Assembly: GCF_023511815.1 (NCBI RefSeq)
Contig: NZ_JAIMAV010000024.1
Location: forward strand, 1-33,595
Direction: 5' to 3'
Origin: Alicyclobacillus sp.
Lineage (GTDB): Bacteria > Bacillota > Bacilli > Alicyclobacillales > Alicyclobacillaceae
DNA: 33,595 nt
The notes under the pieces were generated by a model. The model did no database searches, was not told the DNA's origin, and saw only the letters and a list, made by a program, of their open reading frames with translations. The translations under genes and the position numbers were made by a program. Position 1 is the first letter of the stretch. Every line of letters begins with the position of its first letter. This document shows positions 1 through 33,595 of the stretch, piece after piece.

Positions 1-64
1 GTCAGGTCCTGACGGAAGCAGCACTAAGGAAGACCTTTCGGGCGACGCGGGGAAGCCTGGTTTG
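1..64 (+). ncRNA. ffs: Signal recognition particle RNA, 3' part (5' end outside window)
   Basis: The first bases carry the universal SRP RNA S-domain signature: GTCAGGTCCTGACGGAAGCA, followed by GC and an ACTAAGG stretch. This is the helix 8 apical region that binds the Ffh M domain. The 3' strand continues as GACGCGGGGAAGCCTGG, which would pair with the missing 5' strand. SRP RNA lying directly upstream of dnaX matches the Bacillus arrangement. The 5' part, including any Alu domain, is cut by the window, so the small and large SRP RNA forms cannot be told apart. The 3' end is set just before a terminator-like hairpin and is approximate. Confidence 0.88.
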
Positions 65-97
65 GTTCTTGGTCGGAGAACGCGTGTTTATTTTTTG
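65..97 (+). terminator. Probable terminator of the SRP RNA
   Basis: A short hairpin (GTTCT at 65-69 with AGAAC at 77-81) is followed by a T-rich stretch that includes TTTATTTTTT. The stem is only 5 bp, but the T-rich tract stands out in GC-rich DNA. From here to 300 I see no gene, only the leader region of the next gene. Confidence 0.55.
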
Positions 98-300
98 ATC
101 CCACCTTTTCCGGTCCCGCATTCCATCAACACCATCGCAAAGAGAACCCGCTGGCCGTGGCGGGTATGGCCGCATGTTTCGGGGTCGGCTCGGACGGGGC
201 TTGTCGAATCCTGTCTGCTCACGGGAGGTTTTGTCGAGCGGGCAGGAATCCGCGCCGCGGTCCCGAAATTCCCGTCATTCTCGGCCTTGGGGGGCTGAAT

Positions 301-1410
301 ATGGCGGTGCGATGGGAAGCGGATCCGGGGGTTGCGATGGACGGCTGGAACGTGGTCGGACGCATGAACTGCGGTCTGATCTACGTCGACAAACGGGGGA
401 CGCTGACCGTGTTCAACGAACTGGCCGCACAGCTGTTGGACATCGACGCGCCGCTCGGCCAGGCGGTGCCACTGTCCACCGCCTTTCCGGACGATGGGGA
501 TGAACCTCAGCTGCTGTCTGGGCTCATCACCTCCGGACGCGAGCTGAAAAATCAGGTGCTCACCTGGACGCGGGGCGACCGGATCCGGCACGTCCTGGCC
601 GATTCATTCAACCGGTTCGATCCGTTCGGTGTGTACACCGGATTCTACATGATGATGAAGGACCTCGGGGATCTGCGGACGCTTGAGCAACACGTGCAGC
701 GGACGGAAAAGATGGCGACCCTGGAGAAGATCGCGGCCGGGCTCGCGCATGAATTGAGGAATCCGCTGACCACCGTCAAGGGATTTCTCCAGATGATGGA
801 ACGCAAATTTTCCACGACCGGCCAGGAGCGGGATGCGAAGAACACGCAGCTCATGCTCCGGGAGATTGGGCAGGTCGAGGCCCTGATGGACGAGCTGATG
901 CTGTTGTCGCGCGTGCACAAGGTGCAGCCGCGGGCGTGCACCATGGAGGCGGTCCTCGACGCGCTGGAACCGGAGCTGTCCGGCCAGGCGGAGGCCGCCG
1001 GGATGACGGTCAGGCGCCTCATCGACCCGCTGCCGCCCTTCCTCGCGGACCCGGGCCTTCTGACCCAGGCCATCCGCCATCTGGCGGAGAACGCCATCGA
1101 GGCGATGGAACCCGGCGGGGTGCTGACGCTCGCCGCCCGGCGCAGCGGGGACTGGTTGGAGATTGACGTCTCGGACACCGGCCCCGGCATCCCATACTAC
1201 CTCATGGATCGCATCTTCGATGTCTTCTTCACCACGAAGGACAGGGGGACCGGACTCGGATTGGCCATCTGCCAGCGCATTGCGCTCGATCACGGCGGCG
1301 AGATCCGGGTCTCCTCGAAAGGTTTCGGAACCACCTTCCGCTTTCTCATGCCGTTCCGCGGTTTGCCCGGCGGCGCCGATTGTCCCCGCTCTTCCCCTGT
1401 GATACTGTAA
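301..1410 (+). CDS. Soluble PAS-containing sensor histidine kinase (sporulation-kinase-like)
   Basis: This is a 369-residue cytoplasmic histidine kinase with no transmembrane segment. A PAS-like sensor fills roughly residues 10-120. The HisKA domain follows with the phospho-acceptor His150 in the box GLAHELRNPLTTVKGF. The HATPase domain shows an N box (Asn264), a G1 box DTGPGIP (from Asp292), an F box FDVFFTTK and a G2 box GTGLGL (316-320). Start ATG 301 sits about 6 nt after a GGGGGG stretch; ATG 337 is an alternative, and an open frame extends upstream to 157. The H-box resembles the KinA-E kinases that feed Spo0F. No response regulator is adjacent, which fits an orphan phosphorelay kinase. 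Its signal and partner are unknown; the kinase assignment is firm and the sporulation role is inferred. Confidence 0.9.
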   Translation: MAVRWEADPGVAMDGWNVVGRMNCGLIYVDKRGTLTVFNELAAQLLDIDAPLGQAVPLSTAFPDDGDEPQLLSGLITSGRELKNQVLTWTRGDRIRHVLADSFNRFDPFGVYTGFYMMMKDLGDLRTLEQHVQRTEKMATLEKIAAGLAHELRNPLTTVKGFLQMMERKFSTTGQERDAKNTQLMLREIGQVEALMDELMLLSRVHKVQPRACTMEAVLDALEPELSGQAEAAGMTVRRLIDPLPPFLADPGLLTQAIRHLAENAIEAMEPGGVLTLAARRSGDWLEIDVSDTGPGIPYYLMDRIFDVFFTTKDRGTGLGLAICQRIALDHGGEIRVSSKGFGTTFRFLMPFRGLPGGADCPRSSPVIL

Positions 1411-1420
1411 AGATCGCATC

Positions 1421-1445
1421 GGCGTCCGCCGCTTGGGCGGGCGCC
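1421..1445 (+). other. Strong GC hairpin upstream of dnaX
   Basis: GGCGTCCGCC (1421-1430) pairs with GGCGGGCGCC (1436-1445), a 10-bp stem with one T-G wobble and a 5-nt loop. It lies between the kinase stop and the dnaX SD. No T-tract follows, so it could be an attenuating or RNA-stabilising structure. A weak TTGTCC/GATACT pair (1380-1406, 15-nt spacer) just upstream could be a dnaX promoter. Confidence 0.4.
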
Positions 1446-1474
1446 GTCCGACGCGCGGAGGAGGGGGTGAGGCG

Positions 1475-3322
1475 GTGCCGTATCAGGCCCTGTACCGGGC
1501 GTGGCGGCCGCAGACGTTTGCCGATCTCGTGGGGCAGCCCCACGTCAAGCAGACGCTGATGAACGCCATCCTGCGCGGCCACGTGGCGCACGCCTACCTG
1601 TTCTCCGGGCCGCGCGGGACGGGCAAGACCAGTGCGGCGAAGGTGTTGGCCAAGGCGGTCAACTGCACGGACCGGCGCGGCGCGGAGCCCTGCAACCAGT
1701 GCGAGGCGTGCCGGAGCATCACCGCCGGGACGAGCGTGGACGTCGAGGAAATCGACGCCGCTTCCAACCGCGGGGTCGAGGAGATCCGGACGCTTCGCGA
1801 CAAGGTGCAGTACGCGCCGGCGTCCCTGGCGCGCAAGGTGTACATCGTGGACGAGGTGCACATGCTCACCACCGAGGCGTTCAACGCGTTGCTCAAGACC
1901 CTCGAGGAACCGCCCGGACACACCCTGTTCGTCCTGGCGACGACCGAACCCCACAAGATCCCGGGGACCATCGTCTCGCGCTGCCAGCGGTTTGACTTCC
2001 GGCGGATTGAGCCGGAGCAGATCCTCGACCGCCTGCGCACGGTCTGCGAGGACCAGGGCTGGCGTTATGAAGACGAGGCGCTGTGGGCCATCGCGGAGGC
2101 GGCGGACGGCGGTCTGCGCGACGCCCTTGGCCTTTTGGAGCAGGTCGCCGCGTTCGGCGCCGGTGATCTCACCGCGGATCAGGCGGCGCAGGTCCTCGGC
2201 GGGGTGCGCACCTCCGCGCTCCTCACGCTGATTGAGCGGTTGGTGCAGGAGGACCTCCTCGGCGTGATCGAGCAGCTGATGGACTGGTACGCGTCCGGAA
2301 AGGACGCCTCCCGCATCGTGCACGACCTGTTGCAGGTGCTGCGCGACCTGTTCATTGTGAAACTGTCCAGCCGCGGCGAGCTCGCCACCCGGCCGGGCTA
2401 CCGGGAGACCGCCGAGCGCTGCGACAGGGCGTGGTTGCTCCGGGCGATTCAGTCGCTCGGCGAGACGTACGTCCACCTGAGGTTTGTGGATCAACCCCGC
2501 CTGGCGCTGGAGACGGCCCTGCTGTCGCTCGCGCCGAGTCTGGTGGCGGGCGCCGCGGCGACGACGGCCGGCGGCCGTGCGGTCCCAGTCTCCGGTTCAC
2601 CGCCGGCCGCGGCCCCCATGGGGACCGCCCCGGCGGGCGGTGTGGCGGCGGGGATGTCGGCGGGTGGCGTATCCGCGGCAGCCGCGACACGGGTGGCCTC
2701 CACAACACCGCCGGCCGCGGCCCCTGCGCAACCCGCGGCGGCACTTCGTGCGGTTGCAGCTTCCAAGACACCGGCCGGTGCGGCCCCTGCGGTGGCGGCG
2801 CAGGCGGCCGAGGCGACACCGCCGACGGCTGCGGCTCCACCCGCGGGCCGCGCACCCGCCCGAAGGACCTCCGCCACGCGTAAGATGGAAGTGCTGACCG
2901 CACTCGTACAGCAGGCATCGGAAGAGACGCTCGAGGCGATTCGGAGGCACTGGGAACCATTTCTCCAGCGGGTTCAGGAGCGGCGCATCCAAACGCACGC
3001 CTGGCTGACCAACGGAGAGCCTGTGCTCGCGACGCCGGACACGCTGGTGCTGGCGTTCACCAGTCAGGTCCACCGCAACAGCGTGATGAAGCCGGAGGAC
3101 CGCGCTGTCATCGAGGCGGCCTTGGCCGAGGAGATGGGGGCGCCGATTCAGGTGTTGGCGCTGTTGCGGGCGGACTGGGAGGCGTTTCAGCAGATTCAGG
3201 CGCCCGCGGTTGAACAGGGCGTCTCCGAACAGGCGGCGGCCCGGGACGCGGACGATTGGGTGGCGGCGGTGGTGCGGGTGTTCGGCGCGGACCGCGTTGA
3301 GATCATCGAGGACGAGGAGTGA
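1475..3322 (+). CDS. dnaX: DNA polymerase III subunit gamma/tau
   Basis: Clamp-loader ATPase and organiser of the replisome, 615 residues. Visible motifs are Walker A GPRGTGKTS (45-53, Lys51), the zinc module Cys64, Cys73, Cys76, Cys79, Walker B VDEVHML around 125-131 and sensor 1 LATTEPHK. A low-complexity Ala/Pro/Gly linker of about 115 residues (roughly 350-470) separates the AAA+ domains from the C-terminal tau-type region. GTG 1475 was chosen because a GGAGGAGGGGG SD precedes it by about 8 nt and the protein then begins MPYQALYRAWRP, as in the family. The stop TGA overlaps an in-frame GTG of ybaB, so the two are translationally close. I see no A-rich slippery heptamer, so a shorter gamma form by frameshifting is not supported. 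Confidence 0.97.
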   Translation: MPYQALYRAWRPQTFADLVGQPHVKQTLMNAILRGHVAHAYLFSGPRGTGKTSAAKVLAKAVNCTDRRGAEPCNQCEACRSITAGTSVDVEEIDAASNRGVEEIRTLRDKVQYAPASLARKVYIVDEVHMLTTEAFNALLKTLEEPPGHTLFVLATTEPHKIPGTIVSRCQRFDFRRIEPEQILDRLRTVCEDQGWRYEDEALWAIAEAADGGLRDALGLLEQVAAFGAGDLTADQAAQVLGGVRTSALLTLIERLVQEDLLGVIEQLMDWYASGKDASRIVHDLLQVLRDLFIVKLSSRGELATRPGYRETAERCDRAWLLRAIQSLGETYVHLRFVDQPRLALETALLSLAPSLVAGAAATTAGGRAVPVSGSPPAAAPMGTAPAGGVAAGMSAGGVSAAAATRVASTTPPAAAPAQPAAALRAVAASKTPAGAAPAVAAQAAEATPPTAAAPPAGRAPARRTSATRKMEVLTALVQQASEETLEAIRRHWEPFLQRVQERRIQTHAWLTNGEPVLATPDTLVLAFTSQVHRNSVMKPEDRAVIEAALAEEMGAPIQVLALLRADWEAFQQIQAPAVEQGVSEQAAARDADDWVAAVVRVFGADRVEIIEDEE

Positions 3323-3327
3323 CCCCC

Positions 3328-3639
3328 GTGAAGAATATGAACCAGTTGATGCGCCAGGCCAAGAAGATGCAGGAGGAGATCCTCAAGGCGCAGGCGGCGC
3401 TGGCCGAGCGGACCGTCGAGGGGACGGCGGGCGGCGGCGCGGTGCGCGTCACCATGAACGGCCACAAACAGGTGGTGGCCGTCTCCATCGCGCCCGAGGT
3501 GGTCAACCCGGACGACGTGGAGATGCTCCAGGATCTGTTGGTGGCGGCGTTTCAGGACGCGGGTGAGAAGGTGGATCAGCTGACGGAGGCGGAGTTGGGC
3601 AAGTACACCCGCGGTTTGAATCTGCCCGGTCTGTTCTGA
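3328..3639 (+). CDS. ybaB: YbaB/EbfC family nucleoid-associated protein
   Basis: Small 103-residue DNA-binding protein of the YbaB/EbfC family, which forms dimers that bind and bend DNA. The N-terminus is a charged amphipathic helix ([14 protein letters not shown]), followed by the conserved [14 protein letters not shown] strand region and the [15 protein letters not shown] helix. It sits between dnaX and recR, the near-universal position for this family. GTG 3328 lies 8 nt after GAGGAG. GTG 3319, which overlaps the dnaX stop, and ATG 3337 are alternatives. Its role next to the recombination gene recR is established by association, not by a known reaction. Confidence 0.93.
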
Positions 3640-3640
3640 G

Positions 3641-4240
3641 ATGTGGGGGTATCCGGAGCCCATCGCCAGGCTCGTCGAGCAGTTCATGAAGCTCCCCGGC
3701 ATCGGCCCCAAGACGGCGGCCCGATTGGCCTTCCACACGCTGACCATGAGCGAAGAGGATGTGGCGGAGTTCGCAACCGCGCTGCTCGACGTGAAGAAAA
3801 AGTTGCACGAGTGCCCGGTCTGCTGCAACATCACCGACCGGACGCCGTGTTCGGTCTGCGCCGACACGGGGCGGGACGGGCGCGTCCTGTGCGTGGTGCA
3901 GGACCCGAAGGACGTCCTGGCGATGGAGCGGACGCATGAGTACAACGGCCGCTATCACGTCCTGCACGGCGCCATCTCGCCGATGGAGGGCGTGGGGCCG
4001 AACGACATCCGCATCCGCGAACTGCTGCAACGGGTGGCGGACAGCGAGATCCAAGAGGTGATCCTGGCCACCAATCCGACGGTGGAGGGGGAGGCGACGG
4101 CGATGTACATCGCACGCCTGCTGAAACCCTTCCCGATTCAGGTGACGCGCATCGCGCGCGGCGTGCCGGTGGGCGGAGACCTGGAATACGCCGACGAGGT
4201 GACGCTCGCCAAGGCGCTGGAGGGCCGGCGCCAGGTGTGA
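3641..4240 (+). CDS. recR: Recombination protein RecR
   Basis: Acts with RecO and RecF in loading RecA during single-strand gap repair; ring-forming DNA-binding protein. The 199 residues match the family length. An N-terminal helix-hairpin-helix ([15 protein letters not shown], about 17-31) is followed by a zinc finger with Cys58, Cys61, Cys70 and Cys73, then a Toprim domain (about 80-175) and the C-terminal segment with [17 protein letters not shown] 3641 lies 1 nt after the ybaB stop, so the gene is probably translated by coupling, because no clear SD is seen. It ends the dnaX-ybaB-recR unit. Confidence 0.97.
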
Positions 4241-4305
4241 CGCCGGGATGGACCCCGTCCCGCGAGCGCAGTGCCGCCGCCGAGCACCGCGCCGGCATGG
4301 CGGTC

Positions 4306-4339
4306 GATGTCGCTTCATTGTTGATGTTGCTTCATTGCT
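4306..4339 (+). repeat. Tandem 17-bp direct repeat upstream of yaaL-bofA
   Basis: GATGTCGCTTCATTGTT (4306-4322) is followed immediately by GATGTTGCTTCATTGCT (4323-4339), two 17-bp units with 15 identities. They lie in the 171-bp gap between recR and yaaL, about 35 bp before a TATGAT element (4373-4378). The region is less GC-rich than its surroundings, which suggests a regulatory site. A TTGTCA at 4347-4352 is 20 bp from TATGAT, which is too far for a good sigma-A promoter. Confidence 0.6.
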
Positions 4340-4411
4340 AGTTGGCTTGTCATAAACGTCCTCTTCCCTGTCTATGATCTACTAGCCTGCGACAGGGGGA
4401 GGACGTTTGTC

Positions 4412-4714
4412 TTGGGAGAGGACAGGCACACGATTCACACAGAGACCGGCGCGGTGGACGGACAGCGGGAGGCGGCCGCCGCCGTCGACGGGGCGCTGGA
4501 TGTCGACGGACTGATCCGGGATCTGAAGCGCGCGAAGCGGGAACTGGAGACAGCCCGACGACAGTTCGACACCGTGACGGATCCGCTGCTGATTGATCAC
4601 ATGGTCTTTCGGATTGGCGCGGCGGAACGGCAGTTCAATTACCTGTTTCAGCTCGCGCGCCGGCACGGGGTCCGGGTCGAGGGGATCCGCTGGGACTGGC
4701 AGGAGGACGTGTGA
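4412..4714 (+). CDS. yaaL: YaaL family protein (DUF2508)
   Basis: A 100-residue protein of unknown function in the YaaL/DUF2508 family of Bacillales. The family signature is visible as DPLLIDHMVFRIGAAERQFN followed by YLFQLAR. The sequence is mostly helical and charged, with no signal peptide or membrane segment. Start TTG 4412 follows a GGGGGAGG SD by about 9 nt. It sits directly upstream of bofA, as in Bacillus subtilis, and its stop lies 36 nt before the bofA ATG, which suggests co-transcription. The N-terminal 30 residues are variable and low in complexity. Confidence 0.85.
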   Translation: MGEDRHTIHTETGAVDGQREAAAAVDGALDVDGLIRDLKRAKRELETARRQFDTVTDPLLIDHMVFRIGAAERQFNYLFQLARRHGVRVEGIRWDWQEDV

Positions 4715-4749
4715 GCAACCCGCGATCCACCGGGAGAGGAGGGGAGGGT

Positions 4750-5019
4750 ATGCCGAGTCCGCACGGACTTGTCTGGATTGGGCTGGCCCTGGTCGGCGTG
4801 TTCGTGGTGGCGCAGGTGGTGCGCTACCCCGGACAGGTGTTCTGGTGGTTGGTCAAAAGCGCCGCACTGGGGTGTCTGTTCGTCTTCGCGGTCAACTGGG
4901 TCGGTCAGTATCTGCATTACCACCTGCCGTTCAACCCCATCACGGCCCTGACCGCCGGTTTCCTCGGGATTCCCGGGCTGGCGGCGTTGATCCTCCTGCA
5001 TCTGTGGCTGTACGTCTGA
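4750..5019 (+). CDS. bofA: Pro-sigma-K processing inhibitor BofA
   Basis: Membrane protein of the outer forespore membrane. In Bacillus it holds the SpoIVFB protease inactive in complex with SpoIVFA until a forespore signal arrives, so it times pro-sigma-K cleavage. The 89 residues match the family (about 87). Hydrophobic segments span about residues 6-25 and 33-52. A C-terminal hydrophobic region carries the conserved pattern NPITALTAGFLGIPGLAALI. ATG 4750 has a very strong SD (GAGAGGAGGGGAGGG). An in-frame GTG at 4711 overlapping yaaL is less likely. The gene ends 16 nt from the convergent flippase stop, with no terminator hairpin between them. Confidence 0.9.
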   Translation: MPSPHGLVWIGLALVGVFVVAQVVRYPGQVFWWLVKSAALGCLFVFAVNWVGQYLHYHLPFNPITALTAGFLGIPGLAALILLHLWLYV

Positions 5020-5035
5020 GCCCAACTCGGTGCGG

Positions 5036-6694
5036 TCACAGACTGGCGGCGGATGGCGCGAGGTGTCTGGCGATCCGGGCCAGGCGCCGCCCGATGACGG
5101 GCAGCGCCTGCAGCTCGGCGGCGTGCACGGCGCCGAGCCGGATGGAGGCGAACAGATACACCAGCCCGCCGAATGCGATGGCGAGGATCACCTGCACCGC
5201 CGCAATGGCGTCGGGGTTTTCCGTCACCAGGCGCGCCGCGTGCCATCCGAGCCAGCGTCCGGCCGCGAGACCCGGGCAGGTGAGCGCGGCCGCGGCGGCG
5301 GAGGGCCACGCGAGACGAAGGACGGAGAAGCGGACGCGGCCGTACTTCTTGACGGCCAGCACGTTCAGGGTCGACGAGAACAGGTAGCCGATGGTGGTCG
5401 CCATCGCCGCCCCGAGGATGTGAAACGGGATGATGAGGGCGATGTTCAACACCAGCTTGACCAGCACGCCGAGAAACATGTTCCGCACGGGCCTGTACAT
5501 CCTGTCCAGGCCCTGCAGCATGTAGGTCGACGTCAGCTCAAGGCTGCTGAAGATGCTCATGAACGACACGCTGGAGATGATCAGCGCGCCCTCGGTGCTG
5601 CCGTACAGCACCTGGTCGAGGGGCTGGCCGAGCACGAGGAGGGACGCGGCCACCGGGAACGTCATGAACAGCATGGACCGAAGGGTGCCCCGGACGCGCT
5701 GGTTGATCGCCTCCTGCTGCTGGAGCGCGCGGGCCTCGGCGATGGCCGGGAGGACCGAGGCTCCGATGGCCATGGCGAATGCCAGCGGGAGTTGGATGAG
5801 CTGCATGGCCTGGCGGGAGAGGACCCCGTACGCCGCCGTCGCGCTGTGAAAGTCGTAGCCGGCGAACAGCAGGGTGTTCTGCACCGTCAGGGCGTCCACG
5901 AGGCCGGAGATCGGGACGACGAGCGCGCCGAGGCTGACGGGCAGCGCCACCTGCCACAGCTCTTTCCGCAGGGCCGCATGGGTGATGCGGGACGGGCGAG
6001 CGGGGCGGCGCCAGCGGGATCGATGGGCGCGTCGCACCCGGTGGACGGCCGCCACAAGGACGACAAGCCCGGCGAGGGCGCCGACAAACGCTCCGAAGGT
6101 GGCGGCGGCGGCGCCCGTGGCGGGCGTTCCGCCGTGGCGCATCACCCACCACGCGAGGATCACGATGGCGATCACGCGGACCAACTGTTCAAGCGACTGG
6201 CTGTACGCGGAGGGCTCCAATCGCTGAAAGCCCTGCAGGTATCCGCGCAGGGCGCTCATCAGCGGCACGACCAGGAGCGCGGGGACCAGGGCGCGGACGG
6301 AGAGGGTCAGCGCGGACACGGCCTGGGCCGATTCGCGCAGGGCCACCATGCGGGCGTACAGCGGAGCGCCGAACCACATCAGGATGGCGAGCACCAGGCC
6401 GAGGCGGACCACGATGCGCACGGTGACGCGGTAGAGCCCCTCCACCTCGCTGTACCGGCGCAGCGCCAGCCGCTCGGAGACGAGCTTGCCCATGGCGGTC
6501 GGGAACCCGGCGGTGGAGAGGGTGAGAAGAATGACGTACAGCGCATACGCATTGGAGTAGATGCCGATGCCCTCGTCGTGGATCAGCCGGGTGAGCGGAA
6601 ACAGGTAGACGAGGCCGAGCAGTTTTGCGACGGTGACGCTGGCCACCATGATGGATGTGCCGCGCGCCAGGTTGGACGTCCTCCGCGACTGCAA
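5036..6694 (-). CDS. Polytopic flippase of the SpoVB/YtgP (MOP/MurJ-like) family
   Basis: A 552-residue integral membrane protein with about 14 hydrophobic segments, typical of the MOP exporter superfamily that includes SpoVB, YtgP and MurJ. These proteins move lipid-linked polysaccharide or peptidoglycan precursors across the membrane. Family hallmarks are an N-terminal RGTSIMVASVTVAKLLGLVY segment, a FPTAMGKLVSERLA motif and a LRGYLQGFQRLEPSAYSQ motif after the fourth segment. The GTG at 6703 directly abuts the SD AAGGAGGTG, so TTG 6694, 6 nt after it, is the better start. Bacillus subtilis has no such gene between bofA and csfB. The substrate cannot be read from sequence; a role in cortex or cell-wall synthesis is plausible. 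Confidence 0.88.
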   Translation of the reverse strand: MQSRRTSNLARGTSIMVASVTVAKLLGLVYLFPLTRLIHDEGIGIYSNAYALYVILLTLSTAGFPTAMGKLVSERLALRRYSEVEGLYRVTVRIVVRLGLVLAILMWFGAPLYARMVALRESAQAVSALTLSVRALVPALLVVPLMSALRGYLQGFQRLEPSAYSQSLEQLVRVIAIVILAWWVMRHGGTPATGAAAATFGAFVGALAGLVVLVAAVHRVRRAHRSRWRRPARPSRITHAALRKELWQVALPVSLGALVVPISGLVDALTVQNTLLFAGYDFHSATAAYGVLSRQAMQLIQLPLAFAMAIGASVLPAIAEARALQQQEAINQRVRGTLRSMLFMTFPVAASLLVLGQPLDQVLYGSTEGALIISSVSFMSIFSSLELTSTYMLQGLDRMYRPVRNMFLGVLVKLVLNIALIIPFHILGAAMATTIGYLFSSTLNVLAVKKYGRVRFSVLRLAWPSAAAAALTCPGLAAGRWLGWHAARLVTENPDAIAAVQVILAIAFGGLVYLFASIRLGAVHAAELQALPVIGRRLARIARHLAPSAASL

Positions 6695-6780
6695 CCACGC
6701 CACCTCCTTCGCGCCCTGTCCCGGGCACTCATCCCCACACGCCGATGATCGTTCATCCCGTTCAATCCGAGAGCAAGAGC

Positions 6781-6789
6781 ATTATAACA
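6781..6789 (-). promoter_or_regulatory. Extended -10 promoter for the flippase gene
   Basis: On the minus strand the sequence reads TGTTATAAT, a perfect TATAAT with the upstream TG of an extended -10 element. No good -35 hexamer lies 17 bp upstream. The expected RNA start is near 6774, giving a leader of about 80 nt. Confidence 0.5.
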
Positions 6790-6813
6790 CGCCCCCCCGG
6801 GCCAAGGGGCCGA

Positions 6814-6842
6814 AACAGCGACGAGCCCTGGGTCATAAGGTG
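6814..6842 (+). promoter_or_regulatory. Possible sigma-K-like promoter of ytaF
   Basis: AACA (6814-6817) and CATAAGGTG (6834-6842) are separated by 16 bp. The sigma-K consensus is mACm, 16-17 bp, CATAnnnTA; only the last -10 base differs. This is a motif reading by eye and short motifs occur by chance. Confidence 0.3.
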
Positions 6843-6870
6843 TTAGGGAGTCCACGGGGGGTGGAGCCGG

Positions 6871-7476
6871 TTGGGAACGACCTTCATCACCATCTTGGCC
6901 ATCGCATTGGCGGCGAATCTCGACAACGCCAGCTTTGGCATCGTGTACGGAATTCGCAACATCCACATCTCGTGGTGGGCAAATGCCATCATCGCCCTGA
7001 TCTCGGGGGCGGCCACCCTGGTGGCCGGGTGGCTGGGCGCAGCGCTGACGCGGTACATTGCGCCACACACGGCGGCCTGGGTGGGGGCGGGGGTCATGTG
7101 GTTGGTGGGCCTGTGGGTGCTGACGGAGCCGTTGCGCGACAGACGCCGCCCCGTCCGCGAGGACGGGATGCTGGTGCGGCGCATCCTGCGCGATCCGGCG
7201 GTCGCGGATCTCGACCACTCCCACACCATCAGCCTCGGCGAGGCCTCCGTGCTCGGGGTCGCCGCCGCGCTGAATGCGCTGGCCGGCGGGTTTGACGCCG
7301 GGACGGTGCACATCGGCATTGTCTGGACCTCGGCGGCGGTGGCGGTGACCAGCTTCATCCTCCTGGGCGCCGCGGCGTACGTGGGCAGGCGCTACCTGGC
7401 CAATCAATTGGGCAACTGGGCGACGTATGTCGCCGGTTTGGTCATGATGGCCATCGGATTTCACCAAATTTGGTAG
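6871..7476 (+). CDS. ytaF: Sporulation membrane protein YtaF (MntP-related)
   Basis: A 201-residue polytopic membrane protein of the YtaF sporulation family, related to the MntP manganese exporters. The two halves carry repeated motifs: NLDNASFGIVYGIR near the N-terminus and ALNALAGGFDAG in the second half, each with an Asp inside the membrane. These fit cation-binding residues of the superfamily. A hydrophilic loop of about 50 residues joins the halves and contains His-rich DLDHSHTIS. TTG 6871 follows a GGTGG stretch. The precise substrate of YtaF is not established. The gene is divergent from the flippase and lies about 100 nt before csfB, so the two may be co-expressed in sporulation. Confidence 0.85.
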   Translation: MGTTFITILAIALAANLDNASFGIVYGIRNIHISWWANAIIALISGAATLVAGWLGAALTRYIAPHTAAWVGAGVMWLVGLWVLTEPLRDRRRPVREDGMLVRRILRDPAVADLDHSHTISLGEASVLGVAAALNALAGGFDAGTVHIGIVWTSAAVAVTSFILLGAAAYVGRRYLANQLGNWATYVAGLVMMAIGFHQIW

Positions 7477-7575
7477 GTATGATTGGTACGGCGGCCGGTC
7501 CATACTGGCTGCTGAGGGCATCCTCCAGGGCGGGATCGGGTGGGTCGGGGGCATCGCCCGGGAAGGGTGCCGCGG

Positions 7576-7779
7576 ATGGGACGGGTGATGGGATTGGACG
7601 CGAAACAGGCCCGGTGCTGCATTGTGTGCGGGCAGGCGAAGACGGACGGCATCTCGGTGTGCGGACAGTTCATCTGCATGGACTGCGAGCGCGCCATCGT
7701 GACGACGGACGTGGACGATGTCCGCTATCGGCACTATGTCGATTGCATGAAGCGCATCTGGTGGCAGGTGGCGCCGTGA
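7576..7779 (+). CDS. csfB: Anti-sigma factor CsfB (Gin)
   Basis: Small zinc protein of the Gin family that binds and inhibits sigma-G (and sigma-E in Bacillus), preventing untimely late forespore transcription. From ATG 7576 it is 67 residues, close to the 64 of Bacillus subtilis. The zinc-binding cysteines are CIVCG near residue 15 and CGQFICMDCE about 15 residues later, followed by the conserved tail RYRHYVDCMKRI. ATG 7576 has GGAAGGG 8 nt upstream; ATG 7588 and 7540 are other options. Its place between bofA and the YaaO-like gene matches Bacillus. Regulation by sigma-F is known there, but I cannot find a convincing promoter here. Confidence 0.85.
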   Translation: MGRVMGLDAKQARCCIVCGQAKTDGISVCGQFICMDCERAIVTTDVDDVRYRHYVDCMKRIWWQVAP

Positions 7780-7781
7780 CG

Positions 7782-7828
7782 ATCCGGCCGGCGTGTGCGA
7801 CTCGTTCAGCCGCACCCGTCGGCCGGAT
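7782..7828. terminator. Long inverted repeat between convergent csfB and malic enzyme genes
   Basis: ATCCGGCCG (7782-7790) pairs with CGGCCGGAT (7820-7828). An inner stem GTGCG (7795-7799) with CGCAC (7811-7815) extends it. It is placed where a bidirectional terminator would be expected, but no T-tract follows on either strand. Confidence 0.45.
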
Positions 7829-7853
7829 GGCGCATCCCAGAGTTCGCGGGTCC

Positions 7854-7870
7854 GGGGTCCGAAGGACCCC
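7854..7870. terminator. Tight GC hairpin downstream of the malic enzyme gene
   Basis: GGGGTCC (7854-7860), GAA, GGACCCC (7864-7870) form a perfect 7-bp stem with a GAA loop. It lies just beyond the minus-strand malic enzyme stop. A second small dyad, CCATCC/GGATGG, overlaps it at 7869-7883. No T-tract follows, so termination is only likely, not proven. Confidence 0.4.
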
Positions 7871-7885
7871 ATCCGCGGGATGGAA

Positions 7886-9307
7886 TCAGTAGGACGGCAC
7901 CGCGTGCTCTCGGCGCGCGACGCCTGTGCGGGCGGCCGCTTCGGCAACCGCGCGGCTGACCGCTTTGACGACCGCCTCGTTGAACACGGACGGGATGATG
8001 TACTGCTCGTTCAATTGGTGATCCGGCACACAGGCGGCGATCGCCTCGGCGGCCGCGAGCTTCATTTCTTCATTGATCTCTCGCGCGCGAACACGGAGCG
8101 CACCGCGGAAGATGCCGGGGAAGCACAGGACGTTGTTGATCTGGTTCGGGTAGTCCGAGCGTCCGGTGGCGAGGATCCGGACGTACGGTTCGGCCTCCTC
8201 GGGCAGGATCTCGGGAATCGGGTTGGCCATCGCGAACACGATGGGATCGCTGGCCATCGCCTTCAGATGCTCGGGCTTCAGCACGCCCGGTCCGGACACG
8301 CCGATGAACACGTCCGCCCCGGTGATGGCCTCCATCAGGCCGCCCGTGCGCCCCTCGGGATTGGTGTGATGCGCGTACCAGTCCCAGATGGGGTTCTCAT
8401 AGGTTTTGTTCCGCTCGATGATGCCCGCGCGATCGACCCCGATGATGTTTCGAACCCCCGCCGACAACAGGATCTTGGTGCACGCGACGCCGGCGGCGCC
8501 GATGCCGCACACCACGACGCGCAGGTCGGACAGCTGCTTGTTGACAATCTTCACGGCGTTGAGCAGGCCGGCCAGGATGACGACGGCGGTCCCGTGCTGG
8601 TCATCGTGGAAGACCGGGATGTCCAACTCCTCGCGCAGCCGGCGTTCAATCTCGAAGCACCGCGGCGACGAGATGTCCTCCAGGTTGATGCCGCCGAAGG
8701 CGGGGGCGATGGCCTTGACGATGGCGACAATCTCGTCGGGGTCCTTGGTGTTCAGACAGATGGGGAACGCGTCGACGCCCGCGAACTGCTTGAACAGCAT
8801 CGCCTTGCCCTCCATCACCGGCAGGGCGGCCTCCGGCCCGATGTCGCCGAGGCCGAGGACGGCGGTCCCGTCGGAGACGACCGCCACGGTGTTGCGTTTG
8901 ATGGTCAGCTGGAAAGCCTTCGACGGGTCCTCATGGATGGCCTGGCAGACGCGCGCCACCCCCGGCGTGTACACGCGCGACAGGTCGTCGCGGTTCTTGA
9001 CCGGCGTCTTGGCCTGGATTTCAATCTTACCGCCCAGGTGGACGAGAAACGTCCGGTCGGAGACGTTGATCACCTCGATGCCGGGGCGCTGCGCCAGGGA
9101 TTCGACGACCCGTTCGCGGTGGGCGTCGTTGTGCACGTTCACGGTGACGTCTCGAATGACGTAGTCTTTCTCAACATGAATGACGTCGACGGCGATGATG
9201 TCCCCGCCGGCTTCGCCGATGGCCGATGCCACCTGGCTGAACGCGGCGTCGGAACTGATTTTCAGGCGAAGGATGAGGCTGAGCCCATTGGTCTGTTGGA
9301 TGGCCAC
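7886..9307 (-). CDS. ACT-domain NAD(P)-dependent malic enzyme
   Basis: Oxidative decarboxylation of malate to pyruvate with reduction of NAD(P). The 473-residue protein has an N-terminal ACT domain (about 9-85), the usual amino-acid-binding regulatory fold. The malic enzyme core follows: YTPG 113-116, the general-base Lys168 in [10 protein letters not shown], the metal-binding EDI (210-212), FHDDQHGTA (233-241) and the nucleotide-binding GIGAAG (268-273). GTG 9307 was chosen because GAGGAGGA precedes it by about 7 nt; upstream in-frame codons lack an SD. The ACT-malic enzyme form is longer than YtsJ-type enzymes. It is not part of this cluster in Bacillus subtilis. Cofactor preference cannot be told from sequence by eye. 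Confidence 0.95.
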
Positions 9308-9350
9308 CGTTGATTCCTCCTCGGGCTTCCTAGCACGCTTGATGTCCAAC

Positions 9351-9359
9351 ATTGTATCA
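9351..9359 (-). promoter_or_regulatory. Extended -10 promoter for the malic enzyme gene
   Basis: The minus strand reads TGATACAAT, a TACAAT -10 hexamer with extended TG. The -35 region is poor. It lies about 45 nt upstream of the GTG start and shares the 89-bp divergent gap with the plus-strand decarboxylase gene. Confidence 0.5.
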
Positions 9360-9396
9360 TAGGGAGCAATCGATGCTGCGCGAAGGAGTGTGAGAA

Positions 9397-10905
9397 TTGA
9401 CGGATCGCACGGGCATCGGCGGCGGGTTTGACCAGAATGTGGACGTGGCCGGGGAGGAGACGCCGATCCTGGCGGCGCTGACCCGGGCCGCACACCGCAT
9501 AGAGGTGCCGCTGTTCGTGCCGGGGCACAAGCAGGGGCGGCTGCTGCCAGCCGCGCTGTCGCTGTGGATCGGCGCGGCGGCGAAATTGGATCTGACCGAG
9601 TTGCCGGGTCTGGACAACCTCCACCAGGCCGAGGGGTGCATCCTGGCCTCCGAGGCGTTGGCGGCTTCGCACTACGGCGCCGACTGGTGCCTGTACAGCG
9701 TCAACGGATCGACGGCCGGCGTGATGGCCGCGATGATGGCCTGCGCGGCGGGTGGGCGCGTCCTGATGGCGGGCGCGTTTCACCAGAGCGCCTGGCGCGG
9801 ACTGGTGCTGGCCGGTGCTGAGCCGGTGATGGTCTCCGGGCGATGGGATGCGTCGCGCCGGGTGGTTCGTCCTCCGGATGTGGCGGAGGTGGAACGGGCG
9901 CTGGCCGCGGATCCGCACATTCGCGCGGTGTACGTCACCTCACCGACGTACGCCGGCGTGTGCGCACCGGTCGCCGAGCTGGCACAGCTGGCGCATCGGC
10001 GCGGCATCCCGCTTATCGTGGATGAAGCGCACGGGGCACACTTCGGGCTTCACCCGGATCTGCCCGCGCACAGCATTCGGGCCGGGGCGGACGTGGTGAT
10101 CCAGAGCGTGCACAAGATGCTCCCCGGATTGACGCAGACCGCCTGGGTGCTCGGCCGGGGCGGGCGCGCGCCGCGTGCGCGGGTGGAGGAGGCCCTGTCC
10201 ATGGTGCAGAGCACCAGCCCGTCGTATCTGTTGCTCGCGTCGCTGGACGCCGCCCAGGCCTGGCTTCGCCACGAGGGGGCGGCCGCGGCGGCCCGGGCCA
10301 TCGGTGCTGTGGCCACGCTCTGGGAGGTGTATCCAGGCCAACGCCTTGACGATCCGCTGCGCCACTTCGTCCCGATGCCGGGGATGGGGGCGAGCCGCCG
10401 TCTGCAGGCGCATCTTCAGGACGCGGGGGTCTGGGTCGAGTACGCCGATCCCCTCGGCGTGCTGAGCTTATTCGGGTTGGCGGCGGACGAGCGGATGGTC
10501 CGCCGGTACCTGGAGGCCCTCTGCAACGGCCTGGATGACGTGCGGCGGACCGCTTCGCAGGCGGACGACGGCCCGGGGCGCGGGAAGGAGACCCCAGGTG
10601 ATTCCGCGTTGACCGCCCTCATCGGCCAAGGGCAGGTTCGGCTCTGCGCCGCGCCCCGCGAGGTCCAGTTCGCGGCGCGCGAATGGCTCCCGCCCGAGGA
10701 GGCGGTGGGCCGCGTCGCCGCCGGTCTGGTGACCCCGTATCCGCCAGGCGTACCCGTCCTCCTGCCGGGGCAATGGATTGAGGGGCCGGTGGCCGAGGCG
10801 CTGTCGGCCTGGTTGGCCACGGGGTACTCGGTGCACGGCGTGGATGAATTGGGACGGATTCCGGTGCTTCGAGAGAGGGGGCCTTCGGGTGTTCATCACG
10901 TTTGA
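9397..10905 (+). CDS. Orn/Lys/Arg decarboxylase family PLP enzyme (YaaO-like)
   Basis: PLP-dependent fold-type I decarboxylase, 502 residues, in the same place as yaaO of Bacillus subtilis (480 residues). It has the family N-terminus VPLFVPGHKQGR, the cofactor-contacting DEAHGAHFG (from Asp209, His212) and the Schiff-base Lys240 in SVHKMLPGLTQTAW. The C-terminal domain ends with the TPYPPGVPVLLPG motif common to the family. TTG 9397 follows GAAGGAG by about 8 nt. The substrate (arginine, lysine or ornithine) is not visible. The gene overlaps tmk by 17 nt, so the two are coupled. The reaction would yield a polyamine precursor; that is family knowledge. Confidence 0.9.
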   Translation: MTDRTGIGGGFDQNVDVAGEETPILAALTRAAHRIEVPLFVPGHKQGRLLPAALSLWIGAAAKLDLTELPGLDNLHQAEGCILASEALAASHYGADWCLYSVNGSTAGVMAAMMACAAGGRVLMAGAFHQSAWRGLVLAGAEPVMVSGRWDASRRVVRPPDVAEVERALAADPHIRAVYVTSPTYAGVCAPVAELAQLAHRRGIPLIVDEAHGAHFGLHPDLPAHSIRAGADVVIQSVHKMLPGLTQTAWVLGRGGRAPRARVEEALSMVQSTSPSYLLLASLDAAQAWLRHEGAAAAARAIGAVATLWEVYPGQRLDDPLRHFVPMPGMGASRRLQAHLQDAGVWVEYADPLGVLSLFGLAADERMVRRYLEALCNGLDDVRRTASQADDGPGRGKETPGDSALTALIGQGQVRLCAAPREVQFAAREWLPPEEAVGRVAAGLVTPYPPGVPVLLPGQWIEGPVAEALSAWLATGYSVHGVDELGRIPVLRERGPSGVHHV

Positions 10906-11500
10906 GGGGTTGGATGGCGCGGGAAAGAGCACCCAGATTGAACGTTTGGCGGCACGTTTGCGGGCGGCGGGCCGGCCGGTGCTGCTGACGCGCGAACCGG
11001 GGGGCACCCCGCTCGGAGACGCGCTGCGGGCGCTTTTGCTCGATCCCGCTCGGCGCGACATGGCCCCCGCCGCGGAGGCCTTGCTGTACGCCGCGTCCCG
11101 TGCGCAGCTGCTGCACGAGCGGGTGCGGCCGGCGCTCGCGCGGGGGGAGGTGGTGGTCTGCGACCGGTTTGTCGACGCGAGCCTCGCCTATCAGGGGGCG
11201 GGCCTGGGATTGGGGGAGGAAGCGGTCGCGTCCATCAACCGGTTCGCGACGGGCGGGCTTCGGCCGGATCTGACGTTTCTGATGGACATCCCGGTGCGAG
11301 TGAGCCGCACCCGGGTGGCCGGCGGACGAAGCGGTGCCGACCGAATCGAACAGCGCGACGATGAATATTTTAGCGTTGTCAGGGACGCCTTCCTGAGAAT
11401 CGCGGCGAAGGAGCCGGACCGCGTGGTGGTGCTCGACGGGACACGGGACGCCGCATGGCTCGAGCAGGAGATCTGGGCTCACGTGGAGAAGATTTTGTAA
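10889..11500 (+). CDS. tmk: Thymidylate kinase
   Basis: Phosphorylates dTMP to dTDP with ATP. The 203 residues match the family. Motifs are the P-loop EGLDGAGKST (6-15), TREPGGTPLGD, the DRFVDASLAYQGAG signature and the lid region around GGRSGADRIEQ. GTG 10889 lies inside the end of the upstream decarboxylase gene and is preceded by a GAGAGAGGGGG SD. The order yaaO-tmk-yaaQ is the same as in Bacillus. It begins a run of overlapping genes serving DNA replication. Confidence 0.97.
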   Translation: MFITFEGLDGAGKSTQIERLAARLRAAGRPVLLTREPGGTPLGDALRALLLDPARRDMAPAAEALLYAASRAQLLHERVRPALARGEVVVCDRFVDASLAYQGAGLGLGEEAVASINRFATGGLRPDLTFLMDIPVRVSRTRVAGGRSGADRIEQRDDEYFSVVRDAFLRIAAKEPDRVVVLDGTRDAAWLEQEIWAHVEKIL

Positions 11501-11554
11501 CCCGCTCGGGCGACGCGATGGAAAGTTTACGTTGGAGAAAAGGTGGTGTGTGGG

Positions 11555-11884
11555 ATGAAGATGGTCATGGCGGTCGTGCAGGACAAGGACAGTCCGCGGT
11601 TGGCGCAGAATCTCGTCAAGGCGGGGGTGCGTGCCACCAAACTGGCCAGCACGGGCGGCTTTCTGCATGCGGGCAACACCACGTTCATGATCGGCACCGA
11701 GGAAGACCGGCTGGAAGAGGTGCTGGAGATCATCCGTCAGAGCTGCCGCTCTCGAGAGCAGGTGGTGACCCCGATGGCGCCGATGGGCAACCAGATGGAG
11801 TCGTTCATCCCCTACCCGGTCAGCGTGCAGGTCGGCGGGGCCACCGTGTTCGTGTTGGATGTGGAGCGCTTTGAACACTTCTGA
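11555..11884 (+). CDS. darA: Cyclic-di-AMP receptor DarA (YaaQ)
   Basis: PII-like trimeric receptor for the second messenger c-di-AMP, 109 residues. It matches Bacillus DarA closely along its length: MKMVMAVVQDKDS at the start, TKLASTGGFLHAGNTTFMIG in the ligand-binding region and VGGATVFVLDVERFEHF at the end. ATG 11555 aligns with the Bacillus start and has a purine-rich AAAGGTGG upstream. Its effector target is not established from this context. In Bacillus yaaR follows, but here holB overlaps the 3' end directly and yaaR is absent. Confidence 0.95.
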   Translation: MKMVMAVVQDKDSPRLAQNLVKAGVRATKLASTGGFLHAGNTTFMIGTEEDRLEEVLEIIRQSCRSREQVVTPMAPMGNQMESFIPYPVSVQVGGATVFVLDVERFEHF

Positions 11885-12881
11885 GCTGCGCCCGCACCGT
11901 GTCCGGCCGGTCTCCGAGTGGCCCGTGCAGACCGAGTTGCTGGCCCGTCTCTCCGACGACATCGCGGCGGATCGGGTGCCGCACGCCATGCTGTTCGTCG
12001 GAGAAGAGGCGCAAACCCGCCGATGTGTGAATTTTCTTTCAGCATTGCTGCTCTGCACGGGGGAGCCCGCCCCCTGCGGCCGCTGCCCATCCTGCGCGCA
12101 GCTGCAGTCCGGCAACCATCCGGACCTGTACACGGTGGAACGGGACGGCGCTGGCATCAAGGCGGCGCAGGTGGAGGCCCTGCAGGAGCGCCTCAAACTC
12201 CGGGCGCACGCGGGCGGCCGGGTGGTGTACGTGGTCCACGGCATGGACGATATCACCCCCGTCGCGGCCAATCGCCTGTTGAAGACGCTGGAGGAACCGT
12301 GGCCGTCGGTGGTGGCGCTGCTCACCGCCCGCAGCGTCCGGCGCGTCCTTCCCACCATAAGGTCCCGCTGTTTCCTCTTTCCCCTCCCTCCGGCTGGCGC
12401 GGCTCCGTGGGATGACGCCCCGTGGGTCGATGGAGAGGCCGGCGAGGCTGTGGGCGCGGACGGCGCTCAGCCGGAGCCCGCCGAAGGGCGGTTTGCCAGC
12501 CTGATTGAGCCGGTGATACAATGGACGAAGACCCTGATCAAAGGGGCCGAACCGCCGGTCATCCTGGCGGATCGATTGGTTCGTACAGCCGGCGATGGTG
12601 CGTTCTCCGAGGTGCTGTATGTTTTGGCGATGTGGTTGCGAGACCTGATGCATACGCGGGCGGGCGACGACCGGCATGTCCGGTTTACGGATCACCGCGC
12701 GCAGTTACTTGAGCAGTCGAGCATGACCGACGTGGCCGAGCTGGCCAAGGCCATCGCGGTGGTCCTGGAGACGAGGGTGCGCACGCGCTCCCACGTCGCC
12801 GCCACGCTCAACGCGGAGCGCATGTGTGTTCGACTCCGGGAGGTTTTTGCCAGTGTACACGGTCATCGGCGTCCGCTTTAA
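11859..12881 (+). CDS. holB: DNA polymerase III subunit delta prime
   Basis: Clamp-loader subunit that pairs with DnaX and HolA to load the sliding clamp. The 340-residue protein retains the core layout: the HAMLFVGEEAQTRR region, the zinc module CTGEPAPCGRCPSC, NRLLKTLEEPWP and the arginine-finger RSRC motif. The P-loop lysine motif is lost (GEEAQTRR in place of GxxGxGKT), and the Walker B region reads VVHGMDDIT, so ATP binding by this subunit is unlikely. ATG 11859 overlaps darA by 26 nt; TTG 11871 with GGAG only 4 nt upstream is an alternative. The stop overlaps the ricT start region by 29 nt. Confidence 0.92.
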   Translation: MWSALNTSELRPHRVRPVSEWPVQTELLARLSDDIAADRVPHAMLFVGEEAQTRRCVNFLSALLLCTGEPAPCGRCPSCAQLQSGNHPDLYTVERDGAGIKAAQVEALQERLKLRAHAGGRVVYVVHGMDDITPVAANRLLKTLEEPWPSVVALLTARSVRRVLPTIRSRCFLFPLPPAGAAPWDDAPWVDGEAGEAVGADGAQPEPAEGRFASLIEPVIQWTKTLIKGAEPPVILADRLVRTAGDGAFSEVLYVLAMWLRDLMHTRAGDDRHVRFTDHRAQLLEQSSMTDVAELAKAIAVVLETRVRTRSHVAATLNAERMCVRLREVFASVHGHRRPL

Positions 12882-13518
12882 GACGGCGGGCAAGATATAT
12901 TACTTTGATCCGGGGCCCCTTCATCTGGAGCGCCACGACCACGTGATTGTTGAGACCGCGCGCGGCATCGAGTACGGAGAGGTCGTGGTGGGCAACCGGG
13001 AGGTCACGGAGCAGGACGTGGTGCTGCCGCTCAAACAGGTCATCCGGGTGGCGGATGAGAGAGATGCCGAGACGGTCGCGGACAACCGCCGCCGGGCCAA
13101 GGCCGCGATGCAGGTGTTCCGCGACAAGGTGGCCGCCCACCAGCTGGAGATGAAGCTGGTCGACGCGGAGTACACGTTTGACCGCAACAAGCTGATCTTC
13201 TACTTCACCGCCGAGGGGCGGGTGGATTTTCGAGAACTGGTGCGCGACCTGGCGTCCGTGTTTCGGGTCCGCATTGAATTGCGGCAGATCGGGGTTCGGG
13301 ATGAGGCGAAGATCCTGGGCGGCATCGGGCCGTGCGGCCGGTTGCTGTGCTGCTCCACGTGGATGGGAGAGTTCGATCCGGTGTCCATCCGCATGGCCAA
13401 AGACCAGAGCCTTTCCCTGAATCCCACCAAAATCTCCGGTCTGTGCGGAAGACTGATGTGCTGTCTGAAGTTCGAGAACGACACCTACCAGGACCAGGGC
13501 GTCGCGGCGGCTCGTTGA
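12853..13518 (+). CDS. ricT: RicT/YaaT, PSP1-domain protein of the Y-complex
   Basis: In Bacillus, RicT with RicA (YmcA) and RicF (YlbF) binds two 4Fe-4S clusters, assists RNase Y in mRNA maturation and promotes sporulation and biofilm programmes. The protein starts MYTVIGVRFKTAGKIYYFDP, nearly the same as Bacillus. Cluster cysteines Cys161, Cys166, Cys167 and Cys198 are conserved, with Cys203 and Cys204. GTG 12853 follows GGGAGG by 9 nt. The protein has 221 residues against about 275 in Bacillus: it stops soon after FENDTYQ, so the C-terminal extension is missing. I see no continuation in another frame before yabA. Confidence 0.93.
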   Translation: MYTVIGVRFKTAGKIYYFDPGPLHLERHDHVIVETARGIEYGEVVVGNREVTEQDVVLPLKQVIRVADERDAETVADNRRRAKAAMQVFRDKVAAHQLEMKLVDAEYTFDRNKLIFYFTAEGRVDFRELVRDLASVFRVRIELRQIGVRDEAKILGGIGPCGRLLCCSTWMGEFDPVSIRMAKDQSLSLNPTKISGLCGRLMCCLKFENDTYQDQGVAAAR

Positions 13519-13551
13519 GGCGGCCTCGGGTCGTGGACCGGGGGATGGCGC

Positions 13552-13839
13552 ATGGACAAACACTCGTTGTTCGTACAGGTGGCGAATCTGGAGGAGCGCA
13601 TCGGCGAACTGTATATGGAGCTGGGCGCGCTGCGTCAGAAGATCCTCGAATTGATTGAGGAAAACCAACGGTTGTCCCAGGAGAACGCCCGCCTCCGCGA
13701 GGCGGGGCCCTCCGCGGGGGAAGGGTACGAGAATCTGGTGCGCATCTACCGGGAAGGTTTTCACATCTGCAACGTCAAGTACGGCAGCCTTCGGACCGAG
13801 GGCGAGTGTCTGTTCTGCATGTCCTTTTTGAAAAAGTGA
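13552..13839 (+). CDS. yabA: Replication initiation control protein YabA
   Basis: Negative regulator of replication initiation that binds DnaA and DnaN. The 95-residue protein has an N-terminal leucine-zipper coiled coil (about residues 5-50, with [19 protein letters not shown]) and a C-terminal zinc module, [20 protein letters not shown]. It is shorter than Bacillus YabA (119), mainly in the linker. ATG 13552 has only a weak GGGGGA upstream, and it lies 33 nt after ricT, so coupling is possible. A hairpin follows. The Bacillus neighbours yabB and yazA are absent here. Confidence 0.92.
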
Positions 13840-13842
13840 TCC

Positions 13843-13874
13843 GGCCCGCTCCTGACGTCTGGGGGCGGGCCTTT
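13843..13874 (+). terminator. Partial terminator between yabA and rsmI
   Basis: GGCCCGC (13843-13849) pairs with GCGGGCC (13865-13871), followed by TTTG. The T-tract is short, so this probably gives only partial termination before the rsmI SD. Confidence 0.5.
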
Positions 13875-13899
13875 GCGCAGGCTGGAAAGGAGGTCCCCC

Positions 13900-14808
13900 G
13901 TGCAGATTCGGCAAAACTTCGGCGATGAGCTCGGGACGGCCCGGCTGTATGTGTGCAGCACACCCATCGGCAATCTGGGGGATGCCAGCTTTCGCCTGGT
14001 GGAGACGCTCCGCGCCGCCGACGTCATCGCCGCGGAGGATACCCGGCACACGCGCAAACTGCTGACGCATTTCGATATTCACCCGCCGCTGCTCGTCAGC
14101 TACCATGAGCACAACCGGCGGCAACGGGCTTCGGATCTGGTGCGTTGGTGGGCGGAGGGCAAATCGGTCGCGCTGGTGACGGACGCCGGCACCCCCGGCG
14201 TGTCGGACCCGGGCGAGGACGCGGTGCGGCTGGCGGTCCAACACCGGGTTCCCGTCATTCCCGTTCCGGGTCCGAGCGCGGTGCTGGCCGCGCTGATGGC
14301 CAGCGGTATGCCGTTTCAGCCCTTCACGTTCATCGGCTTTCTTCCGCGCAGGCGGGACGAGGCCCTTTCCGTGCTGCGCATCCACGCCGAGACCCCGGCG
14401 ACGGCGGTGTTGTACGAGGCGCCGCACCGGCTGACCAGGACGCTCCGTCTTCTGGAAGAGCTGTGGCCGAACCGGCAGGTGGTTCTGGCGAAAGAGCTGA
14501 CGAAACGGTACGAGTCATTTCTCTCCGGCACGGCGGGTGAACTGCGGGCCCATCTGGAGGCGGAGCCGCCCCAGGGCGAGTACGTTTTGGTGTTGGAGCC
14601 CTGGCGTGCCGGGCCTGAGCCGAAGGAGGCGGATGGCCATTCGGCCGAGGTCTCGGCGGATTCGACCGATTCGATGGCGTCCGCCATTCTCCGGGTGCGG
14701 GAGGCGATGGCGGAAGGAACTCCACACGCGACGGCGGTCCGCCAGGTGGCCGCGCAGACGGGGGTCCGACGTAAGGCCCTCTACGATGCCACCCGCCCAG
14801 AGGACTGA
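13900..14808 (+). CDS. rsmI: 16S rRNA 2'-O-ribose C1402 methyltransferase
   Basis: SAM-dependent methyltransferase that modifies C1402 in the decoding centre of 16S rRNA. The 302-residue protein has the tetrapyrrole-methylase fold: PIGNLGDASFR at the N-terminus, AAEDTRHTRKLL, SYHEHN, VALVTDAGTPGVSDPG and the GFLPRR motif. A C-terminal helix-rich tail carries the usual RKALYD end. GTG 13900 follows a near-perfect SD (AAAGGAGGT). In Bacillus yabB and yazA lie between yabA and this gene; here they are missing. Confidence 0.96.
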   Translation: MQIRQNFGDELGTARLYVCSTPIGNLGDASFRLVETLRAADVIAAEDTRHTRKLLTHFDIHPPLLVSYHEHNRRQRASDLVRWWAEGKSVALVTDAGTPGVSDPGEDAVRLAVQHRVPVIPVPGPSAVLAALMASGMPFQPFTFIGFLPRRRDEALSVLRIHAETPATAVLYEAPHRLTRTLRLLEELWPNRQVVLAKELTKRYESFLSGTAGELRAHLEAEPPQGEYVLVLEPWRAGPEPKEADGHSAEVSADSTDSMASAILRVREAMAEGTPHATAVRQVAAQTGVRRKALYDATRPED

Positions 14809-14817
14809 TATGCGAAA

Positions 14818-14841
14818 GGGCTGGCTCAGAGGAGCCAGCCC
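14818..14841. terminator. Bidirectional terminator between rsmI and abrB
   Basis: GGGCTGGCTC (14818-14827), loop AGAG, GAGCCAGCCC (14832-14841) form a perfect 10-bp stem between convergent genes. On the minus strand it is followed by TTTCGCATAT, so it should serve abrB best; on the plus strand no T-tract follows. Confidence 0.65.
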
Positions 14842-14901
14842 GTGAAGTCGTCTCTCGATGTCGAACCCCAATTCCCCTTGGTGCGATCCGATGCTCACCC
14901 G

Positions 14902-15141
14902 TCAGGACTTCATTTCGGCGATGCAGGCCGGGCAGATGTTCTTGCCCTTGAAGTGGATGATCTCGTCGGCGTTCCCGCAGAAAATGCAGGCGGGCTCGTA
15001 CTTCTTGAGGATGATCCGGTCGCCGTCGACGTAGATCTCCAACGCGTCCTTCTCACCGATGCCCAACGTCCGGCGAAGCTCAATCGGAATCACGACACGC
15101 CCCAGCTCGTCCACCTTGCGCACAATCCCCGTAGATTTCAC
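14902..15141 (-). CDS. abrB: Transition-state regulator AbrB with four-cysteine tail
   Basis: DNA-binding transition-state regulator that represses stationary-phase and sporulation genes during growth. The first 46 residues match Bacillus AbrB closely: MKSTGIVRKVDELGRVVIPI followed by ELRRTLGIGEKDALEIYVDG, the swapped-hairpin DNA-binding fold. The C-terminal half differs: CIFCGNADEIIHFKGKNICP then ACIAEMKS, a CxxC-x(15)-CxxC pattern suggesting a zinc knuckle in place of the Bacillus multimerisation domain. It has 79 residues. GTG 15141 lies about 7 nt after GGGGGTG on the minus strand. It is convergent with rsmI, as in Bacillus. Confidence 0.93.
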   Translation of the reverse strand: MKSTGIVRKVDELGRVVIPIELRRTLGIGEKDALEIYVDGDRIILKKYEPACIFCGNADEIIHFKGKNICPACIAEMKS

Positions 15142-15189
15142 TGCACAGCACCCCCGCGATGAAAATGGATGTTTTTTTCTTTCTGATGT

Positions 15190-15249
15190 CCGCCCGTGGG
15201 CGGGCTTTGCATGCTACCACGTTAGGGAGACCCTATCATCGCATGCAAA
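15190..15249 (-). other. Structured abrB 5' leader (nested hairpins)
   Basis: In the minus-strand RNA, TTTGCATGC (from 15249) pairs with GCATGCAAA (to 15206), with an inner TAGGG/CCCTA pair (15223-15235) around a TCT loop. A second GC hairpin, CCGCCC/GGGCGG (15190-15203), follows at once. About 50 nt of A-rich sequence then leads to the abrB SD. The promoter at 15267-15294 would place all of this in the leader. It matches no riboswitch class that I can recognise. Confidence 0.5.
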
Positions 15250-15266
15250 AACTTGAATTTTATCTA

Positions 15267-15294
15267 ACTATACACGATCAGGCGGTTTTTGCAA
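15267..15294 (-). promoter_or_regulatory. Sigma-A promoter of abrB
   Basis: On the minus strand, TTGCAA (15294-15289) and TATAGT (15272-15267) are separated by 16 bp. The expected start near 15260 gives a leader of about 120 nt. No clear Spo0A box (TGTCGAA) is seen beside it. Confidence 0.6.
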
Positions 15295-15477
15295 GAGGGT
15301 TGGTTGAATCTGTTACGATTTGGGCAAATTTCTCTATCGTGAACGTGACTCGGATCAGACCCGTCACGGAGTTCGGATTCGTCGCGATCGAGTCGCGGTC
15401 AACGGACCCGCGACGCCTACGCCGCGCGGCGACGTCCCCGGGCGTGATCGACGGACGACCCTGGATCGGTTCACCGG
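15295..15477. other. Non-coding stretch between abrB and the ABC transporter operon
   Basis: No gene is supported in this part of the 411-bp gap from 15142 to 15552. Two dyads are visible: CGTGAC (15344-15349) with GTCACG (15363-15368), and GTCGCGG (15392-15398) with CCGCGAC (15408-15414). They could be operator sites or hairpins. Nothing identifies a regulator. Confidence 0.4.
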
Positions 15478-15504
15478 TTGAGTTTCAGTCCCCTTTCATA
15501 TAAA
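15478..15504 (+). promoter_or_regulatory. Possible promoter of the amino-acid ABC operon
   Basis: TTGAGT (15478-15483) and TATAAA (15499-15504) have a 15-bp spacer, shorter than ideal. They lie about 50 nt before the lipoprotein start and in the only AT-rich patch of the gap. Confidence 0.35.
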
Positions 15505-15552
15505 CTTTGAAACCGGATTCGCGTGTTAACAGCAAGGATTGGGGGGACACCG

Positions 15553-16413
15553 ATGAAGAAGGGGACCATGTGGGCTGCGTTGCTGTTGGCGGGCGCGACC
15601 CTCGCGGGATGCGGCGCCGGCGGAAACACGACGGGAGGCACCTCCGGGGCTGCGGCCAACACCGCGCAGAATGCGGCGACGGGGGGCGGTGCACAGCAGG
15701 AGACAATTCTGGTCGGTGCGGACACGACCTTCCCGCCGTTCGAGTCGATGCAAAACGGCCAGGTGCAGGGGTTTGACATCGAACTGGTTCAGGACATCGC
15801 GAAGGTCGAGAACCTGAAGATTGAGCAGATCAAGACCATGCCGTTCGAGGGTCTGATTCCGGCGCTTCAGTCGGATCAGGTCGACGTCGCGGTGGCCGGG
15901 TTCACCATCAAGAAAAGCCGCATGGAGAAGGTCAATTTCTCCAACGCGTACTACAAGTCCGGCCTGTCCATTCTCGTCAAGAAGGGCTCGGACATCAAGG
16001 GCCTGGACGACCTGAAGTCGAAGATCGTCGCCACCAAGAAGGGCACTTCGTCGGTGGACCTCTTGAAAAAAAGCGGCGTGACGAACATCAAGCAGTTTGA
16101 CAACATTGACCAGGCCTACAGTGCGCTGGAGTCGGGCGGTGCGGACGCCGTGGTGTTTGACAACCCGGTCAACATTAACTTCAAGAATCAGCACGGCGAC
16201 GTCGAGATTGTCGGCGGCCTGCTGACCGGCGAGTACTACGGCATCGCGGTCACCAAGGATAAGCCGGACCTCCTGCAGAAGATCAACGACGGTCTGCAGA
16301 AGCTGCAGCAGGACGGCACGTACGAGAAGCTGTTCGACAAGTACCTGGGTGGCGACAAGGCCGGTCTGGTGGAGGGTGTCAAGACCCCGGACGAGGTCGC
16401 TCTGAACAGCTGA
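15553..16413 (+). CDS. Polar amino-acid ABC transporter substrate-binding lipoprotein
   Basis: Extracellular solute-binding protein of family 3 (GlnH/HisJ type), 286 residues. A signal peptide with lipobox LAGC (residues 17-20, lipidated Cys20) is followed by a low-complexity Gly/Ala/Thr linker of about 30 residues. The binding fold begins ILVGADTTFPPFESMQNGQV and continues through GFDIELVQDIAK and a C-terminal GTYEKLFDKYLG. ATG 15553 follows GGGGGG. With the next two genes it makes a complete importer. The family fits glutamine or another polar amino acid, but ligand residues cannot be assigned by eye. Confidence 0.93.
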   Translation: MKKGTMWAALLLAGATLAGCGAGGNTTGGTSGAAANTAQNAATGGGAQQETILVGADTTFPPFESMQNGQVQGFDIELVQDIAKVENLKIEQIKTMPFEGLIPALQSDQVDVAVAGFTIKKSRMEKVNFSNAYYKSGLSILVKKGSDIKGLDDLKSKIVATKKGTSSVDLLKKSGVTNIKQFDNIDQAYSALESGGADAVVFDNPVNINFKNQHGDVEIVGGLLTGEYYGIAVTKDKPDLLQKINDGLQKLQQDGTYEKLFDKYLGGDKAGLVEGVKTPDEVALNS

Positions 16414-16497
16414 CGAATCCGGTCGACCCAGGGCCGGGGCTCATCCCGGCAACCAGCCGCGAGACGAATCCCGCCCGGGGTCCGGTGGAATCATGCG

Positions 16498-16531
16498 GAT
16501 GGCGTAGCGGAGCTCCGGCTACGCCATCTTT
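16498..16531 (+). terminator. Intercistronic hairpin inside the ABC operon
   Basis: GATGGCGTAGC (16498-16508) pairs perfectly with GCTACGCCATC (16518-16528), followed by TTTG. It lies 19 nt before the permease SD and probably reduces transcription into permease and ATPase, or protects the upstream mRNA. Confidence 0.6.
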
Positions 16532-16549
16532 GTGCAGGAGGTGTCTGGC

Positions 16550-17204
16550 ATGAATCACATCTGGGAGCAGTGGCCGCAGATCTGGGCCGGTTTCCTGAGC
16601 ACAGTTGAATTCTCCGTGATCGCCATTTTGTTGGGCACCGTGATTGGTCTCATCGCCGCGCTGATGAAACTGGCCCGGTTCGCCCCGGCACGCTGGCTGT
16701 CGACGGTGTACGTCGAGCTGTTCCGCGGGACGCCGCTGTTGGTGCAGCTGTTCTTCATCGCGCTCGGCCTGCCCGCGGTGCTGCCGCTGAACAAGTGGTT
16801 CGGACCGCAGACGTACCCGCTCGTCGCGGGCGCGGTCGGCCTCGCCCTCAACGAGGGGGCCTACATCACCGAGATCATCCGCGCCGGCATTCTCGGCGTG
16901 GACCGTGGACAGTGGGAGGCGGCGGCCAGCATCGGGATGTCCCGCGGCCAGACCATGCGGCACATCATCTTGCCTCAAGCGTTCAAACGGATGATCCCGC
17001 CGCTGGTCAACCAGTTCGCGCAGACGGTGAAGGACACGTCGCTCCTGGCGCCGATCGCCATCACCGAACTGGTCTATTCCGCGCAGGAGGTCATCTCCGT
17101 CTACTTCAACGCCTTCTCCATGTGGCTGGTCGTCGCCCTGATGTACTTCGTGGTGATCTTCCTCATCACGCGCTTCGCCGCGTACCTGGAGAGGAGGCTG
17201 CAGA

Positions 17205-17218
<14 letters not shown>
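16550..17218 (+). CDS. Polar amino-acid ABC transporter permease
   Basis: Inner-membrane permease of the His/Glu/Gln/Arg/opine family, 222 residues with about five hydrophobic segments. The family N-terminal motif [19 protein letters not shown] is followed by [17 protein letters not shown]. The EAA loop that docks the ATPase is visible as [21 protein letters not shown] around residue 123. ATG 16550 has a strong SD (AGGAGGTG). The 3' end overlaps the ATPase gene by 14 nt, so these two are translationally coupled. A single permease gene implies a homodimeric channel. Confidence 0.94.
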
Positions 17219-17927
<709 letters not shown>

Positions 17928-17931
17928 CGAG

Positions 17932-17961
17932 TTGACACCGCCCGGATGAAGTTGCTATATT
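17932..17961 (+). promoter_or_regulatory. Sigma-A promoter upstream of metG
   Basis: TTGACA (17932-17937), an 18-bp spacer and TATATT (17956-17961) make a strong housekeeping promoter. The expected start is near 17968, about 85 nt before the metG ATG. Confidence 0.75.
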
Positions 17962-17963
17962 GA

Positions 17964-20068
<2,105 letters not shown>

Positions 20069-20069
<1 letters not shown>

Positions 20070-20839
20070 TGTGGTTCGACACCCACTGCCATCTGTTCGA
20101 CGAACGGTTCCAGGAGGATCTGGACGCGGTGGTGGCGCGTGCCCGCGCGGCGGGCGTGCGCCACTTCGTCGTCCCTGGGGTGGACGTGCAAACCAGCGAG
20201 GCGGCCATCGCCCTGGCGGAGCGGTTCGAGGGGGTTTATGCCGCCGTCGGCGTGCATCCCGAGTCGCTGGCGGATTACCGGCCGCGGATGCTGGAGGAGA
20301 TCCGCCGTTTGGCGGCGCATCCAAAGGTGGTGGCCATCGGCGAGATCGGACTGGACTATTACTGGGATGTGGCCCCGCGCGAGGTGCAGCGGGAGGTTTT
20401 TGTGGCGCAGTTGGACCTGGCGCGCGAGACGGGCCTCCCGGTGGTGGTGCACAACCGGGATGCGACGGAGGATGTCGTTCGGTTGATTGAAACGGAGGCG
20501 CAGGGCGTCACCGGCGTGATGCACTGTTTCACGGGGGATCTGGACACGGCGATGCGCTGCATCCGGTGCGGATTTTTCATCTCCTACGGCGGGCCGCTCA
20601 CGTTCAAAAACGCCGAGGCCGTCCGTGAGGCGGCGGCGCGGATCCCCGCGGAGGCGCTGGTGGTCGAGACCGATTCACCGTATCTGTCCCCGCATCCGCT
20701 GCGGGGCAAACGCAATGAGCCCGAGCGGGTGCGCATCGTCGGCGAGCGGCTGGCGGAGATCCGGGGGTTGACCGCGCAGGAGATGGCGGATCTCACCACT
20801 CGAAACGCGCTCCGGCTGTTCACGCGGGTGAGGGTATGA
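20069..20839 (+). CDS. tatD: TatD family metal-dependent hydrolase (DNase)
   Basis: TIM-barrel metal-dependent nuclease of the TatD family (YabD in Bacillus), 256 residues. The metal ligands are all present: His6 and His8 in FDTHCHLF, Glu92 in GEIGLDYYW, His128 in VVHNRDA, His152 in MHCFTGD and Asp202 in ETDSPYLSP. ATG 20069 overlaps the metG stop (TGATG) and the stop overlaps rnmV, so the three are coupled. The Bacillus order metS-yabD is kept. 3'-5' exonuclease activity on DNA is known for the family; its cellular role here is not certain. Confidence 0.95.
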
Positions 20840-21468
20840 TGGACGGACCCGGCGGCACAGCGGAGCGGTCGCAGCGGCTTCGCGTCCGCGAAATTGTGGT
20901 GGTGGAAGGTTGGCATGATAAACAGGCGGTCGATCGCGCCGTGGACGCGGACGTCTTTGTGCTCGGCGGGGACCGCGTCGCGGCGCGGACGATCGACGAA
21001 CTGCGCCGGGCGAGCGCGCACCGCGGCGTGATCCTCCTGACGGATCCGGACGGGCCCGGCGAGCGCATCCGGGGGCGAATCGACCGAGCGGTCCCGAACT
21101 GCAAACACGCCCAGATTCCCCGCCGGTTGGCCATCGGTCATGGGCGAGTGGGGATTGAATACGCCGATCCACAGGCCATTCGGAACGCCATCCTCGCGGC
21201 GCGGCCGACGGAGGATGCCCCCGGTCGGGCGCCCGAGTTCCAACTGGAGGACCTGGCGGCGGCGGGATTGACCCGACACCCGGATGCCGCGCGGCGCCGC
21301 CGGCTGGTGGGGGAGCGGCTCGGCATCGGGTACGCGAACGCCAAAGCGTTTCTGAAAAAGCTCAATGCGCTGGGCGTCACCCGCGCGGAGTGGAGGGACG
21401 CCATCCGGTCGTTGACCGATGAGGAGGGTGAGGATGGAGACCCGGGTGAATGCCGCGAAACCGAGTGA
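20836..21468 (+). CDS. rnmV: Ribonuclease M5
   Basis: Matures the ends of 5S rRNA precursors with help from ribosomal protein L18. The 210-residue protein has an N-terminal Toprim domain with VVVEGWHDKQAVDRA (the catalytic Glu region) and LTDPDGPGERIRGR (the DxD motif). A C-terminal helical domain contains RRRRLVGERLGIGYANAKA. ATG 20836 overlaps the tatD stop (ATGA), and the gene overlaps rsmA by 35 nt. It is about 24 residues longer than Bacillus RnmV. yabE, which separates yabD from rnmV in Bacillus, is absent. Confidence 0.95.
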   Translation: MMDGPGGTAERSQRLRVREIVVVEGWHDKQAVDRAVDADVFVLGGDRVAARTIDELRRASAHRGVILLTDPDGPGERIRGRIDRAVPNCKHAQIPRRLAIGHGRVGIEYADPQAIRNAILAARPTEDAPGRAPEFQLEDLAAAGLTRHPDAARRRRLVGERLGIGYANAKAFLKKLNALGVTRAEWRDAIRSLTDEEGEDGDPGECRETE

Positions 21469-22351
21469 GTTAAAGGCGCTGCTTTGCGCCCACGGGTTCT
21501 CGTTCAAAAAGAGCCTGGGACAAAACTTCCTCATCGACGAACGGGTGCTGGCGCGGATTGTGGAGGCGTCCGAAGCCGGGCCGGACGATGGCGCCCTCGA
21601 AATCGGACCGGGTGCGGGCGTGGTCACCCAGCGCCTGGCGCCTCGGGTCAAGCGCCTGGTTGCGGTCGAGAAGGACGAGCGCCTGCGGCCGGTGTTGGCG
21701 CAGACCCTGGCCGGATTGGACAACGTGGACATCCGGTTTGCGGACGTCCTGGAGGTGGATCTCGCCGGGCTGTGGTCGGCCTTCTCCGGGTGCGCCCGCG
21801 TCACGGTGGTCGCGAACCTGCCGTATTACGTCACCACCCCCATCCTGTTTCACGTCCTGGAGTCGCGGGTGCGGTTTGACACGATGGTGATCATGGTGCA
21901 GCGCGAGGTCGCCGATCGGCTGGCGGCCGCACCGGGCAGCAAGACGTATGGGGCCCTGACCCTGGCGGTCCGGTACTGGGCCGAGGTGGAGACGGTGTGC
22001 CGCGTCGGGCCCGGTGCGTTCCTTCCGCCGCCGGAGGTGGAATCGACGGTGGTCCGGTTGCGCCGGCGGGCGACGCCGGCGGTGGACGTGGTGGACGAGC
22101 GGACGCTGTTTGGGGTCATCCGCGCGGCGTTCGCGACACGGCGCAAGACGCTGCTCAACGCGCTGACGACGCAGCTGCCGCTGGAGCGGGCGGCGTGTCT
22201 CACGGCATTGACGGAGGCCGGCATCGCGCCACAGCGGCGCGGCGAGACGCTCAGTCTGGAAGAGTTCGCGCGGTTGGCCGACGCGATCGCCCGCACCTCG
22301 CCTGCGGACGGCGGGGGAGGAAGCGGAAACCACGCCCGCGGTATATACTGA
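21434..22351 (+). CDS. rsmA: 16S rRNA dimethyladenosine transferase (KsgA)
   Basis: Transfers four methyl groups from SAM to the adjacent adenosines A1518 and A1519 of 16S rRNA. The 305-residue protein has SFKKSLGQNFLIDE near the N-terminus, motif I LEIGPGAGVVT, the acidic VEKDERL and motif IV NLPYY (128-132), then the C-terminal RRKTLLNAL and RRGETLSLEEFARL. ATG 21434 follows GAGGAGGGTGAGG and lies inside the rnmV 3' end. The metG-tatD-rnmV-rsmA run is a tight operon with overlapping stops and starts. Confidence 0.97.
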   Translation: METRVNAAKPSELKALLCAHGFSFKKSLGQNFLIDERVLARIVEASEAGPDDGALEIGPGAGVVTQRLAPRVKRLVAVEKDERLRPVLAQTLAGLDNVDIRFADVLEVDLAGLWSAFSGCARVTVVANLPYYVTTPILFHVLESRVRFDTMVIMVQREVADRLAAAPGSKTYGALTLAVRYWAEVETVCRVGPGAFLPPPEVESTVVRLRRRATPAVDVVDERTLFGVIRAAFATRRKTLLNALTTQLPLERAACLTALTEAGIAPQRRGETLSLEEFARLADAIARTSPADGGGGSGNHARGIY

Positions 22352-22397
22352 TAGTCAAGCGGTTCACTATGCGGTGGTGGCAAAGGAGCTGTGATCC

Positions 22398-22880
22398 ATG
22401 TGGATGTTTGACAGCCCGAGCCGCGGGACCCTGACGCTGGAGCAAGTGACCGAGGATGTGCGGACGCTCATGGCCGAGCATCCGCACGATGAGATCCGGG
22501 TGATGGTGGGCACCGACTCTCAACCAAGGCCCGGAAGGCGCCAGGTGACCTTCGTCACGGCGGTGATCGTGCATCATGTGGGCAGGGGCGCCCGCTACTA
22601 CATCCATCGGGAGCAGCAGGAGCACGTGTACTCGCTGCGCCAACGCATGTTCACCGAGGCGTCGTACTCCCTCCAGGTCGGCGGATTGTTGTCGGAACAG
22701 TTGAACACCGCGGGCGGCGAGTGCCGTCTGGAGGTCCACCTGGACGTCGGGGAGCGCGGTCCGACCAAACAGTGGGTGCGCGAGATCGTGGCCTGGATCA
22801 CGCAGAACGGCTACGACGCCCGCATCAAACCGGACGCGTTCGGGGCATCCAAAGTCGCCGACCGATACACCAAGCACTGA
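22398..22880 (+). CDS. YkuK family protein (DUF458, RNase H-like fold)
   Basis: A 160-residue protein of the DUF458/YkuK family, which is predicted to have a ribonuclease H-like fold; its function is not known. Family features are VMVGTDSQPRPG near the N-terminus, a central RYYIHREQQEH segment, EVHLDVGERGPTKQWV and the tail KPDAFGASKVADRYT. The conserved Asp and Glu positions are consistent with a metal site, but catalysis is unproven. ATG 22398 follows AAAGGAG by about 9 nt. It lies between rsmA and yabG, where Bacillus has no such gene, with 46 nt after the rsmA stop. It probably belongs to the same transcript. Confidence 0.85.
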   Translation: MWMFDSPSRGTLTLEQVTEDVRTLMAEHPHDEIRVMVGTDSQPRPGRRQVTFVTAVIVHHVGRGARYYIHREQQEHVYSLRQRMFTEASYSLQVGGLLSEQLNTAGGECRLEVHLDVGERGPTKQWVREIVAWITQNGYDARIKPDAFGASKVADRYTKH

Positions 22881-22901
22881 CCCCCCATCCGGTGTTTCGC
22901 G

Positions 22902-22918
22902 GGCGGCCGGAGGCCGCC
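22902..22918. terminator. GC hairpin between convergent YkuK and glycosyltransferase genes
   Basis: GGCGGCC (22902-22908), GGA, GGCCGCC (22912-22918) form a perfect 7-bp stem in the convergent gap. No T-tract follows. The rest of the 118-bp gap is GC-rich and holds nothing I can name. Confidence 0.4.
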
Positions 22919-22998
22919 TCGGACCCGGCCGTCCCGGCCAAGGCGCGGCCACGCTCCGCCGGCCCCTCCGCACCGGTTGACCCCATGGAATCCGGCGG

Positions 22999-23832
22999 TC
23001 ACGGCGACTCGGGCCGCCACGACCCCGCGACCCGCCGCAGGATGTCCAACCTCCGATCCGCGTGATACCCGTTCCACCATACCCCCTTCCAGCGACGGGT
23101 CGGGCGCCGCCCCAACAAAACGCAGCACCCCTCCACCGCGTCGCCCACCAGCGTCTCCAGCATTCGCCGTGCATGGGACTCGGTCCGGTTTCGATTGCCG
23201 GCGAGCCGGGGGTCCCACCCGCGGACCACCGCGAGGCGGATGCTGCGCTCCCGCGCCAGCGCACACCGTGCGAACCACTGCCCGGGATGATGCAGCCAGT
23301 AGGCGGAGACGTCGTGAAAGGCGGCGCGATGGACGAGCCACGGGCTCTCGGATGGCGAGACGTCCCGCCAGGCGGGCTGGATTCGGCCGAGTGTCGTCCG
23401 CCACAGTTGCAGATCCGGCCGCTCCGGATCCGAGCTCCCGTCTTTGCGCAGGGTGCGGTTTCCCACGAACGTCACCTGCGCACCGCTTCTCTGTGCACGA
23501 CTCACCCAATCCTGCAGCATCGGGCCAAACCCGCCGCCCCAATCCCCGTCCGCATACAGGAACCACCCCGTGTCGGGGAACGCGCGCAGCGCGGCGAACG
23601 TCCCGACCGCGCGCGGCACGTCCGGTCCGAGCGAGGGCCTGAATTCCAACACGCGTGCGGCCCAACGAAGGCGCAGGACGGCCTGGCGGGCGGCGGCCGC
23701 GCTGCCGTCGCGGCTGCCGTTGACGACGATGACGGCGCGGCGGATGCCGGCGCGGTGCAGTTGCCCGAGCGCGTGCGCGACGCGATCGGCCTCGTTTCGC
23801 ACGGGGATGATGGCGCACAGCGGGACGTCCAT
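22999..23832 (-). CDS. Glycosyltransferase family 2-like protein
   Basis: Predicted GT-A fold glycosyltransferase, 277 residues. The N-terminus has the nucleotide-sugar binding pattern CAIIPVRNEADRVAHALGQL followed by AVIVVNGSRDGS. An acidic metal-binding motif LYADGDWGGGFGP appears around residue 90. The C-terminal part is Arg/Trp-rich and less typical. No signal peptide or membrane segment is seen, so it probably acts in the cytoplasm. ATG 23832 follows AAAGGAG by 10 nt on the minus strand; the frame is open further upstream without an SD. It is divergent from yabG by 133 bp. The donor and acceptor are unknown. A link to spore-coat or spore-surface glycosylation is inferred only from its neighbour. 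Confidence 0.75.
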   Translation of the reverse strand: MDVPLCAIIPVRNEADRVAHALGQLHRAGIRRAVIVVNGSRDGSAAAARQAVLRLRWAARVLEFRPSLGPDVPRAVGTFAALRAFPDTGWFLYADGDWGGGFGPMLQDWVSRAQRSGAQVTFVGNRTLRKDGSSDPERPDLQLWRTTLGRIQPAWRDVSPSESPWLVHRAAFHDVSAYWLHHPGQWFARCALARERSIRLAVVRGWDPRLAGNRNRTESHARRMLETLVGDAVEGCCVLLGRRPTRRWKGVWWNGYHADRRLDILRRVAGSWRPESP

Positions 23833-23903
23833 CGGCTGCAGGCTCCTTTCCATCTGCCGGCGCGGAGTGCCAACGGGTGGCGTGGGCGATGGTCCCATCC
23901 CGT

Positions 23904-23932
23904 CACACGCCCTGCGGGCGGGACGTATGCTA
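23904..23932 (+). promoter_or_regulatory. Possible sigma-K promoter of yabG
   Basis: CACA (23904-23907), a 16-bp spacer and CGTATGCTA (23924-23932) match the sigma-K pattern mACm, 16-17 bp, CATAnnnTA at all but one conserved base. yabG is sigma-K dependent in Bacillus subtilis. The minus strand carries CATACGTCC across the same bases, so the glycosyltransferase could be fired from the same site. Confidence 0.45.
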
Positions 23933-23965
23933 TCGCAGCGACGAAGTCTCGAGGAGGGGCGCGCC

Positions 23966-24826
23966 TTGTGGAAACCGGGTGACATCGTGACGAGAAAGTC
24001 GTATGGACACGATCTGTGCTTCGTGATCGTCGAAGTGGATGAACCTTCCGCCACCGCCATCCTGAAAGGGTTGGATGTGCGCCTGATGGCAGACGCCCCG
24101 TTTGATGACCTGGAGGCCGTATCCGAAGAGGAGATGCGGCGGTTCGAGGCGAATCGAAACCGGGTCGAGAGCGAATGTCTTCGCCTCGTCCAGTCCAGGC
24201 GGGCGATGGAGTGGGAAAAGCGGGCCCTCCGCAAGGAGGCGCGGTTTCAGTCCGATCCGGATTTTTTTGAGCGGCCCGGCCGGGTTCTGCATCTGGACGG
24301 AGATGGCACCTACCTTCAGAAGTGTCTTCAAATGTACAGGGAACTCGGGATCCGGGCGTCTGGACACCATGTGCCGGAACCGCAGATGCCCGGCGTCATC
24401 GCCGGGCTGCTCGAGAAGCACACCCCCGACATCCTCATCATCACCGGCCACGACGGCGTGATCAAAAAGGGCAAGGACTGGTCCGACCTGTACAATTACC
24501 GCAACTCCTGCCACTTCGTCAAAGCGGTGGAGGGCGCTCGCCGCTGCGTGCGCAGCATGGATGACCTCATCATCATCGCGGGCGCGTGTCAGTCCCACTT
24601 CGAGGCCATCCTCGAGGCGGGCGCCAACTTTGCCAGCTCTCCTCAGCGCATCATGATTCACGCGCTCGATCCGGTGTTCATCGCCGAGAAGATCGCCTAC
24701 ACACCGATCCACGAGACGGTCAATGTGTACGACGTCGTGCGGTCCACCTACACGGGGACGGACGGCATCGGCGGGCTCGAGACGCGTGGGAAATACCGCC
24801 TTGGGTTGCCGAAATCATTGTATTAG
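23966..24826 (+). CDS. yabG: Sporulation-specific protease YabG
   Basis: Mother-cell cysteine protease that trims spore-coat and other spore proteins before transglutaminase cross-linking in Bacillus. The 286 residues match the family (290). The start LWKPGDIVTRKSYGHDLCFV and the core VLHLDGDGTYLQKCLQMYREL and PDILIITGHDGVIKKG are conserved, with the GACQSHFEAILEAGANFASSP segment and the C-terminal RGKYRLGLP. Conserved Cys and His residues in these segments are the likely catalytic pair. TTG 23966 is preceded by GAGGAGGGG six nt upstream. It is in the usual place before veg. Confidence 0.94.
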   Translation: MWKPGDIVTRKSYGHDLCFVIVEVDEPSATAILKGLDVRLMADAPFDDLEAVSEEEMRRFEANRNRVESECLRLVQSRRAMEWEKRALRKEARFQSDPDFFERPGRVLHLDGDGTYLQKCLQMYRELGIRASGHHVPEPQMPGVIAGLLEKHTPDILIITGHDGVIKKGKDWSDLYNYRNSCHFVKAVEGARRCVRSMDDLIIIAGACQSHFEAILEAGANFASSPQRIMIHALDPVFIAEKIAYTPIHETVNVYDVVRSTYTGTDGIGGLETRGKYRLGLPKSLY

Positions 24827-24887
24827 ACGACGGGGGAGGGTATGCTTCGGAGCAGGGAACCGGGGGCGCAACCGTTAGGGATACCCA

Positions 24888-24917
24888 TTGACAACGAAAA
24901 ACATGCGTTGTTATAAT
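24888..24917 (+). promoter_or_regulatory. veg promoter P1 (sigma-A)
   Basis: TTGACA (24888-24893), an 18-bp spacer and TATAAT (24912-24917): both hexamers are perfect consensus. This AT-rich patch is striking in a GC-rich genome. Confidence 0.8.
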
Positions 24918-24929
24918 TATAAACCTTTA

Positions 24930-24958
24930 TTGACACTCCCTCTGCCGCGTGGTACAAT
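24930..24958 (+). promoter_or_regulatory. veg promoter P2 (sigma-A)
   Basis: TTGACA (24930-24935), a 17-bp spacer and TACAAT (24953-24958). This is the same hexamer pair and spacing as the strong Bacillus subtilis veg promoter. It lies 42 bp downstream of P1. Confidence 0.85.
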
Positions 24959-24983
24959 ACCCCGTGGAAAGAGGTGGTGTGTG

Positions 24984-25259
24984 TTGGCACGAAATGCGCT
25001 CCATGAGATCAAGCGCAGCCTGGACGGCCTGATTGGCGAAAGGGTGTTGCTGAGGGCCAACGGTGGCCGCCGAAAGACCATCGAGCGGACGGGGGTTTTG
25101 GAAGAGACCTATCCGTCTGTGTTCGTGGTGAAATTGGATCCCCCGGACGGTTCGTTCAAGCGGGTGTCCTACAGCTATGCGGACGTTTTGACGGAATCCG
25201 TCGAATTGATGGTGTACCGCAACGGAGACCAGGTCCGCGTGACCTACACACAGTCATAA
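24984..25259 (+). CDS. veg: Veg family protein
   Basis: A 91-residue protein of the Veg family, highly conserved in Gram-positive bacteria. In Bacillus it is abundant, affects biofilm gene expression and is linked to spore outgrowth; its molecular action is unclear. The match to Bacillus Veg is close: [40 protein letters not shown] and [19 protein letters not shown] 24984 aligns with the Bacillus start and follows AAAGAGGTGG; GTG 24981 is possible. Two consensus sigma-A promoters drive it and a terminator follows, so it is a strongly expressed single gene. Confidence 0.96.
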
Positions 25260-25283
25260 TTCCCCATTTCCATGGATGATCTG

Positions 25284-25313
25284 GACGGCCTGAAGGGCCG
25301 TCTTTCTGTTTAT
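25284..25313 (+). terminator. Intrinsic terminator of veg
   Basis: GACGGCC (25284-25290) pairs with GGCCGTC (25296-25302), followed by the T-rich TTTCTGTTTATT. Confidence 0.85.
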
Positions 25314-25372
25314 TCACCCCCCTGCTCGCGCACCCTGAGAGTGGGCCGCGATGACCGAGGAGGCGGTTTGCG

Positions 25373-25561
25373 ATGGCGAGACGTGGAGGCACCATGTCGG
25401 AAGAGATGAAGATTGAGCTGGCGAAGGAACTCGGGTTTTACGATACCGTCCAGCGCGAGGGGTGGGGCGGTATCACCACGCGTCAGGCCGGCAACATGGT
25501 GAAGCGCGCGATCGAAATTGCAGAACGTGCCCTGGTTCAACAGGGGACGGACCGTTCGTAA
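25373..25561 (+). CDS. sspF: Small acid-soluble spore protein SspF-type
   Basis: A DNA-binding spore core protein of the alpha/beta SASP family, SspF branch, 62 residues. It matches Bacillus SspF well: [20 protein letters not shown] at the start, [17 protein letters not shown] in the middle and [13 protein letters not shown] near the end. SASPs coat and protect spore DNA and supply amino acids on germination. ATG 25373 follows GAGGAGG at 9 nt. A weak sigma-G-like pattern (TGTTTA at 25307, 18 bp, CACCCTG at 25331) overlaps the veg terminator, in line with the known sigma-G control. A strong terminator follows, so the gene is transcribed alone. Confidence 0.95.
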
Positions 25562-25582
25562 TCGGATTCCACAAAGCGGCCC

Positions 25583-25607
25583 GGCCGGGGGACTCCCCGG
25601 CCTTTTT
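25583..25607 (+). terminator. Intrinsic terminator of sspF
   Basis: GGCCGGGG (25583-25590), GACT loop, CCCCGGCC (25595-25602) and five T form a textbook terminator. It separates sspF from the cyanophycin genes. Confidence 0.92.
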
Positions 25608-25650
25608 GTTGTTCTCATGCGCCCGACCCGGCTTCCGGACCGCGGATCGG

Positions 25651-25775
25651 CACGTGCCCGGCCGACGCATCCTTGCACACGCGGCGGCGGGGAGGACTTT
25701 CAGCCCGCCGGACAGGAAATGGACACGTGCGCGGCCGACGCGTCGCTCCGAATAACCGGTTTCGGCCCGACGCAT
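25651..25775 (+). repeat. Direct repeats upstream of the cyanophycin operon
   Basis: CACGTGCCCGGCCGACGCATC (positions 25651-25671) recurs at 25724-25744 with two mismatches. A third partial copy, CGGCCCGACGCAT, is at 25763-25775. The first copy starts inside the perfect palindrome GGCACGTGCC (25649-25658). They lie in the 254-bp gap before cphB and could be operator sites. I see no gene in this gap. Confidence 0.5.
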
Positions 25776-25779
25776 GATA
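25750..25779 (+). promoter_or_regulatory. Candidate sigma-G promoter of cphBA
   Basis: GAATA (25750-25754), an 18-bp spacer and CATGATA (25773-25779) fit the Bacillus forespore sigma-G pattern gHATr, 17-18 bp, CATWMTA with one mismatch in the -10. The expected start near 25787 gives a leader of about 75 nt. The -10 overlaps the third repeat copy. This is a motif reading by eye. Confidence 0.45.
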
Positions 25780-25861
25780 AGGACGGTTTTTCCATTCTCC
25801 GGTGCGCGGAGAGAATACCAACCCGGCGCCGCCTGGGGCGGCTCGGGCGGGGGGGACAACA

Positions 25862-26704
25862 TTGCGCCGTAGGTCCGGCCCGCTCGTGATCATCGGCGGG
25901 AATGAGGATAAACAGGGCGAGTGCAGAATCCTGCGGGAGGTCGTCCGGCTCGGCGGAGGCGCGGATGCGCGCGTGCTCGTGATCACGGTGGCCACCGAGC
26001 TGCCGATTGAGGTCGGCATGGACTATGTGGAGGTGTTCACCCGGCTGGGCGCCAGGGACGTCCGCACGTTCGACGTCTCCGATCGACGGGCGGCAAATCG
26101 AGACAGCGCGGTGGAGATGATCCGGGAGGCGACCTGCATCTTCTTCACCGGCGGCGACCAGATGCGCATCACCAAACTCCTGGGCGGGACGCGCATCGAC
26201 GCGGTGTTGCACGACGCCCTCGGCCAGGGCGTGGTCCTGGCCGGGACCAGCGCGGGGGCGTCGATGATGTCCAGCACCATGATTGTCGAAGGAGAGCCCA
26301 AGACCAACCCGCGCATCAGCGTGGTGCAGATGGCGCCCGGCATGGAGTTTCTCGACGGTGTGGTGATTGATCAGCATTTCGCACAACGCGGCCGCCTCGG
26401 ACGCCTGCTGTCGGCGGTATCCCAATACCCGCATCATCTGGGACTGGGCATTGACGAGGACACGGCCATCATCGTCGAGGATCAGGCGTTTCGCGTCCTC
26501 GGCCGCGGCGCGGTGAGCGTGGTGGACGCGGGAATGCTCACGCACAGCAATCTCGACTCCGTTCGGTATGACGAGTCGTTGGCGCTGTGCGGGATCAAGC
26601 TCCACATTCTCCCCGAGGGGTACGGGTTTCACCTGCGAACACGAGAGCCGATTGTCCACTGGGACCAGTGGCAAGCCAACCAGTCCAAGGAGTTGACGGA
26701 ATGA
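25862..26704 (+). CDS. cphB: Cyanophycinase (peptidase S51)
   Basis: Cleaves cyanophycin (multi-L-arginyl-poly-L-aspartate) to beta-Asp-Arg dipeptides. The 280-residue protein keeps the S51 catalytic residues: Ser130 in GTSAGAS, His172 in DQHFAQRGR and Glu199 in GIDEDTA. Their spacing (42 and 27) equals that of the Synechocystis enzyme (132, 174, 201). The fold motifs VIIGGNEDK and FFTGGDQMRI are also present. TTG 25862 follows a GGGGGGG run; no better SD is near other in-frame starts. The stop overlaps the cphA start (ATGA), so degradation and synthesis genes form one coupled operon. No signal peptide is seen, so it acts in the cytoplasm. Confidence 0.93.
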   Translation: MRRRSGPLVIIGGNEDKQGECRILREVVRLGGGADARVLVITVATELPIEVGMDYVEVFTRLGARDVRTFDVSDRRAANRDSAVEMIREATCIFFTGGDQMRITKLLGGTRIDAVLHDALGQGVVLAGTSAGASMMSSTMIVEGEPKTNPRISVVQMAPGMEFLDGVVIDQHFAQRGRLGRLLSAVSQYPHHLGLGIDEDTAIIVEDQAFRVLGRGAVSVVDAGMLTHSNLDSVRYDESLALCGIKLHILPEGYGFHLRTREPIVHWDQWQANQSKELTE

Positions 26705-29352
26705 ACATCGTCTCGGTACGCCACCTGGATGGCCCGAACATTTACATTTACAGGCCGGTGATGATCGCCCGCGTGGATCTCGAGGGACTGACGGAACGGG
26801 AGAGCTACGAGTTTCCCGGTTTCTCGGATCGGATCCTGCGCCTGTTGCCAGGCCTGCGCGAGCACCACTGCGCCAAGGGGGCGCCGGGCGGCTTCGTGGA
26901 ACGGCTGTATGGCGGCACGTACTTCGGCCACATCGTGGAACACGTCGCCATTGAACTCGCGTGTCTGGCCGGCGTCGATGTCCACTTCGGACGAACGGTG
27001 TACGCGGGCCGCCCGGGGCTGTACGACATCGTCATGGAGTGCAGGGCATACGCGTGTCAGCGGTATCTGCTGGACGAGGCCATCCGGCTGGTCGGCGACC
27101 TCATCGAGGGCAGGGCGCCGGCTCTCGACAAGGTGCTGGCGGAGGCCCAGAACATTCTCGCCCGCACGGAGTTCGGCCCGAGCACAAGGGCCATTGTGGA
27201 GGCGGCGCTGCGCCGGAACATCCCCGTTCGGCGGCTGAACGACGGCAGCCTGATCCAGCTGGGGTATGGCCGGCACCGGCGCCTGGTCGAGGCGACGGTC
27301 ACCGACCGGACCTCCGCGGTCGCGGTGGACATTGCGTGCGACAAGGAGTTGACCAAGCGGTTGTTGGCGGCCGCGGGCATCCCGGTTCCGGATGGAGCGG
27401 TGGCGGAAGATGTGGAGGCCGCCGTGGCGGCATTCCACCGGATTGGGCCGCCCGTCGTCGTCAAGCCGTTCAACGGGAACCAGGGGCGAGGTGTCAGTCT
27501 GAACCTGACCACCGAAGGGGAGGTGCGGGAGGCCTACGAGATCGCCCAGGCCTTCTCCCCGCGCGTCCTGGTGGAGCCGTACATCGTCGGGCGCAACATC
27601 CGGTTTCTCGTCGTCGACGGCCGATTCACGGCCGCCAGTGAGCGGATTCCGGCGCGGGTGTTCGGCGACGGTCTGCACACCGTCCAGGAGCTGATTGACG
27701 CGGCCAACGCCCACCCGTTGCGCGGAATGGGGCACGAAAAGCCGCTGACCCGCATCCGGGTCGACGCGGTGGTGCTGAACACGCTGCGTCGGCAGCAGCT
27801 CGGCCTCACCTCCGTCCCGGCCCCCGGGCAGGAGGTGTGGTTGCGAGAGAGCGCCAATCTGTCCACGGGCGGAGAGGCGGTTGACGTCACGGCGGATGTC
27901 CATCCCAGCTACGCCCGGCTGGCGGAGCGCGTCGCCCGCGTGATTGGGTTGGATGTCTGCGGGATTGACATGGTCGTCGCGCACCCGGAGGCCCCCTTCG
28001 ACCGCCGCGCGTGCGCCGTCATTGAGGTCAACGCGGCCCCCGGCATCCGCATGCATGAACACCCTTCGTACGGCGTCGCCCGAGCGGCGGGCGAGCGCAT
28101 TGTGGAGTCGTTGTTCCCAAACGGCGCCGACGGCCGGATTCCGATTGTGGCCATCACGGGCACCAACGGGAAGACGACGACCACGCGCCTCATCGGACAC
28201 GTCCTGGCGTCCACCGGGCGCGTGGTGGGGATGACGACGACCAGCGGGGTGTGGATCGGCGGGGAGAAAGTTTTGGACGGGGACACCACGGGGCCGGAGA
28301 GCGCGCGCATCGTCCTGTCCGATCCGGCGGTCGACGTGGCGGTGCTCGAGACGGCGCGCGGCGGCATCGTCCGCGGCGGACTGGCGTACGATCGCGCCAA
28401 CGTCGCCGTGATCACGAACATCAGCATGGACCACCTCGGCCAGGACGGCGTGGAGACCATCGAGGATCTGGTGCACATCAAGTCGTTGGTCGGCGAATGC
28501 GTGTGGGAGGACGGGACCGTCGTTCTCAACGCGGACGACGAACGGCTCGTGCAGTTGGCCCCCCGCCTGCCGGCCAGGGTGGCGTATTTCTCGATGTCCG
28601 ACCAGAACCCGGTGCTCAAACGGCACCTGGCGTGCGGGGGGGTCGGGTACTACCTGTTCCGCGACTGGATTGTCGAGGGGCGCGGCAATCTCACCTGGGA
28701 GGTCGCGCCGGTGCGCGACATTCCGCTGACCATGCAGGGTCTGGCCCGCTTCCACGTGGAGAACTGCCTGGCGGCCGTCGCGGCGCTGCGCGCCCTGGGC
28801 TGCACGCGGCAGCAGGTGGCCAGCGGTCTCACCAGTTTTCTCCCCGGCGAGCACAACCCCGGCCGCTGCATGCTCTACCGCCTGCCGGGCGGTGTGCACG
28901 CCGTGCTCGACTACGGCCACAACCCGGAAGGCTTTCAGCGCATGGCCGAGTGGTTGCGCCAGGTGCCTCACCGCCGCCTCGTCGCCGTCGTCGGGGTGCC
29001 GGGAGACCGGATGGACGCCGTCATCCGCCAGAGCGGCCGCCAGGCCGCGGCCCTCTTCGACGCGTTGGTCGTCAAGGAGGACGCGGACAAACGGGGGCGG
29101 CGCGAGGGCGAGGTGGCCGGCATCCTGGAGGAGGAGATCCGCAACACGGCGCCCGGCAAGCCGTGCACGGTGATCCTCCCGGAGCCCGATGCGCTGCGGT
29201 TCGCTTTGAATCAGGCCGTGCCCGGCGATGTCGTCGTGATGTTCTTCGAACGGTTGGACCCCGCCAAGCGAGTGATTGAGGAGTTTGGCGGCGTGCCGGT
29301 GACGTCGTTCGACGCGCCCGTGGCGCAGCCGTCCGTCGCCGTGCCGCTGTAA
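26701..29352 (+). CDS. cphA: Cyanophycin synthetase (CphA1 type)
   Basis: ATP-dependent ligase that polymerises aspartate and arginine into cyanophycin, an insoluble nitrogen reserve. The 883 residues match CphA1 (about 875), not the shorter CphA2. An N-terminal domain (1-160) holds HIVEHVAIEL (77-86), the HxxEH pattern linked to the primer-making metallopeptidase site in some CphA1 enzymes. An ATP-grasp domain (about 215-470) follows, with VVVKPFNGNQGRGVSLN and AVIEVNAAPGIRMHEHP. The Mur-ligase-like domain has GTNGKTTTTR (487-496), VLETARGGIVRGGL and KEDADKRGRREGEVA. ATG 26701 overlaps the cphB stop. The gene is intact. In Bacillus subtilis nothing like it lies here. Confidence 0.96.
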   Translation: MNIVSVRHLDGPNIYIYRPVMIARVDLEGLTERESYEFPGFSDRILRLLPGLREHHCAKGAPGGFVERLYGGTYFGHIVEHVAIELACLAGVDVHFGRTVYAGRPGLYDIVMECRAYACQRYLLDEAIRLVGDLIEGRAPALDKVLAEAQNILARTEFGPSTRAIVEAALRRNIPVRRLNDGSLIQLGYGRHRRLVEATVTDRTSAVAVDIACDKELTKRLLAAAGIPVPDGAVAEDVEAAVAAFHRIGPPVVVKPFNGNQGRGVSLNLTTEGEVREAYEIAQAFSPRVLVEPYIVGRNIRFLVVDGRFTAASERIPARVFGDGLHTVQELIDAANAHPLRGMGHEKPLTRIRVDAVVLNTLRRQQLGLTSVPAPGQEVWLRESANLSTGGEAVDVTADVHPSYARLAERVARVIGLDVCGIDMVVAHPEAPFDRRACAVIEVNAAPGIRMHEHPSYGVARAAGERIVESLFPNGADGRIPIVAITGTNGKTTTTRLIGHVLASTGRVVGMTTTSGVWIGGEKVLDGDTTGPESARIVLSDPAVDVAVLETARGGIVRGGLAYDRANVAVITNISMDHLGQDGVETIEDLVHIKSLVGECVWEDGTVVLNADDERLVQLAPRLPARVAYFSMSDQNPVLKRHLACGGVGYYLFRDWIVEGRGNLTWEVAPVRDIPLTMQGLARFHVENCLAAVAALRALGCTRQQVASGLTSFLPGEHNPGRCMLYRLPGGVHAVLDYGHNPEGFQRMAEWLRQVPHRRLVAVVGVPGDRMDAVIRQSGRQAAALFDALVVKEDADKRGRREGEVAGILEEEIRNTAPGKPCTVILPEPDALRFALNQAVPGDVVVMFFERLDPAKRVIEEFGGVPVTSFDAPVAQPSVAVPL

Positions 29353-29412
29353 GGCGGCATCCGCCCAATCCGCCGCCTCGGACTTCGCCAAGCGGCATCC
29401 CGTTCCTTCAAC

Positions 29413-29442
29413 TTGACTCGCCCGCCCCGCTCCCGCATGCTA
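29413..29442 (+). promoter_or_regulatory. Possible promoter of ispE
   Basis: TTGACT (29413-29418) lies about 18 bp before a weak -10, ATGCTA (29437-29442). It falls in the 103-bp gap after cphA. No terminator hairpin is evident after cphA, so ispE may also receive readthrough. Confidence 0.35.
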
Positions 29443-29455
29443 AGGGTGTTGTGGG

Positions 29456-30361
29456 GTGGGCGTCTTGTTGGTGGAGCACGCATTCGCAAAGATCAATCTC
29501 ACGCTCGACGTGATGGGGCGTCGGCCGGATGGCTACCACGAGGTGGACATGGTGATGCAGACCATCGATCTCGCCGACGTCCTCACGCTCGAGGAGGACC
29601 CGGCGGGGGCCATCACTCTCGAGGCGAACGCCTCGTCCGTGCCCTTGGATGAGCGCAATCTGGCACACGTGGCCGCGCGGGTGTTTCGCGCCAACAGCGG
29701 TGTGAATCGCGGGGTTCGCATCCTTATCGACAAGCAGATCCCGGTTGCGGCCGGGTTGGCCGGGGGATCGGCGGACGCCGCCGCGGTTCTGAGAGGGCTC
29801 AACCGCCTGTGGGGGACGGGGAAGACGACGGACGAGCTGGCGGCGTGGGGCGCGGCCATCGGGTCCGACGTTCCGTTCTGTGTGCGCCGCGGGTGCGCGG
29901 TGGCGCGCGGGCGGGGTGAGCGCCTGGAGCCGGTGAATCACCGGATGCACGCGTGGGTGGTGTTGGTTCGGCCGCCGGTGTTCGTCTCGACGGGGGATGT
30001 GTACGGCGCGCTGCGGGCGGAGGAGTACAGCCGCCGCCCTCGCAGCCCGGAGATGGTGCGGGCGCTGGCGGCCGGTGACTTCGAAGCGGTCCGGGCGGGG
30101 GTGCACAACGTGCTTGCGCCGGTCACGTTTCGCCTTTATCCGGAGGTGGCGCGCCTCGCCGAGCGGGTGCGACACGTCGCCGGCGTTCCCGTGCACATGT
30201 CGGGCAGCGGTCCCACGCTGTTCTGTCTGCTTCCGACGCGCGGCTCGGCGCAGCGCGTCTACCATGCGCTGCGGGGGTTCATGCGCGAGGTGTACCTCTG
30301 CCGGTTTCTCCCCTCGGCCCTCGCGCCCCCGCGAGGCGGCCGTCCGTCTGTGGAGCCGTGA
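29456..30361 (+). CDS. ispE: 4-diphosphocytidyl-2-C-methyl-D-erythritol kinase
   Basis: GHMP kinase of the MEP isoprenoid pathway; phosphorylates CDP-ME at the 2-position. The 301 residues include AFAKINLTLDVMGRRPDGYH at the N-terminus, the ATP-binding PVAAGLAGGSADAAA, GSDVPFCV and the C-terminal MSGSGPTLFCL motif. GTG 29456 follows AAGGG by 9 nt; TTG 29465 is an alternative with GGTGG closer. The gene has its usual place before purR. No gene for another step of the pathway is in the window. Confidence 0.96.
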   Translation: MGVLLVEHAFAKINLTLDVMGRRPDGYHEVDMVMQTIDLADVLTLEEDPAGAITLEANASSVPLDERNLAHVAARVFRANSGVNRGVRILIDKQIPVAAGLAGGSADAAAVLRGLNRLWGTGKTTDELAAWGAAIGSDVPFCVRRGCAVARGRGERLEPVNHRMHAWVVLVRPPVFVSTGDVYGALRAEEYSRRPRSPEMVRALAAGDFEAVRAGVHNVLAPVTFRLYPEVARLAERVRHVAGVPVHMSGSGPTLFCLLPTRGSAQRVYHALRGFMREVYLCRFLPSALAPPRGGRPSVEP

Positions 30362-30372
30362 CAGGGCCGGCC

Positions 30373-30401
30373 TTTTGGGGCATCGGCCCGTGTGCTATAT
30401 T
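30373..30401 (+). promoter_or_regulatory. Sigma-A promoter of purR
   Basis: A TATATT -10 (30396-30401) has an extended TG one base upstream (TGCTATATT). The -35 at 30373-30378 (TTTTGG, 17-bp spacer) is weak. Confidence 0.55.
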
Positions 30402-30446
30402 CGGGGAGAGCCCGCCCTGGCCGAGGGGCCTGCGAGGAGGATGCGT

Positions 30447-31259
30447 GTGCGTCGTTCGGAGCGCCTGATCCGCGTCACCCAGAGCCTGCTGGAGCAGCCG
30501 AATCAACCGGTGTCGCTGTCCGATTTGGCCGAACGGCTGGGTGCCGCCAAGTCGTCGCTGAGTGAGGACGTGGCGCTGATCCGTTCGGTCTTTCACGAGG
30601 ACCACTCGGGCGTGGTGCAGTCCATCGCGGGAGCGGCCGGAGGCGTCAAGTTTCAGGTTCGGGTTCCGCCCGCCAGGCGGGAGGCCTTTGAAAACCTACT
30701 GGTCGCCCGGCTGTCCGACCCGACCCGGATTTTGCCCGGGGGCTTTTTGTACATGTCGGATGTCCTCGGGGACCCGGAGGTCCTCGACATCGCCGGAAGG
30801 CTGTTCGCCGAACAGTTCGCGGCGCGCGATGTTCAGGCGGTCGTGACGGTCGAGACCAAGGGCATTCCGCTCGCGGTCGCCACCGCCCGGTACCTGCGCG
30901 TCCCCGTCGCCGTGGTGCGGCGGGATCACCGCGTGACGGAGGGCGCCTCCGTCAGCATCCATTACATATCCGGGTCGGAGCGGCGCATTCAGACCATGTC
31001 CATGTCCAAGCGGGCGATGCCGCACGGCGCGCGGGCCCTGGTGGTTGACGATTTCATGAAGGCGGGTGCCACCGCCCGGGGCGTGATGAACCTGTTGGCC
31101 GAGTTCGACGCGCAGGTGGCGGGCGTCGCGGTCTTCGTCGCCACGCAGGAGCCCGCTGTGAAACTCGTACCCGAGTATGTCAGCCTGTTCAACCTCGGCC
31201 CCCTGCGGGAAGGGCAGAAGGTCATTCTCACGCCGGCGTTGCCGCCGGCCGAACCATGA
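30447..31259 (+). CDS. purR: Purine operon repressor PurR
   Basis: Represses purine synthesis genes; PRPP binding relieves repression in Bacillus. The 270-residue protein has an N-terminal winged helix (about 1-70, with AKSSLSEDVALIRS) and a PRT-type effector domain with RILPGGFLYMSDVLGDP, TKGIPLAVATARYL and the PRPP loop ALVVDDFMKAGAT. An ATG at 30441 aligns with the Bacillus start, but it abuts the AGGAGG SD with no spacer. GTG 30447 is 6 nt from the SD, so it is preferred. It is followed after 12 nt by ridA, as in Bacillus (yabJ), so the two form an operon. Confidence 0.96.
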   Translation: MRRSERLIRVTQSLLEQPNQPVSLSDLAERLGAAKSSLSEDVALIRSVFHEDHSGVVQSIAGAAGGVKFQVRVPPARREAFENLLVARLSDPTRILPGGFLYMSDVLGDPEVLDIAGRLFAEQFAARDVQAVVTVETKGIPLAVATARYLRVPVAVVRRDHRVTEGASVSIHYISGSERRIQTMSMSKRAMPHGARALVVDDFMKAGATARGVMNLLAEFDAQVAGVAVFVATQEPAVKLVPEYVSLFNLGPLREGQKVILTPALPPAEP

Positions 31260-31271
31260 GGAGGTTTCTCT

Positions 31272-31646
31272 ATGGATTTGATTTCCACAGATCGGGCGCC
31301 GGCCGCGATTGGACCGTATGCACAGGCGGTCTGTGCGGGACCGTACGTCTTCACCTCGGGGCAGATTCCGCTGCGGCCCGATGGAACGTTCGTCGATGGT
31401 TCCATCGACGACCAGGTGCAGCAGGTGCTCGCCAACCTGGACGCCATTCTGCTGGCCGCCGGCCTCACGCGCCGGGATGTGGTCAAGGCGACGATTTTCC
31501 TGACGGACCTGGTGAACTTCGAGCGCGTGAACCAGGCGTACGCGGCGTACTTCGGCGATCACCGGCCCGCGCGATCGACCGTGCAGGTCGCGGCGTTGCC
31601 GCGGGGCGCGATGGTGGAGATTGAGTTCACCGCCCTGCGGGGGTAA
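31272..31646 (+). CDS. ridA: RidA family reactive enamine/imine deaminase (YabJ)
   Basis: Hydrolyses reactive enamine and imine intermediates such as 2-aminoacrylate, protecting PLP enzymes. The 124-residue protein has the trimeric YjgF/YER057c fold signature: APAAIGPYAQAV at the start, the TSGQIPL strand, and ARSTVQVAALPRGAMVEIE with the ligand-contacting Arg. ATG 31272 follows GAGGAGG by 7 nt. Linked to purR in Bacillus as yabJ, where it was reported to help purine repression. Confidence 0.96.
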   Translation: MDLISTDRAPAAIGPYAQAVCAGPYVFTSGQIPLRPDGTFVDGSIDDQVQQVLANLDAILLAAGLTRRDVVKATIFLTDLVNFERVNQAYAAYFGDHRPARSTVQVAALPRGAMVEIEFTALRG

Positions 31647-31660
31647 CGCATCGGGACCCG

Positions 31661-31685
31661 AAACAAGATTTTTTGAAAATTTATA
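31661..31685 (+). promoter_or_regulatory. AT-rich box upstream of spoVG
   Basis: About 25 bp with only three or four G/C, set in DNA that is otherwise GC-rich, just upstream of a sigma-H-like promoter. In Bacillus subtilis an AT-rich box upstream of spoVG binds AbrB; the same role here is inferred from position and composition. Confidence 0.45.
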
Positions 31686-31695
31686 CGTGACGTGC

Positions 31696-31720
31696 AGGAA
31701 TTCCGCCACCCACCGCGAAT
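31696..31720 (+). promoter_or_regulatory. Candidate sigma-H promoter of spoVG
   Basis: AGGAATT (31696-31702) and GAAT (31717-31720) match the sigma-H pattern RnAGGAwWW, 11-12 bp, RnnGAAT with an 11-bp spacer; only the R of the -10 is off. spoVG is the classic sigma-H gene in Bacillus. Confidence 0.6.
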
Positions 31721-31764
31721 AGGGTAATCAGCATCATTCGCGGACAACAAGGGTGGTGAAACTG

Positions 31765-32037
31765 GTGCAGATCACGGATGTCCGCCTTCGCCGGGTCAAC
31801 GGGGAAGGCCGCATGAAAGCCATCGCGTCCATCACCATCGACAGCGAGTTTGTCGTCCACGACATTCGCGTGATTGACGGCAACAACGGCATGTTCGTGG
31901 CGATGCCGAGCAAGAAGACGCCGGACGGGGAGTTTCGCGATATCGCGCATCCGATTTCGTCGGCGACTCGGCAAAAGATCCAGGAGGCGGTGCTGGCGGA
32001 GTACTACCGTACAGACGTGGCGCAGCCGACCGCCTGA
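31765..32037 (+). CDS. spoVG: Septation and RNA-binding regulator SpoVG
   Basis: Nucleic-acid-binding regulator of asymmetric septation and virulence-type genes across Gram-positives. The 90-residue protein keeps nearly the whole Bacillus core: [40 protein letters not shown] and [19 protein letters not shown]. The acidic tail of the Bacillus protein is shortened. GTG 31765 aligns with the Bacillus start and is 6 nt after AGGGTGGTG; GTG 31753 is in frame but less likely. It has its own promoter and terminator, while the order purR-yabJ-spoVG-gcaD is conserved. Confidence 0.96.
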
Positions 32038-32076
32038 AACAAACCACCGCCGGTTGACAGCCGGATGACAGGAGAG

Positions 32077-32106
32077 GCCCCAACTTCGGTTGGGGCTTTT
32101 GCTTTT
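32077..32106 (+). terminator. Intrinsic terminator of spoVG
   Basis: GCCCCAAC (32077-32084), TTCG loop, GTTGGGGC (32089-32096) followed by TTTTGCTTTT. Textbook UUCG-capped terminator. Confidence 0.93.
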
Positions 32107-32144
32107 CCCCATCTGCCAATCCCTGGACGCCCGGGCTGCGTAAA

Positions 32145-32174
32145 TTGAAATGGCGTCAGGCCATCAGGTACACT
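32145..32174 (+). promoter_or_regulatory. Sigma-A promoter of glmU
   Basis: TTGAAA (32145-32150), an 18-bp spacer and TACACT (32169-32174) lie about 31 nt before the glmU start. Confidence 0.6.
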
Positions 32175-32204
32175 GGGAAGGATAGCGGGCATGGAGGCGA
32201 TGGT

Positions 32205-33595
32205 GTGGGCAGAGCGGCCATAGTACTCGCGGCCGGTCACGGCACGCGGATGAAATCGAAGCTGCACAAGGTCCTGCATCCGGTGTGCGGGAAGCCGATG
32301 ATTGCACACATCCTGGACGAACTGGCATCCCTCCGGCTGGATCAGATCCTGGTGGTGGTCGGGCAGCACCGCGAGGCTGTCTCGGCGGCGGTGGGAGACC
32401 GGGCGGAGACGGTGGTGCAGGAGGAGCAGCGCGGCACCGGGCACGCGGTGCAGGTGGCGTTGCCACGGCTGGCCCCCGGGGTGGACACGGTGGTCGTGCT
32501 GTACGGAGACGCGCCGTTGATAAAGGCCGAGACGGTGGAACGGTTGCTGTCGGAGCGGGAGGCCCGCGGGGCGGCCGCCTGTGTCCTGACCGCCCGGGTG
32601 CCCGATCCGACGGGGCTCGGACGGGTCGAGGTGGCTCCCGACGGCCAGGTGGTGCGCATCGTGGAGGAGAAGGACGCGACGCCAAAGGAGCGGGAGAACT
32701 CGCTCATCAACACCGGCATCTACGCGTTTTCACGCGCCTGGCTCGGGCCGGCGCTGGAAAAGGTCCGGCCGGACAACGCCCAGGGCGAATATTACCTGAC
32801 GGACACCGTGGGGATTCTGCGCCAGGCGGGGCAGCCGGTGTACGCCGTGGAGGCGCCGGACGCCGACGAGGTGGCGTCCGTCAACGATCGCTGGCAGTTG
32901 GCCCAGGTGGAGCGCATCCTGCGCCAGCGCATCAACCGGCGCTGGGCGCTCGCCGGCGTGACCCTCATCGATCCCGACACCACCTACATCGGCGCCGAGG
33001 TCACCATCGGCCAGGACACCGTGATCTATCCGGGCTGCGTGCTGGAGGGGGACACGCGCATCGGGGAGGGTTGCGTGATTGGACCGCACACGCGGTTGGT
33101 CAACGCGACGGTGCAACCCGGGGCGACGGTGGAGCAGTCGGTGGTCCTTTCCAGCGAGGTCGGGCCGCGTGCCGCCGTGGGGCCGTTCGCGTACATCCGG
33201 CCCGGCAGCCGCGTCGGGGCGGACGTGAAGATTGGCGACTTCGTCGAGGTGAAGAACAGCGTCATCGGGGACGGGACCAAGGTCAGTCATCTGGCGTACG
33301 TCGGGGATGCGGACATCGGCCGCGGGGTGAACGTCGGTTGCGGCGTGATCACCGTCAACTACGATGGGGAGAAAAAGCACCGCACGGTCGTGGGTGACGG
33401 GGCGTTCGTCGGATCGAACGTCAATCTCATCGCCCCGGTCACCGTGGGCGATGGGGCGTACCTGTGCGCGGGATCGACCATCACGGACGATGTCCCGGAG
33501 GATGCGTTCGCCATCGCGCGGGCGCGCCAGGTCACGAAACCCGGGTACGTGCGGACGTGGAAAGCCCGGCGCGGCAGCCGGGTGAATGGAGAAGG
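32205..33595 (+). CDS. glmU: Bifunctional GlmU (uridylyltransferase/acetyltransferase), 3' end cut by window
   Basis: Makes UDP-N-acetylglucosamine for peptidoglycan and other envelope polymers, in two steps: acetylation of glucosamine-1-phosphate, then transfer of UMP. The N-terminal domain has LAAGHGTRMKSKLHKVLHP, LYGDAPL and NTGIYAF. From about residue 250 a left-handed beta-helix of hexapeptide repeats runs to the window end (TYIGAEVTIGQDTVIYPGC, then GVITVNYDGEKKHRT and LCAGSTITDD). GTG 32205 is 7 nt after GGAGG. No stop is reached: 463 residues are visible. Bacillus GcaD has 456, so little can be missing. Confidence 0.96.
   Translation, partial: MGRAAIVLAAGHGTRMKSKLHKVLHPVCGKPMIAHILDELASLRLDQILVVVGQHREAVSAAVGDRAETVVQEEQRGTGHAVQVALPRLAPGVDTVVVLYGDAPLIKAETVERLLSEREARGAAACVLTARVPDPTGLGRVEVAPDGQVVRIVEEKDATPKERENSLINTGIYAFSRAWLGPALEKVRPDNAQGEYYLTDTVGILRQAGQPVYAVEAPDADEVASVNDRWQLAQVERILRQRINRRWALAGVTLIDPDTTYIGAEVTIGQDTVIYPGCVLEGDTRIGEGCVIGPHTRLVNATVQPGATVEQSVVLSSEVGPRAAVGPFAYIRPGSRVGADVKIGDFVEVKNSVIGDGTKVSHLAYVGDADIGRGVNVGCGVITVNYDGEKKHRTVVGDGAFVGSNVNLIAPVTVGDGAYLCAGSTITDDVPEDAFAIARARQVTKPGYVRTWKARRGSRVNGE

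Follow-up and report, generated by a model that had tools for sequence, protein, structure and literature searches.

The window analysed here is a stretch of 33,595 nucleotides from an Alicyclobacillus sp. genome, in which a cyanophycinase gene and a cyanophycin synthetase gene lie between a spore-protein gene and ispE. The features of this locus are as follows.

25373-25561, plus strand: sspF-type gene for an alpha/beta small acid-soluble spore protein (SASP; PF00269, 31.4 bits, cut-off 22)
25583-25602, plus strand: intrinsic terminator-like stem closing sspF (8 GC pairs, then TTTTTGTTGT with a T-run)
25750-25779, plus strand: forespore (sigma-G-type) promoter-like site (-35 element GAATA at 25750-25754, 18-nt spacer, -10 element CATGATA at 25773-25779)
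25794-25816, plus strand: inverted repeat ATTCTCCG...CGGAGAGAAT, read from the sequence, in what is presumably the 5' untranslated region of cphB
25862-26704, plus strand: cphB, cyanophycinase (280 aa, TTG start; TIGR02069; Ser130/His172/Glu199)
26701-29352, plus strand: cphA, cyanophycin synthetase (883 aa; TIGR02068; ATGA overlap with cphB)
29456-30361, plus strand: ispE, the downstream neighbour of cphA (TIGR00154, 256.5 bits)

An earlier, sequence-only reading of this DNA had claimed an intact cphB-cphA pair with its catalytic residues kept and with overlapping ends, and our searches bear this out. CphB passes the NCBIfam cut-off for TIGR02069 (307.6 bits against 126.6), and CphA passes that for the TIGR02068 equivalog over its full length (residues 2-862, 1168 bits against 850). 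In CphB, Ser130 lies in GTSAGA, His172 in DQHF and Glu199 in GIDEDT. CphA has the N-terminal domain PF18921, a RimK-type ATP-grasp domain and both Mur-ligase domains, and it retains both ATP sites, KPFNGNQGRG at 255 and the P-loop GTNGKTTTT at 487, in contrast to the CphA2-like enzymes, which lack one of them (PMC5532821). By sequence, the nearest solved structures to CphB are cyanophycinases (7uqv, E 1e-76) and the nearest to CphA, its best PDB matches, are cyanophycin synthases (7lg5, E 9e-211); Glu80 of CphA lines up with a position occupied by E in PDB chain 7lg5 and by Q in 7txv. Alignment of its surroundings with two congeners backs the TTG start of cphB, and the ATGA overlap is seen at 26701-26704. 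The genome has a single CphA. It also encodes, away from this locus, an isoaspartyl dipeptidase, IadA (TIGR01975, 501.6 bits, cut-off 331.25), so that the genome encodes the complete path by which the polymer can be broken down to Asp and Arg; a beta-aspartyl peptidase, PF01112, was looked for in addition and gave no match. With the CphA1 and CphB of cyanobacteria and other organisms, the pair shares homology over the full length, the order of the domains and the catalytic motifs. Judged by their sequences, cphB and cphA are ordinary, and their interest is in their place and control.

As for that place, the identities of yabG, veg, ispE and an RNase-H-like protein gene were checked by family search, and ksgA, purR, ridA and spoVG are presumed names; the product of sspF matches PF00269 and has no NCBIfam family assigned. 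On the minus strand, between the RNase-H-like gene and yabG, a long frame (22999-24234) resembles by eye a family 2 glycosyltransferase. The genome (3.0 Mb in 165 contigs) contains spoIVA, seven SASP matches and gpr, and so looks like that of a spore former. In B. subtilis, sspF and ispE presumably adjoin, and the sequence-only reading had described cphBA as embedded between them. The location is right, and comparison of the interval across relatives, which that reading had called for, shows an arrangement shared across order, class and phylum rather than a peculiar insert. Within the order, CphA was found in 40 of 41 genomes, the window's included; 36 of the 40 score over the cut-off, and the other four are split or contig-cut pieces (G001, G008, G014, G038). 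Among the 41, only G040, a 73% complete genome, has no CphA. In the congener G001, a two-contig genome, cphA runs over two overlapping frames (L074, profile positions 1-554 and 553-860), which is either a frameshift confined to one species or a mistake in the sequencing. The order cphB-cphA-ispE on one strand is present at 33 of the 40 loci and the longer order veg-sspF-cphB-cphA-ispE at 27, several of the misses being contig ends.

The same arrangement reaches further. With an E-value threshold of 1e-150, CphA was found in 62 of 398 genomes of the class, 39 in the order and 23 outside it. We used 20 of these 23, leaving aside one at a contig end (G119) and two near-duplicates (G154 and G195); 14 of the 20 loci show sspF-cphB-cphA-ispE, and six have cphBA elsewhere. 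In a phylum sample, 123 of 398 genomes have CphA. From the 121 phylum genomes outside the class we picked 80 loci (79 genomes) by hand, favouring different families, so that this set is non-random: cphB lies directly upstream of cphA in 76 of them, ispE directly after cphA in 70, and all three genes are in this order in 70, with sspF directly before cphB in just 4. Among the matches listed for named loci with CphA (n = 67), ispE stands at four of the five Bacillota loci and at none of the 62 others, as judged by an ispE profile built from sequences of the order, which a very distant ispE could escape.

In a tree of 201 CphA sequences, a non-random sample from which frames of 650 aa or less were excluded (L072, L073, L075, L076, L147), 137 of 140 Bacillota sequences form one clade (support 0.989) together with three actinobacterial sequences, and the 50 in-locus sequences of the order and class form a clade of support 1.0. 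The three Bacillota sequences outside the main clade (L138, L146, L148) come from class loci away from the sspF-ispE place. The actinobacterial ones, from a metagenome-assembled genome, Actinomadura and Actinoplanes (L242, L245, L256), nest with the Bacillota clade, which suggests transfer. We read the CphA of Bacillota as probably old and mostly vertically inherited, with later losses. The possibility that cphBA entered the sspF-ispE interval only recently in this lineage was considered and rejected on the spread of CphA, the gene order and the tree.

Possession of cphA also goes with sporulation. In the phylum sample, spoIVA is present in 119 of 123 genomes with cphA and in 216 of 275 without it (odds ratio 8.1; Fisher p 5e-7, uncorrected for kinship). 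Of the four cphA-bearing genomes that lack spoIVA, three are 61-75% complete and one (G708) 90%. Since 216 of the 335 genomes with spoIVA have no cphA, cyanophycin is not required for sporulation. The B. subtilis genome in our control list gave no CphA match.

The sequence-only reading had gone on to propose that the polymer is made in, or used by, the spore, arguing from the neighbouring sspF. The proposal itself gains from a predicted forespore promoter, from the association with spoIVA and from the phylum-wide locus; the argument from adjacency is weak. A terminator-like stem separates sspF from cphB, so that their adjacency proves little, the neighbour on the other side, ispE, is a housekeeping gene, and sspF is kept directly before cphB in only 4 of the 80 phylum loci, although 70 of them keep cphB-cphA-ispE. 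Co-transcription with sspF as the cause of spore expression of cphBA was rejected because of the stem at 25583-25602.

The promoter-like site ahead of cphB was first spotted by eye as GAATA-N18-CATGATA, and it is one mismatch away from what we take to be the B. subtilis sigma-G consensus. It is the sole such match in the window, where 0.32 would be expected over both strands and where one or more occur in 27 of 100 shuffles. The whole genome (3.0 Mb) has 51 matches to this consensus against 38 for the reversed pattern, and 4 exact matches against 3 when the consensus is applied strictly; calculated from 51 per 3.0 Mb, the chance of a match in 300 nt of one strand is about 0.0025. Both elements and their 18-nt spacing are identical in three species of the genus, and in two congeners much of the 150 nt ahead of the site differs with the elements unchanged. 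The predicted site thus shows the conserved -35 and -10 elements and spacing before an operon that are looked for in a forespore regulon. As controls in the same genome, five of eight forespore-type genes (SASP1-4 and gpr) have such a site with at most one mismatch, similar to that of cphB; SASP5, SASP6 and the sspF of the window have no good one. The region upstream of iadA has no forespore-type site. The inverted repeat in the presumed cphB leader is largely conserved in the two congeners.

Outside the genus the site takes a related form. From the loci of the order we defined a GG-type motif, GYATA-N14..16-GGNNANNHTA, searched over the 235 nt ahead of cphB with up to one mismatch tolerated, and then tested it on the phylum loci outside the class; usable upstream sequence was available for 37 of 40 and 76 of 80 loci, respectively. 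The window's site differs from this motif by three mismatches, and its genus has the GAATA-N18-CATGATA variant in place of it. In the order, 29 of 37 loci have the motif, against 1 on the reverse strand and 0.4 in shuffles. It was also found at 43 of 76 phylum loci (reverse strand 3, shuffles 2.6), at only 5 of 20 class loci outside the order (shuffles 0.5, reverse strand 0) and, among the matches listed, before 1 of 37 non-Bacillota cphB genes. Counted by group, with one member sufficing, it occurs in 19 of the 23 genera of the order and in 24 of the 39 families of the phylum set; at this tolerance, genera g7, g10 and g21 of the order and the other 15 families yielded no site. Exact matches with a looser -35 element, GYWTA, stand at 23 of 37 order loci and 22 of 76 phylum loci, against 0.0 and 0.4 in shuffles, and at none of the 20 class loci outside the order. 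Upstream of the neighbouring genes, there is at most one exact match per gene and group; the exception is sspF, itself a forespore gene, where 5 of the 32 order loci have one. When one mismatch is allowed to the looser motif, spoVG in the phylum set reaches 10 of 57 and ispE 6 of 73, none of them exact.

It could be asked whether such a site mainly serves a downstream gene or some RNA of another kind, with cphBA transcribed incidentally. Since ispE follows closely after cphA in 70 of the 80 phylum loci, read-through into it is possible. However, the site begins 65-95 nt ahead of cphB in 36 of its 43 phylum occurrences, a usual spot for a promoter of cphB itself, and none of the 36 order and 73 phylum loci has the exact site before ispE; we regard this explanation as very improbable.

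None of the consensus sites used for sigma-A, E, K and H is clearly above both shuffles and reverse strand in the order or phylum sets: sigma-A-type sites precede cphB at one of the 37 order loci and at two of the 76 in the phylum set, where shuffles give 2.7, and sigma-E sites in the phylum number 4 forward and 4 reverse, with 0.6 in shuffles. Control of cphBA by any of these four was set aside, as no site excess comparable to that of the GG-type motif appeared. In the window, two strong sigma-A-type promoter-like sites (12/12 and 11/12) lie at 24888-24958, ahead of veg, and none was found before cphB. These results bear on the view that cphBA provides growing cells with an ordinary nitrogen reserve, is transcribed by the housekeeping machinery and owes its place beside spore genes to history. 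This view can point to the housekeeping nature of ispE and to the purR- and ridA-like genes that come next, as well as to electrosynthesis in C. ljungdahlii, where cphB is up-regulated and granules are reported in active cells, though cyanophycin was not extractable (PMC13241827). The lack of a sigma-A-type promoter before cphB in the window and of any sigma-A excess in order or phylum argues against it, as do the abundance of forespore-type sites at this position and the association of cphA with spoIVA, and we consider it unlikely. The C. ljungdahlii report lists cphB as up-regulated among sporulation genes (PMC13241827).

Taking together the operon's own promoter-like site, the association with spoIVA and the occurrence of the locus across the phylum, mostly in spore formers, we propose that cphBA is a forespore operon for an Arg/Asp reserve. 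We give this reading, storage and use at germination included, a probability of roughly 0.6; that the operon is transcribed in the forespore would hold in about three cases out of four. According to this proposal, cphBA would be an old Bacillota operon that is turned on in the forespore. After engulfment, RNA polymerase with sigma-G would initiate just upstream of cphB and produce a cphB-cphA message; in relatives with a GG-type -10 element, sigma-F may perhaps act instead. CphA would then join Asp and Arg into cyanophycin, which we suppose accumulates inside the forespore. CphB may be packed with the polymer and, if our guess of a delay is right, become mainly active once the core rehydrates at germination. 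It would free beta-Asp-Arg, which IadA could split into Asp and Arg for outgrowth.

Alternatively, the operon may be transcribed in the forespore for a product that serves the assembly of the spore, its size, morphology or arginine buffering of the core, and not as food at germination. In the study of C. perfringens cphA, the spores were reportedly fewer and smaller with normal heat resistance, and cyanophycinase is said to be present in germinated spores. A role of this gene in spore assembly and morphology is cited in PMC5532821 and PMC6174930. Assembly alone, however, has no need for a depolymerase in the same operon or for an isoaspartyl dipeptidase, both of which point to use of the product, and we hold this alternative to be rather unlikely.

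A link between cyanophycin and the spore is already published for Clostridium. PMC5532821 also reports CphA-like genes in Bacillus horikoshii, and PMC9482736 describes segmented filamentous bacteria (SFB) in which cphAB and ispE precede a ger operon and cyanophycin is proposed as an amino acid source at germination. The window shares the neighbourhood of cphAB and ispE with this Clostridium/SFB locus and differs from it in adjoining veg-sspF as well; no forespore promoter is described for that locus in the parts of the papers that we saw. Compared with the cyanobacterial type of CphA1/CphB system, the present one belongs to an endospore former, has cphB before cphA with an overlap, lies beside ispE and has a forespore-type promoter-like site. 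In the open-licence literature, as far as its accessible text goes, we found neither control of cphBA by forespore sigma factors nor a conserved forespore promoter described, and there we found no paper on Alicyclobacillus with cyanophycin; for that literature, the earlier remark that the control of cyanophycin in this lineage is not known stands.

SASPs are stored in the forespore and are degraded to amino acids by the protease GPR at germination. If our reading is true, cyanophycin would resemble them as a polymer stored in the forespore and broken down to amino acids at germination, although cphBA is not homologous to the SASP and gpr genes and the polymer is non-ribosomal, made by an enzyme. 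As a tentative extension, which we hold to be somewhat less likely than not, the ancestor of the Bacillota may already have made cyanophycin in its forespores and packed it with its own depolymerase as part of sporulation, a non-ribosomal analogue of SASP/GPR that was later lost, for example, in the B. subtilis lineage.

From what is accessible of the literature, the role of cyanophycin in endospore formers is addressed by gene annotation and by two studies, one in C. perfringens and one on electrosynthesis. A forespore-type promoter-like site conserved across many genera makes a role in the spore directly testable. If the reading is true, many spores would hold a reserve rich in arginine that could not come to light in the B. 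subtilis model, whose genome gave no CphA match in our control list.
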